Made by a program: the position numbers and the translations under genes. From an uncultured bacterium (lineage in GTDB: Bacteria > Cyanobacteriota > Vampirovibrionia > Gastranaerophilales > Gastranaerophilaceae): a stretch of DNA of 64,000 nt. The notes below the pieces were generated by a model that saw only the letters and a list, made by a program, of their open reading frames with translations, had not been told where the DNA came from and made no database searches. The DNA lies in NCBI GenBank assembly GCA_949284985.1, contig CASDWY010000029.1:124001-188000 (forward strand), in the 5' to 3' direction. Every line of letters begins with the position of its first letter. The first letter of the stretch is position 1. Shown here in pieces: positions 1-64,000 of this stretch.

Positions 1-1
1 T

Positions 2-1411
2 CGTAAGATTGAAGCTGCTGCAGAAAATATAGATGGAATCGAAAAAGTAATGGCATTTGTCGGAATGAATGGATCCAATACAGCGTTTATGGTATTCCAG
101 CTTAAGGATTTTGATTATCGTGAGCTTAGTGTTTTTTCAAAATTTTGGCGATTAATTCAAGGAAAACCTACTGATCTTTCGGATCAAGCTATACAAAACA
201 GAATATATCAAGCAATTGCTCCTTATAAAGAAGGTTCTACATATTTGATTGTACCACCGGCAATTTCAGGACTTAGTATGTATGGTGGATTTGAATTTCA
301 AATGTTATCAAAAGGTGAGTATACACCTCTTGAACTTTCTACCATGGCTAATAATTTTATGGTAAAAGCTAATCAAGACAGCAATTTAAGCAATGTATTT
401 AATACCTATCAAGCTAATATGTTGCAATATTATGTAGATATAGATATAGCTAAAGCCTTAGCACAAGGAATTAACTTGCAGGATCTTTATTCTACATTGG
501 CGTCTAATTTTGGTACTTATTATATAAATGACTTTAATAAATTGGGTCGTGTATTTAGGGTTCAAATGCAAGCAGACTCAATGTATAGGCGGAATCCTGA
601 TGATTTGGAAAAAATATATGTAAAAAATAATGCAGGAAAAATGGTTCCAATTGCGACTGTTGTTTCGCTTAGAAAAGATATAGGAGCAACAGTTATTAAC
701 AGATACAATCAGTATCGATCAATTCAGTTTAACGGAAACCCTGCAACAGGAAAAAGCTCCGGTCAAGCGATGAAAGCTATGGAAGATTTGGCTGTTAAAG
801 AATTTCCAAAAGATGTTGGATTTGAATGGTCCGGTACATCTAAACAAGAACTTGAATCTTCAGGAAGTACAGGTTATGTCTTAGGACTTTCATTACTGTT
901 TGTTTATCTCTTCCTGGTTGCACTTTATGAAAGTTGGATGATACCGGTTGCGGTTCTTTTGATTACTCCTGTTGCAACTGTTGGGGCGTTAGTTTGTGTT
1001 TTTGTTGCCTCGCTTACTATGGGACAGGCTTTTGATCTTTATTCCCAAGTAGGGTTGATTATGTTAATAGGTTTAGCCGCAAAACAAGCTATCTTGATTG
1101 TTGAATTCGCGAAAGTACAGCACGAAGAAAATGGAAAAAGTATTGAAGACGCAGCAATTGAAGCAGCAAGACTACGTTTTCGTGCGGTTTGTATGACAGT
1201 TATTGCTTTTGTTTTGGGTGTATTGCCACTACTTCTTGCAAAAGGTGCTGGCGCAGAATCTCGTATATCTGTTGGTATAACTGTATTTGGCGGTATGCTT
1301 GCTGCCGGTACTGCAGGTACACTTTTAGTTCCGGCATTTTATGTAATTGTTCAAGATTTTACAAATAAAGTTATGCAATTTGTCAAAAAAAAGATGCATA
1401 ATGTTGATTAG
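2..1411 (+). CDS. RND (HAE1/AcrB-type) efflux pump permease, C-terminal part
   Basis: This is the inner-membrane permease of a tripartite drug/proton antiporter. The reading frame is open from base 2, so the gene starts outside the window and about 470 C-terminal residues are visible, less than half of a usual protein of about 1040 aa. The first part is the second periplasmic porter/docking region. It is followed by hydrophobic segments and the conserved stretch [15 protein letters not shown], which matches the AcrB helix carrying the essential Lys of the proton relay; the Asn next to that Lys in AcrB is Gln here. An Arg-rich cytoplasmic loop ([10 protein letters not shown]) and the last transmembrane helices follow. 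A TolC gene begins 21 bp downstream, so the two are probably co-transcribed. Family assignment is firm; substrate is unknown. Confidence 0.93.
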
Positions 1412-1432
1412 TTAACAACGAGTTAAGGGAAA

Positions 1433-3223
1433 ATGAAAAAGATATTTATTACAACATTAATAATGATACTGTCACTCGAAGCAGCACTACCAGCTATTTC
1501 ACAAGATAGCACTTTGCCGTCGGGTATTAATGATATTGTTCAGCCAGAACCTGTCGCAGCTACTCCTGTTACAACTAAACCATCATTTTGGAAAAAATTT
1601 AAGTTAAATAAACTTAAGTCTAAAAAAATTGTACAAGCAAAACATAAAAATCAACAGCAAGAACCATCACAAGATGCGGCTGGAGTTGTTGCAAATGAAG
1701 GAAAAAGCGTATTTAACTCAGAGACCATAGCGACAAAATCATCTGATAAAGAAATTAAATCTATTGCTCAAATACAGGAAGATTTTAAGAAAAAAAGTTG
1801 GAGTGAAAAACGAAAAGCAAAAAGTGCTGAAAACGATATGACAGTGAAAGAACGTCAAGTTGCATTAGCAGATAAAATTAATAGTGATGTTTTGAATGAA
1901 GATATTATTGAATCATCAACATCATCAACATCATCAACTTTAACCATAAAAGGCGGAGTTGAAGAAAATGTTTTAGTATCTGTTGATGATTGTATAAAGC
2001 TTGCACTTTATAATAATCCTACGATTCGCTATGCTATTAGTAACGCTGATATTTATAAATCAAAAATTGCACAAGCATGGTCAAATTATTTCCCCCAATT
2101 AAGTATTGGAACTGCATATTCAAGAAATAAAATGCTCGCAACAAACTTTAAATTTCCTATAATGAAATATGATTTGTGGAACGCGGCTGCACTCGAAGGC
2201 TCCTTGCTATTATATGATTTTGGCAAGACAAGACAACAGGCTAAAATGGCAACCAGAACACATGAAGCCAGCATATCAGATATACAAACAGCACTAAATA
2301 ACACAGTTTATAATGTTAAGGCTGCATATTATCAATATCTTTATTCGCTCAGACAGCGTCAAGTACTCCAAGCTACCGTAGATAAGTTTGATAAGCATTA
2401 TAAAGAAGCTCAAGCAGCATACGAAGTTGGAGTTAAAGCTAAAATTGATGTAGTTACTGCTGAATATAATTTAAGTAATGCTAAGCTTGATTTAATTAAA
2501 GCTAAGAATCAGGTTGAAACAGCTAGAGCTCAATTAAACAACACTATGGGCCTCCCATCTTATTCAAATTATAATGTTACTGATAAAATGGAAATTGAGT
2601 CTTATGATTTGGACTTTGATAAACTTATTGAAGAAGCCTATGAATTAAGACCAGAACTTCAATCAGTTACAAAAAAAGCTGAAGCATCTAAAATTTTAGT
2701 AACTTCATCAAAGTTAGCATTTACCCCTGATTTAAATGGTTTTGGCAGTTATACATTGGGTGGTAAGCATTACGCAGATAACTACGGATACCAATTTGGT
2801 CTAAGATTGTCATACCCAACAACGAACTTTTTTCTTTTGAAAAAACAGGTAGATGAAGCAAAGGCAACTCACGAACGTGACCTTGCAGAATTAGAACAAA
2901 AGAAAAATGAGGTTTATCTGGAAGTTAAAACAGCTTATATAGATTATGTAAATGCTAAAGACAGCGTTCCTGTAGCTCATAAAGCAATGAATGAAGCTAA
3001 GTTACAGTATGAAATTGCTGCAGGCCGTTATAAAACTGGACTTAATACAGCAGTGGAATTAAAAGATGCAGAGATTACTTATAGGAACGCACAATTAAAT
3101 TATTACAACTCATTGATGCAATATAATACATCTGTGGCAAGTGTAGAAAAAATGGTTGGTGCACCAATTAAGCCAGTAAACACAGAAGGAGAAATTGATT
3201 CTCCTGTGGATGTAAATCTTTAA
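1433..3223 (+). CDS. TolC-type outer-membrane efflux protein with long N-terminal extension
   Basis: This is the outer-membrane channel partner of the RND pump encoded just upstream. Residues 1-23 look like a signal peptide (Lys-rich start, hydrophobic core, Ala-Ile-Ser before Gln-Asp). Residues 24-180 form a Pro-, Lys- and Ser-rich extension not seen in ordinary TolC, ending in a short Ser-Ser-Thr repeat (bases about 1913-1940). The two tandem OEP repeats, rich in long alpha helices, occupy about residues 185-575 and carry typical features such as a GLPSY turn and ELRPEL. At 596 aa it is longer than E. coli TolC (about 490 aa) because of the extension. The convergent tgt gene ends 5 bp away and no terminator hairpin is visible between them. 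Confidence 0.9.
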   Translation: MKKIFITTLIMILSLEAALPAISQDSTLPSGINDIVQPEPVAATPVTTKPSFWKKFKLNKLKSKKIVQAKHKNQQQEPSQDAAGVVANEGKSVFNSETIATKSSDKEIKSIAQIQEDFKKKSWSEKRKAKSAENDMTVKERQVALADKINSDVLNEDIIESSTSSTSSTLTIKGGVEENVLVSVDDCIKLALYNNPTIRYAISNADIYKSKIAQAWSNYFPQLSIGTAYSRNKMLATNFKFPIMKYDLWNAAALEGSLLLYDFGKTRQQAKMATRTHEASISDIQTALNNTVYNVKAAYYQYLYSLRQRQVLQATVDKFDKHYKEAQAAYEVGVKAKIDVVTAEYNLSNAKLDLIKAKNQVETARAQLNNTMGLPSYSNYNVTDKMEIESYDLDFDKLIEEAYELRPELQSVTKKAEASKILVTSSKLAFTPDLNGFGSYTLGGKHYADNYGYQFGLRLSYPTTNFFLLKKQVDEAKATHERDLAELEQKKNEVYLEVKTAYIDYVNAKDSVPVAHKAMNEAKLQYEIAAGRYKTGLNTAVELKDAEITYRNAQLNYYNSLMQYNTSVASVEKMVGAPIKPVNTEGEIDSPVDVNL

Positions 3224-3227
3224 TTAA

Positions 3228-4791
<1,564 letters not shown>

Positions 4792-4815
4792 AAATTTAAT
4801 TCTCCCCAAATTTAT

Positions 4816-4823
4816 ATTATAAT
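4816..4823. promoter_or_regulatory. Back-to-back -10 boxes between ndk and the MnmC-like gene
   Basis: The octamer ATTATAAT reads TATAAT on both strands: 4818-4823 on plus and 4821-4816 on minus. It sits in the 64-bp divergent gap. No good -35 was seen for either direction, so this is a suggestion only. Confidence 0.35.
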
Positions 4824-4855
4824 TAAAGCATAAATATACAAATAAGGCAAACTCA

Positions 4856-5917
4856 ATGAGCGAGGTTATTTTCTGTACGACAAATGATAAAAGTGTTGGG
4901 CTTTACAGCTATGTTGTTGATGACATTTACCATTCAACGTACGGGGCTTATAGTGAAAGTTATGAAAAATTTATAGTTGCAAGTAGTTTTTTAGACTATA
5001 TTAAAACACATGAAAAAGTTTCTATTTTAGATATTTGCTATGGGATTGGGTATAATACCAAAACTGCATTAGACGAAATTATGAAATCAGATAATATTAT
5101 AGAAGCAAAAATAGATGCATTAGAAATGGACAGTAATTTGGTAAGTATATCACCTCTAATAAAACATCAAAATATTAATAATGAAATTAATAAGTTTATT
5201 ATAGAGAGCACAAATTACAAATGCGATATGACACTTCCGGATATATTATTATATTTTTATCAGACGAGGGGGTTGCCTCATATATCTTGGACGAATATAG
5301 CCCTTTTAAGCCGCTTAAAACATCAAGGGGGTATGTTAGATACCCTAGCAGACAATTTAAAGGGCTTTTTGCATAATATATATTATAATTATATTCCGTT
5401 AAGTATGAAAAAAGGTCAAAAAGCTCATAAATTAGCCAAAACTTCTCTTCAGTTTCATTACGGCGATGCGAGAAAAAGTGTTTTGACTCTCTCGAAAAAA
5501 TATAACTTTATATTCCTGGATGCTTTTACTCCTAAAAAACTTCCAACACTGTGGACTTTAGAGTTTTTTAAAGAACTTTACAGATTATTAGATGATAACG
5601 GAGTCCTTGCGACATACTCATCTTCTGCGGCAGTTCGTTCAGCTATGCGAGAAGTAGGCTTCTTCGTAGGGCGTTCAATAGGCGCTGACAAAAAAATAAT
5701 CGGCACTATTGCCACTAAAAATAAAGATTTGATAAAATATGAGTTAGATGATTATGATAAAGCACTACTTGATACAAAAGCAGGAATATTTTATCGTGAT
5801 AAAACGCTTAATGCGTCTGCCATTGAAATTATAAAAGTAAGAGAGGAGGAAACAGTTAACTCGAACAAAATGACATCGAGCAGGCTTAAAAAATTATGGA
5901 ACAAAACTACGATATAA
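4856..5917 (+). CDS. MnmC-like SAM-dependent methyltransferase (Methyltransf_30 type)
   Basis: This resembles the methyltransferase half of E. coli MnmC, which makes the last methylation of mnm5s2U in tRNA wobble positions. The glycine-rich SAM motif is ILDICYGIGYNTKTAL (residues 57-72). The later block FHYGDARKSV, then FIFLDAFTPKKLPTLWTLEFF and LATYSSSAAVRSAM, parallels the MnmC order. About 100 residues lie between the SAM motif and FHYGDA, much of it absent from E. coli MnmC. The C-terminal oxidase domain of MnmC is missing. Instead the next gene, overlapping by 22 bp, encodes a separate flavoprotein. The fold and tRNA-modification link are likely; the exact substrate is not certain. Confidence 0.75.
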   Translation: MSEVIFCTTNDKSVGLYSYVVDDIYHSTYGAYSESYEKFIVASSFLDYIKTHEKVSILDICYGIGYNTKTALDEIMKSDNIIEAKIDALEMDSNLVSISPLIKHQNINNEINKFIIESTNYKCDMTLPDILLYFYQTRGLPHISWTNIALLSRLKHQGGMLDTLADNLKGFLHNIYYNYIPLSMKKGQKAHKLAKTSLQFHYGDARKSVLTLSKKYNFIFLDAFTPKKLPTLWTLEFFKELYRLLDDNGVLATYSSSAAVRSAMREVGFFVGRSIGADKKIIGTIATKNKDLIKYELDDYDKALLDTKAGIFYRDKTLNASAIEIIKVREEETVNSNKMTSSRLKKLWNKTTI

Positions 5918-7275
5918 TAATTGCCGGAGGTGGAACAGCAGGTTGCGCATGTGCTTGGATGGCCTCAAAGCTAGGATTAAAAGTATTAATTATAGATGAT
6001 GGACCATATCTGGGTGGTGCAATTGTTAAGCAGCTTGTTACACCCGCAATGAAAACATCGCAAAATAACTTAAATACTGAGTTTTTTGATGAATTTGTTA
6101 AAGTAGCAAAATCACAAAATGCTCAAATAACATATATGGACGGGAATAAAGGGTGGATTAATCCTATGCTTGTACCTGCGATAATGGCTGAGATGCTTTC
6201 TGATGCAGGGAGCACCATACTATTGAATAGCAAGGTCATTAATGCTAGTGTTACATCATGCGACTCGAAACATATCAATAATAAATTGGTACAAAATTTA
6301 TCGGTATGTATCGATACAAAATATCAAAATATAAGTAACAAGAGAAATGGTTTCGTGGCGAAATATAACGATAAACAGTCGGTGAAAAAAATTACTAAAT
6401 ATTATTCAAAATACTTTGTTGATGCAACTGGTGATGGAAAACTCTCTGAATTTTGCGGTGCTGAGTTTCTTCCTTTAGGTGGTACACAGGCTATTTCACT
6501 GAGGTTTATCGCTGCAAATATAAATAAAAAAAAGTTTGCGGACTGGCTTTTAGAGTTTGATTCTGACAGAAATGTTACTACTGCCTGTGAAATCGGTGGT
6601 GATATTCATCTTTCTACTGCTTATACTTGGGATAGCAATGCTAGGTGGGCTCTTGCGCCTTTATTTGACCATGCAGTTGAGCATGGAGTGCTGGAAGACG
6701 CTGACAGAGCTTATTTCCAGATTTTTTCAATACCTGGAGAAATTGATAAAATTGCATTTAACTGCCCAAGAATACTAATTGACAAACCATATATTTTCTA
6801 CTCTGATGAAGAATTAGAGGTTATTAGAGTCAATGCAGAAAAGGCTATAATTAGACTTATTGACTTTTGCAGATTGTATTTACCTGGTTTTGAAAAATGT
6901 TACATGTATTTGTGGGCTGATAATTTTGGTGTTAGAGAATCAAGGCGAGTAAAAGGTGAATATGTTTTAACTAAAGATGATATTTATAATGCAAAAACCT
7001 TTAAAACACCTGTTGCCTATTCTGATTATCCGATTGATATTCACTCAGTAAAAAAAGATTCTTCAACGTTACATTATGTCCAAAAGCCCTATTCGGTGCC
7101 TTTGGAGTGCTTAAAAGTAATGGATTTTAATAATTTATTTGTTATAGGAAGATGCTTAAGTGCGGATTTTTACGCACAAGGAGCTGTTCGTATCCAACCC
7201 ACATGTTTTTCTATGGGTGTCGGGGTAGCAAAAGAAATTAACAATTTGATTTTTAATGATTATCCCGTGTTATAA
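5896..7275 (+). CDS. FAD-dependent oxidoreductase (FAD_oxidored/PF12831-like)
   Basis: The protein starts with a dinucleotide-binding fold, YDIIIAGGGTAGCACAWMAS, followed by an Asp-ending second strand (VLIIDDGPYLGG). A central FVDATGDGKLSEFCGAE block is typical of the PF12831 flavoproteins. A C-terminal FAD-contact segment reads LFVIGRCLSADFYAQGAVRIQPTC. It has 459 aa, no signal peptide and no membrane segments. The ATG lies inside the end of the upstream methyltransferase gene (22-bp overlap), so the two are translationally coupled. It does not resemble the DAO-type oxidase domain of MnmC, so although the pairing recalls a split MnmC, a shared role is inference. Substrate unknown. Confidence 0.8.
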   Translation: MEQNYDIIIAGGGTAGCACAWMASKLGLKVLIIDDGPYLGGAIVKQLVTPAMKTSQNNLNTEFFDEFVKVAKSQNAQITYMDGNKGWINPMLVPAIMAEMLSDAGSTILLNSKVINASVTSCDSKHINNKLVQNLSVCIDTKYQNISNKRNGFVAKYNDKQSVKKITKYYSKYFVDATGDGKLSEFCGAEFLPLGGTQAISLRFIAANINKKKFADWLLEFDSDRNVTTACEIGGDIHLSTAYTWDSNARWALAPLFDHAVEHGVLEDADRAYFQIFSIPGEIDKIAFNCPRILIDKPYIFYSDEELEVIRVNAEKAIIRLIDFCRLYLPGFEKCYMYLWADNFGVRESRRVKGEYVLTKDDIYNAKTFKTPVAYSDYPIDIHSVKKDSSTLHYVQKPYSVPLECLKVMDFNNLFVIGRCLSADFYAQGAVRIQPTCFSMGVGVAKEINNLIFNDYPVL

Positions 7276-7276
7276 T
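7268..7276 (+). promoter_or_regulatory. Extended -10 promoter for the 118-aa gene
   Basis: TGTTATAAT matches an extended -10 (TGnTATAAT) and overlaps the stop codon of the flavoprotein gene. It would give a leader of about 25 nt before the ATG at 7308. No clear -35 is seen. Confidence 0.45.
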
Positions 7277-7307
7277 TAATATATGTAAGTCAGCTTAGGA
7301 GGTAAAA

Positions 7308-7664
7308 ATGAGAATTAGTCCAGTTAACAGTATAGGTAACACGTTCAGAGGCGCATATATTGAAGCAATAAGCCCTAACGAGATTGATGCAAATCTGTAT
7401 AATGAGTTTAAAACTGCTCGCCCTGCAATACAATTTGCAGCTGAATCCGCACCTGATGATGCATCATTGTTTGTAAAAGGGGATAAAGATGGTATTGTAA
7501 TGAGCTATTCATCACCAAATGGCAATACTCAAAATACAAAACCTTTTACAAAGAGTATTCATGAAAACTTATCTGGAGAACCTGTTCCTGTTCATATAAG
7601 TTTAATGTATCTGGCACATACTCTTATAGCAAATGGTAAAAGAACAGATAAAATTACATCCTAG
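7308..7664 (+). CDS. Small protein of unknown function with N-terminal F-x-G motif
   Basis: A 118-aa soluble protein with no recognised family. The start is clear: AGGAGGT followed by AAAA and ATG. The N-terminus is MRISPVNSIGNTFRGAYIEA, with an FRG at residues 13-15 like the F-x-G motifs in other proteins of this window. The rest is mixed alpha/beta with an acidic middle (APDDASLFVKGDKDG) and no signal peptide, membrane segment or cysteine pattern. It has its own promoter-like extended -10 just upstream. Its stop codon overlaps the end of convergent argS by 11 bp. Expression looks likely; function unknown. Confidence 0.7.
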   Translation: MRISPVNSIGNTFRGAYIEAISPNEIDANLYNEFKTARPAIQFAAESAPDDASLFVKGDKDGIVMSYSSPNGNTQNTKPFTKSIHENLSGEPVPVHISLMYLAHTLIANGKRTDKITS

Positions 7665-9438
7665 CAGGAGCGGAAATACCTAAAAGTTTTAATCCTGTAC
7701 TTAGTACTATTACAAAAGACTTAACTATAGCTAAACGAGCAAGAGTTAAGTCTTTTTTATCAGTGATAACTCTAGAAACCGCATAAAATTGGTGAAACTG
7801 AGCTGCCAGTTCCTGCAAATATTTACATATTGCATAAGGTGCTCTTTGCTCAGCAGCATGCTCAATCAAAGACTTAAATTCTTCCATTTTAAGTATAAGT
7901 TTTTTAGCTGCAAGAATGGAGTCATTATCCTCAAGAAATACAGGAGCCAAGGCTTCATCTTGTGCGGAAACATCAAAAAGTACTTTATAATTATCAAACT
8001 CGTCTTCAGTTATAACTGGTGACTTTATTTTGTTTTCAACCGTATCAAGTTTTTCACCAAATGCGTTACGCAATATAGAACAAGCTCTAGCATGTGCGTA
8101 TTGAACGTAAAATACCGGGTTCTCATCGCATTTTGACTTAGCTAGTTCAACATCAAAATCTAAAGTTGTATTTATATCTCTAAAAATCATCCAATATCGC
8201 GTTGCGTCAACGCCAACCTCATCTACAAGGTCTTCTAGGGTAACCATTTTTTTTCGTTTTCCCATTCTAACTGCTTCACCATCAATTTTCAAATTAACAA
8301 GCTGACCCAACAGAACTTCCAGTGCTTCGGGAGAATAGCCTAATCCTTGAAGAGCAGCTTTCATTCTGCAAACATAGCCATGATGGTCTGCGCCCCAAAT
8401 ATTAATTAATTTTTGATATCCTCTTTCAAGTTTGTTGATGTGATAAGCAATATCTGGAGTCAGATATGTGTATTTGCCATCATTTTTAATCAAAACGCGA
8501 TCTTTTTCATCACCAAATTCAGTTGTTTTAAACCAGAGGGCGCCTTCGTTTTCATAAGTCAAACCTTTTTCTGTCATGCGTTTTATAATATCTTTAACAA
8601 GCCCTTTATTATATAAAGAGGATTCACTAAAGAAATTATCAAATTTTACATTTAGCCGCTCAAGCAGGATTTTCTGTGAGTTAAGCATATAAGCTTTAGC
8701 AAAATCTTTTAAACAATTTTGAGCAGCTTGGTTAAGGTCATCATAACTAACTATAGATGAATTTTCCTTGTAAAATAGAGGATATTTTTTCATAAACTCT
8801 TGTGCTACAGGAACAAGATAATCACCTGGATAATATTTTTTTATTTCTTCTTCATCAGATGGAAAATCAATTTTCACACCATTTTCTTGATGCAAACGCA
8901 AATACATTGAACGCGCAAGGTTATCTATCTGCGAGCCTGCATCATTGATATAAAACTCTTGATATACGCTATATCCCGCAAATTTCAAAAGATTTGCAAG
9001 CGAACTACCCATAGCAGCCCAACGACCATGACCTATATGAAATGGACCGGTTGGATTTGCAGAAACATATTCCAACAGTATTTTTTCAGATTTTACAGAA
9101 CGTTTACCATAATTTTCGTTTTTATTTATAATTTCTTTTACAACATTTGTTATATGAGAAGTGCCAAGCTTAAAATTAATAAATCCTGCAACAGTATTAA
9201 TTTCTGCATCCTCAAAATTTATATAATCTTTAATTGTAGATGCTATTATTGCCGGTGCAAGTTTTGCTGATTTTGCTAATTGTGAAACATTTACTGCAAA
9301 ATCGCCAAAATCTGAATTTTTAGGTGTTTCTGTAACTAAATTATATAAATCATTTTTAGACATTTGACCTAATTTATTTTCAGAAATAGCCTTGTCAATA
9401 GCTGCGCACACTGACGCTAATATTTTTTTCTTTAGCAT
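7654..9438 (-). CDS. argS: Arginyl-tRNA synthetase
   Basis: A class I aminoacyl-tRNA synthetase that charges tRNA-Arg. Near the N-terminus an Add1-like domain precedes the HIGH motif, here ANPTGPFHIGHGRWAAMGSS. The catalytic core continues through INDAGSQIDNLARS and GADHHGYVCRMKAAL. MGKRKKMVTLEDL replaces a canonical KMSKS, as is normal for ArgRS. The C-terminal DALR anticodon-binding domain ends in LKLLGISAPARM. The ATG at 9438 is preferred because GAGG sits 5 nt upstream; a GTG two codons earlier is also possible. Length 594 aa is usual. The gene is alone on this strand and ends convergently with the 118-aa gene. Confidence 0.97.
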   Translation of the reverse strand: MLKKKILASVCAAIDKAISENKLGQMSKNDLYNLVTETPKNSDFGDFAVNVSQLAKSAKLAPAIIASTIKDYINFEDAEINTVAGFINFKLGTSHITNVVKEIINKNENYGKRSVKSEKILLEYVSANPTGPFHIGHGRWAAMGSSLANLLKFAGYSVYQEFYINDAGSQIDNLARSMYLRLHQENGVKIDFPSDEEEIKKYYPGDYLVPVAQEFMKKYPLFYKENSSIVSYDDLNQAAQNCLKDFAKAYMLNSQKILLERLNVKFDNFFSESSLYNKGLVKDIIKRMTEKGLTYENEGALWFKTTEFGDEKDRVLIKNDGKYTYLTPDIAYHINKLERGYQKLINIWGADHHGYVCRMKAALQGLGYSPEALEVLLGQLVNLKIDGEAVRMGKRKKMVTLEDLVDEVGVDATRYWMIFRDINTTLDFDVELAKSKCDENPVFYVQYAHARACSILRNAFGEKLDTVENKIKSPVITEDEFDNYKVLFDVSAQDEALAPVFLEDNDSILAAKKLILKMEEFKSLIEHAAEQRAPYAICKYLQELAAQFHQFYAVSRVITDKKDLTLARLAIVKSFVIVLSTGLKLLGISAPARM

Positions 9439-9666
9439 ACTCACCTCATTTTTTTTAAATTATAAAACAAATATAGGTTTAAAAAAATTATCAAAAGTAT
9501 TCTGTAAACAATTGTATCAAGTTTTAAGCAATAGGGTCAAAATTATTCTTTACAAGTATTAAACAATTGGACGGCAGAATTATCTTTGTTACAAAAGTAA
9601 AAGTATGGTTTATTTTTAATTTTGTTCAAAGTACAATGAAAGTTCTTCTCAAGGGGACTACAAAAG

Positions 9667-12033
9667 TTGGAAATGTTAAGAAAAACAGATTACAATACAC
9701 CATATATAAATCATTACAAAAGGCGAGAAATAAGAAGTAGTGCCCAGACATTTGGAACACATAGCTTAAATAACAAGCCTAAGCTTAATATAAATAAATA
9801 TAAGACTAACCATACATATAACAAACAAAAACCCTTGCAAGATAAACAAAAAATATCTTTCAAGGGTTTTACAGTTGAATTTATACCTGCTAATCTTTCC
9901 CGTTTTATGTTTAAAACCTTAAGTGTGCTGAGTGATGAGCAAAAAACACTTTACACAAAATATATAGCAGATTTTAATAAAGCAGCTAAAACCAAAGAAG
10001 CTTTTCGCAAGTTTATTGGGTTGTCTGCAGATATCGCAAGTACAATAAGCAATGAAAATCTTATAAAACTGCCGCAAAAACCACTTATACTTAAGTTTGC
10101 CTCTGTGTTGGTTTCACCAATAACTGTAATTAAAGATTTAGCACTTAAGACTGTTGATAACAAACTGGGTAAAAAATTTCTACCTGTTATTTATGAGAAT
10201 ATTCAAAAAAGAAAAGAATACAGCAAAATTGTAGAAAATTATAAAAATATAGTAGGACTTTCAAATTTTATACGTATTCAAGAAAATCTATACAGAATAA
10301 ATGCTGGGCATGCTCCTATACAAAATGCAGGCAACTTTTTGATACCTGCTGATATTTTAAAAGAAAAGATTAATCTTTTAAGATTCAAATCTGTTAATCC
10401 AGAAAAAGGACAATACTCGACTAAAAATATGCTTTTAACTACCAGAATTGTTTCCGGTAGCGTATATACTGCTTTTTTATCAAATGATGCGTATAACACA
10501 ACAATGAGATACTCAAATAGTGAAAATGATTCTCAAGAACAAAGGCGAGCTCGTGCAAATCAAGAAATTGCTAAAATCGGTATGAATATATATATACAAA
10601 ACATGCTGCTTAGTACATTTGAAAATCAAATTAACAAAAGCATGACCAATGCTCTACTAGCTTCAGGTATAACTGTTGCCGCATCAGAAATAATAGGCCG
10701 TATGCTCGTTGGTCGTCCAATTTTCCCATCTAATAAAGAAAATCTTGATCGTATGGAAGAAAACATGCAAAATAAAAAAGGTGTTCTTGCTGCGATTGGT
10801 CGTTTAATTGCCGGTGATAAACGTAATAAGTTTGTTAAAACAGAACCTGTAGTATTTAACGAGCCTCAAAAACCTTTAATTATTGAAGAAAATAATTTTT
10901 TCCAGAATAATATTTCTGACTTTAGTTCAAATTCAGATTTTTTCAAAAAAAAGGATTTAGTCTCATTTAAAGGACTTGCAAAAGTACCTTATATGTTTGA
11001 TAGAAAATATTTGAAAAATATGTTGGAATTTATTCAACAGCTAGATCCGAACCAAGGAAAAAATATAAATGAAGTATTAGAAAAATCTTTGCAGGGATTA
11101 AAGCAGTTTTCATCACATAATTTTGAAAAAATTTCATTGCCGGAACTCTTAAGTAATAATTCAATAAAATTTATTCCTGTTGGTACTACAGAAACTATAT
11201 TTCAGCGCTTTGTTAATGGTATTTTATCTCCAATTTTCTTTGTAAGTAAATTGGTTAAATCCAGTGCTAGTAGCATAAAAAAAGCTGTTATTCCGATTGA
11301 AGAGGAAATGGCTAAGTCAAAAAACAAAATTGAGTTTAAAAAATACTTAGAAGCAAGACTTCAACTTCCTGTTTGGAAGACATCTCCACTTTCTCCAACG
11401 GAAAAAGAAGTAAAACTTTATAAAGAATTTGTCTCAAGAATGAACAATAGTAAGCTTGAAGTTAATGGAATTAAAAATCTTATACTAACATTGGAAAAAA
11501 GATTCAAGATATTAAAAATAAATCCTGAATCGCCGAGTTATGATGATATTGTTAAAGCAAAGAAAATTTTATCTGATATAGTAACCAAAGCTGATGGGGC
11601 AAATCACGCTGAATATGACGGAAATAAAATTGCCCAACTTAATATTAACCTTTCACGAGCTATCTCAACAATATTTTTAGTTACAGATGCATATAACTTA
11701 ACAATTCAATACTCAAATAATGACAAACGAGAAGCTGTAAAAAGCGCAAAAAGTCGTGCGCTGCAAGAAGCTTCTCGGATAGCTTCTTCTGCGTATATTC
11801 TTGCATTTACACACAGCCTTGTATCAAAGATATACAACGGTTCACTACTCGGTGCAGCAATAACAGTACTATTTACATCAACTGCAAGTGATGCTCTGGC
11901 TCGTGCTGTCGTTGGTGTTCCGATTTTTCGCAAATCACATGATGAGCTGCTTCAAATAGAACAAGAACAGCACAAAACTAAATCTCCTGTTCAAAAAGCT
12001 TTAGCATATCTAATTGGTAAAAAAGTTAGCTAA
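9667..12033 (+). CDS. Large unknown protein with internal duplication and two F-K-G motifs
   Basis: A 788-aa protein of no recognised family. It consists of two related halves. Each opens with an FKG motif: KISFKGF near residue 63 and LVSFKGL near residue 432. Each ends with a similar block: SGSVYTAFLSNDAYNTTMRY, then VGRPIF and AIGRLIAG in the first half, and SRAISTIFLVTDAYNLTIQY, then VGVPIF and ALAYLIGK in the second. The segment between these blocks is weakly hydrophobic in both halves (LLASGITVAAS; LLGAAITVLFTSTAS), so membrane association is possible. There is no signal peptide. A TTG start at 9667 lies 9 nt after AAGGGGA; an ATG at 9673 is the alternative. It is monocistronic between argS and an acetyltransferase gene. 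Confidence 0.75.
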   Translation: MEMLRKTDYNTPYINHYKRREIRSSAQTFGTHSLNNKPKLNINKYKTNHTYNKQKPLQDKQKISFKGFTVEFIPANLSRFMFKTLSVLSDEQKTLYTKYIADFNKAAKTKEAFRKFIGLSADIASTISNENLIKLPQKPLILKFASVLVSPITVIKDLALKTVDNKLGKKFLPVIYENIQKRKEYSKIVENYKNIVGLSNFIRIQENLYRINAGHAPIQNAGNFLIPADILKEKINLLRFKSVNPEKGQYSTKNMLLTTRIVSGSVYTAFLSNDAYNTTMRYSNSENDSQEQRRARANQEIAKIGMNIYIQNMLLSTFENQINKSMTNALLASGITVAASEIIGRMLVGRPIFPSNKENLDRMEENMQNKKGVLAAIGRLIAGDKRNKFVKTEPVVFNEPQKPLIIEENNFFQNNISDFSSNSDFFKKKDLVSFKGLAKVPYMFDRKYLKNMLEFIQQLDPNQGKNINEVLEKSLQGLKQFSSHNFEKISLPELLSNNSIKFIPVGTTETIFQRFVNGILSPIFFVSKLVKSSASSIKKAVIPIEEEMAKSKNKIEFKKYLEARLQLPVWKTSPLSPTEKEVKLYKEFVSRMNNSKLEVNGIKNLILTLEKRFKILKINPESPSYDDIVKAKKILSDIVTKADGANHAEYDGNKIAQLNINLSRAISTIFLVTDAYNLTIQYSNNDKREAVKSAKSRALQEASRIASSAYILAFTHSLVSKIYNGSLLGAAITVLFTSTASDALARAVVGVPIFRKSHDELLQIEQEQHKTKSPVQKALAYLIGKKVS

Positions 12034-12064
12034 TTTATATGATTTTTTATTAAATTAATTATGC

Positions 12065-12084
12065 TATGTTATGTTATGTTATGT
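12065..12084 (+). repeat. Four tandem copies of the pentanucleotide TATGT
   Basis: TATGT is repeated four times without error, ending 2 nt before the GGAGG ribosome-binding site of the acetyltransferase gene. It contains out-of-frame ATG triplets in the leader. A short repeat like this can change copy number by slippage, which would alter leader length. Confidence 0.9.
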
Positions 12085-12097
12085 TTGGAGGTTTATA

Positions 12098-12679
12098 ATG
12101 CAAAATATGCAAAAACAGCAAAATATGTTTTCACCTACAATTAATTTCCCAGAGAATAAAATTGGAGAGCATACAAAAATAGCACATAGCGGATATATTG
12201 GAAAAAATACAGTTATCGGGAAATTTTGTTCTATTGCTGCAAATGTGTCTATTGCTCCATACGAGCATCCTACTCAATATTTATCAAGTTCACCTGAATT
12301 TTTTAAATTATATACAGCAAGAGGCTTAGCTCCTTCAAATGCTTTGGATGATCCATTTGTATTTGAAAATCCCAAAGGGTGTAAGATAGGTAATGATGTT
12401 TTAATAGAAAAAAACGCAGTTATTCTTGATGGTGTAACAGTTGGTGATGGGGCAGTAATTGGCGCAAATAGTACTGTAATTCATGATGTTCCGCCATATG
12501 CTGTTGTTGCAGGCACACCTGCTCGTATCGTTAAATATCGTTTTTCCCAAGAAATAATTGAACGATTAGTAGAAATTAAATGGTGGAATTTGCCTCCTGC
12601 TATGCTAAATAACCTGCCTTATAGAATAGAATCCGCCTTAAATACCTTGGAACAAAGAATTAAAAAACAAAAAAATTGA
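12098..12679 (+). CDS. CatB/Vat-like hexapeptide-repeat acetyltransferase
   Basis: A 193-aa left-handed beta-helix acyltransferase of the xenobiotic/CatB and maltose O-acetyltransferase superfamily. Hexapeptide repeats are visible from [20 protein letters not shown] through [20 protein letters not shown] and [20 protein letters not shown], ending with the family's [15 protein letters not shown] loop between the coils ([14 protein letters not shown]) contains the His expected to be catalytic. The C-terminal helix [11 protein letters not shown] is typical of CatB-like enzymes. The start at 12098 follows GGAGG with a 6-nt spacer. The acceptor (drug, sugar or envelope glycan) cannot be told from the sequence. 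Confidence 0.88.
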
Positions 12680-12684
12680 TTTAA

Positions 12685-14205
12685 TTATACAATTTTAATT
12701 CTACCATCTGTTTTAATTTCAAATGGTTTACCGTTCATTCTTTTTACATAATCTATCATTAATTTGTCTTTGTCAAAATTATAATATTCAATAAAGTTTT
12801 CTTTAGGTTGTCTTAATGAAGGATACAGAACATTTGTTGCACAAAAATCATCAAGAGCTACAGTGTATTTTCTATTTTTGTTGGGATTATTTACATCAAT
12901 TTTTGTTTGAACACCATTTTTATCAATAAAAACAGCATCAATTAATCTTCCATCTTTTGTAACAGTATATCTAATACCAGAAACCTGTAAGTAGCCTGGT
13001 TTTCCTTCACCAACGTTTAATGACTCTGCACCCCATCGTAGAGCTTCCACAAGCTTATCTTCACCAAGTTTATATTTTACCATTCTGTTGCGAAATGGAG
13101 TAATACTTTGCAAATCACGAGCAGTAATTTTTCCTGATGGCAGTCCGCCTCTCATATTTCCGCCCTGTAGCAGTGCAATATCTGTATTTAACTCGTTTCT
13201 CATTGCGTCTGTAGTAAAGTTTGCATATGGATTTTCGCAAGCAAGATTTTCAGGAGGTTCTTGAGCATTTTTTAATACTCCAACTACTTCGCTATTTCCT
13301 AAAATCATATTGTTTAAAATTTTCATGGTAAGGTTTCTGGAATAATCTTTTGACCTACCAACATTATTTTGTGCTCTAATAATTCGTCCATTTCTGTCAA
13401 ACTCAAGGTTTAGCACCCCAAAATGCTTACCGTCTTTTCCTGCTTGAGTTAGTATTACCGGTTCACCTTCAGGTGAATAAAATAAATTTTTACCCTGCTC
13501 TATGTCCTTAAATAGTTCATGCGTATGCCCACCTATAACTACATCTACCCCACTAACTCTCTGCGCTATTTGTTTTTCAAACTCATACCCCGTATGTGAA
13601 AGTACAATAATCTTGTTAACACCTTCTTTTTTAAGTTTATTAACTTCGTCTTGAATTTCAACAAGCGTTTTATTTGGAGTGTCAACGGTTATACCATCAA
13701 CACACTCAGGCAACCGCATTGCCTCAACTAAATCCAGTGGTTGTAAACCGATAATGCCGTATTTCTGATCATTGACTGTTTGAATGTAAGAACGGACCAT
13801 TTTTTGTCTAAGTGGTATATCCTTGTGAAAATTGATGTTTGCTCCAAGAATTTTATATTTAGCATTTTTTACTATATTACTAAGTTTATCTGCATATATA
13901 TCAAATTCATGATTACCTAATGTTGTTGCATTTAATCCAATCAAATTCAAAAATGCAACAGCTGATTTATTTATAGCAGTATCTTCTCCAATAAGAATAT
14001 CACCTGCCGCTACTTTTAGAGCATCAACATTTGGATTTTGTTTAACAAATGTATCAAATGATTGTGCGGCAGTAGCTAAGCTTTCCATCTTTCCTGTTTG
14101 ACCATGAACATCGTTTATATAAAAAATTGACGTCATTGCCGGCTTTGTTTGCGGCGTGACGGTTCCTCCGGAAAAATTAACATTGTGCGGCAATATTTTA
14201 TTCAT
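12685..14205 (-). CDS. 5'-nucleotidase/UshA-family metallophosphatase lacking a signal peptide
   Basis: The N-terminal metallophosphatase domain shows IFYINDVHGQTGK, AAGDILIGEDTA, TTLGNHEFD, VLSHTGYEFE and VIGGHTHELF, the dinuclear-metal ligands of UshA/CD73. The C-terminal 5'-nucleotidase domain starts near residue 310 (ENPYANFTTDAMR) and includes LLQGGNMRGGLPSGKI and ITPFRNRMVKYKL. Length 506 aa is near the family norm. Usual members are periplasmic or cell-wall enzymes that hydrolyse nucleotides. Here the N-terminus is MNKILPHNVNFSGGTVT, with no hydrophobic signal sequence but an F-S-G motif. GGAGG precedes the ATG closely, so the start is secure. Location and natural substrate are open. 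Confidence 0.9.
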   Translation of the reverse strand: MNKILPHNVNFSGGTVTPQTKPAMTSIFYINDVHGQTGKMESLATAAQSFDTFVKQNPNVDALKVAAGDILIGEDTAINKSAVAFLNLIGLNATTLGNHEFDIYADKLSNIVKNAKYKILGANINFHKDIPLRQKMVRSYIQTVNDQKYGIIGLQPLDLVEAMRLPECVDGITVDTPNKTLVEIQDEVNKLKKEGVNKIIVLSHTGYEFEKQIAQRVSGVDVVIGGHTHELFKDIEQGKNLFYSPEGEPVILTQAGKDGKHFGVLNLEFDRNGRIIRAQNNVGRSKDYSRNLTMKILNNMILGNSEVVGVLKNAQEPPENLACENPYANFTTDAMRNELNTDIALLQGGNMRGGLPSGKITARDLQSITPFRNRMVKYKLGEDKLVEALRWGAESLNVGEGKPGYLQVSGIRYTVTKDGRLIDAVFIDKNGVQTKIDVNNPNKNRKYTVALDDFCATNVLYPSLRQPKENFIEYYNFDKDKLMIDYVKRMNGKPFEIKTDGRIKIV

Positions 14206-14282
14206 AAGCCTCCTATGCGTATATTAAGTTGCTAAAACTTATATTTTGCTACTTGAGGTATATTTATTAACAAATATTAACT

Positions 14283-14606
14283 TTAAAACCTGTAATAAAC
14301 ATATCCATATCCCAAAACTAAAACTAATAGTTGAACAAATGTAAAAATCTTAATTGTTTTGTAAGTGACTAATTTCCCAATAATAAAAGGTGATAGCAAG
14401 AGAAAACCTATTACTAATCTATTAACCGCTCCTCCTTTAAAAAGTAAGAAAAAAGCACTAATACAATATAAAACAATAAATACCGTAATAACAGTCGCAT
14501 ATCTGCCAACAATTACAGGATGCTTCTTATCAAAAATAAAAAGATTTCCCAATAAAATTAGCAAAAATAGTAATGCTGTAATAACTAAAAAAACAGTAAC
14601 TAACAT
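14283..14606 (-). CDS. Small four-helix membrane protein, unknown
   Basis: A 107-aa protein consisting almost entirely of four hydrophobic segments: about residues 2-25, 36-56, 62-80 and 86-105. A short Lys/His-containing loop (DKKHPVIVGR) follows the first helix. No family was recognised. Its ATG lies inside the end of the upstream hydrolase gene (7-bp overlap), so it is the last gene of the HAD-aminotransferase-hydrolase unit and is probably translated by coupling. A channel, small carrier or membrane anchor for the unit are all possible. Confidence 0.65.
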   Translation of the reverse strand: MLVTVFLVITALLFLLILLGNLFIFDKKHPVIVGRYATVITVFIVLYCISAFFLLFKGGAVNRLVIGFLLLSPFIIGKLVTYKTIKIFTFVQLLVLVLGYGYVYYRF

Positions 14607-15451
14607 ATTTGAACCCTCTCTTTGCTAATATGTTCAAAATCAGACCATTCTACAGCGTTTAAACAAGCTTTTATAAATTCTGATGCTAATTTATATACGT
14701 AATCTTTTTCGTTATCGTAAAGAACCATATGGTAGCTATCAGTCAAAATTATTTTAGTTTTGTTTTTAGAAGAAATTTTTTTGTAAACAAGTTCAGCACT
14801 TTTTTTACTTGTTAAATCATCTTCAAGAGAGTGAATTATTAATATAGGACAAGTAACTTTTTTTAATGCTTTAATAGTTTTTTTAGAAAGTCTTAAAAGT
14901 TCGTATATACAAGTCATTGGATAATTATCCATTCCAACATCACTTTTTTCCAGCAATTTTTGTACAATTCTTCTGGTTTTCAAATTTTTTATACCGTACG
15001 GTTCGCATTCCGGGTAAGTGTAATAAAATCTAACTATAGTACTCAAACCTATTGGCATTAAAAAGCTATACCAAGGCATTCTCCATCCATCCAAAAATAA
15101 AGTAGTAGAAAGTGAAATAATACCATCAACTTTATCAGGGTATTTTTCTGCTATTGCAAGACAAAGGACCGCACCCAAACATAAACCGGATAAAAACACT
15201 TTTTTATATGTTTTCCTTAGCCGCAAGAACGAATCATATGAAGCTTTTAACCAATCTTCGCAAGTCACACTCATAATTTCCGCAACTTTATCTCCATGAC
15301 CTGGAAGACAGTAAGCAAAAACATCATACCCCTGTGTATACAAAAACTGACCATATTTTTTAAGTTCATATGGGCTACCTGTCATTCCATGAATTAACAA
15401 GATAGCTTTATCAGTTTTTATTTCATGTTTAAACTCAAAATCCAAACTCAA
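14600..15451 (-). CDS. Alpha/beta-hydrolase with cysteine nucleophile (Est30/carboxylesterase-like)
   Basis: The 283-aa protein has the alpha/beta-hydrolase layout of carboxylesterase/monoacylglycerol lipase types. The oxyanion strand is AILLIHGMTGSPYELK (residues 17-32), followed by GYDVFAYCLPGHG. The nucleophile elbow is SGLCLGAVLC. A Cys codon (TGT) near residue 91 takes the place of the usual Ser. The expected acid (SLEDDLT, about 211) and His (DSYHMVLYD, about 241) are present, so a Cys-His-Asp triad as in dienelactone hydrolases is plausible. The start is a TTG 2 bp after the aminotransferase stop, with AAAGG upstream. It overlaps the following membrane-protein gene. Substrate unknown. 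Confidence 0.82.
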   Translation of the reverse strand: MSLDFEFKHEIKTDKAILLIHGMTGSPYELKKYGQFLYTQGYDVFAYCLPGHGDKVAEIMSVTCEDWLKASYDSFLRLRKTYKKVFLSGLCLGAVLCLAIAEKYPDKVDGIISLSTTLFLDGWRMPWYSFLMPIGLSTIVRFYYTYPECEPYGIKNLKTRRIVQKLLEKSDVGMDNYPMTCIYELLRLSKKTIKALKKVTCPILIIHSLEDDLTSKKSAELVYKKISSKNKTKIILTDSYHMVLYDNEKDYVYKLASEFIKACLNAVEWSDFEHISKERVQIC

Positions 15452-15453
15452 CT

Positions 15454-16839
15454 TTAATCAAACCTTTTGAAAAGCTGGTCTAACAAGTCTATTGCCATAT
15501 CAATTTCTTCATTTGTAATATACAAAGATGGAACAAGAGTAATTATGTTTTTATAAAAACCACCATTATTTAATACAAGACCGCATTTTTTACCGTTATA
15601 TATTAAATCACCCTTTAAACCTTCTTCTTGAATAGCATCACAAAGTTTTTTATTTGGTGTAAAACCGTCCTTTTCTGTAATCTCTATTCTTAAAGCAAAG
15701 CCAATTCCTCCTACGTCCCCAATATTTTTATATTTTGCTTTTAATGCTTTGAGCCCTTCCATAAATCTTGCACTTTTAATAGGAATATCGTGTTCAAAAT
15801 CTGCCTGTTGCTCTTCTACAATAGACATTACCTCATAACCAGCACGCATGCCTATTGGGTTTGAAGCATATGTAGAATGCGCACTTCCGGGAACAAATAC
15901 ATCAGGAGCAATATATTTTTCTTTTGCCCAAAAACCCGCTAGTGGGTTCATTCCATTTGTTATTGATTTTGCAAAAGTCATAACATCCGGAGTTATACCA
16001 AAATGTTCTATTGCCCACAATTTACCTGTTCTAAACATGCCCATTTGTATTTCATCGATAACAAGCATAATACCAAACTCATCAAGAACTTTTTTAAGTT
16101 CTTTGAAATATCCTGCAGGAGGGTTAATATATCCACCTGTTCCCAAGCAAGGCTCTGCAATAAATGCTTTATATTCACATTCGCCAGTTGCTTTATCATA
16201 AAATGAATTATATTCACTTTCAAAGTTTTTCGCAAATTGTTTTACGCAATAAAAATCGCAGTTTTCGCATTTTTTACCATAATGGCAGCGGAAACAATAT
16301 GGGAAAGGAACAAATTGAGCTCTATCTCCAAAATGTCCATATCTTTCTCTATAACGAAAGCTAGAAGTAATGCAACTTGCACCTATTGTTCTCCCATGAT
16401 AACCACCCATAAATGCAAACATTCCATTTCTGTGGGTATAATTTCTAACCAGTTTGATAGCATCTTCAATTGCTTGTGCACCACCTATATTAAAATGGAC
16501 TCTGCCTTTTTCACCAAATCTTTTGTAATTCGCATCTGCAATTTTTTTAGCGAGCATCGGTTTATAATCATAAATAAATTTTGGTGTAATTTGCGGCATT
16601 GTATTTAACTGATCTATAACTGCATTTATAATTCTTTTGTTTTTATATCCAAAATTGCAAGTAGCGTACCACATTTGCAAGTCGAGGTATGGAATATCTT
16701 TTGCGTCATACATAAAAGATCCTTCACAAGCTCTAAAAACTTTAGGATCTTTTGAATAGTGTACAGTATCTCCAAATGAACAATACTCACTATCCATTTT
16801 TTTAATTTGTTCATCAGACATTAAGTCCAAGTCTATCAT
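15454..16839 (-). CDS. Class III PLP-dependent aminotransferase
   Basis: Fold-type I, omega-aminotransferase-like enzyme of 461 aa. Landmarks are FNIGGAQAIEDAIKLVRNYT (cofactor phosphate site), GGYHGRTIGAS, the cofactor Asp near 262 in LVIDEIQMGMFRTGK, and the Schiff-base Lys near 291 in TFAKSITNGMNPLAG. A Cys-rich insertion around residues 182-198 (YCFRCHYGKKCENCDFYC) could bind a metal, as seen in some class III aminotransferases. The ATG follows GAGGT at 8-nt spacing and overlaps the upstream HAD gene by 26 bp. The pairing with a small-molecule phosphatase suggests an amino-alcohol or amino-acid pathway (inference). The substrate cannot be named. Confidence 0.9.
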   Translation of the reverse strand: MIDLDLMSDEQIKKMDSEYCSFGDTVHYSKDPKVFRACEGSFMYDAKDIPYLDLQMWYATCNFGYKNKRIINAVIDQLNTMPQITPKFIYDYKPMLAKKIADANYKRFGEKGRVHFNIGGAQAIEDAIKLVRNYTHRNGMFAFMGGYHGRTIGASCITSSFRYRERYGHFGDRAQFVPFPYCFRCHYGKKCENCDFYCVKQFAKNFESEYNSFYDKATGECEYKAFIAEPCLGTGGYINPPAGYFKELKKVLDEFGIMLVIDEIQMGMFRTGKLWAIEHFGITPDVMTFAKSITNGMNPLAGFWAKEKYIAPDVFVPGSAHSTYASNPIGMRAGYEVMSIVEEQQADFEHDIPIKSARFMEGLKALKAKYKNIGDVGGIGFALRIEITEKDGFTPNKKLCDAIQEEGLKGDLIYNGKKCGLVLNNGGFYKNIITLVPSLYITNEEIDMAIDLLDQLFKRFD

Positions 16840-17467
16840 TTTTTATTACCTCGTAAAATGTATTATACTCAATAAAATCAATGTTTTTTTCCTTACAATA
16901 GTTCAAAAGTCTGTGTTTTGCAAACAAATAATCAGCTTTATCACAAACACAAAAGTCGGATACACTATCACCTACATAAAAAATTGTATTGTAAATCTTT
17001 TTAAAAGTATTCACAATTTTGCATTTACAAGTTCCTGATTCTTTTTTGCAATCAGTAGATATATTTGGAAACTTCATTGTAAATACCCCGTTATTAAATT
17101 CAAGATGATTTGTGTATATTTCGATATCATTTATACCGTTATGCTCAAGTATAGTTCGTATAATCAGGTCAAATCCGTCGCTAACTATAGCCACTTTAAT
17201 GCCTTTAGATTTAGCTAAATTATAAAACTCCGAAAAATAATCATCAATCTCAACTGACCTAAGAAACCTATATAGTTCTTCTTCTGTCATTCCATCTATT
17301 AAATCAAATTGTTTACGTATACATTCTCTAGAGCCGATCTCTCCCTCAAACCATTTCTTTTCCCATATATGCCAATCCGGGTGTGCATATCGCTCTAAAA
17401 AAACGTCTAATGTATCTCTTTTGGTTATTGTTCCATCAAAGTCACAAATTACTATTTTTTTGTCCAT
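16814..17467 (-). CDS. HAD-superfamily phosphatase (MtnX/phosphoserine-phosphatase-like)
   Basis: A 217-aa haloacid-dehalogenase phosphatase. Motif I is ICDFDGTITKRDTLD with the nucleophile/acid pair Asp9 and Asp11. Motif II is VAIVSDGFD. The end motif is FYVGDSVSDFCVCDKAD. A small helical cap (residues about 30-80, HPDWHIWEKKWFEGEIGSRE) resembles that of MtnX and PHOSPHO1-like enzymes. A Cys-rich segment (CKKESGTCKCK) lies in the middle. It is the first gene of a tightly overlapping unit with a class III aminotransferase, a hydrolase and a membrane protein. No other methionine-salvage gene is nearby, so a true MtnX role is doubtful. Confidence 0.85.
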   Translation of the reverse strand: MDKKIVICDFDGTITKRDTLDVFLERYAHPDWHIWEKKWFEGEIGSRECIRKQFDLIDGMTEEELYRFLRSVEIDDYFSEFYNLAKSKGIKVAIVSDGFDLIIRTILEHNGINDIEIYTNHLEFNNGVFTMKFPNISTDCKKESGTCKCKIVNTFKKIYNTIFYVGDSVSDFCVCDKADYLFAKHRLLNYCKEKNIDFIEYNTFYEVIKNDRLGLNV

Positions 17468-17507
17468 TCAGTTATAGTACTACAAATCAATAGTAAAAAC
17501 AAAAAGT

Positions 17508-19889
17508 TTAATCAACCTTTACAAATTTTTTTAAATTGTCAGTATCTAATAAATTTTCTCTAAAATTTTTAGATTTAAAAAGTTCCATACGACATTTTTC
17601 GTATAACTCATTGGCTTTAATTACTTCAATTGAGATAGCTTTATTAAACTTAAAATATACTTTACCTTGCTGAAAATCAGTAACATTTATAACTTCAGTT
17701 TTATTTAAAAGTTTCGTTATTAATGTTGAAAGCTCATCTGTAATGGAAAGTGCAGCAGAAATATTTGGCAGATAAACAACTCCATCATAATGCTTATGTG
17801 CATATTTAAACATGCCGGAGATTTTTGCAATTAATGCATCAATATCTGCTAATGGCACCTTATAATTCATGAAATGAACAATCTGCGGATTTGAAGCTTT
17901 TATCATAAAGTTTAAAAGTTTTTCATCTGCTGGATAATCAAAAAACATAAGTTGATCTGATGGAGTTACATTGAGTCTAGTTACAATATTTTGAGAAATA
18001 TTGTCATACTGACTAAGATTTTTAATAATAGTTTTATCCTCTGCAAAAATTTTAAATGTACTTTTGGAATTACGTATATAATCTGCTACTTGCGATAGAA
18101 TACCACATTTCTTACGGTGGTCTATTAATTTTAAGCGTTTTTTTTCATTCACCACAATATCATCTGAATTGTAGTCTTTTATATCTAATTGCAAAAGTTT
18201 TGAGCCGTTAAACTCATTAATTTTAGGATAAAAAGCAATATCCAAGCTGCCATTTTGAGGAATATTCAAAGTAGTATGCTTCCAATAAACACAATCAACT
18301 GTAACTGAATTAGCATCGACACAAGAAAACTTAAGATGATTATTATCCGCACCAATTGTTTTTTCATTTAAAAGTTTTAATCCTTTTATAGCAAAAATAG
18401 GATATTCATTTGCCTCCCCACAAGGTTCAAGCTTATTTAAGTTTTCCAAAAATTCTATCCCTAAATCACTTGCAGAAATTTCAAGATCTATTTCTAATTC
18501 CGGTTGCAGCAATTTACCATCAGTTATTTCTAAAACAGTTTGGTTAATTGCGGATTTAAATTCTGACAGACTTGCAACTTTTTTATCCAAAGCAAGACCT
18601 GCAGCCATAGAGTGTCCACCAAATGAGAGCATAAGATTAGAGTTAATGTCAATAACGTTAAATATATTTATACCGGACACACTTCTAACAGACGCTCTAT
18701 AAGCTTCCCCATCCGGTGAATCCGTAAACATAAAAACCGGTTTATTAAAGTGTTCTGCTAGTTTAGAAGCAACAATACCGATTATTCCGACATGCCAATT
18801 TTTATTGTATGCAAAAATTACTGCCTCATTCGCTTCATTGTTGGCTTCAATATATTCTAACGCTTCAATATAGGTTTGATCAACTAATTGTTGACGCATC
18901 TTGTTGTAATTATTAAGCATTTCAGCACAAATTTTAATTTCAGCAGGATTGTCACATGTTAGCAGTCTAAAAGCTGTTTCTGCGCTATCTAATCTTCCTG
19001 CTGCATTTATTCTTGGTGCAATAGCAAATGCTATTTTTTCAGAAGTAATTTCCTCATCAGAACTAATTCCTGCAGAATTCAATATCTCGGTTAATCCTGG
19101 GTTTTTTCCTTTACCAATAAGCTCCAGACCAAGTTTTACAAATAATCTGTTTTCGTGTAAAAGCGGCACAATATCCGCAACAGTTCCAACGGCAACCAAC
19201 GGTAGTAATTCTTCCGTAAAATTAATTTTTCCTGCGTCATCAAGCAAAGCACAAGCTAATTTAAATGCAGTACCTACTCCAGCCATTGATGCCAAGGAGT
19301 CAATGTCTTCTATATTTAAATCATCAAGTAGTGCGTTTTGAGCTTTTGCATTAATAATAGCTATTGCTTGCGGCAGCTCGGGTTTTGCCTCATGATGGTC
19401 TGTAATAATTGTGTCTGCACCAAATGTCTTTGCAAGAGCTATTTCTTCCACATCATTTACTCCGCAATCAACTGTTATTATTAGCTTTACTCTTTCCTTT
19501 GATATTTTTTTTAGCAAAACTCCTTTGTTTAATCCATGACTTTCAGATTGTCTGTCAGGTATATAATAACTAACATTAGCTCCTATATGTACTAAAGTCT
19601 TATACAAAACTGCTGTAGAAGTTACTCCATCAGCATCAAAATCCCCATAAACAAGAATATGCTCATTGTTTGCCATAGCTTGCTTTATTCGATTTAGAGC
19701 CACTTTCATATCTTTGAAAGCATATGGTGACACAGGCTCAATATTTAATGGGTTAAGAAATTTATCAACTTTTGCAGGGGTATCGATTCCACGTTGCAAT
19801 AATAATTTCGCAAGCAACTCTGAACCTGCTGCCTCAATAAGCTCTGCATTGGGTGCGCTATATTCTTTAATTACCCATTTCTTTGGCAT
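17508..19889 (-). CDS. recJ: Single-stranded-DNA exonuclease RecJ, long form
   Basis: RecJ degrades single-stranded DNA 5' to 3' in recombination and repair. The DHH phosphoesterase core shows YGDFDADGVTSTAVLYKTL, IITVDCGVNDVEE and the signature TDHHEAKPELP, then a VAVGTVADIVPL segment. The DHHA1 domain carries the SFGGHSMAAGLAL loop. An OB-like domain and a C-terminal extension of about 230 residues without obvious motifs follow, as in the long (about 780-aa) RecJ of Gram-positives. The ATG at 19889 is preferred over an earlier in-frame codon because GGGGGA lies just upstream. Length 793 aa. It stands alone between emrB and the HAD unit. Confidence 0.94.
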   Translation of the reverse strand: MPKKWVIKEYSAPNAELIEAAGSELLAKLLLQRGIDTPAKVDKFLNPLNIEPVSPYAFKDMKVALNRIKQAMANNEHILVYGDFDADGVTSTAVLYKTLVHIGANVSYYIPDRQSESHGLNKGVLLKKISKERVKLIITVDCGVNDVEEIALAKTFGADTIITDHHEAKPELPQAIAIINAKAQNALLDDLNIEDIDSLASMAGVGTAFKLACALLDDAGKINFTEELLPLVAVGTVADIVPLLHENRLFVKLGLELIGKGKNPGLTEILNSAGISSDEEITSEKIAFAIAPRINAAGRLDSAETAFRLLTCDNPAEIKICAEMLNNYNKMRQQLVDQTYIEALEYIEANNEANEAVIFAYNKNWHVGIIGIVASKLAEHFNKPVFMFTDSPDGEAYRASVRSVSGINIFNVIDINSNLMLSFGGHSMAAGLALDKKVASLSEFKSAINQTVLEITDGKLLQPELEIDLEISASDLGIEFLENLNKLEPCGEANEYPIFAIKGLKLLNEKTIGADNNHLKFSCVDANSVTVDCVYWKHTTLNIPQNGSLDIAFYPKINEFNGSKLLQLDIKDYNSDDIVVNEKKRLKLIDHRKKCGILSQVADYIRNSKSTFKIFAEDKTIIKNLSQYDNISQNIVTRLNVTPSDQLMFFDYPADEKLLNFMIKASNPQIVHFMNYKVPLADIDALIAKISGMFKYAHKHYDGVVYLPNISAALSITDELSTLITKLLNKTEVINVTDFQQGKVYFKFNKAISIEVIKANELYEKCRMELFKSKNFRENLLDTDNLKKFVKVD

Positions 19890-19925
19890 AATTCCCCCAT
19901 TAAAAATATTATAGCTCAATATTTT

Positions 19926-21479
19926 TTATGCCGCATTATTTTTCTTTTTCTTAAACTTTGTTTTATCGAAAAAGACAATAATTGGTGTAATTATAATACA
20001 CAAAACTCCATATAATTTAAACACATTAACAAATGACATAAGATTTGATTGTTGCATAAGTTGCGCATAAAGCATATATTGGGCTTTTGTGTACGCAACC
20101 AAAGAATTCATTTGCATAGAAAACCCACCAAATAAAGCATTAAATTTTATTGTATAAATAGGATTAGCAAAATTTAAATGTTGAACCATATATGCTTGAT
20201 ACATTTGTGCTTTTCTTTCCAATAAAGTTGATACCAAAGACACACCAACTGCACCGCCGACACTTCTAATTAGGGCAAATATTCCGGTTGCATTTGTAAG
20301 CTGTTCATCCTTCAAAGTAATAAACGATATAGTACTAAGCGATACCATTGACAAAGAAAGTCCAAATCCACAAACAATATTCGGCCAGATAATATTAGCC
20401 TTAGCAATTTGAAGATTTAATTCTCCAAACATAAAATTGGAAATAGCCAACACTACAAATCCGATAAGAACAATCCAACGCATGTCAATTATTCTGGAAA
20501 GTCTTGAGCATAAAGCAATTCCTAAAAGCGATCCCAAACCTCTTGGGGAAATAGTTAAACCACTAAGAAAAGCCGTATAACCTAACAAATGCTGCAAAAA
20601 TATTGGAAGTATAGCTAAGGTAGAATAAAGTATAGCCCCTTGTGCACCAATTAATATACACCCTACTGTAAAATTTTTATCTAAAAAAACCTTTAAGTCT
20701 AAAATAGGTTTTTCACAAGTTAACTGCCTGTATATAAAGGCTATTAAAAAGAAACAGCTTGTAGAGAATGTCCAACGTACCCATCTTGCGTCAAACCAAT
20801 CCGAATGCTGGCCATTATCAAGAACATACTGTAAAGTTAAAAGCCAAAAAGTTAAGCAAATAAAGCCTATGTAGTCAATTTTTTCAATTTTTCCTTTTTT
20901 AGCATAATCTGGATCTTTGATTGAAGCATTTGCGAGAATAGCTGCGATTATACCTACGGGGACATTTATAAGAAATATCCAATGCCAAGAATATGCATCA
21001 GTTATCCATCCTCCGAGTGTCGGACCTATGATTGGTGCAAAAATAACCCCAACTCCATATATAGCCATACCTTTAGCTTTGTCTTGCTTGGGAAAAACCT
21101 CAAGAATTATTGCTTGAGCAATTGGCATGACTGCTCCACCACCAATACCTTGTATAATTCTTGAAAATATAAGCATTTCCATACTGTGTGAAATTCCACA
21201 CAAAAATGATGCACCTGTAAAAATTAATGTGCTTATAAGCAAAAATTTCTTGCGTCCAAACATAGTTGAAAACCATGCAGTACTCGGAAGTATTACACCG
21301 TTAGCAATTAAATAGCTCGTTAAAACCCACATTGCTTCTGTATTTGTTGCTGAAAAGCTCCCTGCTATATATGGTAATGAAACATTTGCAATTGATGAAT
21401 CAAGTACAACCATAAATGTAATGAGCATTACAGAAAATATACTTGCATATGGTGGGGTAAAACTTTTTTGAGTGTCCAT
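19926..21479 (-). CDS. emrB: DHA2-family MFS multidrug transporter, EmrB-like
   Basis: A 517-aa inner-membrane drug/proton antiporter with about 14 hydrophobic segments. Diagnostic DHA2 motifs are visible: VVLDSSIANVSLPYIAGSF in helix 1 (motif D1), WFSTMFGRKKFLL (motif A), RIIQGIGGGAVMPIAQAII (motif B) and GPTLGGWITD (motif C). The C-terminus is short and basic. The ATG overlaps the stop of emrA by one base (TAATG), so the membrane-fusion partner and transporter are translationally coupled. With the divergent TolC gene it forms a complete export system across both membranes. Substrates are likely hydrophobic toxic compounds by homology. Confidence 0.93.
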   Translation of the reverse strand: MDTQKSFTPPYASIFSVMLITFMVVLDSSIANVSLPYIAGSFSATNTEAMWVLTSYLIANGVILPSTAWFSTMFGRKKFLLISTLIFTGASFLCGISHSMEMLIFSRIIQGIGGGAVMPIAQAIILEVFPKQDKAKGMAIYGVGVIFAPIIGPTLGGWITDAYSWHWIFLINVPVGIIAAILANASIKDPDYAKKGKIEKIDYIGFICLTFWLLTLQYVLDNGQHSDWFDARWVRWTFSTSCFFLIAFIYRQLTCEKPILDLKVFLDKNFTVGCILIGAQGAILYSTLAILPIFLQHLLGYTAFLSGLTISPRGLGSLLGIALCSRLSRIIDMRWIVLIGFVVLAISNFMFGELNLQIAKANIIWPNIVCGFGLSLSMVSLSTISFITLKDEQLTNATGIFALIRSVGGAVGVSLVSTLLERKAQMYQAYMVQHLNFANPIYTIKFNALFGGFSMQMNSLVAYTKAQYMLYAQLMQQSNLMSFVNVFKLYGVLCIIITPIIVFFDKTKFKKKKNNAA

Positions 21480-22570
21480 TATTTAACTCTTACACGAGGA
21501 ACTACTGACATTCCCGGTTGAATTGAGTATTGCTCATAAGATTTATCATTAAAAATAATTTTTACTGGAACTCTTTGTACTATTTTTACATAACTTCCTA
21601 CTGCATTTTCCGGAGGAAATAAACTTGTTTTAGAACCAGTTGCTCTTTGTATACTTTCTACTTGTCCTTTAAATTTAATATTTGGAAATGCATCAACTTT
21701 TATTGAAACAGGTTGACCTACTTTCATTTTGGTTAACTGTGTTTCTTTAAAGTTTGCCACAACCCATCTTTCTGATGGTACAATTGAAAACAATGGTTGT
21801 CCTCGTTGCACAAAGGTACCCTCTTCAATTGCTTTACTGGTTATAACTCCGTCAACAGGTGCATATATCTTCGTGTATGATAAATCAAGTTCTGCTTGTT
21901 TATACATTGCAGAAATTTCATCTATTAAGGATTTTGCTGTAGTTTTCTGAGCGCTTGATGCTTGTAATGCACTTTTTGCTTTTTTAACCTTATCCTCTGC
22001 GCTTTTTTGATTAGCTGTTGCTGTAGCTAATTTGGTTGATGCTTCATCAAATTTTTGTTTTGAAGCAGCACCTTTTTCATATAAATGTAATATTCTGTCA
22101 TAACTGATTTTTGCTAAGTTTAGTTCTGCATTTGCTGCATTCAAAGCTTCATTAGTCTCAGAAATTAATGATTCCGATTGTTCAACTTGCTTTTGCGCTG
22201 CAAGTACTGTTGAATGTTCATCTCCATTCTTTGTTTTAGCAATTTCCAATTTTGCTTTTAATTGTTCTACTTTCGTTTGATAATCTTGATCTTCTATTTG
22301 TACAAGCAAGTCGCCTTTTTTTACTGCAACGTTATCATCTATGTACAATTTCTCGATATTTCCTGATACTTTAGGACTTATTTTTATTATGCGTCCTTCT
22401 ATAAACGCATCATCCGTAGATTGAAATGATGAAAAATAAGACCAACATATAATTACTATTAAGCATGTAATTATTGCAATTACCCCAAAAACAAGTTTTT
22501 TCTTATTTTGCGGAATTTTAGACATTAAATTTTTTTTCTGTGATTGCTTTTCTACATTACCACTTTCCAT
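21479..22570 (-). CDS. emrA: EmrA/HlyD-type membrane-fusion protein
   Basis: A 363-aa periplasmic adaptor. A basic cytoplasmic tail is followed by one membrane anchor (residues about 29-48, VFGVIAIITCLIVIICWSYF). The split biotinyl-lipoyl domain starts at TDDAFIEGRIIKISPKVSG, the EmrA hallmark. A long helical hairpin (about residues 90-220, rich in Lys/Glu/Ala) reaches toward TolC. The second lipoyl half and beta-barrel then follow (IYAPVDGVITSKAIEEGTFVQRG; ERWVVANFKETQL). It lies 10 bp after the MarR gene and one base overlaps emrB. It would bridge EmrB and the TolC encoded divergently. Confidence 0.93.
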   Translation of the reverse strand: MESGNVEKQSQKKNLMSKIPQNKKKLVFGVIAIITCLIVIICWSYFSSFQSTDDAFIEGRIIKISPKVSGNIEKLYIDDNVAVKKGDLLVQIEDQDYQTKVEQLKAKLEIAKTKNGDEHSTVLAAQKQVEQSESLISETNEALNAANAELNLAKISYDRILHLYEKGAASKQKFDEASTKLATATANQKSAEDKVKKAKSALQASSAQKTTAKSLIDEISAMYKQAELDLSYTKIYAPVDGVITSKAIEEGTFVQRGQPLFSIVPSERWVVANFKETQLTKMKVGQPVSIKVDAFPNIKFKGQVESIQRATGSKTSLFPPENAVGSYVKIVQRVPVKIIFNDKSYEQYSIQPGMSVVPRVRVK

Positions 22571-22580
22571 AATCTAATCC

Positions 22581-23060
22581 TTATGTTTGCATTGTAAAAT
22601 CATCTTCGAGATTATCTCTTATTTTTTTCATTGTTTTAAGCATTATTTCTACTTCTTTTTGAGAAATCCCTTTTAATACTTTTTGAGCCATTTGCCCTTT
22701 TAGTGGAGCTAGGTCGTTAACTCTAACTTTTCCAGCCTCGGTAATATATATTCTGTGTTTTCTTTTATTATCAGGGTCAACTTTCCTTTCTATTAATTTT
22801 TTTTCTGTAAGAATATTAATCAGTCTTGTTGTATTGGGTCTGTCTTTTAATAAAACTTGACCTAATTGTCTTTGATACAAACCATTCTTTTTTAACAGAA
22901 TATATAGTAATTCATATTGATCCATAGTTAAAGGATCTTCTATTTTCAGTTGCCTAAGCGTTGTTAAAACTGAAAATTTTAAGTATTGTGAGGTTTTTGT
23001 AATATAAAAACCTACATTATGCTCACTGGCGAAATCTTCTAATTTAATTTTATCTATCAT
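22581..23060 (-). CDS. MarR-family transcriptional regulator of the emr pump
   Basis: A 159-aa winged-helix regulator. The DNA-binding part is LYILLKKNGLYQRQLGQVLLKDRPNTTRLINILTEKKLIERKVDPDNKRKH, read in pieces: helix-turn-helix about residues 48-85, then a wing with the conserved D-x-R/K region (DPDNKRKHRIYI). N- and C-terminal helices form the dimer interface. The ATG at 23060 is chosen; an upstream extension to 23171 would encode an implausible hydrophobic stretch and run through the operator. It heads marR-emrA-emrB and faces the TolC gene across a 70-bp gap containing a perfect palindrome, so autoregulation and control of both units is very likely. Confidence 0.9.
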   Translation of the reverse strand: MIDKIKLEDFASEHNVGFYITKTSQYLKFSVLTTLRQLKIEDPLTMDQYELLYILLKKNGLYQRQLGQVLLKDRPNTTRLINILTEKKLIERKVDPDNKRKHRIYITEAGKVRVNDLAPLKGQMAQKVLKGISQKEVEIMLKTMKKIRDNLEDDFTMQT

Positions 23061-23085
23061 AGTAATTTTACTTTGTTGTGTTTTA

Positions 23086-23103
23086 ATGTTATTATAATAA
23101 CAT
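23086..23103. promoter_or_regulatory. Perfect 18-bp palindrome, probable MarR operator over divergent -10 boxes
   Basis: ATGTTATTATAATAACAT equals its own reverse complement. It contains TATAAT on the plus strand (23093-23098) and on the minus strand (23096-23091). A dimeric MarR protein bound here would block RNA polymerase in both directions, toward tolC and toward marR-emrAB. Confidence 0.75.
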
Positions 23104-23130
23104 GTAAATAATAAAAGAAAAGGTTTTGTT

Positions 23131-24501
23131 ATGAAATATAAAAAAATATTAGCTACGATACTGACAAGCATGATTTTAATAACTCCAACAACAGCATTTG
23201 CTGCTAAAAAGGATACTAATACAGTTTTAAAATCACAAATTGATTACTTAAATTTTGATTGGTGGAAAAATTTTAATGACCCTTACTTAGAGGATTATAT
23301 AAACAGAGCCATTTTGTACAATAAAGATTTACAGCTGGCTACATTGACACTTGAAGAATATAATCAACTTGTTAAAATCCAATTGGGTAAAGAATTTCCA
23401 TCTGTTGGCGTTGGTGCTAATTATATTGGGCAAACAGTAATGGGGAACATGAGTGAGCTTTTTAATCCGGGTTTTAACGATTATATTTTTGCTGTACCGT
23501 TAGTAGTTCGCTATGAAGCTGATATTTTCGGTAAAAATCACAACAAAACAGCCTCAGTGCGAGAACTTAAAAAATCAATTGCCTTTCAAGAAAAAAGTGC
23601 ATACATTTCAGTTTCTGCATTAGTAGCAAGCACTTACTTAAATATTATTCAATATGACAGACTTATTTCTCTTCAAAAAGATATTATTGATTACAGAAAA
23701 ACTATATATGAATTAATGAGTGCGCAGCATGAATGCGGATTTGTTTCACTTCAAGACACTATTTCTGCAAATAAATCATATACAATTGCAAGGATGCAAC
23801 TTACAAATTATGAAAAGGAAAGAGATGTAGCATTACATGCTTTTGCTGTACTTTTAGGTGACAGCCCAGAAAACTCAGGTTCTTATATGAGAAGCAGCTT
23901 TGATGATATTTCTAAAAACATATCACTTCCTCAAAGCATATCTTCTGATGTAATTATTAACAGACCTGATGTTCAAGCTATCGAGGCTGAACTTAAAAAA
24001 GCTTCAATTGATGTTAAAATTGCAAGAAAAGAATTTCTTCCTTCAATAAATCTTAATGGTTTTTTAGCTTTTAATGCTATAAAACAAGGACAACTAATTA
24101 ATAGTAACTTTGGACTTTTAGCTTTGGCTCCTGGTATTATGCAAAGTCTTTTTACTGGCGGACAAAAAATTGCTAATTTAAAACTAAATAAAGTTCGTTA
24201 CGAAAAAATGCTTAAAAACTATGAAAAAACTAATTTAATTGCAATTCAAGAAATTAACGATGCCTTAGTCAAAATAAAATACGACACACAGCAGGACAAA
24301 AATAATGCTGAAAAACTTAATTTAGAGAAACAAAATGAAGTTCTGGCAAGAGAAAGCTACGATGTGGGCGCAATTTCCAAACTTGAATATACTCAATATA
24401 AAGAACTTTTAGCTACAGCTGAAAGTGATAAAGTTCAAAGTTCAATAAGATGTTTAATTAATGCAATAAGCCTCTATAAAGCTACCGGGGCTAAAATTTA
24501 G
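23131..24501 (+). CDS. TolC/NodT-type outer-membrane efflux channel of the emr system
   Basis: A 456-aa outer-membrane factor. Residues 1-24 form a signal peptide ending in Ala-Phe-Ala. No lipobox Cys follows, unlike many NodT lipoproteins. The mature start, NFDWWKNFNDPYLEDYINRAI, is typical of the NodT/CusC branch. The two OEP repeats are visible, with NRPDVQAIEAELKKASIDVKIARKEFLPSI as the family signature of the second. The gene is divergent from marR-emrA-emrB and shares the palindromic operator. A strong hairpin terminator follows the stop. It should supply the outer-membrane exit duct for EmrAB. Confidence 0.92.
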   Translation: MKYKKILATILTSMILITPTTAFAAKKDTNTVLKSQIDYLNFDWWKNFNDPYLEDYINRAILYNKDLQLATLTLEEYNQLVKIQLGKEFPSVGVGANYIGQTVMGNMSELFNPGFNDYIFAVPLVVRYEADIFGKNHNKTASVRELKKSIAFQEKSAYISVSALVASTYLNIIQYDRLISLQKDIIDYRKTIYELMSAQHECGFVSLQDTISANKSYTIARMQLTNYEKERDVALHAFAVLLGDSPENSGSYMRSSFDDISKNISLPQSISSDVIINRPDVQAIEAELKKASIDVKIARKEFLPSINLNGFLAFNAIKQGQLINSNFGLLALAPGIMQSLFTGGQKIANLKLNKVRYEKMLKNYEKTNLIAIQEINDALVKIKYDTQQDKNNAEKLNLEKQNEVLARESYDVGAISKLEYTQYKELLATAESDKVQSSIRCLINAISLYKATGAKI

Positions 24502-24513
24502 TCTATAATTACT

Positions 24514-24545
24514 AAAAAAGACAGCTTAAAAGCTGTCTTTTTTTT
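24514..24545 (+). terminator. Bidirectional intrinsic terminator between tolC and lysC
   Basis: The stem AAAAGACAGCT/AGCTGTCTTTT with a TAAA loop is followed by T residues on the plus strand and preceded by A residues, so it can end transcripts from both convergent genes. Confidence 0.9.
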
Positions 24546-24560
24546 GTTTTTTTATATTAG

Positions 24561-25823
24561 TTAAAAATTTGGTAAATCACCTTTTACTTCTGCAATTTCG
24601 CCACAACCAAGTTCAAAAACTTCATGAAGACGCTTAACAGCTTCTTTAGCATTTTGCTTGTCAACTAAACAACTAATCTTAATTTCACTTGTAGAAATCA
24701 TTTTAATATTAATACCTGCGTCAGCAAGTGATTTAAACATATCAGCTGCAATACCTGGTCTGTCAACCATTCCTGCGCCAACAATTGAAACCTTTGCAAT
24801 ATTGTCGTTTACATGTACATTTGATGCTTGTAGCTCTTTTGCTATAGGTTCTAAAATTTCCAACACTTTTTCTACATCATCTGAACTAACTGTAAATGCA
24901 ACATCATTTGTATTATTCGACTGTCTAGCATAAGATTGAATTATCATATCAACACTAATATTTTTAGCAGCAAGAGCGCTAAAAATTTTAGCTGAGACCC
25001 CTGGTTTATCAGGAACATCACAAACTACTATTCTCGCTTGTGAAGAATCAGCCGCTACGCCTGTCACTGGTTTGTAAATTTCCATATTTTTAACTCCTAA
25101 AATTAATGTACCTAAATCATCCGGCTTGAATGTACTGCGAACTCTAAGCGGAACATTGAACTGCTTTGCTGTTTCTACAGCTCTCGGATGAAGCACATTC
25201 GCTCCAAGATAAGCAAGCTCAAGCATTTCGTCGTAGGAAACTTGTTCTAGCTTAGAAGCGTTTGGAACAATTCTTGGATCTGTTGTATAAACGCCTTCTA
25301 CATCAGTATAAATATCGCATCGGTCCGCTTTAATTGCTGCAGCTATAGCTACTGCTGATGTGTCAGAACCGCCGCGTCCTAATGTAGTAATTTCACCGGC
25401 CGGAGTTACCCCTTGAAAACCTGCTACTACTATAATTTTACCATCATTTAAATTCTGTAAAAGCTTTTCAGTTTTTACATCAAGTATTCTCGCCTTAGAA
25501 TGCACGTTTTCTGTAATAATTCCAACCTGCATTGCGTTCATGCTAACAGCTTGATGTCCTGCTGCTTGAATTGCCATTGTAAGTAATGCAATTGAAACTT
25601 GCTCTCCTGTTGACAAAAGCATATCCATTTCTCTGTTTGACGGTGATGGAGAAATTTCACTTGCCAATTTTACTAGATAATCTGTGGTATGCCCCATCGC
25701 TGAAACTACAACTATAACACTGTTACCTTTGTTTTTTTCTCTTATAACAGACTGTGCAACGTTTTTTATCTTTTCAGCAGTTGCGACTGATGTTCCACCG
25801 TATTTCTGTACTATTATTCCCAC
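24561..25823 (-). CDS. lysC: Aspartate kinase
   Basis: The enzyme phosphorylates aspartate, the first step toward lysine, threonine, methionine and diaminopimelate. The kinase domain opens with IVQKYGGTSVATAEKIKNVA and continues with VVVSAMGHTTDYLV, FQGVTPAGEITTLGRGGSDT and DIYTDVEGVYTTDPRIVP. Two C-terminal ACT domains (from about residue 265) provide feedback control. Length 420 aa corresponds to the Bacillus/Corynebacterium-type enzyme rather than the four-ACT enzyme of many photosynthetic cyanobacteria. The start codon is GTG with GAGGT upstream. It lies 12 bp after the TPR-protein gene and is probably co-transcribed. dapB is elsewhere in the window. Confidence 0.95.
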   Translation of the reverse strand: MGIIVQKYGGTSVATAEKIKNVAQSVIREKNKGNSVIVVVSAMGHTTDYLVKLASEISPSPSNREMDMLLSTGEQVSIALLTMAIQAAGHQAVSMNAMQVGIITENVHSKARILDVKTEKLLQNLNDGKIIVVAGFQGVTPAGEITTLGRGGSDTSAVAIAAAIKADRCDIYTDVEGVYTTDPRIVPNASKLEQVSYDEMLELAYLGANVLHPRAVETAKQFNVPLRVRSTFKPDDLGTLILGVKNMEIYKPVTGVAADSSQARIVVCDVPDKPGVSAKIFSALAAKNISVDMIIQSYARQSNNTNDVAFTVSSDDVEKVLEILEPIAKELQASNVHVNDNIAKVSIVGAGMVDRPGIAADMFKSLADAGINIKMISTSEIKISCLVDKQNAKEAVKRLHEVFELGCGEIAEVKGDLPNF

Positions 25824-25835
25824 TTTTACCTCTAT

Positions 25836-27542
25836 CTAAAACTGTTTTATCTTTTCTTGGAGTAATATTTTTTTATTAATTATATCAATATCAATACCAT
25901 CTCCGGATATATCTTCTATTTTTTTACACATTAAAAGTGCCTGTTCTATATTGTATTCTGAATTAGAAATTTGTGCAAGTGCATAATATAATTCGAACTT
26001 CAAACATAAAACTTCTATAACATTATCATATTTATCACCGACATCATTAATTTCTAAAAGTGCCTCCTCATATCGCTTCAATTTATATAGTGCTTCAGCG
26101 GCACCAATTTTTGCCTCATACATTTTGGGATTAAGCTTTAATGCTTCCTTAAATTTTTCAAGAGCTTCAGCCGGATACGAAGCTTGCAAAAGAACTACGC
26201 CATAAACAAGTATTACTGCCAAAGAGGTTTTGTCCAACAAATAAGCTTTTCTTGCTTTTCTTACAGCTGAAGCATAATCCTCTGTTTCGCACAATGCTTT
26301 AGCATATTTTATATATGCATCAATATTATTCGGCAAATATTCAACAGCCTTTGAATAATACTTTAAAGCTGTATTCATATCCTTTTTTACGCAATATATA
26401 TCTGCAAGATTTAAATAAACTTCATAATGAGTGTTAGTATCTTCTAATATTTTTGAAAAATATTCAATAGCTAAATCATATTTTTTTACAGAAGCATAAA
26501 TCTTTGCCAACAACGTCATAGCATCATAATTTGATGGATATTTTTTCAAAAGATCACTAAGAGACTGAATAGCAGACTCAGTATTATTCAAATTATATTC
26601 ACAAATTGCAAAATTGAACAACGCACGCTCATTATGAGGCTCAATTTGCAAAACACGCATATTTTTTTCTCTTGCAGTATAAAAATCACCTGATTTTTGA
26701 AGCATTATTGCCCATGATGAATACAAGGAAATAGAATCCGCACTATTTTCAAGTGCTTTATCGTAAAGATTAAATATTTTTTCTTTTTTTCCCTCACACT
26801 CCGCTAACTCTGCTCCGAGAATATAAGCATCAGTCTTTTTAGGATTAAATTCAATTGCTTTATCACACAAACGGCTTGCAAGCTCAAGTTCTCCAATTTT
26901 AAAATTACAATAAGCTAAATAATAAAAAGCCTCAGCGTGATTTGGTGCATAAACAAGAACAATATTAAGTTTTGGAATTGCTTCCTCATAGCGCTGCTCT
27001 TCTGTAAGCAAAACTCCCCATAAAAACATCGCATTATAATTCAATGGATTATAATATGCAGCTTTTTTAAATTTTTCCTCTGCTTCAGAATTCTTTTTTT
27101 GCTTCGCAAGTGCTATTCCCCAATTTAAATATATATCAGAATCCCTAACATTTAATTTACTTGCCTTTTTATACATTTTTTCCGCAAGTACATAATCCTC
27201 AATTTCAATAAGAACCGATGCCCACAGAGCGTATGCCCTTGCATTATACTTATCCAATTTTAGTGCACGCCTAAATGCTTTTATTGCACTTTCATAATTA
27301 GCTGTTCTTGCATAATAAACCCCTAGATTAACAAATGCATCAGGAGATGCGGCAGCCATAGAGGCAGACGTTTCAAACTGCGCTTTTGCTTTCTCATATT
27401 CACCCAAGCTTGCCCAATATAATCCCATATTTACAAATGCTTCTGCCGGAATTGCAGGCACTTGAGAGATAAGCTCATAATGCTTTGTGTAAATATCAAA
27501 TTTTTTTATATAGAAAATAAGCTTTTTTAAAAACTTTTTCAT
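25836..27542 (-). CDS. Tetratricopeptide-repeat protein
   Basis: A 568-aa protein built almost wholly of TPR units, about fourteen 34-residue repeats from residue 33 to near the end. Clear examples are AEAFVNMGLYWASLGEYEKA, DAFVNLGVYYARTANYESAI and AKIGAAEALYKLKRYEEAL. The N-terminal 30 residues are basic and slightly hydrophobic (MKKFLKKLIFYIKKFDIYTK), perhaps a peripheral membrane contact, not a cleavable signal. No enzymatic domain is present. It precedes lysC by 12 bp in what looks like one transcript. Its role is presumably protein-protein scaffolding; partners are unknown. Confidence 0.85.
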   Translation of the reverse strand: MKKFLKKLIFYIKKFDIYTKHYELISQVPAIPAEAFVNMGLYWASLGEYEKAKAQFETSASMAAASPDAFVNLGVYYARTANYESAIKAFRRALKLDKYNARAYALWASVLIEIEDYVLAEKMYKKASKLNVRDSDIYLNWGIALAKQKKNSEAEEKFKKAAYYNPLNYNAMFLWGVLLTEEQRYEEAIPKLNIVLVYAPNHAEAFYYLAYCNFKIGELELASRLCDKAIEFNPKKTDAYILGAELAECEGKKEKIFNLYDKALENSADSISLYSSWAIMLQKSGDFYTAREKNMRVLQIEPHNERALFNFAICEYNLNNTESAIQSLSDLLKKYPSNYDAMTLLAKIYASVKKYDLAIEYFSKILEDTNTHYEVYLNLADIYCVKKDMNTALKYYSKAVEYLPNNIDAYIKYAKALCETEDYASAVRKARKAYLLDKTSLAVILVYGVVLLQASYPAEALEKFKEALKLNPKMYEAKIGAAEALYKLKRYEEALLEINDVGDKYDNVIEVLCLKFELYYALAQISNSEYNIEQALLMCKKIEDISGDGIDIDIINKKILLQEKIKQF

Positions 27543-27580
27543 AAAATTATTTTATAATAAAAAACGTAATCTATGCAAAT

Positions 27581-27605
27581 AAAAAAGAGCGGTTTTTTAC
27601 CGCTC
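27581..27605 (-). terminator. Intrinsic terminator after ctpA
   Basis: On the minus strand GAGCGGT and ACCGCTC pair around an A-rich loop and are followed by six T. The hairpin lies 6 bp beyond the ctpA stop codon. Confidence 0.88.
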
Positions 27606-27610
27606 CTTTA

Positions 27611-28858
27611 TTACCGTTCAGGGGTTTCGGGTTTTAATGAGGCAACGTTATCCATATTATTTTTAATCATTGAAAGCAAAAGTTCATTAGCTTTTTTCAA
27701 CTGAACATCGTTCCTCGTCTCAATATCTTTATCTGTAAGTTTTACTTCTACATCCGGAGATATCCCTTTTTTATTAATATCTGTTCCATTAGGGGTTAAA
27801 TATTTTTGAATTGTAACATTCATGCCGGAACCATTTGGCAATTTATTTACTTCTTGAACTAAACCTTTTCCAAATGATGTTTCACCAACAATCAGAGCTC
27901 TTTGATTATCCTTTAACGCACCTGAAAAAATTTCACTTGCAGATGCAGATCCTTTGTTGATAAGAACAACAAGCGGTTTATCAGTTATATATTTGCGAGT
28001 TGCACGTGTTGTATCCTTGTATCCGTCACGATCGACTGTTGATACTATCACGCCTCCGTCAATAAACATATCAGATATTAAAATTGCATTGCTTAACAGC
28101 CCACCGGGATTAGAGCGTAAATCTATAATATAACCTTTTTTGGTATTCATAGAATTTAATGCACTTAAAAATTCATCTTTTGCATTTTTACTAATAAAAG
28201 AACTTAATCTTATATATCCTACTTCAGGTGCTAATTTTACATCATTAGGCACTTTTGTTGACACAGATTTTATAATAATCTCAGCTCGTTTTATAGTATA
28301 CTTTTTTAAAGGTTGATTCTTACGTTTTATAGTTAGAACAACAGATGTGCCTTCTTCGCCTCTAATTTTATCAGCCGCTTTATCAACAGTAATTCCTTTT
28401 GTACTTTCACCATTTATCTCAACTATTTCATCCTCTGCAATTAAGCCGGCTTTCTCCGCAGGAGTATCTTCCATTGGTGCTATTACCAATAGTTTACCGT
28501 CTTTAACTCCTATTTGAACTCCAATTCCTTTTAATGAACCTTTTATGGAGCTTGTTTCCTCTGCAAACTCTTTTGGGTTTAAAAATTTTGTATACGGATC
28601 GTTCAAACTTGCAAGCATTGTATCTATAGCAACATATGCATCCTCATCACTCTTAATTTGAGCATCATATTTATGCCGCCATCTGTTCCAATCTTGATGA
28701 TTATTGGTTTGATCAACGTATTTAATGTTAACAAGCTTCCAAACATTATCATAAAGCTGCTGCGGAGTAAATGCTAATACTGAATTTGCAAATGTTACTG
28801 CACAAAACAAAGCGCTTGCAGCTGCAAGATATCCTAACTTTTTTACATGTGTTTTCAC
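27611..28858 (-). CDS. ctpA: C-terminal processing peptidase, CtpA-like (S41A)
   Basis: A 415-aa exported serine protease. Residues 1-29 form a signal peptide (AAASALFCAVTFANSVLA). The region after it, YVDQTNNHQDWNRWRHKYDA and AIDTMLASLNDPYTKFL, resembles cyanobacterial CtpA, which trims the photosystem II D1 precursor. A PDZ domain follows (about 105-185, with GIGVQIG and AGLIAEDEIVEING). The S41 core has VGYIRLSSF, IDLRSNPGGLL and the catalytic Ser306 in GSASASEI with Lys331 in SFGKGLVQ, the normal 25-residue spacing. No photosystem gene is seen here, so its substrates must be other envelope proteins. A terminator follows. Confidence 0.93.
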   Translation of the reverse strand: MKTHVKKLGYLAAASALFCAVTFANSVLAFTPQQLYDNVWKLVNIKYVDQTNNHQDWNRWRHKYDAQIKSDEDAYVAIDTMLASLNDPYTKFLNPKEFAEETSSIKGSLKGIGVQIGVKDGKLLVIAPMEDTPAEKAGLIAEDEIVEINGESTKGITVDKAADKIRGEEGTSVVLTIKRKNQPLKKYTIKRAEIIIKSVSTKVPNDVKLAPEVGYIRLSSFISKNAKDEFLSALNSMNTKKGYIIDLRSNPGGLLSNAILISDMFIDGGVIVSTVDRDGYKDTTRATRKYITDKPLVVLINKGSASASEIFSGALKDNQRALIVGETSFGKGLVQEVNKLPNGSGMNVTIQKYLTPNGTDINKKGISPDVEVKLTDKDIETRNDVQLKKANELLLSMIKNNMDNVASLKPETPER

Positions 28859-28945
28859 AAATCATACCTCATATTCTGACAAATCTATTCTACCATAACT
28901 TTTATTTTAGACTTAATATTTAATAAAAAGTTTCATTTATGCATT

Positions 28946-29416
28946 TTACTTATGATAAGGCTCTTTTGCCAAAATCCGCATAGCTCTGTACAGTTGTTCA
29001 ACAAGCATGACTCTTGCTAACTGATGCGGAAACGTCATCTTTGAAAAACTTAATCTATAGTTGGCTCTTGACTTAACTCTTTTCGAAAGCCCATTTGACC
29101 CGCCTATAACAAAAACAATCTCGTTCGTTCCTTCCATTGAAATTGCTCGAAGTTTAGCTGCAAAATCTTCAGAACTTAAACTTTTTCCTTCAATTTCCAT
29201 CGTTATAACAAATGAAGTCTGTTTTATTGCTGCCAGAATTTTTTCTCCCTCTTCCTCCATATATTTTTCATATAAGGCTTCATCAACAATACTATGAGCG
29301 GAAATTTCCTGTACACTAAAGGTGCAATATGCGCTTAAACGTTTAGAAAACTCCTCCATTGCAAGCCTAAATCCCGGCTCTTTCATTTTTCCAACAGCTA
29401 TTATTCTAATATTCAT
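28946..29416 (-). CDS. rlmH: 23S rRNA pseudouridine-1915 N3-methyltransferase
   Basis: A 156-aa SPOUT methyltransferase that modifies helix 69 of 23S rRNA. The start MNIRIIAVGKMKEP and the SAM-binding trefoil knot FVIGGSNGLSKRVKSRANYRLSFSKMTFPHQLAR (read in parts) are diagnostic, as is the C-terminus LVEQLYRAMRILAKEPYHK. Length matches E. coli RlmH (155 aa). The ATG is directly after the stop of the FlhA-like gene, so the two are almost certainly co-transcribed. Confidence 0.97.
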   Translation of the reverse strand: MNIRIIAVGKMKEPGFRLAMEEFSKRLSAYCTFSVQEISAHSIVDEALYEKYMEEEGEKILAAIKQTSFVITMEIEGKSLSSEDFAAKLRAISMEGTNEIVFVIGGSNGLSKRVKSRANYRLSFSKMTFPHQLARVMLVEQLYRAMRILAKEPYHK

Positions 29417-30871
29417 TTATATTACCGCTAAAACATCAAGTGCATATTCAGTAGAGATTTCTTCTTCTGCCACAACCCTCAAATTTGGTATTAACTGCAG
29501 CATAACCATTGCGACCATATGTCTTACCTCCAATGGCGCCAGCAAAATTATTTTATCCCTATTTATTGCAAAGTCCATTGCTAGTTTAATTAATTCATCT
29601 ATTATTGTTTTAAGCTTATTTCCATCAACTCTTACTATTGTTTGCTCATTGTTATCCATAAGGTTTATAATACTATCTATTGTTTCTGAAGAAAGTTGAA
29701 TAACCGATATTAAATTATTTTCATCTGCTATTGAAGCAGATATTTGCTTAGCTAGCGAAACTCTTATTTTATCAAGCAAGTCATCTTTTGCTGCTTCATC
29801 AGAAAAATCATTAATTTTTTCAAAAATATAAACAATATCTCTAATAGAAACTTGTTCCTTAATTAAATTTACAAGTAAATACTTTAATTCAGCAAGTGAA
29901 ATAAAATCCGGAATACAATTTTCGATAAGGTATGGATTTTTTTCTACTACAATATCAACATATCTGTTCAAATCATTATAATCAAAAATTTCATCAATAT
30001 TTTTTATGCATACAAACTCAAGTGCTAAAGCAATATATGCCTCAGGGGGCATGCCTTTTGTCCAAAAGTCTTTTGTATACTCTGCCTCAATCCAGACAAT
30101 TTCTCGTCCTGAAATTGGGTCATTATCTCTGATTGAGTTCTTGGGTAATCTCTCCAAAGACAACTCGTCTGTATAAAACATTAAATGATTAGGATATGCA
30201 CAAGCACTAAAAGCCTTAATTCCACGTACTTTTATACTAAATTCATTCGCTTGTAAAGCTTCATCTTCCAAAAACTTAACTTTAGGAATTATATAACCTG
30301 TTTCTTCTACTAATTTTTGCCTAGATTTTACTGTTTCCGCTATTAAAACAGCACCTTCATCTGGGTTTATCAAATCTAAAATTTCTTCCGAAAGTGCTAT
30401 CGAAAGCCTTTCTTCACCAATTGATGATGATACATATTCAGGTGACATAATTTTTGACAGCTGCTTTTTTAATTCATTTAATTCATTCATTTGCTCTAAC
30501 ATTTGAGTATTTAACTTTTCATGTTCTATAGCAGATGCTTCTTCCAATTTGGATTTTATACCATTTATTTTTTGTCGTTTTTCTTTAATTTTTTTCTGAA
30601 TATCAGAGCACTGTTGATAAGGATTATTGTCTTGAGTCAAAATTCTCTCCATTTTACTTTTAAAAAGTTCAACATCTTCACTCTGTACTTCATTATCTGA
30701 ATCATTTACATCAGTTACAAAAATACAATTATAACAATAACCGCGATCGGTATCTACTTCATGCATTGTATACAAGTCCCATCCAGAAATTGACATTTCA
30801 TTTAATAACTGCTCTAAACGCTCAGCATCATCAGACGGACATGTAATAATTTTATACTTAGCTCTTCCCAT
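29417..30871 (-). CDS. Soluble FlhA/SctV-like cytosolic domain fused to a DUF4177-like domain
   Basis: A 484-aa protein with three parts. Residues 3-55 (KYKIITCPSD, LLNEMSISGWDLYTM) resemble the small DUF4177 fold. Residues about 87-142 are a Lys/Glu-rich coiled coil. Residues about 155-484 match the cytoplasmic export-gate domain of FlhA/LcrD/SctV: GYIIPKVKF, NEFSIKVRGIKA, then PDFISLAELKYLLVNLIKEQ, VSIRDIVYIFEKI and a C-terminal ILLAPLEVRHMV, IPNLRVVAEEEI. The eight-helix membrane half of FlhA is absent and no hydrophobic segment exists. The ATG at 30871 has GGGGG 4 nt upstream. No other flagellar or type III secretion gene is in the window. It sits directly upstream of rlmH. Domain reading is confident; function is unknown. 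Confidence 0.8.
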   Translation of the reverse strand: MGRAKYKIITCPSDDAERLEQLLNEMSISGWDLYTMHEVDTDRGYCYNCIFVTDVNDSDNEVQSEDVELFKSKMERILTQDNNPYQQCSDIQKKIKEKRQKINGIKSKLEEASAIEHEKLNTQMLEQMNELNELKKQLSKIMSPEYVSSSIGEERLSIALSEEILDLINPDEGAVLIAETVKSRQKLVEETGYIIPKVKFLEDEALQANEFSIKVRGIKAFSACAYPNHLMFYTDELSLERLPKNSIRDNDPISGREIVWIEAEYTKDFWTKGMPPEAYIALALEFVCIKNIDEIFDYNDLNRYVDIVVEKNPYLIENCIPDFISLAELKYLLVNLIKEQVSIRDIVYIFEKINDFSDEAAKDDLLDKIRVSLAKQISASIADENNLISVIQLSSETIDSIINLMDNNEQTIVRVDGNKLKTIIDELIKLAMDFAINRDKIILLAPLEVRHMVAMVMLQLIPNLRVVAEEEISTEYALDVLAVI

Positions 30872-30924
30872 TTTACCCCCACTACTTTGCCTACATTTTA
30901 ACATATCAGCTTTTCAAGGGCAAT

Positions 30925-30952
30925 AAAAAGACTCGCAGATGCGAGTCTTTTT
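30925..30952 (-). terminator. Intrinsic terminator after the 171-aa gene
   Basis: AAAAAGACTCGC/GCGAGTCTTTTT forms a 12-bp perfect stem with an AGAT loop, placed 22 bp beyond the stop codon of the 171-aa gene and 53 bp before the FlhA-like start. It is nearly symmetric and ends in T on both strands. Confidence 0.88.
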
Positions 30953-30973
30953 AAGTTATAATTATTAGTTAAG

Positions 30974-31489
30974 TTATGCATAATTTGGTGCAGTTCGTTT
31001 AATGCCTTCTTCTTCTGCTTTTTCAACTCTTTCATACTCTGCTTGAGCAACCTTAAGTTCAGATTCTATTTTTAATTTTCTGGTTTGAAGTTTATTTTCT
31101 TCTGCTGAAACTCTTTTTGACATATATTTTCCGAATTTTTCAAGTTCTTGTCTTAACAATGCATTGAATATATGATTATGGTCAGTAGGCATAGTATTAA
31201 CAATTCCTTGTTGTGCCAAAGCTGCTTGATTTCCTAAATACAATTGCATATTAGCTACTGCTCTACCACCTGCATTATTAATAGCTAGGTTGCTAAATCT
31301 AAGTTGATCCATAAATATCGACGCTGGAGATGTCATCAACTCGTCAGGAGTAATAATTCCATCCATAGCATTTGCACCTAACATAGATAAATCTTGAATC
31401 TTCTGTACAATTTGGTTTAACTGCAACTGTAGCATGTTCATCCTTGTATTCAAGTGTATTTTACGCATTGTAAAACATGCAAGTAACAT
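30974..31489 (-). CDS. Unknown protein with C-terminal coiled coil
   Basis: A 171-aa protein of unrecognised family. The ATG at 31489 follows TAGGAG with a 6-nt spacer. The N-terminal part is helical with a Met/Asn/Gln-rich stretch (NMLQLQLNQIVQKIQ; NMQLYLGNQAALAQQ). Residues about 125-160 form a charged coiled coil (EENKLQTRKLKIESELKVAQ). The first ten residues are not a convincing signal peptide. It lies upstream of the FlhA-like gene on the same strand but is separated from it by a strong terminator, so it is probably a separate transcript. A structural or secretion-related role is only a guess. Confidence 0.6.
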   Translation of the reverse strand: MLLACFTMRKIHLNTRMNMLQLQLNQIVQKIQDLSMLGANAMDGIITPDELMTSPASIFMDQLRFSNLAINNAGGRAVANMQLYLGNQAALAQQGIVNTMPTDHNHIFNALLRQELEKFGKYMSKRVSAEENKLQTRKLKIESELKVAQAEYERVEKAEEEGIKRTAPNYA

Positions 31490-31537
31490 AACTAACTCCT
31501 ACATTAACTTTTTTAACCTACATATTAATAAAAACAT

Positions 31538-31551
31538 TTAGCTAGCTAAAA
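31538..31551. promoter_or_regulatory. 14-bp perfect palindrome upstream of the 171-aa gene
   Basis: TTTAGCTAGCTAAA is self-complementary and lies about 50 bp upstream of the ATG at 31489, in the 257-bp gap between clpP and this gene. It could be an operator. The remainder of the gap up to the clpP terminator is AT-rich and shows no gene. Confidence 0.35.
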
Positions 31552-31670
31552 TTGCAGAATTGTTATAATTTTTCTTTGAATCAAGTTATTTGCCAAATAG
31601 CTTGTTAATACTGAATTGTAGCAAATTACACTTAAATAGATATATACAAATTAATTAAAATATAAATATA

Positions 31671-31722
31671 TAAAAAATAACAATTAGATAAAAATAGTAT
31701 CAAAAAATTTATCTAATTGTTA
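31671..31722 (-). terminator. AT-rich hairpin terminator after clpP
   Basis: A perfect 15-bp inverted repeat (31678-31692 and 31708-31722, TAACAATTAGATAAA and its complement) encloses a 15-nt loop. On the minus strand it is followed by a run of T (31671-31676). It starts 25 bp after the clpP stop. Confidence 0.65.
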
Positions 31723-31746
31723 AGTTATGTTAATAAGCTGTTTATT

Positions 31747-32355
31747 TTAATTATTTGTATTAACGCCCAAAACTTTATCAATAAGCCCATATTCCATAGC
31801 TTTTTGAGCTGTTAAATAATTATCACGCTCAGTATCTTTTTTTATAACATCCAACGGTTGCCCCGTATGTTTAGCCAGAAGTTCATTGAGCATATTTTTC
31901 ATACGAAGTATTTCTTTTGCCTCAATTTCTATATCAGTAGCTTGTCCTCGAGCACCCCCCAGAGGTTGGTGAATCATAATAGTTGAATTTGGAAGAGCCA
32001 TACGTTTTCCTTTTGCGCCTCCAGATAACAAAAATGCTCCCATGCTGGCTGCCAATCCGATACAAATTGTCGAAACATCACATCTAATATGATTCATAGT
32101 ATCATAAATTGCCATACCTGCCGTTATAACCCCACCTGGACTGTTTATATACATCATAATATCTTTTTCAGGATTTTCACTATCCAAAAGTAAAAGCTGA
32201 GCTATTATTGAATTTGACATTTCATCATCAATTTCTTCACCCACAAAAACAATTCTTTCACGTAATAACCTCGAAAAAATATCAAAAGAACGTTCTCCTC
32301 GCGATGATGCTTCTATAACGGTTGGTAAATAGCTTAAAATTTTTGTATTATCCAT
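31747..32355 (-). CDS. clpP: ATP-dependent Clp protease proteolytic subunit
   Basis: A 202-aa self-compartmentalised serine protease subunit working with ClpX/ClpA/ClpC-type unfoldases. The triad is visible: Ser104 in [11 protein letters not shown], His129 in [11 protein letters not shown] and Asp178 in [13 protein letters not shown]. The N-terminus [19 protein letters not shown] and the [18 protein letters not shown] block are typical. The ATG has AAAGGA upstream. The gene is divergent from prmC and ends in an AT-rich hairpin. No chaperone partner is adjacent. Confidence 0.97.
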
Positions 32356-32417
32356 GTTTTTTCCTTTACTTATAATTATGTATTATAATAAATAAATTGA
32401 ATAATAACAAGAGAAAT

Positions 32418-33269
32418 ATGCAAGCTAATCGTTTAAAAAAAGAATTAATAGATAAATTATCTGCAATAATGCCTAAAAACGAAGCATTAAGTGAACTTGA
32501 CTTTATTCTACAGGAAAAATATAAATTAACCAAAAGAGACTTAATATTATATCCGGAGTTGTTACTCAAACATAAAAACGAGCTAGAGGCACTTATCAAT
32601 CTAAGAGTATCAACCAGAACTCCTATGCAATACATAATAAAAAAAGCATTTTTTTATAATGATGTTTATTATGTAGATAAAAATGTTTTAATTCCGCGAC
32701 CTGAAACTGAATTGCTTGTGAATGAACTTCTAAAGTATGCAAATTCACATACAAAAATTCTGGATATAGGAACAGGCAGCGGCTGCATTGCTGTTTCACT
32801 AGCCAAATACTTAAAAAATGACTTAATTACTGCCAGTGATATTTCTGAAACCGCATTAAATATCGCTAAATTAAATTTTAATAATATATGTATAAAACGC
32901 AAAATGACATTTTTGCAATCAGATATTTTTAGCAACGTAACAGAGAAATACGATATAATAGTATCAAATCCTCCTTATATTGCAAAAGAATTAAAAAAGG
33001 ATATGCAACCAGAAGTCCTTCAGCATGAACCTCACAGTGCCCTTTTTGCTGAAGACGATGGATTGTTTTTTTACAATAAAATAATACATGAATCCGGTAA
33101 TTATCTTAAGAAAAACGGAATGCTTGCACTGGAATTAGGTTACAATCAAGCTGCCAAAATAAAAAGAACACTTGAAGATTACGGGTTTACAAAAGTAATA
33201 ATAATTCCTGATTTAAACTGTATTGACAGAATAGTACTGGCTTGGTATAATTACAGCGTAAATAAATAA
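32418..33269 (+). CDS. prmC: Release-factor glutamine methyltransferase
   Basis: PrmC methylates the GGQ glutamine of release factors RF1 and RF2; the RF2 gene prfB is 14 kb downstream. The N-terminal helical domain (about residues 1-75) is followed by the SAM motif ILDIGTGSGCIAVSLAKYL and the substrate motif VSNPPYIA (NPPY contacts the Gln). LIPRPETELLVNELL matches the family linker. The ATG at 32418 is chosen; an in-frame TTG at 32397 is an alternative without a better ribosome-binding site. Length 283 aa is normal. The gene precedes rubrerythrin by 14 bp. Confidence 0.95.
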   Translation: MQANRLKKELIDKLSAIMPKNEALSELDFILQEKYKLTKRDLILYPELLLKHKNELEALINLRVSTRTPMQYIIKKAFFYNDVYYVDKNVLIPRPETELLVNELLKYANSHTKILDIGTGSGCIAVSLAKYLKNDLITASDISETALNIAKLNFNNICIKRKMTFLQSDIFSNVTEKYDIIVSNPPYIAKELKKDMQPEVLQHEPHSALFAEDDGLFFYNKIIHESGNYLKKNGMLALELGYNQAAKIKRTLEDYGFTKVIIIPDLNCIDRIVLAWYNYSVNK

Positions 33270-33283
33270 AAGGAGACTAAATT

Positions 33284-33832
33284 ATGACAAAATTTGTATG
33301 CAGTGTATGCGGATATACTTATGAAGGAGAAGCTGCACCTGAAAGATGCCCACAATGCGGCGTTTCTGCAGATAAATTCAATAAGGTTGATGAAACAACC
33401 TCTATGGTTTGGGCTGATGAACATAAAATCGGAGTTGCAAAAGGTTTAGATGCTGAAGTTGTTCAAGGGCTAAAAGATCATTTTATTGGTGAATGTACTG
33501 AAGTCGGAATGTATCTTGCAATGTCGAGACAAGCTGATAGAGAGGGTTATCCTGAAGTTGCAGAAGCATACAAAAGAATTGCTTGGGAAGAAGCAGAACA
33601 CGCATCTAAATTTGCTGAATTATTAGGTGAAGTTGTTGTTCCTTGTACAAAAACTAACTTGCAAATGCGTGCTGATGCAGAAAACGGTGCTTGTGCAGCT
33701 AAAAAAGCTATTGCAACTCGTGCCAAAGAACTTGGTTACGATGCAATACATGATACAGTTCATGAAATGTGTAAAGATGAAGCTAGACACGGCTGCGCTT
33801 TTGCAGGATTATTAAAAAGATATTTTAACTAA
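33284..33832 (+). CDS. Reverse rubrerythrin (rubredoxin domain first)
   Basis: A 182-aa non-haem iron peroxidase that reduces hydrogen peroxide in anaerobes. The N-terminal rubredoxin knuckles are Cys6, Cys9, Cys22 and Cys25 ([19 protein letters not shown]). The following four-helix diiron domain shows the Glu/His ligands in [30 protein letters not shown], and [14 protein letters not shown]. Domain order is the reverse of classical rubrerythrin, as in the Clostridium reverse-rubrerythrins. AAAGGAG precedes the ATG well. A strong terminator follows the stop. It points to an oxygen-sensitive lifestyle. Confidence 0.93.
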
Positions 33833-33844
33833 TATTTTAAAAAG

Positions 33845-33877
33845 AAGCCTCGCTACAAAGAGCGAGGCTTTTTTTTA
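33845..33877 (+). terminator. Intrinsic terminator after rubrerythrin
   Basis: AAGCCTCGCT/AGCGAGGCTT forms a 10-bp stem with a 6-nt loop followed by seven further T. The flanking A run lets it also serve the convergent 90-aa gene. Confidence 0.92.
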
Positions 33878-33885
33878 TTTATTTA

Positions 33886-34158
33886 CTAATTGTTATTATC
33901 TTTTGGTGGTGCAAAAAAATCTGCTATTGATTGTAAAATTCCATCTTTTGGCTTTGAGTCAGAAACCTCTTGAGGGATTTTTTCTGACTCAATATAATTA
34001 CTTACCATATCAGGTTTAATTGTTGTTAAATCAAGATTATCAAAAGCATTTGGTAATGATGTGTCAATAATTTGCATATTAAATTTATCTGATATGTATT
34101 TACCACCTGCCATAAAGAAATTTACAGGTCTATTCTGAATTGCTGCATTTGGTTCCAT
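33886..34158 (-). CDS. Small unknown protein, 90 aa
   Basis: No family recognised. The ATG at 34158 is preferred because GGAG lies 8 nt upstream; an earlier in-frame ATG at 34182 would include that site in the coding sequence. The protein is soluble, with a Phe-Phe-Met-Ala-Gly-Gly stretch at residues 13-18 (NRPVNFFMAGGKYIS), an acidic middle and a C-terminal amphipathic segment ending in Pro-Pro-Lys-Asp-Asn-Asn-Asn. It is single, convergent with rubrerythrin and divergent from smc. The 230-bp gap to smc contains the smc promoter and otherwise nothing recognised. Confidence 0.55.
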   Translation of the reverse strand: MEPNAAIQNRPVNFFMAGGKYISDKFNMQIIDTSLPNAFDNLDLTTIKPDMVSNYIESEKIPQEVSDSKPKDGILQSIADFFAPPKDNNN

Positions 34159-34316
34159 AATTTTATCTCCATAATACTGCACAAATAATATCGGCTATAA
34201 TTTTGCACCACTTTAAAAAAAAAGATTAAAAATCAAAAATAATAGCCCAATTTATTGTAGGATAAGGCATCTAGAAGTTAACATCTCTTAATATAAATGT
34301 TACAAACTTAACTTTT

Positions 34317-34345
34317 TTGACATCTAAGCACTCATAAGCTTTAAT
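34317..34345 (+). promoter_or_regulatory. Sigma-70-type promoter of smc-scpA-scpB
   Basis: TTGACA at 34317-34322, a 17-bp spacer, then TTTAAT at 34340-34345. The -35 is consensus and the -10 matches 5 of 6. The predicted leader before the smc ATG is about 37 nt. Confidence 0.7.
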
Positions 34346-34388
34346 CATAAAGTAACATTTTGTCTAGACAACGGAAAAATAATACCAC

Positions 34389-37300
34389 ATGCACATTAAA
34401 GAATTAGAGATTGACAATTTCAAGTCATTTGCTAATAAAATTGAAATCCCATTTTTACCAGGGTTTACAACAATCTCCGGACCAAACGGTTCGGGGAAAA
34501 GTAACATTATAGACAGCATCTTATTTGCATTAGGGCTTTCAACCTCCCGTTCATTACGTGCAGAAAAGCTTTTTCATCTTATAAGCACCTATACAAAAAA
34601 AAATGAAGCATATGTTAGAGTCTCATTTGCACCCGACAGCAGCTCTGATGAAACAATAGATGTTGCCCGTCGTATACGCAAATCATCACAAGGATTTAAC
34701 AGTATTTACTATTTAAATGGTAAAATTTCAACATTGTCTGACATTCATATGGTTTTAGAAAAATACAACATAACCCCTACAAGTTATAACGTTATGATGC
34801 AGGGTGATGTTATGGCTATTACTAACTGCAGCGCAAATGAACGTCGTAAAATTATTGACGAAATAGCAGGAGTTGCTGATTTTGACAGGAGAATAGAACA
34901 AGCCCAAGGTGAACTGGATACTGTTGAATCAAGAGTAGAAAGATCTACAATTATCTTAAATGAAATAGACAGCAGACTTGAACAACTTGCTGCAGAGCGA
35001 GAACAAGCAATAAAATATCAAAAATTGCAAGAGGAAAAGAAAAATTATGAGAGCAAGCTTACCTCTGCAAAATATTTTGATTTAAAAAAAGCTATAGAAC
35101 TTGCACACGAAAGTATACTTGAGTTCAACAAAAAGAAAAAAGAAGAAGAAATAAAACTTAAAGATTTAGAAATAAAACTTTCTCAAACAAAAGTTAAATA
35201 TAATGAAATTTCAGAAGAGGTTAAAGCTAAAGGTGAAGACGAGCAAATAGAAATTAAGAAAAAATCTGAAGAGTTAAAAGGTCAAATTAACAATAAAAGC
35301 TCTGCAATTAACTTTGCCGACAAACAAATACATGATAATTTACGTACAATAGAAAACGCAAAAAACGGAATAGAAGTTTCCGGACAAAAAAACAACAAAG
35401 CTCGTGAAAACATTGACATAAAAAAAGCGGAAATAGAAGAAATAGAAAAACAAATTCTTCTTAAAAAAGAGGAACTAAACACAATAATTCAAGAGCAAAC
35501 CGGACTAAATCAAACAGCTAATCAACATATTCAAAAAAGAAACGAATTAAAGAAAGAACTTGATAATGTACAAGCAGAAGAAAATGCGCTAATAAAAGAA
35601 CAAGCACCTTTAGAAGCAGAAGTAAATTCCTTTAGGAAAGAACTTTCATCTGCAAAAAACGCATTGGACGAACTTTATACATTTAAAAATAATTTTTCAA
35701 GCAATAAAGATAATCTTGAACTTCAAGTTCAAGAACTTACAAAAGAATTAGAAGAATTTAAAGAAATTCAAAAGAGTACAATGCAAGAACTCGATACAAC
35801 TAAAAACGAGATTTCTGATTTGAGCTACAACATAAACACCTCATATAGAAAAATTTCCAGCCTGGAAGCACAAAAAATTGCTTTCGACGAAATGAATCTT
35901 GGGCGTCCTGTTGATACAGTAATGAGTGCAAAAGTCAGAGGAGTCCATGCGCCACTGGTGCAACTTGGTCAGGTGGATCAAGAATACTCCTTAGCACTTG
36001 AAGTTGCAATGGGTAGCCGTATGCGCTCTATAGTTGTTGATGATGAAGATGTAGCAAAAATTTGTGTGGAAATTCTAAAATCTTCTAAAGCAGGGCGAGC
36101 GACCTTTATTCCTCTTAACAAAATAAAACCTGCTCCTAGCTCTCTTAAACTTCCAAAAGAAAAAGGCGTTATAGATTTTGCAATAAATTTGATTGATTTT
36201 GAAGATGAGTATCTTGATGCATTTTGGCATGCTTTGGGGGATACAATTGTTGCAGAAGATTTTGAATGCGCCAAAAGATTAATTGGTAAATATAGAATTG
36301 TAACACTCCAAGGTGAAATATTTGAAAAATCTGGTTCAATAACAGGCGGTTCTGCGGCAAAATCCGGACTTAAATTCTCCCAAGCTCAAAATAATGAATT
36401 AGACACATTCAAAACAAGATTAAGCGAAATGGAGAAAAAGCTTGAAACTCTCGAACAAAAACGTAATAATTTAGAAAAAAAACTTGATTCTGTTAGAATT
36501 AACTATTCAAACGTTATGACTGAGTTAAATAAAGCAAAACTCGAACTGTCAAGTTTATTGCGTACACAAGAAGAAACCGAAAAAAATATTGAAGAAAAAA
36601 ATAAACAAATTGCTGAACTTGAACCTAAAATTCTTGATTATGATAAAAAATTAGAAAAAATTGAAGAAAAAATGATTTTAATAAATGAAAAATCCTTATT
36701 ACTTCAAGAAGAAATAGCTAAAATAGAAAAGCTAATGCCCGAAGATGAGCTGCAAAAGCTTAAAGAATTAACTGAAGAAAAAGAAAACGAAATAAAAATA
36801 CTTGAAAATCAAATATCACATGCTAACAACGATATAAACGATTTTAATAGAGAAATAGCATTTAATGAAGAAGTTATAAAAACAAAACATGAACAAATTG
36901 ATAAACTTTTAAGAGATAATGAAACACTTGCACTTGATAAAGAACGTTATACCCAAGAAATTAAGGAAATAGATTCCAGAGTAGGTGAACTGGAAGAGCA
37001 AATACGCATACTTGGAGAAAAACTTATTGAGCTTCAAGCTAAAAGAGATGAAATAAACTCAGAACTTCTTGAACTCGAAAAACTTAAAAATCTTTATGAA
37101 AATAACCTGGAAAGATTCGCAGAACAAATTGAAAGCTTTAAAGCTCGTAGACGCGAACTTGAACCACAGTTGGAAGAAGTTTCAACCGAACTTAAAGAGG
37201 CCGGAATTGAACTGCAAAAACTAGAACCGTTAGAAATATCGGTTGACGATATTAACAGTAAAATTTCCAAGCTACAAAAGAAAATGGAAGAATTAGGCTT

Positions 37301-37886
37301 GGTCAATATGAGAGCCCTTACTGCCTATGATGAAGCATTAAGTAGGCAACAAAAATTAAAAGCACAGATTGATACACTTTCACAAGAACGACTACAAATA
37401 TTAGAGAGAATGAACGGCTTTGAGCAGCTTAAAAAAGATACATTCTTGAAAGCATACAACGCAATTAATGAAAACTTTAAGGATATTTTTAATAAGCTTT
37501 CAGACGGCGAAGGAACACTTGTTTTGGAAAATGAAAACGCACCATTTGCAGGTGGTATGACAATTGAGGCTCAACCTAGAGATAAGAAAAAACAAAGATT
37601 AGAAGCGATGTCCGGCGGAGAAAAATCTCTAACTGCACTCGCATTTGTTTTTGCAATACAACGTTACATGCCTGCACCATTTTATGCTTTAGATGAAGTT
37701 GACGCTAACCTCGATGGCATTAATGTAGAAAAACTCGCCCATATAGTGCAGAAACAATCAGAAAATACGCAATTTATAGTTGTTAGTCACAGAAAACCCA
37801 TGATAGAATCTGCTAATAGAACTATAGGTGTAACTCAAAAAGAAAAAGGTATCACTCGTGTTACCGGAGTAAAATTAAGAGACTAA
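34389..37886 (+). CDS. smc: Chromosome segregation ATPase SMC
   Basis: The 1165-aa SMC forms the bacterial condensin with ScpA and ScpB, encoded directly downstream. The N-terminal head has the Walker A GPNGSGKSNIIDSIL (from residue 31) and a Q-loop region (MMQGDVMAITNCSANERRKIIDEIAG). Long coiled coils occupy about 170-500 and 670-1000. The hinge lies at about 505-660 (MSAKVRGVHAPLVQLGQV; ITGGSAAKSGLKFS). The C-terminal head carries the signature LEAMSGGEKSLTALAF and Walker B APFYALDEVDANLD. Length is typical. No strong Shine-Dalgarno precedes the ATG, but a good promoter lies 44-72 bp upstream. Confidence 0.97.
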   Translation: MHIKELEIDNFKSFANKIEIPFLPGFTTISGPNGSGKSNIIDSILFALGLSTSRSLRAEKLFHLISTYTKKNEAYVRVSFAPDSSSDETIDVARRIRKSSQGFNSIYYLNGKISTLSDIHMVLEKYNITPTSYNVMMQGDVMAITNCSANERRKIIDEIAGVADFDRRIEQAQGELDTVESRVERSTIILNEIDSRLEQLAAEREQAIKYQKLQEEKKNYESKLTSAKYFDLKKAIELAHESILEFNKKKKEEEIKLKDLEIKLSQTKVKYNEISEEVKAKGEDEQIEIKKKSEELKGQINNKSSAINFADKQIHDNLRTIENAKNGIEVSGQKNNKARENIDIKKAEIEEIEKQILLKKEELNTIIQEQTGLNQTANQHIQKRNELKKELDNVQAEENALIKEQAPLEAEVNSFRKELSSAKNALDELYTFKNNFSSNKDNLELQVQELTKELEEFKEIQKSTMQELDTTKNEISDLSYNINTSYRKISSLEAQKIAFDEMNLGRPVDTVMSAKVRGVHAPLVQLGQVDQEYSLALEVAMGSRMRSIVVDDEDVAKICVEILKSSKAGRATFIPLNKIKPAPSSLKLPKEKGVIDFAINLIDFEDEYLDAFWHALGDTIVAEDFECAKRLIGKYRIVTLQGEIFEKSGSITGGSAAKSGLKFSQAQNNELDTFKTRLSEMEKKLETLEQKRNNLEKKLDSVRINYSNVMTELNKAKLELSSLLRTQEETEKNIEEKNKQIAELEPKILDYDKKLEKIEEKMILINEKSLLLQEEIAKIEKLMPEDELQKLKELTEEKENEIKILENQISHANNDINDFNREIAFNEEVIKTKHEQIDKLLRDNETLALDKERYTQEIKEIDSRVGELEEQIRILGEKLIELQAKRDEINSELLELEKLKNLYENNLERFAEQIESFKARRRELEPQLEEVSTELKEAGIELQKLEPLEISVDDINSKISKLQKKMEELGLVNMRALTAYDEALSRQQKLKAQIDTLSQERLQILERMNGFEQLKKDTFLKAYNAINENFKDIFNKLSDGEGTLVLENENAPFAGGMTIEAQPRDKKKQRLEAMSGGEKSLTALAFVFAIQRYMPAPFYALDEVDANLDGINVEKLAHIVQKQSENTQFIVVSHRKPMIESANRTIGVTQKEKGITRVTGVKLRD

Positions 37887-37902
37887 ACCATAAAAGGGAA
37901 AT

Positions 37903-38802
37903 ATGACAGAAATTCAATATACAGCTGAATATTATAATAACACTTTTGAGCAAACAACCGAAACTCTTTCCGGCATGGATGAAATGAACATCATATCTCA
38001 AACAAATAATTTCAATTCAAAATCAGAACTTGACGGAATTGAAATACTTGTTGATATGGCAAAACATGGAAAAGTTGATCCTTGGAATATTGATATTGTT
38101 GATATTACAGATAAATATCTTGCTCAACTATTTAAAATGAAAGCACAAAATTTACGTTTAACAGGCAGAACATTGCTTTTTGCCGCTGTTCTTTTAAAGC
38201 TTAAATCAAATATTCTTGAGGGTATAGATATTTCTGATTTTGAAGAGCCACAAGAAGATTTTGATTATACGGATGATTACGATGAATTTGGGCAAAGTGA
38301 GCAAGAATACATAAACACAAATAATATCGTATCTTTAGAAGAAGTGCTTGAACGTCGTACAAGCGTTAAATTAAATAGAAGCAGAGTTGTAACCTTAAAG
38401 GATCTAATTAGACAACTCCAATTTTATGAAGAAATGGAACGCAAACGCAGCCTAAAAAATGCACATGAAAGGGCAAAACGGAGAGTTCGTTCTTACGCAA
38501 GACTTAGCGCAGACGATATAATTAATCTGGCACATGACGAATATATTGAAAACGGTGTCTTGAAGCTTAAAGAAAATCTTTCAAGAATATTTGAGCATGA
38601 GGATAAAATTGAATTAAAAACATTAACTCTTTTAGGGATGGATAAAATCAGCGCATATATTTCACTGCTATTTCTTACTGCAGAATCAGATTATGATTTA
38701 GTGCAGGACGAGTTTTACGGTGAATTGTATGTAGTAAAAAATACAATTCCTACACAAGCCGGACTCGAAGCTCAAGATAGCCTAAAGGAGATTTCTGCAT
38801 AA
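37903..38802 (+). CDS. scpA: Segregation and condensation protein A (kleisin)
   Basis: The 299-aa kleisin bridges the two SMC heads. After an Asn/Thr-rich tail, the conserved N-terminal region is FNSKSELDGIEILVDMAKHGKVDPWNIDI, read as two pieces, then DITDKYLAQLF and LLFAAVLLKLKSNIL. An acidic linker (EEPQEDFDYTDDYDEF) separates it from the C-terminal winged helix (MDKISAYISLLFLTAESDYDL). It lies 16 bp after smc and abuts scpB exactly, so all three are one operon. Slightly longer than Bacillus ScpA (251 aa) through the tail and linker. Confidence 0.94.
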   Translation: MTEIQYTAEYYNNTFEQTTETLSGMDEMNIISQTNNFNSKSELDGIEILVDMAKHGKVDPWNIDIVDITDKYLAQLFKMKAQNLRLTGRTLLFAAVLLKLKSNILEGIDISDFEEPQEDFDYTDDYDEFGQSEQEYINTNNIVSLEEVLERRTSVKLNRSRVVTLKDLIRQLQFYEEMERKRSLKNAHERAKRRVRSYARLSADDIINLAHDEYIENGVLKLKENLSRIFEHEDKIELKTLTLLGMDKISAYISLLFLTAESDYDLVQDEFYGELYVVKNTIPTQAGLEAQDSLKEISA

Positions 38803-39306
38803 ATGTCATTAAAATCAAGAATTGAAGCTGTTTTATTCATAACCGCACGTGCCGTTGAAGTTAACGAGATTGCTGAAATATTAGGGGAACAAGAAGACCT
38901 GGTAGAAGAAGCCCTTTTGGAACTTATGTTTGATTATTCTGCAAGAGAAGGTGCTTTGGAAATAGATGATACTGATGGATACATATTACAAGTAAAACTT
39001 GAACATATGGATATAGTCGAAAAGCTTTGTCCAATAGAATTAAAAACACCTGTTCTAAAAACGTTATCGGTAATTGCTCTAAAAGAACCGATTCGACAAA
39101 CAGAGCTTAAGGAGTTAAGAGGTTCAAGTGCGTATGAACATGTCGCTGAACTCCTAGAAAAAGGTTTAATTTCTAAACATAAAGACAAAAATGGTCGTTC
39201 TTTTAATCTGAAAACTACACCTAAGTTTGCAGAATATTTTAAACTAAAAGGCGATACAAAAGCTTTATCAAAAATTTTAGATATAGAAAAATTGGCAAAA
39301 GAATGA
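38803..39306 (+). CDS. scpB: Segregation and condensation protein B
   Basis: The 167-aa ScpB, with two winged-helix domains, dimerises and binds ScpA. The opening SLKSRIEAVLFITARAVEVNEIAEIL and the second-domain stretch TPVLKTLSVIALKEPIRQTELKELRGSSAY (read in parts) match the family well. The ATG follows the scpA stop immediately, and its own stop overlaps the next gene by 4 bp (ATGA type). Expression with smc and scpA is expected. Confidence 0.94.
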   Translation: MSLKSRIEAVLFITARAVEVNEIAEILGEQEDLVEEALLELMFDYSAREGALEIDDTDGYILQVKLEHMDIVEKLCPIELKTPVLKTLSVIALKEPIRQTELKELRGSSAYEHVAELLEKGLISKHKDKNGRSFNLKTTPKFAEYFKLKGDTKALSKILDIEKLAKE

Positions 39307-40817
39307 AAAGAAAAAGAAAAAATAACCCTCTAAAAATATTAGCATTATTATCATTATTAGCAGCGATTATCCTTACAGCATTAAATTTACCGATGATAAT
39401 ATATTCTCATGCCTTATCACTATATAACAAAAAAGAGTATCAAAAATCTTTACCTATCTTTGAAATAACTATAGCGCTAAACAAAAATAATTTAGATGCA
39501 TACTACTACTACGCAAAAGCGTTGGATGCACTTCCAATGACATACAATATACAAAAAAAACTATTTGAGTTAGCACATACAGGTAAATCCGGAGCAGCAG
39601 CAACAATTGCAAACAACAAAATTTCAAGATACAGATATTTTATTTTGACACAAGCCGGAAGAAATTATATTCAACAAGTTCCGTTCCAAGATAAAATTTT
39701 ACGCTGGAACCCAAGCAGCTTTCCACTCAAAGTTTATATAGAACCTAACAAAAATGTTCCTCCATATTATCTTTCACAGGTTAAAAACGCCTTTAACACT
39801 TGGAATAAATATACAAATAACTACTTAAAATTTGAATTTGTAAATGAACCCAATCTAGCGGATATTGATTTTAGATTTGAGGAGCAGAAAAAATCAAATT
39901 GTACAAAATCCGAATGCAAGTATATACTTGCATATTCAATACCTAATGTAAATGGAAACAAATTAAAAAAATTTGATATAAGGTTTTCAAACACAGATTT
40001 AAATAATAAAAGTTTTACCCCACAAGATATTTACTACACCTCAATGCATGAAATTGGACACGCCTTGGGGATAATGGGACATAGCTTTAATGAAAATAAT
40101 TTAATGTACCCGTCTAATATTGAGGATAACTCCATTCATGCCAAATATCACAAAAAAACCATCACAGCAGAAGATTTAAACACCATAAGACTGCTCTATG
40201 GTTTAAAACCGGATATTTCAAACATAGAATTTACCCAAAATGACTTAAGCAAACTAATTTATGCACCTGTTATCTTAGGAACAAAAGCGGAAATAAATAA
40301 CCAAAAAATAGAACAAGCAAAACAATACATAAACAATGCACCAGAACTGCCAGTCGGATATATTGATTTAGCCTCCGCATACTATGAATTAGAACAATAT
40401 CAGGAATGCTTAAATAATTTGTATAAAGCACTTTTATTAACAACTGATAATGAAGCAAAATATCAAATTTTTTATAACATGGCAATTACATATTTTGAAG
40501 CTAGAGATTATAATAACGCGCTTAATTACGCTCAAATGACTTCAAATATTCATAGTACAAATGAAATAAACGCTGTAATTGCTTATCTAAAATTTAAACT
40601 AGGAAACAAAAAATTTGGAATAAATGAGCTTGAATTTATTTTGCAAAATGATACACAAAATATTGATGCCGCACAATATTTAATACGTGCATACATAGAA
40701 AATAAAGAAATAATGAAAGCCGGAGAAGTTTTAAAAGAAATTAAAAGAAATAATCCGGATGCCGCTACTGATCCGAGAATTCTTCAGTTTGGGCTAATGA
40801 ATTTAATATTTAAATAA
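39303..40817 (+). CDS. Membrane-anchored matrixin-like metalloprotease with TPR repeats
   Basis: A 504-aa protein coupled to scpB by a 4-bp overlap. Residues 10-32 form a signal-anchor after a very basic start. A short TPR-like pair follows (SLYNKKEYQKSLPIFEITIA). The protease domain covers about 130-300. The zinc motif is MHEIGHALGIMGHS, a HExxHxxGxxGH variant of the metzincin site with one residue more than in human MMPs. It is followed by a Met-turn candidate in NNLMYPSN. The C-terminal third carries more TPRs (YIDLASAYYELEQYQECLNN; YFEARDYNNALNYAQ). The active site should be extracytoplasmic. Substrate unknown. Co-transcription with condensin genes is unexpected. Confidence 0.85.
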   Translation: MKRKRKNNPLKILALLSLLAAIILTALNLPMIIYSHALSLYNKKEYQKSLPIFEITIALNKNNLDAYYYYAKALDALPMTYNIQKKLFELAHTGKSGAAATIANNKISRYRYFILTQAGRNYIQQVPFQDKILRWNPSSFPLKVYIEPNKNVPPYYLSQVKNAFNTWNKYTNNYLKFEFVNEPNLADIDFRFEEQKKSNCTKSECKYILAYSIPNVNGNKLKKFDIRFSNTDLNNKSFTPQDIYYTSMHEIGHALGIMGHSFNENNLMYPSNIEDNSIHAKYHKKTITAEDLNTIRLLYGLKPDISNIEFTQNDLSKLIYAPVILGTKAEINNQKIEQAKQYINNAPELPVGYIDLASAYYELEQYQECLNNLYKALLLTTDNEAKYQIFYNMAITYFEARDYNNALNYAQMTSNIHSTNEINAVIAYLKFKLGNKKFGINELEFILQNDTQNIDAAQYLIRAYIENKEIMKAGEVLKEIKRNNPDAATDPRILQFGLMNLIFK

Positions 40818-40854
40818 TTCTTGAAAAACAGCATTTTTCATATAAAATCAAATT

Positions 40855-41565
40855 ATGAATAAAATTCTTGTAATAGACGATGATATAACAATAAATGAGT
40901 TAATTAAAATAAACCTTGAGCTTATTGGTTACAACGTACTTACTGCACTAGATGGGACAACAGGTTTTGCCTTGGCAAAACAAGAATTACCCGACCTTAT
41001 AATTTTAGATGTAATGATGCCTGAAGTAGACGGATACACTGTTGCAAAAAGAATACGTGAGTATCCCCCAACAAGTGAGACTCCTATTCTAATGTTAACA
41101 GCTTTATCGCAGCTTAATGACAAAGTTAAAGGATTTGACATAGGAGTAGATGATTATTTAGTAAAACCATTTGAACTGGAAGAATTAAAAGTTCGAGTAA
41201 GAGCATTGCTCAAAAGAATAAATGCTATTCCCAAATCATTGGCAACAAAAGAAGTCCTAACTATTGGAGATATAATTCTTTTACCGGAAAAATACAGTGT
41301 AAAAATTAAAGATAAAGAAACAACCCTGACACCTATAGAATTTGAAATATTTAATTTACTTGTTCAAAATTATGGAACAATGGTATCATCTAAAAAAATT
41401 TTAAAGGAGATATGGGGCTACAGTGAAGATGATGATATAGAAACAATCAGAGTACACATTCGTCATATTCGCTCAAAAATTGAAAAAATATCACAGGGTA
41501 AAAAATATATAAAAACAACCTATGGCGGCGGATACACATTACTTCCGGAAGGGGCAGAAAACTAA
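40855..41565 (+). CDS. OmpR/PhoB-family response regulator, RpaA/RpaB-like
   Basis: A 236-aa two-component regulator. The receiver domain has the acidic pocket VIDDD, phospho-acceptor Asp52 in LIILDVMMPEVDG, Thr in MLTALS and Lys104 in DYLVKPFE. The C-terminal winged helix includes LTPIEFEIFNLLVQNYGTMVSSKKILKEIWGY (read in parts) and TIRVHIRHIRSKIEK, ending in TTYGGGYTLL. The receiver resembles the cyanobacterial RpaA/RpaB group. No histidine kinase is adjacent, so it is an orphan here. It lies 37 bp after the metalloprotease gene and may be part of the same transcript. Confidence 0.9.
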   Translation: MNKILVIDDDITINELIKINLELIGYNVLTALDGTTGFALAKQELPDLIILDVMMPEVDGYTVAKRIREYPPTSETPILMLTALSQLNDKVKGFDIGVDDYLVKPFELEELKVRVRALLKRINAIPKSLATKEVLTIGDIILLPEKYSVKIKDKETTLTPIEFEIFNLLVQNYGTMVSSKKILKEIWGYSEDDDIETIRVHIRHIRSKIEKISQGKKYIKTTYGGGYTLLPEGAEN

Positions 41566-41602
41566 CCCTACAAATAATTCATTTAGGGGCTTTGTTTTTT
41601 TT
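41566..41602 (+). terminator. Weak possible terminator after the response regulator
   Basis: CCCTA and TAGGG can pair across a 13-nt loop, followed by a T-rich run (41591-41602). The stem is short, so support is limited. Confidence 0.35.
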
Positions 41603-41644
41603 AAAAAAAATGCTATAGTATGTAAAAATAGTAACGGAGGCATT

Positions 41645-41956
41645 ATGTCAAAACAAGATAATTCAATAAGCTTCGCTATGGGACTTTTAGGCGGAGTATT
41701 AGGCGGAATAGCTGCAGGAATCCTTTTTGCTCCAAAATCAGGTGATGAAACAAGAGCTGAAATTAAAGACTGCATAACAAACTTTGCTCAAAAGCACGCC
41801 CCTCAAATTAGTAATGCAAAAAAACAAGCTATGGAATCTATAGATCTTGTGAAATATAAACTTGAGCAACAATATAATAAAATTAATGACGCAATTAAAG
41901 CAAAAAATTTAAAAAAAGCTAAAGAAAAAGAATATCCAGCAGAAGAACTTAACTAG
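41645..41956 (+). CDS. YtxH-domain protein
   Basis: A 103-aa protein of the YtxH (GvpP-like) family. A glycine-rich hydrophobic segment at residues about 10-28 (FAMGLLGGVLGGIAAGILFA) precedes the family signature APKSGDETRAEIKD. A helical, Lys/Glu-rich tail follows. The start at 41645 has GGAGG upstream, which rules out a longer frame from 41522 that runs through the regulator gene's end. It forms a cassette with a DUF948-like gene and a second YtxH gene. Function in the envelope is unknown; some YtxH proteins are stress-induced. Confidence 0.85.
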   Translation: MSKQDNSISFAMGLLGGVLGGIAAGILFAPKSGDETRAEIKDCITNFAQKHAPQISNAKKQAMESIDLVKYKLEQQYNKINDAIKAKNLKKAKEKEYPAEELN

Positions 41957-41964
41957 GAGAAGTT

Positions 41965-42324
41965 ATGTCACCAATACTCGAACAAGGCTTAATAATTTTA
42001 GTATTTACATCAATAGTTGTTTTAATAGTTTTAACTGTATTTATTGTTAGAGTCTTGATAAATATGTTTAAACTTACAAAAAATCTCGATAATACAACAA
42101 CTATTCTCAACAATGAACTTGAACCGACAATAAAAGAACTTAATCAAGTTCTAACAAATGTAAATAAGTTTGCCAACAGTGCTGATACTCAAATGAACAA
42201 TGCAAAACACTTAATAGCAAAAGTTATAGGTGTTGCAGGTGTAGCACTGGGCGGCATAAAATCATTTTCAGGAAGCTTTTTTAAAGGCTTTACATCAGCA
42301 ATGAAGTTATTTATTAAAAAGTAA
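41965..42324 (+). CDS. DUF948-like membrane protein
   Basis: A 119-aa protein with one N-terminal membrane helix (residues about 6-35, LIILVFTSIVVLIVLTVFIV). A helical region with the NTTTILNNELEPTIKELNQVLTNVN pattern, read as two heptad-rich segments, follows and is typical of DUF948 proteins. The C-terminus is glycine/phenylalanine-rich and basic. It lies 8 bp after one YtxH gene and 11 bp before another, a grouping seen in several bacteria. AGGAG precedes the ATG. A structural role at the membrane is likely; detail unknown. Confidence 0.7.
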   Translation: MSPILEQGLIILVFTSIVVLIVLTVFIVRVLINMFKLTKNLDNTTTILNNELEPTIKELNQVLTNVNKFANSADTQMNNAKHLIAKVIGVAGVALGGIKSFSGSFFKGFTSAMKLFIKK

Positions 42325-42335
42325 GGAGTTAGATT

Positions 42336-42605
42336 ATGTCAACAGGAAAATTTTTAGCAGGTTTTATCGTAGGTGGTGTGGTAGGTAGTGTTATAGGAGT
42401 TTTGCTTGCCCCACAATCCGGAGAAGAAACAAGAGAAAAAATTGCTCAAACTTCAAGAGAACTATACGATAAAGCACAAAACACAGTAAAAGAAATTCAA
42501 TCTAAAGCAGACAACATTGTTTCAGACGTTCAAGCAAAAGGTGATGAAATAATGTCCAAAATTCAAACGATGATTGACCAAGCAAAAAATGAAAATAATG
42601 CTTAA
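42336..42605 (+). CDS. YtxH-domain protein, second copy
   Basis: An 89-aa YtxH protein. The glycine-rich membrane segment (AGFIVGGVVGSVIGVLLA) leads into APQSGEETREKIAQ, almost the same signature as in the paralogue 690 bp upstream. The tail is an amphipathic helix rich in Lys, Gln and Asp (QSKADNIVSDVQAKGDEI), apolipoprotein-like. AAGGAG precedes the ATG. An intrinsic terminator follows its stop codon by 17 bp. Confidence 0.85.
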   Translation: MSTGKFLAGFIVGGVVGSVIGVLLAPQSGEETREKIAQTSRELYDKAQNTVKEIQSKADNIVSDVQAKGDEIMSKIQTMIDQAKNENNA

Positions 42606-42622
42606 ATCAACAGTAAAAGTTT

Positions 42623-42657
42623 CAGACAGCCCCAAATTAAGGCTGTCTGTCTTTTTT
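42623..42657 (+). terminator. Intrinsic terminator abutting the yraN ribosome-binding site
   Basis: CAGACAGCC/GGCTGTCTG forms a 9-bp perfect stem with a 9-nt loop, followed by TCTTTTTT. The T-tract ends at the base before the AGGAGGG of yraN. Confidence 0.88.
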
Positions 42658-42667
42658 AGGAGGGACC

Positions 42668-43024
42668 ATTTATACTACTAAACAAATCGGTGATGCCGGT
42701 GAAAAAATAGCAGAAGAATATATAAAAAAACTAGGCTACAAAATTCTTGAACATAATTGGAAATATTCTCGTATTGGAGAGATTGATATTATTGCATTAG
42801 ATAAAAAAACAGTTGTTTTTATAGAAGTAAAATATAGACGTTCAAGCAGCTATGGAACAGCTATTGAAGCAATAACACCTAAAAAATTACAAAGAATTTA
42901 CCAAAGCGCACTTGCATATCTTGGACAAACCACCACAAAATACAACAATTACAGACTAGATGTTATAGCAATAGACACAAGTGCTACCCCTCCATTACAA
43001 CACTTTCAGAATATAAGCTTATAA
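42668..43024 (+). CDS. yraN: YraN/UPF0102 family nuclease-fold protein with apparent AUU start
   Basis: A 118-aa protein of the restriction-endonuclease-like UPF0102 family. The first residues after the start, TTKQIGDAGEKIAEEYIKKL, match the usual family N-terminus. The nuclease-fold motif follows as RIGEIDIIALDKKTVVFIEVKYR (E..D...EVK) with TPKKLQRIYQSALAYL. The frame has no ATG, GTG or TTG before the conserved region. The only well-placed candidate is ATT at 42668, 4 nt after AGGAGG (42658-42663). An in-frame CTG at 42647 lies upstream of that site inside the terminator. An AUU start is known in infC and would keep expression low. Family call is firm; start is inferred. Confidence 0.85.
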   Translation: MYTTKQIGDAGEKIAEEYIKKLGYKILEHNWKYSRIGEIDIIALDKKTVVFIEVKYRRSSSYGTAIEAITPKKLQRIYQSALAYLGQTTTKYNNYRLDVIAIDTSATPPLQHFQNISL

Positions 43025-43036
43025 ACTTTTTATAAA

Positions 43037-45331
43037 TTAATCCAAATCAATCGGTTCTTTCATTATTGCGTCAATAGTACGTCTTGCATTTTCAGCCAAG
43101 TCTGGATTAATATTGGGCAAAATAGTAATTTGTCTTAAAACATCAACAGTTCTTTTAAAGGAGCGAACAACATCTCCCTCACCCATTTCGATATTATCAA
43201 TTACTTTTTCCCAATCTCCCTCAAGAACCCACAGCTCAATTAATGGTGAATAATACGAATTAATATACATTGGAGTATCTATATCGAAATCTCGTTGAAC
43301 AATAGACAATTTACGGCGAATATCTTTGATTTTTCCAAGAATTTTTTTCACATTGACACTTATTGGAAGTTGAGCATACATATCCGCTCTTAAATCTTCT
43401 GTTGTAATTGCGCAAATTACTGATGCCAACTCTGCAGAAGTAAGATTATCAAGCAACCCGCTTTGTATAACTTCTGCCAGATAAAGCTCATTTTCTGCTC
43501 TTAACATTGCTACAACAATTCCTTTTTCATTTGGGAAATTGTCATTAATATATCCAAGCTTTTCTAAAACTGCCTTATGTGCTAAAAATTTATTCCAATA
43601 TATATCCTGTTGTTTTGAAATAGTGCGTTCTAAATCACGAATTTTCTTTTGTTCTCTTTCCATCAAAACAACACTTTTCATATGTTTTTTATAAACTCTA
43701 CAAGTATTACAAGGGCAAGAATTCATTTCTGCACACATTTTTTTTACTTTTAATTTAAACTCTTCATACTCCAGATCATAAGTATTTTTATTTTTTAACT
43801 GTTTGCTTAATGTTTTTAATACTTTTTTATGTTCAACATAAATATTTCTAAGTTTGTTATAAGCAAGAAGATCGTCAGTTTTTAATCCGGCAAAGCATCG
43901 AAACTCAGCATAAGCAGCAACTTTATTATAAGCTTCTGCTTGAAGATTAAACAGACCTTTCATTCTTTCTGTAGAAGTAAAATAACCAAAACTTTTCAGA
44001 ATTAACTCTTTTGCTTGTTCTTGAGTAAATCTTTGCAACAAGTTTATTACCATAGAATAACTCGGTGAAAAACGGCTTTCAAGCGGATTAGCCTCACTCA
44101 AAACAAGCTCAGCGACCTCTTGAGGAGTTTCATATTGTGAACCTACAATAGTGACATAACCAACATCATCCATACCTCTACGCCCTGCACGACCTGACAT
44201 TTGCAAAAACTCACTGGGAGTTAATGTACGATGACCATTGTCAGTCCTTTTACTAATAGAACTTATGACTGTGGATCTTGCCGGCATATTTATTCCAGCG
44301 GCAAGCGTTTCTGTCGCAAAAACAACTTTTATTAATCCTTTTTGAAACAGATTTTCAACCAAAACTTTCCACCCTGGTAAAAGTCCGGCGTGATGCGACG
44401 CTACACCACATCTTAAATATTCAATATGTCTGTTATTAGAGAGATAGGGATTATCTGCCAAATACTCGTTAATAATTCTGTCAATTTGTTCGCGTTCTTC
44501 ACGAGTAACGAGATACAAATCACTACATTTATCCATTTGTTCATCACATTTTTTTCTTGAAAATGTGAAATAAATTGCAGGGAGCATATCTCGTTTATGC
44601 AATGCATTTATGACGTCTTTTACAACTGAACGTTGAGGCTGCCTACGAGCAAACTTACCGTGGGATCGCTTTTCCGGACGAATTTTTCTATTTAACTGTC
44701 CGCTGGGTGTAAATAATGGTAAAATATCATGAGGTTGAGATGAATCAAAATAGAAATATCTTAAAGGAACAGGTCTAAAGTCAGTATAAACTAATTCTGT
44801 ATCTGAATGAACAGTATTAATCCAATCAGTCAAAGCTTGCGAGTTAGCAACAGTAGCTGAGAGCGCAATTATCTGAATATTTGTCGGGCAATAAATTATA
44901 CTTTCTTCCCAAACTGTCCCTCTTTGTTCATCATTCATATAATGAACCTCGTCAAGGACGACATACTGAACTTCTCTCATGTTCTCCGTAACAGAACCAA
45001 AATTAGTGCCATAAAGCATATTACGAAACACCTCAGTTGTCATGACAACAATTTGTCCATCACGATTAATTGAAGTATCCCCGGTTAAAAGTCCAACCTT
45101 ATCAACACCATACTTTCTTGAAAAATCACTATACTTTTGATTAGATAGAGCTTTTAAGGGAGTTGTGTAAAAAATTCTTTTTCCTGACTCCAAAGCGCAA
45201 TGTATTGCATGTTCCGCAATACAGGTTTTACCGGCACCCGTAGGTGCACAAACAACTACGCTCTTCCCATTATTAATATGAAATATTGCCTCTTGTTGAA
45301 AATCATCTAGCTCAAAATCAAATTTATACAA
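43037..45331 (-). CDS. Superfamily II (Ski2/DSHCT-type) RNA helicase
   Basis: A 764-aa ATP-dependent helicase. Motif I is VCAPTGAGKTCIAEHAI, motif II is VVLDEVHYMNDEQRG, motif III is ALSATVANS, and motif VI is QMSGRAGRRGMDDVG. Downstream is a Cys pair region (CPCNTCRVYKKH, near residue 540) and a C-terminal DSHCT-like helical domain (VEMG-like stretch NIEMGEGDVVRSFKRTVDVLRQI). Related helicases occur in Cyanobacteria and Actinobacteria and act on RNA. The start is TTG at 45331 with GGGAGGAG 6 nt upstream and no ATG nearby. It is divergent from metG and convergent with yraN, leaving 12 bp. Confidence 0.9.
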   Translation of the reverse strand: MYKFDFELDDFQQEAIFHINNGKSVVVCAPTGAGKTCIAEHAIHCALESGKRIFYTTPLKALSNQKYSDFSRKYGVDKVGLLTGDTSINRDGQIVVMTTEVFRNMLYGTNFGSVTENMREVQYVVLDEVHYMNDEQRGTVWEESIIYCPTNIQIIALSATVANSQALTDWINTVHSDTELVYTDFRPVPLRYFYFDSSQPHDILPLFTPSGQLNRKIRPEKRSHGKFARRQPQRSVVKDVINALHKRDMLPAIYFTFSRKKCDEQMDKCSDLYLVTREEREQIDRIINEYLADNPYLSNNRHIEYLRCGVASHHAGLLPGWKVLVENLFQKGLIKVVFATETLAAGINMPARSTVISSISKRTDNGHRTLTPSEFLQMSGRAGRRGMDDVGYVTIVGSQYETPQEVAELVLSEANPLESRFSPSYSMVINLLQRFTQEQAKELILKSFGYFTSTERMKGLFNLQAEAYNKVAAYAEFRCFAGLKTDDLLAYNKLRNIYVEHKKVLKTLSKQLKNKNTYDLEYEEFKLKVKKMCAEMNSCPCNTCRVYKKHMKSVVLMEREQKKIRDLERTISKQQDIYWNKFLAHKAVLEKLGYINDNFPNEKGIVVAMLRAENELYLAEVIQSGLLDNLTSAELASVICAITTEDLRADMYAQLPISVNVKKILGKIKDIRRKLSIVQRDFDIDTPMYINSYYSPLIELWVLEGDWEKVIDNIEMGEGDVVRSFKRTVDVLRQITILPNINPDLAENARRTIDAIMKEPIDLD

Positions 45332-45408
45332 ATTCTACTCCTCCCAATGAATACATTGTAATTCAATAAGTAAATTATCGCAAATTAGTTAATTAAATAT
45401 TATTTTTT

Positions 45409-45417
45409 TGTTATAAT
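45409..45417 (+). promoter_or_regulatory. Extended -10 promoter of metG
   Basis: TGTTATAAT is a full extended -10 (TGnTATAAT), with a poor -35 (TTAATT at 45389-45394). It lies 32 bp before the metG ATG. Confidence 0.55.
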
Positions 45418-45449
45418 TCACTTATCTGTATAGGATTAAGGACATAACA

Positions 45450-47018
45450 ATGAAAAAATATTATTTAACAACGGCTATTGATTATGTAAATGGTGCACCA
45501 CATATAGGACATGCTTATGAAAAAATACTTACTGATGTAATTGCTCGTCACAGGAAACAAAGAGGTGAAGACGTATACTTTTTAACCGGAACTGACGAAC
45601 ATGGTATAAAAATTCAAAAAACTGCTGCTGAAAAAGGGATTACCCCACAACAAATGTGCGATGAAAATGCAGCTAAATTTGAACAAAACTGGAAAGAACT
45701 TGAAATTGATTATAATCAGCTTATACGCACTACAAATCCTAATCATAGAAAAATAGTTCAAAAAATATTTAAAAAATTGCTAGACAACGGCGATATATAC
45801 AAACACAAATATACGGGTTTATATTGTGCAGGGTGCGAAAGCTTCCTTAATCCAAGAGACTTAGATGAAAATGGCTGCTGTCCTGACCACCAAAAAAAAC
45901 CAGAAGAAATTACCGAAGAAAATTACTTTTTTAAACTTACTAAATACAAAGATAAAATTATAGAAATTATTAAAAACGATGAAACAAATTTTATTAGACC
46001 GGATTTTAGAAGAGCAGAAGTTTTAAATCAACTCGAAAATATAGAAGATATTTCAGTATCACGCTCAATAGACTCTGTTTCTTGGGGTATCCCTGTGCCT
46101 GGTGATGATTCACAAGTTATTTATGTTTGGATTGACGCTCTTTCAAACTACATAACAGCCTTAGGTTTCGATACTGAAAATCCATCAGAATTATTTAAAA
46201 AGAACTGGCCTGCAGATGTACAAGTAATAGGAAAGGATATTTTAAAATTCCACTCAATATACTGGATAGCTATACTTATGGCTCTTGGAGTAGAACTACC
46301 CAAAAATCTTCTTGCACATGGTTGGATAACAATTGATGAAACTAAAATGTCAAAATCACTCGGTAACGTAATTTCATCAAAGTCAATAATGGATAATTTT
46401 GAGCTTAAAGTACCAGATGCCTTTAGATACTTTATGGTTACAGCCGCACCAATTGGTAAAGACGGAAATTATTCTGATGAAGATTTTAAAGAAAAAGTTA
46501 ATGCACACATCGCAAACAATATAGGTAACCTTTTAAATCGTACATTAAATATGCTGGTTAAGTATTTTGACGGCACAATGGACGAAACTTTTATTTCTGA
46601 CGAATTAAAAGAAATATCTCTCAAAACAGTAGAAGAAGTTAAAAATAAATTTGATTTATTTGAAGTTGCAGAAGCAGCACAAAGCATAGTATCACTTGCC
46701 GATGCAGCAAACAAATATGTAAACGATACAGCACCTTGGGGTCTTGCTAAAGAAGGTAAAATGACTGAATGTGCTAAAGTTATGTACAACGTTTTAGAAA
46801 CAATGAGGTTTATCGCAGTTTTGCTTGCTCCTTATTGTCCTAATATATCTCAAAAAATATGGGAACAGCTAAAACTAGACGGAAAAGCTACACAATTTAA
46901 AATTGATAATTTAAATTGGGGAGAAATGAAGCTAGGTAAAATTGCAGAAAAATCAACAATTTCTCCAATATTTTTAAGATTAGACAGCGAAATTGCCGGA
47001 GATAAAAAGAAGTGCTAA
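45450..47018 (+). CDS. metG: Methionyl-tRNA synthetase
   Basis: A class I synthetase that charges initiator and elongator tRNA-Met. The N-terminus YYLTTAIDYVNGAPHIGHAYEK contains the HIGH motif. A zinc-knuckle insertion reads YCAGCESFLN and GCCPDHQKK. KMSKS is canonical in IDETKMSKSLGNVIS. The anticodon-binding helical domain follows. At 522 aa it lacks the C-terminal OB-fold tRNA-binding domain of E. coli MetG. The prfB start GTG overlaps the metG stop region, so translation of the two is coupled. Confidence 0.97.
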   Translation: MKKYYLTTAIDYVNGAPHIGHAYEKILTDVIARHRKQRGEDVYFLTGTDEHGIKIQKTAAEKGITPQQMCDENAAKFEQNWKELEIDYNQLIRTTNPNHRKIVQKIFKKLLDNGDIYKHKYTGLYCAGCESFLNPRDLDENGCCPDHQKKPEEITEENYFFKLTKYKDKIIEIIKNDETNFIRPDFRRAEVLNQLENIEDISVSRSIDSVSWGIPVPGDDSQVIYVWIDALSNYITALGFDTENPSELFKKNWPADVQVIGKDILKFHSIYWIAILMALGVELPKNLLAHGWITIDETKMSKSLGNVISSKSIMDNFELKVPDAFRYFMVTAAPIGKDGNYSDEDFKEKVNAHIANNIGNLLNRTLNMLVKYFDGTMDETFISDELKEISLKTVEEVKNKFDLFEVAEAAQSIVSLADAANKYVNDTAPWGLAKEGKMTECAKVMYNVLETMRFIAVLLAPYCPNISQKIWEQLKLDGKATQFKIDNLNWGEMKLGKIAEKSTISPIFLRLDSEIAGDKKKC

Positions 47019-48110
47019 TTGAACTTAAACAACGTTTAAATGCAATATATTCGCGTATAACCTCCGCAAAGGAGTGTCTTTGACTATTGCGGATTAATTA
47101 GCAAATCAACCGAACTAGAAAAGGCGCTGCAAGATGAACAAATCTGGTCAAACCCAGAACTTGCCGCAAAATATTCACAGGAAAATAACAACATAAAAGA
47201 TTCAATAAATTTGATAAATAACTGGCAATCACTTTATAAAGATGTAGAAGATTTATTGGAAATTTATACAACAGAAGAATCATCAGAATACCTAAAAGAA
47301 GCATCGGATATAATTAATCGACTTGAAACAGAGTTGGAAAAATTTGAAGTACAAAAAAAATTGGGTGGAGAATACGATAAAAATGATGCAATAATTACGG
47401 TTAATGCAGGAGCTGGTGGTACAGATGCTCAGGATTGGGCTAATATGTTACTTAGAATGTATATTCGCTGGGCAGAAGACAAATCGTGGAAAGTTGAACT
47501 TCTTGAAAAATCAGACGGAGAAGAAGCAGGTATAAAATCTGCCACAATAAAAGTTTCAGGCAAGTATGCGTTTGGATATGCAAAAGCAGAACGTGGAGTG
47601 CACAGACTAGTAAGAATTTCACCTTTTAATGCAAATGGAAAACGGCAAACAAGCTTTGCTTCAATTGAAGTAAGCCCTGTTATTGAAGATTTTTCAAAAA
47701 AAATTAATATTCCTCAAGAAGATATAGAAGTTGACACAATGCGCTCCGGAGGTGCAGGAGGACAAAATGTTAATAAAGTTGAAACTGCAGTCAGAATTTT
47801 GCATAAACCGACTGGCATAGTTGTTCGCTGTCAACAACAGCGCTCACAACTTCAAAACAAAGAAACTGCAATGCAAATTCTTGCCTCAAAATTACTCGCA
47901 ATTAAACAAGCAGAACACGAAAAAAAACTTTCGGAGCTTAAAGGTGAAAACTTTGATATTAACTTTGGTTCACAGATTCGTTCTTACGTATTCCACCCAT
48001 ATAAAATGGTTAAAGATCATAGAACAGGGTTTGAATCAGGGAACGTTGATGCTATAATGGATGGCGCACTAGATGGTTTTATCGAAGCATATTTAATACA
48101 AAATACATAA
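47012..48110 (+). CDS. prfB: Peptide chain release factor 2 with programmed +1 frameshift
   Basis: RF2 releases polypeptides at UGA and UAA. The first frame runs from GTG at 47012 (GGAG 10 nt upstream) for 23 codons to CTT TGA C at 47078-47084. The upstream AAGGAG at 47069-47074 acts as the stimulatory Shine-Dalgarno. A +1 shift at CUU skips base 47081 and continues GAC TAT TGC to the stop at 48110, giving about 365 aa, the normal RF2 length. [10 protein letters not shown] holds the stop-codon-reading SPF tripeptide. [15 protein letters not shown] holds the GGQ methylated by PrmC, whose gene is also here. Autoregulation by the in-frame UGA is well established for the family. Confidence 0.96.
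47069..47084 (+). promoter_or_regulatory. RF2 recoding signal (SD-like AAGGAG plus CUU UGA C)
   Basis: AAGGAG, then TGT, then CTT TGA C, the same order and spacing as in E. coli prfB. When RF2 is scarce, slow termination at UGA favours slippage to +1 and RF2 synthesis. Confidence 0.93.
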
Positions 48111-48128
48111 ATTTAGCAAGGGAATAAA

Positions 48129-49361
48129 ATGATTCAAGCACAAAAAGGTACAAAAGATATACTGCCTCAAGACATTAAAACTTGGCAAATAATGGAAGAA
48201 AAAGCTTTAGATATTTTTAACAAGTCAAATTTTTATGAAATACGCACACCTATATTTGAGGCAACTGAACTTTTTTCACGTGGTGTAGGTGATTCCACAG
48301 ATATTGTCAATAAAGAAATGTATACTTTTGAAAAAGCTGAAAGATCGATTACATTACGCCCAGAAAACACTGCCGGTGTAGTTAGGGCTTTTATAGAAAA
48401 CGGATTATTTAGACTAACACCTCCAATAAAACTTTGGTATAAAGGTCCAATGTTTAGATACGAAAGACCACAAGCAGGTCGCCAACGCCAATTTCATCAA
48501 ATCGGCATTGAAATGTTTGGAAGTGCAGAACCTATCGCAGACGCAGAATGCATTAATACTGCCGTAAAATACCTTAATTCGCTAGGTTTAAATGACTTGA
48601 ACGTTGAAATTAATTCTCTTGGCTGTACAAACTGTAGAGAAACTTTCCGTAACAACCTGAGAAAACTTATACTCCCAAACCTTGAAAAATTTTGCGAAGA
48701 TTGCAAACTCCGCTATGAAAAAAACCCATTAAGAATTCTTGATTGCAAAAACCCTTCTTGCAATGAACTTTTAAAAGAAAAATCTATACAAAATCTTATA
48801 AATACAGACTTTATCTGTGAAGAGTGTGCGGAACACTTTGCGAAACTTAAGTCATATCTTGATATGTTAAACGTCAACTATACAGTTAACAAACAGTTGG
48901 TCAGAGGACTTGATTATTATAATAGAACAGTATTTGAAATTAAATCAAATGCCTTGGGCTCTCAAAATGCAGTTTGCGGCGGAGGACGCTATGATGGATT
49001 AGTTGAAATGCTTGGCGGACCTGCAACACCGGCAATAGGTTGGGCTATGGGTATGGAAAGACTGTTTTCTCTTATTGAACAATCTAAGTCACAAAAACTC
49101 GATGCATTTGTTGTCTCTGACAATCCTGCAGAAGCACTTAAACTTTGCGAAGAACTTCGCTGTAACAATATTTCATGCGACTTTGACTACGCTTCACGAA
49201 AATTTAAAAAACAATTTGAAAAAGCATCAAAGATTGCCAATTTCGCTGTTGTCCTTGGTGAATCTGAACTTGAAACCAACACTTTAACAGTAAAAAATCT
49301 TGAATCTTCTGAGCAACTAAATTTAAACAAAAGTGATGCAATAAAATTAATTTGTTCTTAG
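48129..49361 (+). CDS. hisS: Histidyl-tRNA synthetase
   Basis: A class II synthetase of 410 aa. Motif 1 lies in IRTPIFEATELFSRGVGDST; motif 2 is LRPENTAGVVRAFIE and MFRYERPQAGRQRQFHQIG; the histidine-specific motif LVRGLDYYNRTVFE and motif 3 AVCGGGRYDGLVEMLGG follow. The C-terminal anticodon domain is about residues 320-410. A four-Cys insertion (CEDCKLRY; CEECAEHF) resembles those in other bacterial HisRS. It follows prfB by 18 bp on the same strand. The 3' end overlaps convergent rpe by 15 bp. Confidence 0.96.
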   Translation: MIQAQKGTKDILPQDIKTWQIMEEKALDIFNKSNFYEIRTPIFEATELFSRGVGDSTDIVNKEMYTFEKAERSITLRPENTAGVVRAFIENGLFRLTPPIKLWYKGPMFRYERPQAGRQRQFHQIGIEMFGSAEPIADAECINTAVKYLNSLGLNDLNVEINSLGCTNCRETFRNNLRKLILPNLEKFCEDCKLRYEKNPLRILDCKNPSCNELLKEKSIQNLINTDFICEECAEHFAKLKSYLDMLNVNYTVNKQLVRGLDYYNRTVFEIKSNALGSQNAVCGGGRYDGLVEMLGGPATPAIGWAMGMERLFSLIEQSKSQKLDAFVVSDNPAEALKLCEELRCNNISCDFDYASRKFKKQFEKASKIANFAVVLGESELETNTLTVKNLESSEQLNLNKSDAIKLICS

Positions 49362-49994
49362 TGCCTCTATTGCCTCAGCAATATTTGTTGACTTGTATAT
49401 ATAATTTCCAGCAACCAAAGAGTTAGCTCCCAAATGTTTGCAAATTTTTGCTGTTTCATCATTAATTCCGCCATCCACTTGCAAAATCAAATTTTTAGGA
49501 CCATTATTTTTTATATATTCAATTTTATATGCTGCATCTTCAATAAACCTTTGTCCGCCAAATCCAGGTTCAACAGTCATAATAAGAACTAAGTCAACTT
49601 TTTCCAACCATTCCTTTAAAACTATTGCAGGAGTGTTCGGCTTAATTGAAACACCTATTTTTATACCCCTCGCACGAGCATAATCAATAATATCATCCAA
49701 TAGCTCACTACAAGCCTCATAATGAACAGTAATAATATCTGCACCTGCATCAATAAATTGTGGCAAGTAATCCAATGGATTTTCAATCATAAGATGAACA
49801 TCTAATGGTAGAACTGTAACCTTTCTTATAGCTCTAACAACCGGCACACCAATAGTTATATTAGGTACAAAATGCCCATCCATTACGTCTACATGCACCC
49901 AATCAGCTCCTGCTTGCTCTATTTTTGCTATATCACGCTGTAAATTAGCAAAATCTGCTGACAAAATTGATGGTGAAATTATAATTTTATCCAT
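49347..49994 (-). CDS. rpe: Ribulose-phosphate 3-epimerase
   Basis: A TIM-barrel enzyme of the pentose-phosphate pathway, interconverting ribulose- and xylulose-5-phosphate. It has 215 aa. Signature segments are ISPSILSADFANL, WVHVDVMDGHFVPNITIG, DVHLMIENP, IMTVEPGFGGQRFIE and LQVDGGINDETA, which together supply the metal ligands and phosphate site. It is the last gene of pyrH-frr-cdsA-rnc-rpe, overlapping rnc by 8 bp. Confidence 0.97.
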   Translation of the reverse strand: MDKIIISPSILSADFANLQRDIAKIEQAGADWVHVDVMDGHFVPNITIGVPVVRAIRKVTVLPLDVHLMIENPLDYLPQFIDAGADIITVHYEACSELLDDIIDYARARGIKIGVSIKPNTPAIVLKEWLEKVDLVLIMTVEPGFGGQRFIEDAAYKIEYIKNNGPKNLILQVDGGINDETAKICKHLGANSLVAGNYIYKSTNIAEAIEALRTN

Positions 49995-50715
49995 TTACTA
50001 CTCCATAATTTATACAAGCTACATAAGCAGCTGCTTGCTCTGCCTCTTTTTTAGTTTTTCCCATTCCTCTTCCTACAACATGTCCGTTATATTTTACTTC
50101 AACCGTAAAAACTTTTTCATGATCTTTCCCTTCTTCGTTTACTATTACATACTCCGGTAACATCTTATTTTTCCCCTGTGTAAACTCTTGAAAGGCTGCT
50201 TTAGCATTAATCTTTAATGGATTATTCAAAACATATTCTATATTTTCATCAAAAAATTTTTTTAAAAATTTATAAACATAGTCAAAACCTGAGATTATAA
50301 ACAATGCACCTAATAAAGCTTCAAATACACATGCCTTTATCGTATCTCTGGTCCTTTTAATTTTTAAATCAATTCTATCTGAAATTCTTATATATTTTTC
50401 AAGATTAATTTTGTCAGCATACTTTACTAAAAACATATCACTAACCAATGCAGAACGATAAATACTTAAATCTCCCTCATGCTTGTCTGGAAACCTATCA
50501 TACAAAAACTTGCTACAAGCAAGCTTCATAACCGAATCTCCATAAAATTCAAGTCTTTCATTATTATTAAGTGGTCCGAGCAACTTATCAAAAGCATATG
50601 ATCCATGCGTCATTGCAAGCTCTAAAAGAGAAACATCTACCTTTGCTTTTTTTGGAAAAGGTAACAATGTAAGATCCTTGATAAATTCATCTATATTTAT
50701 ACTACAATCCGACAA
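49987..50715 (-). CDS. rnc: Ribonuclease III
   Basis: A 242-aa double-strand-specific endoribonuclease that processes rRNA and mRNA. The catalytic signature is NERLEFYGDSVMKLACSKFL, with Tyr where Leu or Phe is commoner. The second acidic site is KACVFEALLGALF. The C-terminal double-stranded-RNA-binding domain (about 165-238) ends in GMGKTKKEAEQAAAYVACI. It overlaps cdsA upstream by 14 bp and rpe downstream by 8 bp. Confidence 0.96.
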   Translation of the reverse strand: MSDCSINIDEFIKDLTLLPFPKKAKVDVSLLELAMTHGSYAFDKLLGPLNNNERLEFYGDSVMKLACSKFLYDRFPDKHEGDLSIYRSALVSDMFLVKYADKINLEKYIRISDRIDLKIKRTRDTIKACVFEALLGALFIISGFDYVYKFLKKFFDENIEYVLNNPLKINAKAAFQEFTQGKNKMLPEYVIVNEEGKDHEKVFTVEVKYNGHVVGRGMGKTKKEAEQAAAYVACINYGVVNG

Positions 50716-51610
50716 CTTTTAATCCTGCCTTGAAAAAATTAATAACATCATACCAAAGCGTATGCGAAACAACAAAATACTTAAAGAAATAATACGCTAC
50801 AGGAGCAGAAAACATATAACTGTCAACACGATCTAAAAATCCGCCATGTCCGGGAAGTGCTGTTCCGGAATCTTTCACCCCAGCATCACGTTTAATAAGA
50901 GATTCGCTTAAATCTCCAAGTTGAGCAAACACTGTTATCAAACAACCTGCAATAAGTGAATAGTACCACGCTAAATTAATCAAATACCCTATTAGCAAAG
51001 CTACTAATATTGCAAACAAACTACCGCCCAACGCCCCCTCGACTGTTTTTTTAGGACTTACAACAGGGCATAAAGGAATTTTCCCAAATTTTGAACCAAC
51101 ATAATATGCACCTATATCTGTTGCTAAAATTGCGAAAAAGACCATCAACAAAAAGCCAAGACCTAAATTATCCGATATACTAAGCAACCCAAGACTGTCT
51201 GTTCCCAACCTGCGCATCATAATAATATGACAAGGCAACCATCCGCAATATATAAACCCTGCAATAGTCGTTGACACATTAGCAATATATGGCTGATGCC
51301 CTTTAAATAATATTGCCAAAAATGCAATAATAGTCCCAAATGCAATCACTGGCGCCATTAAATCCAATCTGTTAAAAGTTGCTACTAATGCAAATATTAG
51401 ATTCACTGACAATATTACTGATAAAATCGGGTAAAATCCTTTATTATTTAAGATTTGTACCCATTCTTTTGAACACCAAAAAGAAAAAAGAAGCGACATT
51501 AGCATCAATGGAATGCCACCGATAATAACACCAAATAAAACTATTATTCCAACTATAAATCCTGTAGTTATTCTTAATTTGTTTTTTTGAAGTGTTTCTA
51601 TAATTGACAT
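50702..51610 (-). CDS. cdsA: Phosphatidate cytidylyltransferase
   Basis: A 302-aa integral membrane enzyme making CDP-diacylglycerol, the branch point of phospholipid synthesis. About eight hydrophobic segments are visible. The family signature appears at SLIKRDAGVKDSGTALPGHG with GGFLDRVD following. VSPKKTVEGALGGSL is the other conserved block. It abuts frr (1-bp overlap) and overlaps rnc by 14 bp. The frr-cdsA order is common in bacteria. Confidence 0.96.
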   Translation of the reverse strand: MSIIETLQKNKLRITTGFIVGIIVLFGVIIGGIPLMLMSLLFSFWCSKEWVQILNNKGFYPILSVILSVNLIFALVATFNRLDLMAPVIAFGTIIAFLAILFKGHQPYIANVSTTIAGFIYCGWLPCHIIMMRRLGTDSLGLLSISDNLGLGFLLMVFFAILATDIGAYYVGSKFGKIPLCPVVSPKKTVEGALGGSLFAILVALLIGYLINLAWYYSLIAGCLITVFAQLGDLSESLIKRDAGVKDSGTALPGHGGFLDRVDSYMFSAPVAYYFFKYFVVSHTLWYDVINFFKAGLKVVGL

Positions 51611-52170
51611 TATACGGTCAAAACCTCTTTTTCTTTCTCTGCTACTGCTACATCAATATTTTTAGTATAATTATCAGTTAATTTTTGTATTTCATTTTGA
51701 TTATCTTTTACAACATCTTCAGGAAGATTTTCTTCCTTCTCAATTTTTTTTAAATCATCAGTCATATCTCGGCGGATATTTCTGATAGCAACTTTTGCTT
51801 CTTCACCCAACTTCTTTACATCCTTAACACTTTCTTTTCTTCTTTCTTCTGTTAAAGGTGGGAAAGTCATTCTAATTACAGTACCGTCAGAATTAGGCGT
51901 AACCCCAAGTTCTGCCTTAATAAGAGCTTTTTCAATATCTTTCATTATAGATTTATCAAAAGGAGAAATAACCAATGTTGTACCATCTTGCACTGACACC
52001 TGTGACATTTGACGAAGCGGAGTAGGTGCACCATAGTAATCTACAATTACTTTATCCAAAACTAATGGATTTGCTCTTCCTGTCCTAATTGAGGCAAACG
52101 ACTTTTTAAGCTGATTAACAGCTTTTTCCATTTTTTCTTCACCTTCTAAAAACAAATCGTCTAATGACAT
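51610..52170 (-). CDS. frr: Ribosome recycling factor
   Basis: A 186-aa tRNA-mimic that with EF-G splits post-termination ribosomes. SFASIRTGRANPLVLDKVIV, then APTPLRQMSQVSVQDGTTL, and VIRMTFPPLTEERRKESVK are diagnostic. Length is normal. It follows pyrH at 1 bp, the usual pyrH-frr pairing. Confidence 0.97.
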   Translation of the reverse strand: MSLDDLFLEGEEKMEKAVNQLKKSFASIRTGRANPLVLDKVIVDYYGAPTPLRQMSQVSVQDGTTLVISPFDKSIMKDIEKALIKAELGVTPNSDGTVIRMTFPPLTEERRKESVKDVKKLGEEAKVAIRNIRRDMTDDLKKIEKEENLPEDVVKDNQNEIQKLTDNYTKNIDVAVAEKEKEVLTV

Positions 52171-52171
52171 A

Positions 52172-52897
52172 TTATCCTCCTACATATGTACCTATATCTT
52201 CACCTTTTAATACTTTCAAAATACTTCCTTTTTCTGCAAAATCAAATACTACAATTGGTATATTATTTTGCTTGCACAATGCACAAGCAGAAGTATCCAT
52301 AACTTTTAAACCTTTTACAATAATATCATCATATGTAATATTTGTGTATTTTTTTGCATCCGGATTTGTACGCGGATCATCAGAATAAACTCCATCCACG
52401 CCATTTTTTGCCATAAGCATTACCTCTGCACCAATCTCAGAGGCTCTCAATGATGCAGCAGTATCAGTTGTAAAGAATGGACAACCTGTACCTGCTGCAA
52501 ATATAACAACACGACCTTTTTCCAAATGTCTCATTGCACGAAAACGAACATAAGGTTCTGCTACTTTATTAATATCAATAGCTGTTTGGACCCTGCACTC
52601 TACGTTAATTTGCCTCAAAGCACTTTGTAAAGCAATAGCATTCATAACAGTAGCCAACATTCCTACATAATCACCACTGGCTTGATCCATACCCAGCTTT
52701 GCAGAATTTTTCATGCCTCTAAAAATATTTCCACCACCAACTACAACAGCAATTTCTGCACCTGTTTCCAATGCGTTCTTTATTTCATTTGCAATCATTG
52801 CAACCGGTTTTTGATCAATTCCAAAATCTTGCTCACCCATCAGTGCTTCACCGCTAATCTTCAGCAAGATTCTTTTATATTTTAAATTTAAGCTCAT
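52172..52897 (-). CDS. pyrH: Uridylate kinase
   Basis: A 241-aa hexameric UMP kinase of the amino-acid-kinase fold. Landmarks are [67 protein letters not shown] and [20 protein letters not shown]. It heads the pyrH-frr-cdsA-rnc-rpe operon, driven by a good promoter at 52926-52954. Confidence 0.97.
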
Positions 52898-52925
52898 TCT
52901 TTATTCCTCATATAGAATTGCGTTA

Positions 52926-52954
52926 ATTATACTGCAAATTTCTTTGCTTGGCAA
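52926..52954 (-). promoter_or_regulatory. Sigma-70-type promoter of the pyrH operon
   Basis: On the minus strand TTGCCA (52954-52949), a 17-bp spacer and TATAAT (52931-52926). The -10 is consensus and the -35 matches 5 of 6. It lies just after the dapB stop codon. Confidence 0.72.
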
Positions 52955-52959
52955 AGTTT

Positions 52960-53754
52960 TTACAGTATGTTATCAAGACCATAAACAAATCCGCTATGTT
53001 CAAACACATGCTTAACAGCAAGCATAACACCTGACATATAGCACTCTCTATCCATTGAATCATGTCTAATAGTCATAACTTGTCCTGATGAGCCTAAAAT
53101 AACCTCTTGACTTGCTATATAACCGGGCATTCGAACAGAATGAATATGTATATCCGAATATGAACATCCACCTCGTGAACCTTTTATTAATTCTTTTTCA
53201 GCACAATTACCTTTCATAAATGAGTTTTTTACTTCTGACATCATTTTAGCAGTCTTAACTGCTGTTCCTGATGGTGCATCTTTTTTTTGATTATGATGTA
53301 ACTCAATAATTTCTGCATTATCAAAGTATTGGGCTGCCTTTCGTGCAAACATCATCATTAACACAGCACCTATAGTAAAATTCGGAGCAATTAATGTTGA
53401 TACATTATTCTTTTCACTTAAATCTTTTAATTCTTCAACTTGCTCATCACTTAATCCTGTTGTTCCAATAACAGGTCTTACTCCATTATTTATAAGGATT
53501 TTGGCATTTTCAAAAATAACAGCAGGTTGCGTAAAATCAATTGCAACATCGGGACAACAATCTTTTATCGCAGAAGTGAGATCTGTCTGAACTTTTATTC
53601 CTACTTCTTTGTTAAGAACAATGCTTCCAATATCTGCACCTTCATTAACTAAATCAACTGCACCTACAAGTATCATATTTTCTTGTCGGGAAACAGCCTT
53701 AACGACTTCTCGCCCCATCTTACCGCAAGCGCCAACTACTAAAACTTTTATCAT
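52960..53754 (-). CDS. dapB: 4-hydroxy-tetrahydrodipicolinate reductase
   Basis: A 264-aa NAD(P)H-dependent enzyme of lysine and diaminopimelate synthesis. The Rossmann start is IKVLVVGACGKMGREVV. VIGTTGLSDEQVEEL and APNFTIGAVLMMMFA follow, then the substrate signature ELHHNQKKDAPSGTAVKTA with catalytic His/Lys. The ATG at 53754 follows GAGGG by 4 nt; a longer frame to 53799 would run into yajQ. lysC, which acts earlier in the pathway, is elsewhere in the window. Confidence 0.96.
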   Translation of the reverse strand: MIKVLVVGACGKMGREVVKAVSRQENMILVGAVDLVNEGADIGSIVLNKEVGIKVQTDLTSAIKDCCPDVAIDFTQPAVIFENAKILINNGVRPVIGTTGLSDEQVEELKDLSEKNNVSTLIAPNFTIGAVLMMMFARKAAQYFDNAEIIELHHNQKKDAPSGTAVKTAKMMSEVKNSFMKGNCAEKELIKGSRGGCSYSDIHIHSVRMPGYIASQEVILGSSGQVMTIRHDSMDRECYMSGVMLAVKHVFEHSGFVYGLDNIL

Positions 53755-53764
53755 TTTACCCTCG

Positions 53765-54265
53765 CTATCTGTAATTCGTAAATTGTAAGGGAGCGTCATA
53801 TTTCTCTTCGTTTTCCCTAAGCATTTTTATTACTGCTTGCAAATCATCTTTATCTTTACCGGAAACTCTAACTTGTTCTCCTTGAATTGATGCTTGAACT
53901 TTAATTTTCGAATTCTTTATATCTGCAACTATTTTTTTTGCAAGTTCTTGAGTCAAACCTTTTTTTAGCTTGTAAACTTGTCTAATATTTCCCCCCAAAG
54001 CATTTTCCGGTGGTTGAGCATCTAAAATCTTAATACTAAGACCTCTTTTTACCAGTTTTGACTGCAATATGTCTAATATATTCCTAAGTTTCATATCATC
54101 AGAAGTAGTTATTGTAATAGCTTTTTCTGCTTCCAGCTCTATATCTGAATTTGTATTTTTTAAATCAAATCTTTGCGAAATATCACGTTTTGTCTGATCT
54201 ACAGCATTCACTAATTCTTGTTTATCAAACTCGGATACAACATCAAAACTGCATTCTTTAGCCAT
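53765..54265 (-). CDS. yajQ: YajQ-family nucleotide-binding protein
   Basis: A 166-aa protein with two RNA-recognition-motif-like domains. The family N-terminus reads ECSFDVVSEFDKQELVNAVD followed by RDISQRFDLKN. The second domain has VRVSGKDKDDLQAVIKMLR. Relatives bind nucleotides including cyclic-di-GMP in Xanthomonas; the role here is not known. The ATG at 54265 has AAGGAG at 6-7 nt. It lies 10 bp before dapB and is likely co-transcribed. Confidence 0.92.
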   Translation of the reverse strand: MAKECSFDVVSEFDKQELVNAVDQTKRDISQRFDLKNTNSDIELEAEKAITITTSDDMKLRNILDILQSKLVKRGLSIKILDAQPPENALGGNIRQVYKLKKGLTQELAKKIVADIKNSKIKVQASIQGEQVRVSGKDKDDLQAVIKMLRENEEKYDAPLQFTNYR

Positions 54266-54324
54266 ATTTATACTCCTTTTATCTTGATAAATTCTTTTAG
54301 AAATTATATCATAATTTATCCCAA

Positions 54325-54349
54325 TAAAAAAGGCTGATGTAATCAGCCT
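54325..54349 (-). terminator. Intrinsic terminator downstream of uvrC
   Basis: AGGCTGAT/ATCAGCCT with a 3-nt loop is followed on the minus strand by six T. It lies about 120 bp beyond the uvrC stop and 60 bp before yajQ. The stretch between it and uvrC is AT-rich and holds no recognised gene. Confidence 0.85.
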
Positions 54350-54471
54350 ACCACACAAATTTACACATTTAAATATTTTACGAGGAATCTCACTTATTAT
54401 ATTTTTAATATTACAAATTAAACCTTACCTACTTTTATAAAAATTTTTCTTATAAAAATATTGCCTATTTT

Positions 54472-56313
54472 TTAATTATTATGAAAAAAATCATAAACTT
54501 TCTTAGCACTTTTTTTATCAACAACTGACTCTAATTCCTGTTGGCTCCTTGTTGTAATTGTTTGTATAGATTTAAATTTCTGTAGTAAAAGAGCTTTGAC
54601 TTCAGTTCTCAAATATTTTATATTATCCAATTCTGATTTTATTGCAGATTTGGAACGCAGCGCTCTATGAAAAGTTATTGCAAACCTATGAGCTTCATCT
54701 CTAATTTGTTGAAAAAAATGCAAAGCCAAAGAGGTTTCAGGAATAATTACTGATTTTGAATGCCCAGGAATAAAAACTTCTTCTAATCGTTTGGCAAGAG
54801 AAACTATGTCTTGATCTTCAATTTCAAGCTCCTTTAATACTGAATGAGCAGCGGACAATTGTCCTTTACCGCCATCAATAATAATAAGATCAGGAAACTC
54901 AAGATTATTTTCTTTAAGTCTTTTGTACCGTCTTGTTACGACCTCTGACATAGATTTAAAATCATCAGGCTTCCCCTCTGCGCAGCGAACTTTAAACTTT
55001 CTATACAAAGACTTTACAGGCATACCGTTTTCAAATGTAACCATAGAAGCAACTGTGCTTGTCCCTTGAATATGTGAAATATCGAAACACTCAACTCTAT
55101 GAGGGAAACGCTGTAAATTCAATTTCTCCTTTAAATATGCTCCTATTTCATTATAATTTGATGCAACATCTGCTTTTTGTTCTCTAATCAACTTGTCTAA
55201 AAACAAATCAGAGTTTTTTCGAGCCAATTCCAATAACTCTTTTTCTTTGTTAGTTTTAACCGAAGCAATTATAACCTTCTTATTAAACTTCTTATGCAAA
55301 AATTCAGAATATACATCTATACTTTCTGTTTTAAACTTCTGCGGAAGTAAAATTTTCCTAGGTATTTCATTTTCAGTCGCTCTTTGATAATAATCTTTTA
55401 AAAAGAAATTTATAATTTCTTCTTCTGTGTCAAGAATACTTGCAACATAAGAAAAATCTTTTCTATTTATTAAACGACCGCCTCTAATTTGCATTACTAC
55501 TACTGCAAAAATTCCATTCTTTGAGGAAACTGACACAATATCATTATTTATATTTGTATTTTCAAAAACAACCTTTTGACGCTCCAGCGTTTTTGTTACA
55601 TCAAGATAACTGTCCCTATACCTTGCAGCTTTTTCAAACTCTTGAGTTTCTGAACATTTTTTCATCTCAATTAAAAGCTTATCCGCAAGCTCCTGCTGCT
55701 TTCCTGATAAAAACAACTCTACTGACTTAATAAGTTTTTTATATTCCTCGCTTGAAACTTTTTTTTGACAAGGTGCAAGACATCTCCCTATTTGATAATA
55801 CATACAAGGGCGATCTTTAAATTTTGGGGTTTTGCATTGTTTTAACGGAAAAATTTTTTTCATTAACTCCAATGTAGTATACATTGCCCTTGAATCCGTA
55901 TAAGGACCAAAATACTTTCCCTGTGCCATATTTATATTGCTCTTACGTGCAATTATAATCCTAGGATAATCCTCATTCGTTATAACAAAATAAGGAAATT
56001 TTTTATCATCTTTAAGTAAAATATTATATCGTGGTTTATGCTTTTTAATTAAATGAGACTCTAAAATTAATGCCTCAATTTCTGTATCTGTAACAATATA
56101 CTCAATACGAGCAATCTTAGGTACCAACACTTTTAATTTTGCTGAATCATGATGCTTATTAAAATAACTGCTAACTCTGCGCTTTAAATTTTTAGCCTTT
56201 CCAACATAAATAATCTCATCATTCTTATCATGGTACAAATAACAGCCGCTATTAACAGGCAAATACGCTAATTGTTCTTTAATTTTCTCGTTTTTATTCA
56301 ACTCTAAGGACAT
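54472..56313 (-). CDS. uvrC: Excinuclease ABC subunit C
   Basis: The 613-aa UvrC makes both incisions in nucleotide-excision repair. The N-terminal GIY-YIG-like nuclease is SGCYLYHDKNDEIIYVGKAK with KNLKRRVSSYF. Four Cys lie in KQCKTPKFKDRPCMYYQIGRC and APCQKK. The UVR motif (EMKKCSETQEFEKAARYRD) precedes the RNase-H-like nuclease (VECFDISHIQGTSTVASM; LIIIDGGKGQLSAAHSVL). The C-terminal helix-hairpin-helix is short (about residues 570-610). The ATG at 56313 is preferred over a GTG one codon earlier. It overlaps the DUF192 gene by 20 bp. Confidence 0.96.
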   Translation of the reverse strand: MSLELNKNEKIKEQLAYLPVNSGCYLYHDKNDEIIYVGKAKNLKRRVSSYFNKHHDSAKLKVLVPKIARIEYIVTDTEIEALILESHLIKKHKPRYNILLKDDKKFPYFVITNEDYPRIIIARKSNINMAQGKYFGPYTDSRAMYTTLELMKKIFPLKQCKTPKFKDRPCMYYQIGRCLAPCQKKVSSEEYKKLIKSVELFLSGKQQELADKLLIEMKKCSETQEFEKAARYRDSYLDVTKTLERQKVVFENTNINNDIVSVSSKNGIFAVVVMQIRGGRLINRKDFSYVASILDTEEEIINFFLKDYYQRATENEIPRKILLPQKFKTESIDVYSEFLHKKFNKKVIIASVKTNKEKELLELARKNSDLFLDKLIREQKADVASNYNEIGAYLKEKLNLQRFPHRVECFDISHIQGTSTVASMVTFENGMPVKSLYRKFKVRCAEGKPDDFKSMSEVVTRRYKRLKENNLEFPDLIIIDGGKGQLSAAHSVLKELEIEDQDIVSLAKRLEEVFIPGHSKSVIIPETSLALHFFQQIRDEAHRFAITFHRALRSKSAIKSELDNIKYLRTEVKALLLQKFKSIQTITTRSQQELESVVDKKSAKKVYDFFHNN

Positions 56314-56635
56314 CACCTATTTCCATTTTTTTTAACTCTATTGTACCTGCAGGTAATTCTAAAATATGCTTTACCACACTATTATAAGGTAATATTTTGT
56401 TTTTTTCGACACTTTTATAAAATGTGATAATCTCATAATTTTTATTCAAATAAACTGCATCAAAACTATATTTCATCAAAATAGAATGGACTTGAGAGCA
56501 TGGAGAAAGCAACAAGCCATCAAAACTATCAAAATTGTTTTTATTTAAAAGACCAATCATACGAGTTAGAAAACTTTTTGCCCATATTGCATTCTCACAT
56601 ATAAATTGATTATTTCTCAAACTTTTTATTCTCAT
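56294..56635 (-). CDS. DUF192 family protein
   Basis: A 113-aa protein of the small DUF192 (UPF0127) beta-barrel family. Conserved segments are AKSFLTRMIGLLNK, SFDGLLLSPCSQVHSILMKY (the family's HTxxM-like stretch, here HSILM), FDAVYLNKNYEIITFY and HILELPAGTIE. No signal peptide is present, although many relatives are exported. It overlaps uvrC by 20 bp and seems to lead that transcript. Function is not established. Confidence 0.85.
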   Translation of the reverse strand: MRIKSLRNNQFICENAIWAKSFLTRMIGLLNKNNFDSFDGLLLSPCSQVHSILMKYSFDAVYLNKNYEIITFYKSVEKNKILPYNSVVKHILELPAGTIELKKMEIGDVLRVE

Positions 56636-56774
56636 AAATACTCCACAATTTGTAGGATTTAAAAATCAAGTTACAAATGTTATAATAAATATGTCAAATT
56701 CTCTTCTAAATTAAAGTTTTATAAAAAACTGTCGATAAATAAATTGTAACAGAAAACTGAGGTTATTGAAAGCA

Positions 56775-57056
56775 ATGATTCTGGAATATCGTGTAAACGA
56801 ATCAGACGTTCAAGCGGCGTGGCTGAAAACTTTATATGATCTAATAGAAGAATTAAACTGTAGATGTAAAACATACATAGAAGAATCCTACAGTAAAACA
56901 TTCAAACACCTAGTTCGTACACGAGTAATTGAAGTGTATGGTTCAATTACTATGCTTGACTGGTTTAAAATTCGTATGGAGAGATACCTTCACTTTATAG
57001 AAAGCTACAACCAAAAACCGGAAATAATTTCTTCTGTTTATAAGCCAGAAGAATAA
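56775..57056 (+). CDS. Small unknown protein, 93 aa
   Basis: A largely helical protein with no recognised family. Aromatic and charged residues alternate (AAWLKTLYDLIEELNCRCKT; MLDWFKIRMERYLHFIESYN). The start is uncertain: TTG at 56766 is 3 nt after GAGG, while ATG at 56775 is 12 nt after it; the ATG is used here. The last six codons and stop (VYKPEE) lie inside a 74-bp unit that is tandemly duplicated downstream. It is convergent with atpG and divergent from the DUF192 gene. Confidence 0.6.
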   Translation: MILEYRVNESDVQAAWLKTLYDLIEELNCRCKTYIEESYSKTFKHLVRTRVIEVYGSITMLDWFKIRMERYLHFIESYNQKPEIISSVYKPEE

Positions 57057-57182
57057 TTTAATTTTTTAATGCATCTGCACCGGACACAACTTCGGAAATT
57101 TCATTAGTTGTTTATAAGCCGGAAGAATAATTTAATTTTTTAATGCATCTGCACCGGACACAACTTCGGAAATTTCATTAGT
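57035..57182. repeat. 74-bp tandem duplication spanning the ends of the 93-aa gene and atpG
   Basis: Two direct copies, 57035-57108 and 57109-57182, differ only at one base (A at 57047, G at 57121). Copy 1 holds the true end of the 93-aa gene plus a dead copy of the atpG tail. Copy 2 holds a dead copy of the 93-aa gene's end plus the real atpG tail. Confidence 0.96.
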
Positions 57183-58061
57183 AATAGCTGCTTGGCGTGC
57201 TTTATTATAATCAACCGTCAATAATCTAATCATATCTTCTGCGCTTTTAGTTGCAGATGACATCGCTGTCATTCTTGATGCCAATTCGCTGGCAGTTGCT
57301 TCAAGCAATGCTTGATAAATTGTATTTGAAATAAAATATGGTACTATTTTTTGCAAAATACTATTCGCATCTGTATCAAAAGTCATCAAAGGATCCAAAT
57401 GATGCTCTGAATCATCATCATCCTTTTCAATTTCCAATGGCAAAATTTTCCACTCTTCTACCTTATAGCTCATCATATTTTTAAATCGAGTGGTAACAAT
57501 TTCAATAGAATCAATTTTATTATCAACATATGCTTGAGCCATATCTTCAGCAACAACAGTAGCAGAAGTCCCTGTTACATTAACAGGAAAATTCTGATAA
57601 AATTTTTCTATTGTAAAACCTAATTTTTCAGCTTGATGCTTTAATGAATTATATCCTCTTTGCCCAATAACATACAAAGTTGACTCAATCCCCTGCTTTT
57701 TGTACTCATCAACAAGTTTTAAAACATAACGCACAACATTTGCATTATATGCACCTGCAAGCCCTTTATTGGAAGTAATAACAAGAATTCCTGCTGACTT
57801 TTTAGGTTTCTTCTTTAACAACAAAGGATAATTATCAATTCCTTTTTCTACTTTTAAACCGGAAACCGAATACTCATTACCTACACTACCCAAAAGTCTA
57901 ATAAACATATTAGCAAGTTCACGAGCAAAAGGGCGAGCAGCTTTAACAGCATTTTCTGATTTTTTAACCTTTGCTGCTGCAACCATCTTCATGGCTTTAG
58001 TAATTTTTTGAGTACTTGTAATACTGCTTATTCTGTCTTTAATATCTTTTAAATTTGGCAT
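57132..58061 (-). CDS. atpG: ATP synthase gamma subunit
   Basis: The 309-aa central-shaft subunit of F1. The N-terminal helix PNLKDIKDRISSITSTQKIT with KAMKMVAAAKVKK and the C-terminal helix ASRMTAMSSATKSAEDMI are the conserved coiled-coil shaft. ILVITSNKGLAGAYNANVVR is the typical middle segment. It is the last gene of the atp cluster, 6 bp after atpA. Its final 17 codons are within the 74-bp duplicated unit. The beta and epsilon genes that usually follow in other bacteria are absent, as in Cyanobacteria. Confidence 0.96.
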   Translation of the reverse strand: MPNLKDIKDRISSITSTQKITKAMKMVAAAKVKKSENAVKAARPFARELANMFIRLLGSVGNEYSVSGLKVEKGIDNYPLLLKKKPKKSAGILVITSNKGLAGAYNANVVRYVLKLVDEYKKQGIESTLYVIGQRGYNSLKHQAEKLGFTIEKFYQNFPVNVTGTSATVVAEDMAQAYVDNKIDSIEIVTTRFKNMMSYKVEEWKILPLEIEKDDDDSEHHLDPLMTFDTDANSILQKIVPYFISNTIYQALLEATASELASRMTAMSSATKSAEDMIRLLTVDYNKARQAAITNEISEVVSGADALKN

Positions 58062-58067
58062 AATTAC

Positions 58068-59579
58068 CTACATTGTGGCTTTATATTCTTCGAATTTAAT
58101 TTTTATTTGTTCTTTGTCATCATCACTAAGCGCCTCTCCTTTATTGAGTTTTTCAACAAGTTCAGGCATATTTAAATTAAAATAATTAAACCACCCTGCT
58201 TTTAATCTTGGAATACTTTTGTTATCAACATCATCGAGCAAGCCTTGATTAGCAACAAATAAAATTGAAACTTGCTCTGCAACAGAAAGTGGTTGATATT
58301 GTGGTTGTTTAAGAACTTCTGTTAATTTTTCACCTCTTAACAGTTGCTCTCTTGTTGATTTGTCTAAGTCAGAAGCAAATTGTGCAAAGGCTTCAAGTTC
58401 TCTATACTGTGCAAGGTCTAACCTAAGCTTGCCGGCAACTTGCTTAATAGCTTTTGTTTGAGCAGCTCCACCAACACGTGAAACCGAAATACCTGCATTC
58501 ATCGCAGGTCTAACTCCAGAATTAAACAAATTTGTTTCCAAGAAGATCTGTCCATCTGTAATTGAAATAACATTTGTTGGAATATACGCAGAAACGTCTC
58601 CAGCTTGTGTTTCAATAATAGGCAACGCAGTTATACTGCCGCCACCGAGCTCGTCTGTAAGCTTACAAGCACGTTCAAGCAATCTTGAATGGAGATAAAA
58701 TACATCTCCCGGGTATGCTTCACGTCCTGGAGGACGTCTTAAAAGCAAACTCATTGCTCTATATGCCTGAGCATGCTTTGACAAATCATCATAAACAATT
58801 AAAACATGTTTACCTTGCTCCATAAATTCTTCACCAATTGCACACCCTGCAAACGGAGCTATATATTGCAATGGCGCTGAATCATTAGCAGTAGCTGATA
58901 CTATTATTGTATAGTCCATTGCTCCACGATCTTCTAATATTTTAGCTAATTGAGCTACTGTTGAAGTTTTTTGACCTATCGCTACATAAATACAGATTAC
59001 ATCTTTACCCTTTTGGTTAAGAATAGTATCAATAGCAATAGCTGTTTTTCCTGTTTGTCTATCGCCTATAATTAACTCACGCTGTCCTCTTCCTATCGGC
59101 GTAAGAGCATCTATCATTGTTAACCCAGTCTGAAGCGGTTGATGAACTGATTTTCTTGTGATAATACCCGGCGCAACACGCTCAATAGGTCTGGACTTAT
59201 CTGTATATATATCACCCTTTCCATCAATTGGTTGTCCGCTAGGGTTAACTATTCTGCCTATAAGCGCATCACCTACAGGAACTGACGCAATACGCCCTGT
59301 CGTTTTTACTGTCATTCCTTCTTTAATATGCTTATAATCACCAAGAATTACTACCCCAACATTATCTTCCTCAAGGTTTTGTATAATCCCTAAGGTACCT
59401 TGTCCATCGTCAAATTCTACCAGCTCACTTGACATAGCATCTGAAAGCCCATAAATACGTGCAATCCCATCACCAACTTCTAAAACTTGCCCTTGATTAG
59501 TAACTTCAATTGCATTTTTATAGTTTTCTATTTTGCTTTTTATTAGTGAACTTATTTCATCAGGTCTTATTGAACTCAT
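58068..59579 (-). CDS. atpA: ATP synthase alpha subunit
   Basis: The 503-aa non-catalytic nucleotide-binding subunit of F1. Walker A is [13 protein letters not shown] near residue 172. [20 protein letters not shown] and [20 protein letters not shown] are family blocks. The arginine finger lies in [17 protein letters not shown]. It sits between atpH (15 bp) and atpG (6 bp). Length is normal. Confidence 0.98.
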
Positions 59580-59594
59580 TATTCTTTCCCTTTT

Positions 59595-60128
59595 CTATGA
59601 TAATTGCCTTTTTATTGCCTCAAAACGAGTTCTGAGACTATCATCTATCACTTGGTCACCAATTTTAATTACCAAACCTGCAACAACGTTCTTGTCAATT
59701 GTATAATCCAATTCTACACCGCAACCAAGTTTTTTTTCTAATTTTTCTTTTAATTTTAATTTTTCATCCTCTAACAATTCTACCGCTGAGAAGACTTCTA
59801 TTCTTAAAATATTATTTATTTCATCAAGTTTTTTTCTCAACTCTTCAACTACTGCATCAATATATGAAATCCTATTTTTATCTGCAAGCAAGCATAAGAA
59901 ATTCATTGTATGTCTGCAAACACCTTCAAAAGCTTCATCCATAACAATTTTTTTATCCTCCGGATCCGCCATTGGAAGCTCCAGAAAATATTTTAAACAA
60001 GCAGTAACAGCTATTTTATCTGATGCTTTTTTTAAATCATCATATATTTGCTCTCTGTCATCAAATTCAGAAAGCGCCTTTGCGTATCGTTTAGCCAATT
60101 TTAATTGTAATGAATGCAATGCTGTCAT
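59595..60128 (-). CDS. atpH: ATP synthase delta subunit
   Basis: The 177-aa F1 stator subunit that links alpha to the b/b' stalk. The N-terminal helical bundle (LAKRYAKALSEFDDREQIYDDL) and C-terminal segment (DKNVVAGLVIKIGDQVIDDSLRTRFEAIKRQL, read in parts) are diagnostic. It overlaps atpF by 4 bp. Confidence 0.94.
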   Translation of the reverse strand: MTALHSLQLKLAKRYAKALSEFDDREQIYDDLKKASDKIAVTACLKYFLELPMADPEDKKIVMDEAFEGVCRHTMNFLCLLADKNRISYIDAVVEELRKKLDEINNILRIEVFSAVELLEDEKLKLKEKLEKKLGCGVELDYTIDKNVVAGLVIKIGDQVIDDSLRTRFEAIKRQLS

Positions 60129-60637
60129 TTAATTTCTGTCTCCTCAATTTTATCAATTGCTTTTGAAATAAAATCTCTATGTAAATCAGACTCATTCTCA
60201 AGTCTGTTTAAAGTTTTTTCTTGTGCTGCATCTATAACCTTTATCGCAAGCTCTTTTTGCAACGCATTATTAACTTTTTGAATTTCTGTCTTGATAACTT
60301 TTTCTGCATTTTCTTCATATCTTTTTAGTGTTTGTTCTAATTCTGCAGCTGCTGCCTTTTTAAAACTATCCACCGTTTTTTTAGCGTCTTCACTAATTTT
60401 AACCAATTTATCCGGTAATTTGTTAACTTCATTTTTTGCTTGCTCTAATGTTTTTATAGAGTCATTTTTTTCATCATCAGATTTTTGGATAGATTCAGTA
60501 ATTTCATTCTTTGCATCATCCAACGCCCTCGACGCATTATACTTAATAAACAGCCAAACTAAAAGCGCAAAAACAATAATAAAATTAAAGAAATTCCCTT
60601 CTAAAAGTCCTTTAAAAGTTAAATCTACAACAGGCAT
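60125..60637 (-). CDS. atpF: ATP synthase b subunit
   Basis: A 170-aa peripheral-stalk subunit with one N-terminal membrane helix (FFNFIIVFALLVWLFIKYNA) and a long charged coiled coil. It directly follows the b' gene (1-bp overlap) and precedes delta. Together with b' it would form a heterodimeric stalk, as in Cyanobacteria and other phototroph lineages. Confidence 0.92.
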   Translation of the reverse strand: MPVVDLTFKGLLEGNFFNFIIVFALLVWLFIKYNASRALDDAKNEITESIQKSDDEKNDSIKTLEQAKNEVNKLPDKLVKISEDAKKTVDSFKKAAAAELEQTLKRYEENAEKVIKTEIQKVNNALQKELAIKVIDAAQEKTLNRLENESDLHRDFISKAIDKIEETEIK

Positions 60638-61059
60638 TATAAATCACCTCCGGTCAATTTTGAAATAATCATATTTGACAGGTCATCAATACCCATATTC
60701 ATCTCTTCAGAAGCTTTCTGTCTTTCTTGTTCTAAATCTGCTTTTTTTCGAGCAAATTTTTCAACTGTCTCCGCTTTTTTTTCAGCTTCAAGTTTTGCTT
60801 TTTCTTGTTTAGAACTTTCGACTTCATCTGCTACCATCTTTTTAGCCTCTAAACGAGCTGAGTGTATTTGCTGTTCAATATCATTTTTTATTGCTTTTAC
60901 ACTATTCAAATTATTTTCAGCCGCAGAAGAATTAGCATCAAAATATGCTTGACGCTTTTGTATAATATCACTTATTGGTTGATACAAAATCTTATTCATA
61001 ATCAACGTGAAAATGATAAAACTAATAGCAGAAACTATAAAAGTCGCATTAAATTCCAT
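60637..61059 (-). CDS. atpF2: ATP synthase b' subunit
   Basis: A 140-aa second stalk subunit. One membrane helix (ATFIVSAISFIIFTLIMNKILY) is followed by PISDIIQKRQAYFDANSSAA, typical of b/b' proteins, and a long coiled coil. A separate b' gene between c and b is characteristic of cyanobacterial and alphaproteobacterial clusters; with the rest of the order it points to the cyanobacterial type. Confidence 0.92.
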   Translation of the reverse strand: MEFNATFIVSAISFIIFTLIMNKILYQPISDIIQKRQAYFDANSSAAENNLNSVKAIKNDIEQQIHSARLEAKKMVADEVESSKQEKAKLEAEKKAETVEKFARKKADLEQERQKASEEMNMGIDDLSNMIISKLTGGDL

Positions 61060-61066
61060 TCTTCAC

Positions 61067-61303
61067 CTATTTTCCAAGAAGCATAAAAGCAACGACAAAT
61101 GCATACAAAGCACAAGCTTCAGCAAGTGCAGCGCCCAACATGAAGAAACCTACTGCTTTACCTGCAATCTCCGGTTGACGAGAAATCGCTTCCATTAAAC
61201 CTTTAGTTGCTATACCGATACCAAGACCAGCACCTACTGCACCAAAACCAATTGCAATACCTGCTCCTAAATGTGCTAAATTTGCTGCTGTTGAAATTGT
61301 CAT
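61067..61303 (-). CDS. atpE: ATP synthase c subunit
   Basis: A 78-aa rotor-ring hairpin. The first helix is glycine-rich (GAGIAIGFGAVGAGLGIGIA), the polar loop is SRQPEIAG, and the second helix carries the ion-binding Glu near residue 62 in AALAEACALYAFVV. The Ser/Thr pair after this Glu in sodium-type rings is absent, so proton coupling is expected (inference). GGAG precedes the ATG. Confidence 0.96.
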   Translation of the reverse strand: MTISTAANLAHLGAGIAIGFGAVGAGLGIGIATKGLMEAISRQPEIAGKAVGFFMLGAALAEACALYAFVVAFMLLGK

Positions 61304-61317
61304 ATTTTTCTCCTTAT

Positions 61318-61995
61318 CTAATGTTCTTCATTTATTGACGACGAAATATAAGCTAGCGTAAGCATCATAAATACAAACGCTTGTATAAATGCTACCAAAA
61401 TCTCAAATAACATAACAGGTATAGGCAAGATAAAAGCAACCGCACCCAATACCATTGAAACTAAAATTTCTCCTGCTAAAATATTTGCAAAAAGCCGGAT
61501 TGAAAGACTTAATGGCCGTGTAAACATTTCCAATAAATCAACAAGAGTTAAAATTATTCCATTAAAATTAAATCCATGATAAATAAATCTAATGCCTTTG
61601 GCTTTAATCCCAACTGCAATATAATATACTAAAACAATTACAGCAAGTGCAGCCGTTAAATTTATATCATTTGTAGGCGAAGCAAATTCTCCTTCTTTCA
61701 AGTGAAAGATTCTTAAAGGCAGCTGCCCACTTAAATTTGCTATTAATATAAATATAAATAATGATGCCGCCAATGGAACATGCTTACGCCCTTTTTCCCC
61801 AACCATAGAGTCTGTAAGCCCCCAAAAAAATCCAATCATTTTTTCCCCAACTAGCTGCATTTTATTGGGAACTAATGAAAGATTCCTTGTCATTAAATAC
61901 GCTATAACAACAAGAAATAACATACATGACCACATTACAACCAATGTATCCATATTTAAACTTATATTATTAAATTGTACTATCCAATGGTGCAT
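61318..61995 (-). CDS. atpB: ATP synthase a subunit
   Basis: A 225-aa membrane subunit forming the half-channels. The essential Arg is near residue 167 in RPLSLSIRLFANILAGE. Other conserved segments are VGEKMIGFFWGL and AFVFMMLTLAYISSSI. The ATG at 61995 is chosen for its AAAGGA at 7 nt; a longer frame to 62058 adds a 21-residue stretch without support. It is the first atp gene here. No atpI-like gene precedes it; a phosphohexomutase gene does. Confidence 0.95.
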   Translation of the reverse strand: MHHWIVQFNNISLNMDTLVVMWSCMLFLVVIAYLMTRNLSLVPNKMQLVGEKMIGFFWGLTDSMVGEKGRKHVPLAASLFIFILIANLSGQLPLRIFHLKEGEFASPTNDINLTAALAVIVLVYYIAVGIKAKGIRFIYHGFNFNGIILTLVDLLEMFTRPLSLSIRLFANILAGEILVSMVLGAVAFILPIPVMLFEILVAFIQAFVFMMLTLAYISSSINEEH

Positions 61996-62081
61996 GCTTC
62001 TATCCTTTTCTGTAATTTTAATCTTAGCATTAAGATAAAAAATCACAAACAACATCACATTTCTTAACTATTAAGATATAA

Positions 62082-64000
62082 TTATAGCCCTAATGTTTTA
62101 TTATAGTTTGGTATTTCAAATCTTACATTATTGGCATCTTTGTCTGTAAAAACTCTATAGTCTTCCAAAGATTTAGCCTTTGCTGTTTTATAATCATCAT
62201 CAGAAATATATTTTACATAAGTTTCGTTTAAATCTCCCGAATAATTACCAAGCACTCGAGCAAACCTAAGAACATCTTCTTTTGAATTACCTGCACCATA
62301 TGCTTTTGTTTTGGCATCTGTTCCTGATGGCCTTATTTCTATAAACTTATCATCAAAAAGAAGATAAGTGCCATCTCCGACAAATTTTACATCAATTAAA
62401 TTCGAAAAATTTAACTCTTTAAATGTATCAGACAAAATCTCTTTAATAGCCTCAAGTTTAATTTTACCCTCCTTGTGCATCACTGCAGGCGTCAAATAGA
62501 ACAAATCATTTTTTGTCCTTTTAGCTTCTCCCTCAATTTTAGCCTGCTTAAGTTTTCTAATATCCGGTTCGCTCTCATTATAATAAGCTATATCTTCACG
62601 AACATCATATCTTGCGACAATCTTATTTTCATTAAAAACACGTTCAAGGTTTTCAGATAACGTCATGCCGGAAGTTTCAAGTTCCCCGACAAGTGCCGAT
62701 GCAACAATAATTGCCTCTGTAGCACTTTTCTCACGCATAGCTATTGCTTTCCTTCCGGCTTTGGATGTAATAATATCCTCCGCTCCAATTATCATTCCGC
62801 CGGATTCCTCGCCTGCAAATATAACTCTTGGATTTTTACCAAGATTAATATCATTCCCAAATATATCTGTAATAACTACTTCTTTATTGCCATCAATAAT
62901 TTGTTTCTCAACTTTTTTCATTATATTGGCAATTTCCTTAAATCCTACAGGCACGTTTACAACTTTTACTCCATTATTTTGTGCCCACTCATCCCAAGAT
63001 TTTGCAGATGCAGTCGTTTTTATTATAAATTTAGGTGTTTTCTCAAAACTGCCTGTTTCTTTAAGCTGTTTAGTCCAAAAATCCATAATCATCAAAAATG
63101 ATTGATTTGCTGTATATACAACCAAAACTCTCCCTGCACCAAGCTCTACAGTATCAACTCCAAGTTTGTTTAATCTGCTTAAATTCTGAGCACTTTCTAC
63201 CTGTGCAACTGTCAATCTGTCATGATCAGGATCTGTTATAAAAACAACAGTTCCTATTGGATATTCCGCCAATTTTTTATCATAATTCAAACTCTTAATA
63301 ACCGGAAAATATGACTTCCCATTCTTGTCCTTTGATAAAACTGTTGCATCAACAGAATAATCATAAAAACACTTATTCCCTTTCGGATCACAATCGTATT
63401 TTCCTATTGAATGAAAAAACGGATCCTCCTCTATATTGAACCAATCAAACTTGTCTGAAATACCAAGCTTGTTTAATAATTTTGAAAGCGTCCTGTATGC
63501 ACTTCCCCCAACATTTTCTATAACAATTTTGTTCTTTAATGACTTAATCATTTCAATGTTAAAATCACTAGCTACGCCTGATTTTAAATACTCCATATAC
63601 AAATCTATCCCGTCATTTATAGTCTGCATATACTTTTCATCAATTAAAATATCATCTTCCGCAGCTAATTTTATTTCATAAAAACCATTTTTCTCTACAA
63701 GCTCAAAAATTTCTCTTATTTTATTTACAAACTGCATAGATTCTTCCGGAAGATACTGACTCCCTTGTGAATTTAAATCCTTTGTAGCATTCTTTACACT
63801 AATACCATGACTTGAAGTTATATACTCCCCTCCAAGCAAATCAAGCTTAAACGCTAAAAATGAAGCAAGCCATATTGGAATAGTTTTACGCTCAAACGGT
63901 GTAAGAGTTTTTATTCCCTCAGCAGCCTGTACTCTAGCAATTACATCAAGAAACTTTTTCGAATTATAGCGTACCTCACTGCCAACAAGCTTTAATAAAT
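62082..64000 (-). CDS. Phosphohexomutase (PGM/PMM superfamily), N-terminus outside window
   Basis: An alpha-D-phosphohexomutase that interconverts hexose 1- and 6-phosphates. The frame is open to base 64000, so at least 639 aa and an unseen N-terminus with the phosphoserine loop are expected. Visible are the metal loop VVFITDPDHDRLTVAQ, a sugar-binding loop AGEESGGMIIGAEDI and the C-terminal phosphate-binding loop EIRPSGTDAKTKAYG. An internal start at 63839 is not credible because the conserved frame continues upstream. The long size resembles the larger phosphoglucomutase/phosphomannomutase branch. Sugar specificity cannot be read. Confidence 0.9.
   Translation of the reverse strand, partial: LLKLVGSEVRYNSKKFLDVIARVQAAEGIKTLTPFERKTIPIWLASFLAFKLDLLGGEYITSSHGISVKNATKDLNSQGSQYLPEESMQFVNKIREIFELVEKNGFYEIKLAAEDDILIDEKYMQTINDGIDLYMEYLKSGVASDFNIEMIKSLKNKIVIENVGGSAYRTLSKLLNKLGISDKFDWFNIEEDPFFHSIGKYDCDPKGNKCFYDYSVDATVLSKDKNGKSYFPVIKSLNYDKKLAEYPIGTVVFITDPDHDRLTVAQVESAQNLSRLNKLGVDTVELGAGRVLVVYTANQSFLMIMDFWTKQLKETGSFEKTPKFIIKTTASAKSWDEWAQNNGVKVVNVPVGFKEIANIMKKVEKQIIDGNKEVVITDIFGNDINLGKNPRVIFAGEESGGMIIGAEDIITSKAGRKAIAMREKSATEAIIVASALVGELETSGMTLSENLERVFNENKIVARYDVREDIAYYNESEPDIRKLKQAKIEGEAKRTKNDLFYLTPAVMHKEGKIKLEAIKEILSDTFKELNFSNLIDVKFVGDGTYLLFDDKFIEIRPSGTDAKTKAYGAGNSKEDVLRFARVLGNYSGDLNETYVKYISDDDYKTAKAKSLEDYRVFTDKDANNVRFEIPNYNKTLGL

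Follow-up and report, generated by a model that had tools for sequence, protein, structure and literature searches.

Gene C, the subject of this analysis, lies on the reverse strand of a 64,000-nucleotide stretch of DNA (the window) from a member of the Gastranaerophilales, a non-photosynthetic, mostly gut-dwelling sister group of the cyanobacteria. Its intact open reading frame encodes 484 amino acids counted from the ATG at 30871; an in-frame ATG at 30904 would give a longer frame, and the start at 30871 is preferred because a relative (L005) supports it. The gene, its parts and its downstream neighbour are arranged as follows:

28946-29416, reverse strand: rlmH, directly downstream, beginning at the base next to the gene C stop with no gap
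29417-30871, reverse strand: gene C, a soluble FHIPEP-cytosolic-domain protein of 484 amino acids plus stop (profile and structure matches)
30707-30871, reverse strand: probable DUF4177/DUF1737-like N-terminal domain, residues 1-55, with a strand-helix-strand-strand fold
30623-30706, reverse strand: variable, partly unordered stretch, residues 56-83 (pLDDT below 50 at 57-80)
30449-30622, reverse strand: hairpin or coiled coil of two long helices, residues 84-141 (AlphaFold2 model)
30407-30448, reverse strand: equivalent of the FlhA-L/SctV-L linker, residues 142-155; Pro144 corresponds to FlhA position 351, as in gate B (see below)
30194-30406, reverse strand: first part of D1, residues 156-226, bounded by alignment with E. 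coli FlhA
30050-30193, reverse strand: D2, residues 227-274, with the dimple residues replaced
29993-30049, reverse strand: second part of D1, residues 275-293, from the alignment
29756-29992, reverse strand: D3, residues 294-372, ring-forming in homologues and the most conserved part
29420-29755, reverse strand: D4, residues 373-484, the least conserved of the ordered parts

The cytosolic ring of FlhA/SctV is familiar as a portion of a membrane protein. Residues 127-475 of protein C correspond to positions 311-655 of the 657 in the FHIPEP profile (PF00771), a significant match (E=2.8e-49, with a score of 168.7 bits where the cut-off is 29.1), and its best solved match by phmmer is the Bacillus subtilis FlhA cytosolic domain (FlhA-C) 3mix (E=2.9e-27). 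The AlphaFold2 model (pLDDT 83.5, pTM 0.66) agrees: all 50 PDB matches listed are FlhA/SctV cytosolic domains, the top one being 6ch1 (E=2.9e-22, target TM 0.82). The protein misses the NCBIfam equivalog cut-offs for both FlhA (150.7 against 772.1 bits) and SctV (80.3 against 692.25). It lacks profile positions 1-310, and with them the membrane domain that carries the FHIPEP loop at the N-terminus of a whole gate protein, and no membrane half lies upstream. Protein C is a complete FlhA/SctV cytosolic domain detached from its membrane half, as the first-pass annotation had claimed. The upstream open reading frame (171 amino acids, 30974-31489) is unrelated to export gates and has no match in Pfam or PHROG; it sits between clpP and gene C, and does so in the sister genome (L005) as well.

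That annotation had also placed a coiled coil and a DUF4177-like domain ahead of the gate domain. The coiled coil is borne out by AlphaFold2, which predicts helices at residues 84-111 and 114-141. The N-terminal domain, modelled as 62 residues with a pLDDT of 85, gave DUF1737/DUF4177 proteins among its best named Foldseek matches in a viral library (E of about 0.006-0.02) and no significant match in the PDB. Sequence matches to DUF4177 (PF13783) are sub-threshold: they occur in 28 of 50 family members of protein C (best E=0.0081), and one member taken singly missed the cut-off with 15 bits against a gathering score of 25. The structure search points towards a DUF4177-like assignment that the sequence score does not secure, and we regard it as reasonable rather than established. 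Among the papers searched, none names DUF4177 together with FHIPEP, in keeping with the earlier statement that no described protein of this architecture was known to its author.

The same fusion recurs among relatives. In a sample of the phylum, gene C, scored at E<=1e-45, is present in 172 of the 173 Gastranaerophilales genomes and in no other genome; every one of 286 genomes sampled within the order has FHIPEP matches. Gene C is missing from ten genomes that belong to other orders of the class and have full-length gates. In a smaller sample it was found in 36 of 39 genomes; those without it are G135, G230 and G001 (89% complete), the last having a shorter orphan of 281 amino acids. Its length (484-492 amino acids) and domain order are constant in dozens of independent genomes. 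Gene C is under strong purifying selection, with a dN/dS of 0.01-0.05 for the whole protein in close pairs, values that are rough because dS is high. Among the 16 flagellin-negative genomes, 14 retain gene C and all retain gate B. Strong selection, together with retention where flagella are gone, indicates that gene C is a working part and not a relic.

Questions concerning the whole host genome were answered through family searches, which gave three FHIPEP matches: the flagellar FlhA (gate A), a second full-length gate (gate B) and protein C. The host is flagellate, having flagellins as well as the full flagellar FlhA, and its gate A gene adjoins fliPQR-flhB. Gate B (G000:C12:45536-47512) has a full membrane half and is encoded in a fliE-fliF-fliH-flhA-fliI cluster. 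Within the host, protein C matches gate B at E 4e-42 and gate A at 5e-17. In a tree that included E. coli FlhA, B and C were split from A and the gates of the outgroup orders at 99/94, and all C proteins formed one clade (100/100); the final tree omits three long C rows, and an earlier tree containing them agrees. Trees constrained to group C with A, or C with the outgroup gates, were about 7 log-likelihood units worse (p-AU 0.046 and 0.052). Since these alternatives are only borderline rejected, the analysis favours an origin of C within the B lineage but does not prove it. In G014 (L136:362-4587) the genes for gates A and B are adjacent and run in opposite directions. Other detached FHIPEP cytosolic modules, each in a single genome, were observed at L122:1542-3323, L124:1472-2479, L123:1424-2062, L074:3604-4245 and L114:1099-1944. 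Three of the five are short (about 212-281 amino acids), and in two, by eye, hydrophobic helices replace the normal membrane half; the L122 module, the only one placed in the tree, fell beside B with weak support.

Gate B is part of a second export apparatus (system B), complete and derived from the flagellum, which is found in Gastranaerophilales with or without flagellin. In the host its loci are:

G000:C12:40648-48924 (L092:6648-14925)
G000:C1:4803-5378
G000:C29:201913-202938

The flhB copy of system B lies about 14 kb past the end of the window. In the 39-genome sample gate B was found in all but one genome, G007 and a few others being incomplete assemblies, and gate A was limited to flagellates; flagellates mostly carry two copies each of FliP, FlhB and FliF, and non-flagellates a single copy. 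G122, G219 and G239 gave only a C-like match and no gate B, yet FliP is present, so the missing gate is probably an assembly gap. In the non-flagellate G003, where no flagellin was found, system B includes FliE, FliF, FliH, FlhA-B, FliP, a FliM/N-like protein, FliK-like and FlgE/F/G/B-like proteins and a FliA-like sigma factor adjoining FlhB, with FliO, FliQ and FliR assigned by sequence reading only. Earlier work regarded the genes remaining in non-motile members as an incomplete set of flagellar genes (PMC4040986), and two flhA genes appear among listed flagellar genes (PMC3787301). A literature search returned no title or abstract treating type III secretion in Gastranaerophilales, Vampirovibrionia or Melainabacteria. 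The B-cluster proteins encoded between fliF and fliH, in the fliG position, have no significant family match (L115:12492-14025, L092:9839-10762 and L094:8233-9249); one of them gives a faint FliG_C match (E=0.17). Elsewhere in the host, a flagellin N-terminal domain (G000:C28:23102-23512) lies within an open frame of 3249 amino acids (2238 in G002:C16), possibly a giant flagellin-like protein.

A residue table against E. coli FlhA, whose numbering is used here, indicates what protein C has kept and lost. It keeps R391, G399, P403, D456, W465, D553, E559 and R579; like gate B, it has Pro at position 351 and usually Met at 354. The GYXLI glycine, G368, is replaced by Ser, and in the dimple F459 is replaced by Thr or Ser, L461 by Lys, Arg or Gln, and T490 most often by Arg. 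In Salmonella FlhA these four are dimple or dimple-controlling residues (PMC10965912). To judge from these replacements, the chaperone-docking dimple of protein C is lost; gate B too departs partly from the FlhA dimple and GYXLI pattern. In D3, 29 of 80 columns are conserved at >=80%, 18 of them with the gate B residue, against only 7 of 99 in D4. Among the ordered parts, conservation peaks in D3 (3.42 bits) and is weakest in D4 (2.50 bits), and D2 is poorly conserved. Protein C has retained both the ring-forming subdomain and the linker signature. Ring contacts of the SctV and FlhA nonamers lie in D3 and the linker (PMC8223533, PMC8213127), and the soluble domain of YscV nonamerises alone (PMC9163089). 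The residue pattern fits, short of proof, a ring former that would no longer dock chaperones in the usual way, and D3 conservation may instead reflect fold stability.

We tentatively propose, at slightly under even chances, that protein C is a soluble paralogue of gate B, able to form a ring, and that this ring regulates or assists apparatus B. In this proposal, a cytosolic ring domain from the gate B lineage would have had its membrane half replaced by the DUF4177-like domain and hairpin. Copies of the protein would join by way of D3 and the linker to make a ring, either alone, mixed with the B gate or stacked beneath it. Such a ring might serve apparatus B, for example by controlling substrate access or by recruiting partners through its N-terminal domain, and would not be a usual chaperone-docking platform. 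Oligomerisation, physical partnership with B and a regulatory role are what we infer. The first-pass annotation had offered a repurposed ring, a chaperone-docking decoy or a remnant of lost flagella, and the first of these is the best. Co-occurrence of B and C alone does not prove a link, since both are near-universal in the order, and gene C is not essential to B, since other orders have B-type gates without it and G135 and G230 have B and no C. A two-ring gate, in which a soluble ring of C, fused to its small N-terminal domain, gates or sorts substrates for a filament-less secretion machine derived from the flagellum, is conceivable, if rather unlikely; to our knowledge a two-ring export gate is not known in any type III system.

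The main rival to the accessory ring, less likely but a serious contender, is that protein C has been repurposed as an oligomeric scaffold, combining the old ring fold with a new N-terminal domain in a housekeeping role outside protein export, for example one linked to RNA or the ribosome. Gene C nearly always lies amid housekeeping genes, outside export operons: its neighbours in other lineages are ricT, clpP, bamA-ompH with a nucleoside phosphorylase, or infC-rplT (names other than rlmH and clpP come from reading the sequences). Loss of the dimple would suit such a role, as would near-universal presence, which housekeeping genes share. However, the neighbours change between lineages and so carry little information. 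The two-gene unit with rlmH described earlier is real as a gapless adjacency, but the pairing is found in the host genus only; rlmH is not part of the proposed system, and its operon was rejected as a functional clue. Against the scaffold, too, gene C is confined to an order whose checked genomes all have apparatus B, and the residues common to C and B concentrate in D3.

Protein C might alternatively act as a cytosolic decoy or adaptor for export chaperones or substrates, which FlhA-C binds. The FlhA-C fold is complete and the D456 equivalent is kept, but replacement of F459, L461, T490 and the GYXLI glycine, together with the poor conservation of D2, makes the decoy reading improbable and disfavours the earlier suggestion to that effect. 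Protein C may bind at a site other than the dimple, as YscX does in the SD4-SD4 cleft (PMC9163089).

Service to the flagellar export gate A is less probable still, and unlikely as a sole role. In G015 (L116:7329-13020) and G009 (L169:8889-14576) gene C is directly upstream of fliJ, a fliK-like gene, flgD and flgE. This order is a weak clue, because G019, from the same family, does not have it and about 147 bp separate gene C from fliJ; it is also absent in other lineages. Moreover, gene C is kept in 14 of the 16 genomes without flagellin, and protein C is less similar to A than to B.

The remaining possibility, that gene C is what is left, without function, of a flagellar gate gene, or else a split gene or a sequencing error, has only the missing membrane half in its favour and is refuted: the full-length architecture with its conserved N-terminal domain repeats across many independent genomes, the upstream frame is unrelated, dN/dS is low, gates A and B are intact in the flagellate host, and the flagellin survey shows gene C near-universal regardless of flagella.

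A FlhA/SctV-type ring domain is therefore found as a free, strongly conserved protein across nearly a whole bacterial order, coexisting with a second complete export apparatus that had been tallied as an incomplete flagellar set in non-motile members. If protein C acts on apparatus B, this would be a new way of building or regulating a type III export gate and would point to a universal, uncharacterised secretion system of common gut bacteria. A type III specialist would find the architecture and its near-universal retention surprising; the evidence on function is indirect.

Compared with FlhA-C (PDB 3a5i, 3mix, 6ch1, 7amy), protein C is alike in D1-D4 order and fold and shares R391, G399, P403, D553, E559 and R579. 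It differs from FlhA in lacking the transmembrane half, in its altered GYXLI motif and chaperone dimple, in the added DUF4177-like domain and hairpin in front, and in having only about 20% identity to the structures. The N-terminal domain may resemble DUF4177/DUF1737 domains, to judge from its predicted fold and named Foldseek matches, whereas its sequence score stays sub-threshold. The gate domain also has the fold of the SctV cytosolic domain (MxiA 4a5p, CdsV 6wa6, YscV 7qij, SsaV 7feb), and its linker, with Pro and Met in place of E351 and W354, is comparable to SsaV with its M346 and P348 (PMC8223533); SctV proteins, however, are full-length injectisome membrane proteins whereas protein C is soluble and far under the NCBIfam cut-offs. 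Its closest relative is gate B, with which it has 18 of its 29 conserved D3 residues in common, and from which it differs in having no membrane half and in being encoded outside the fliE-fliF-fliH-flhA-fliI cluster.
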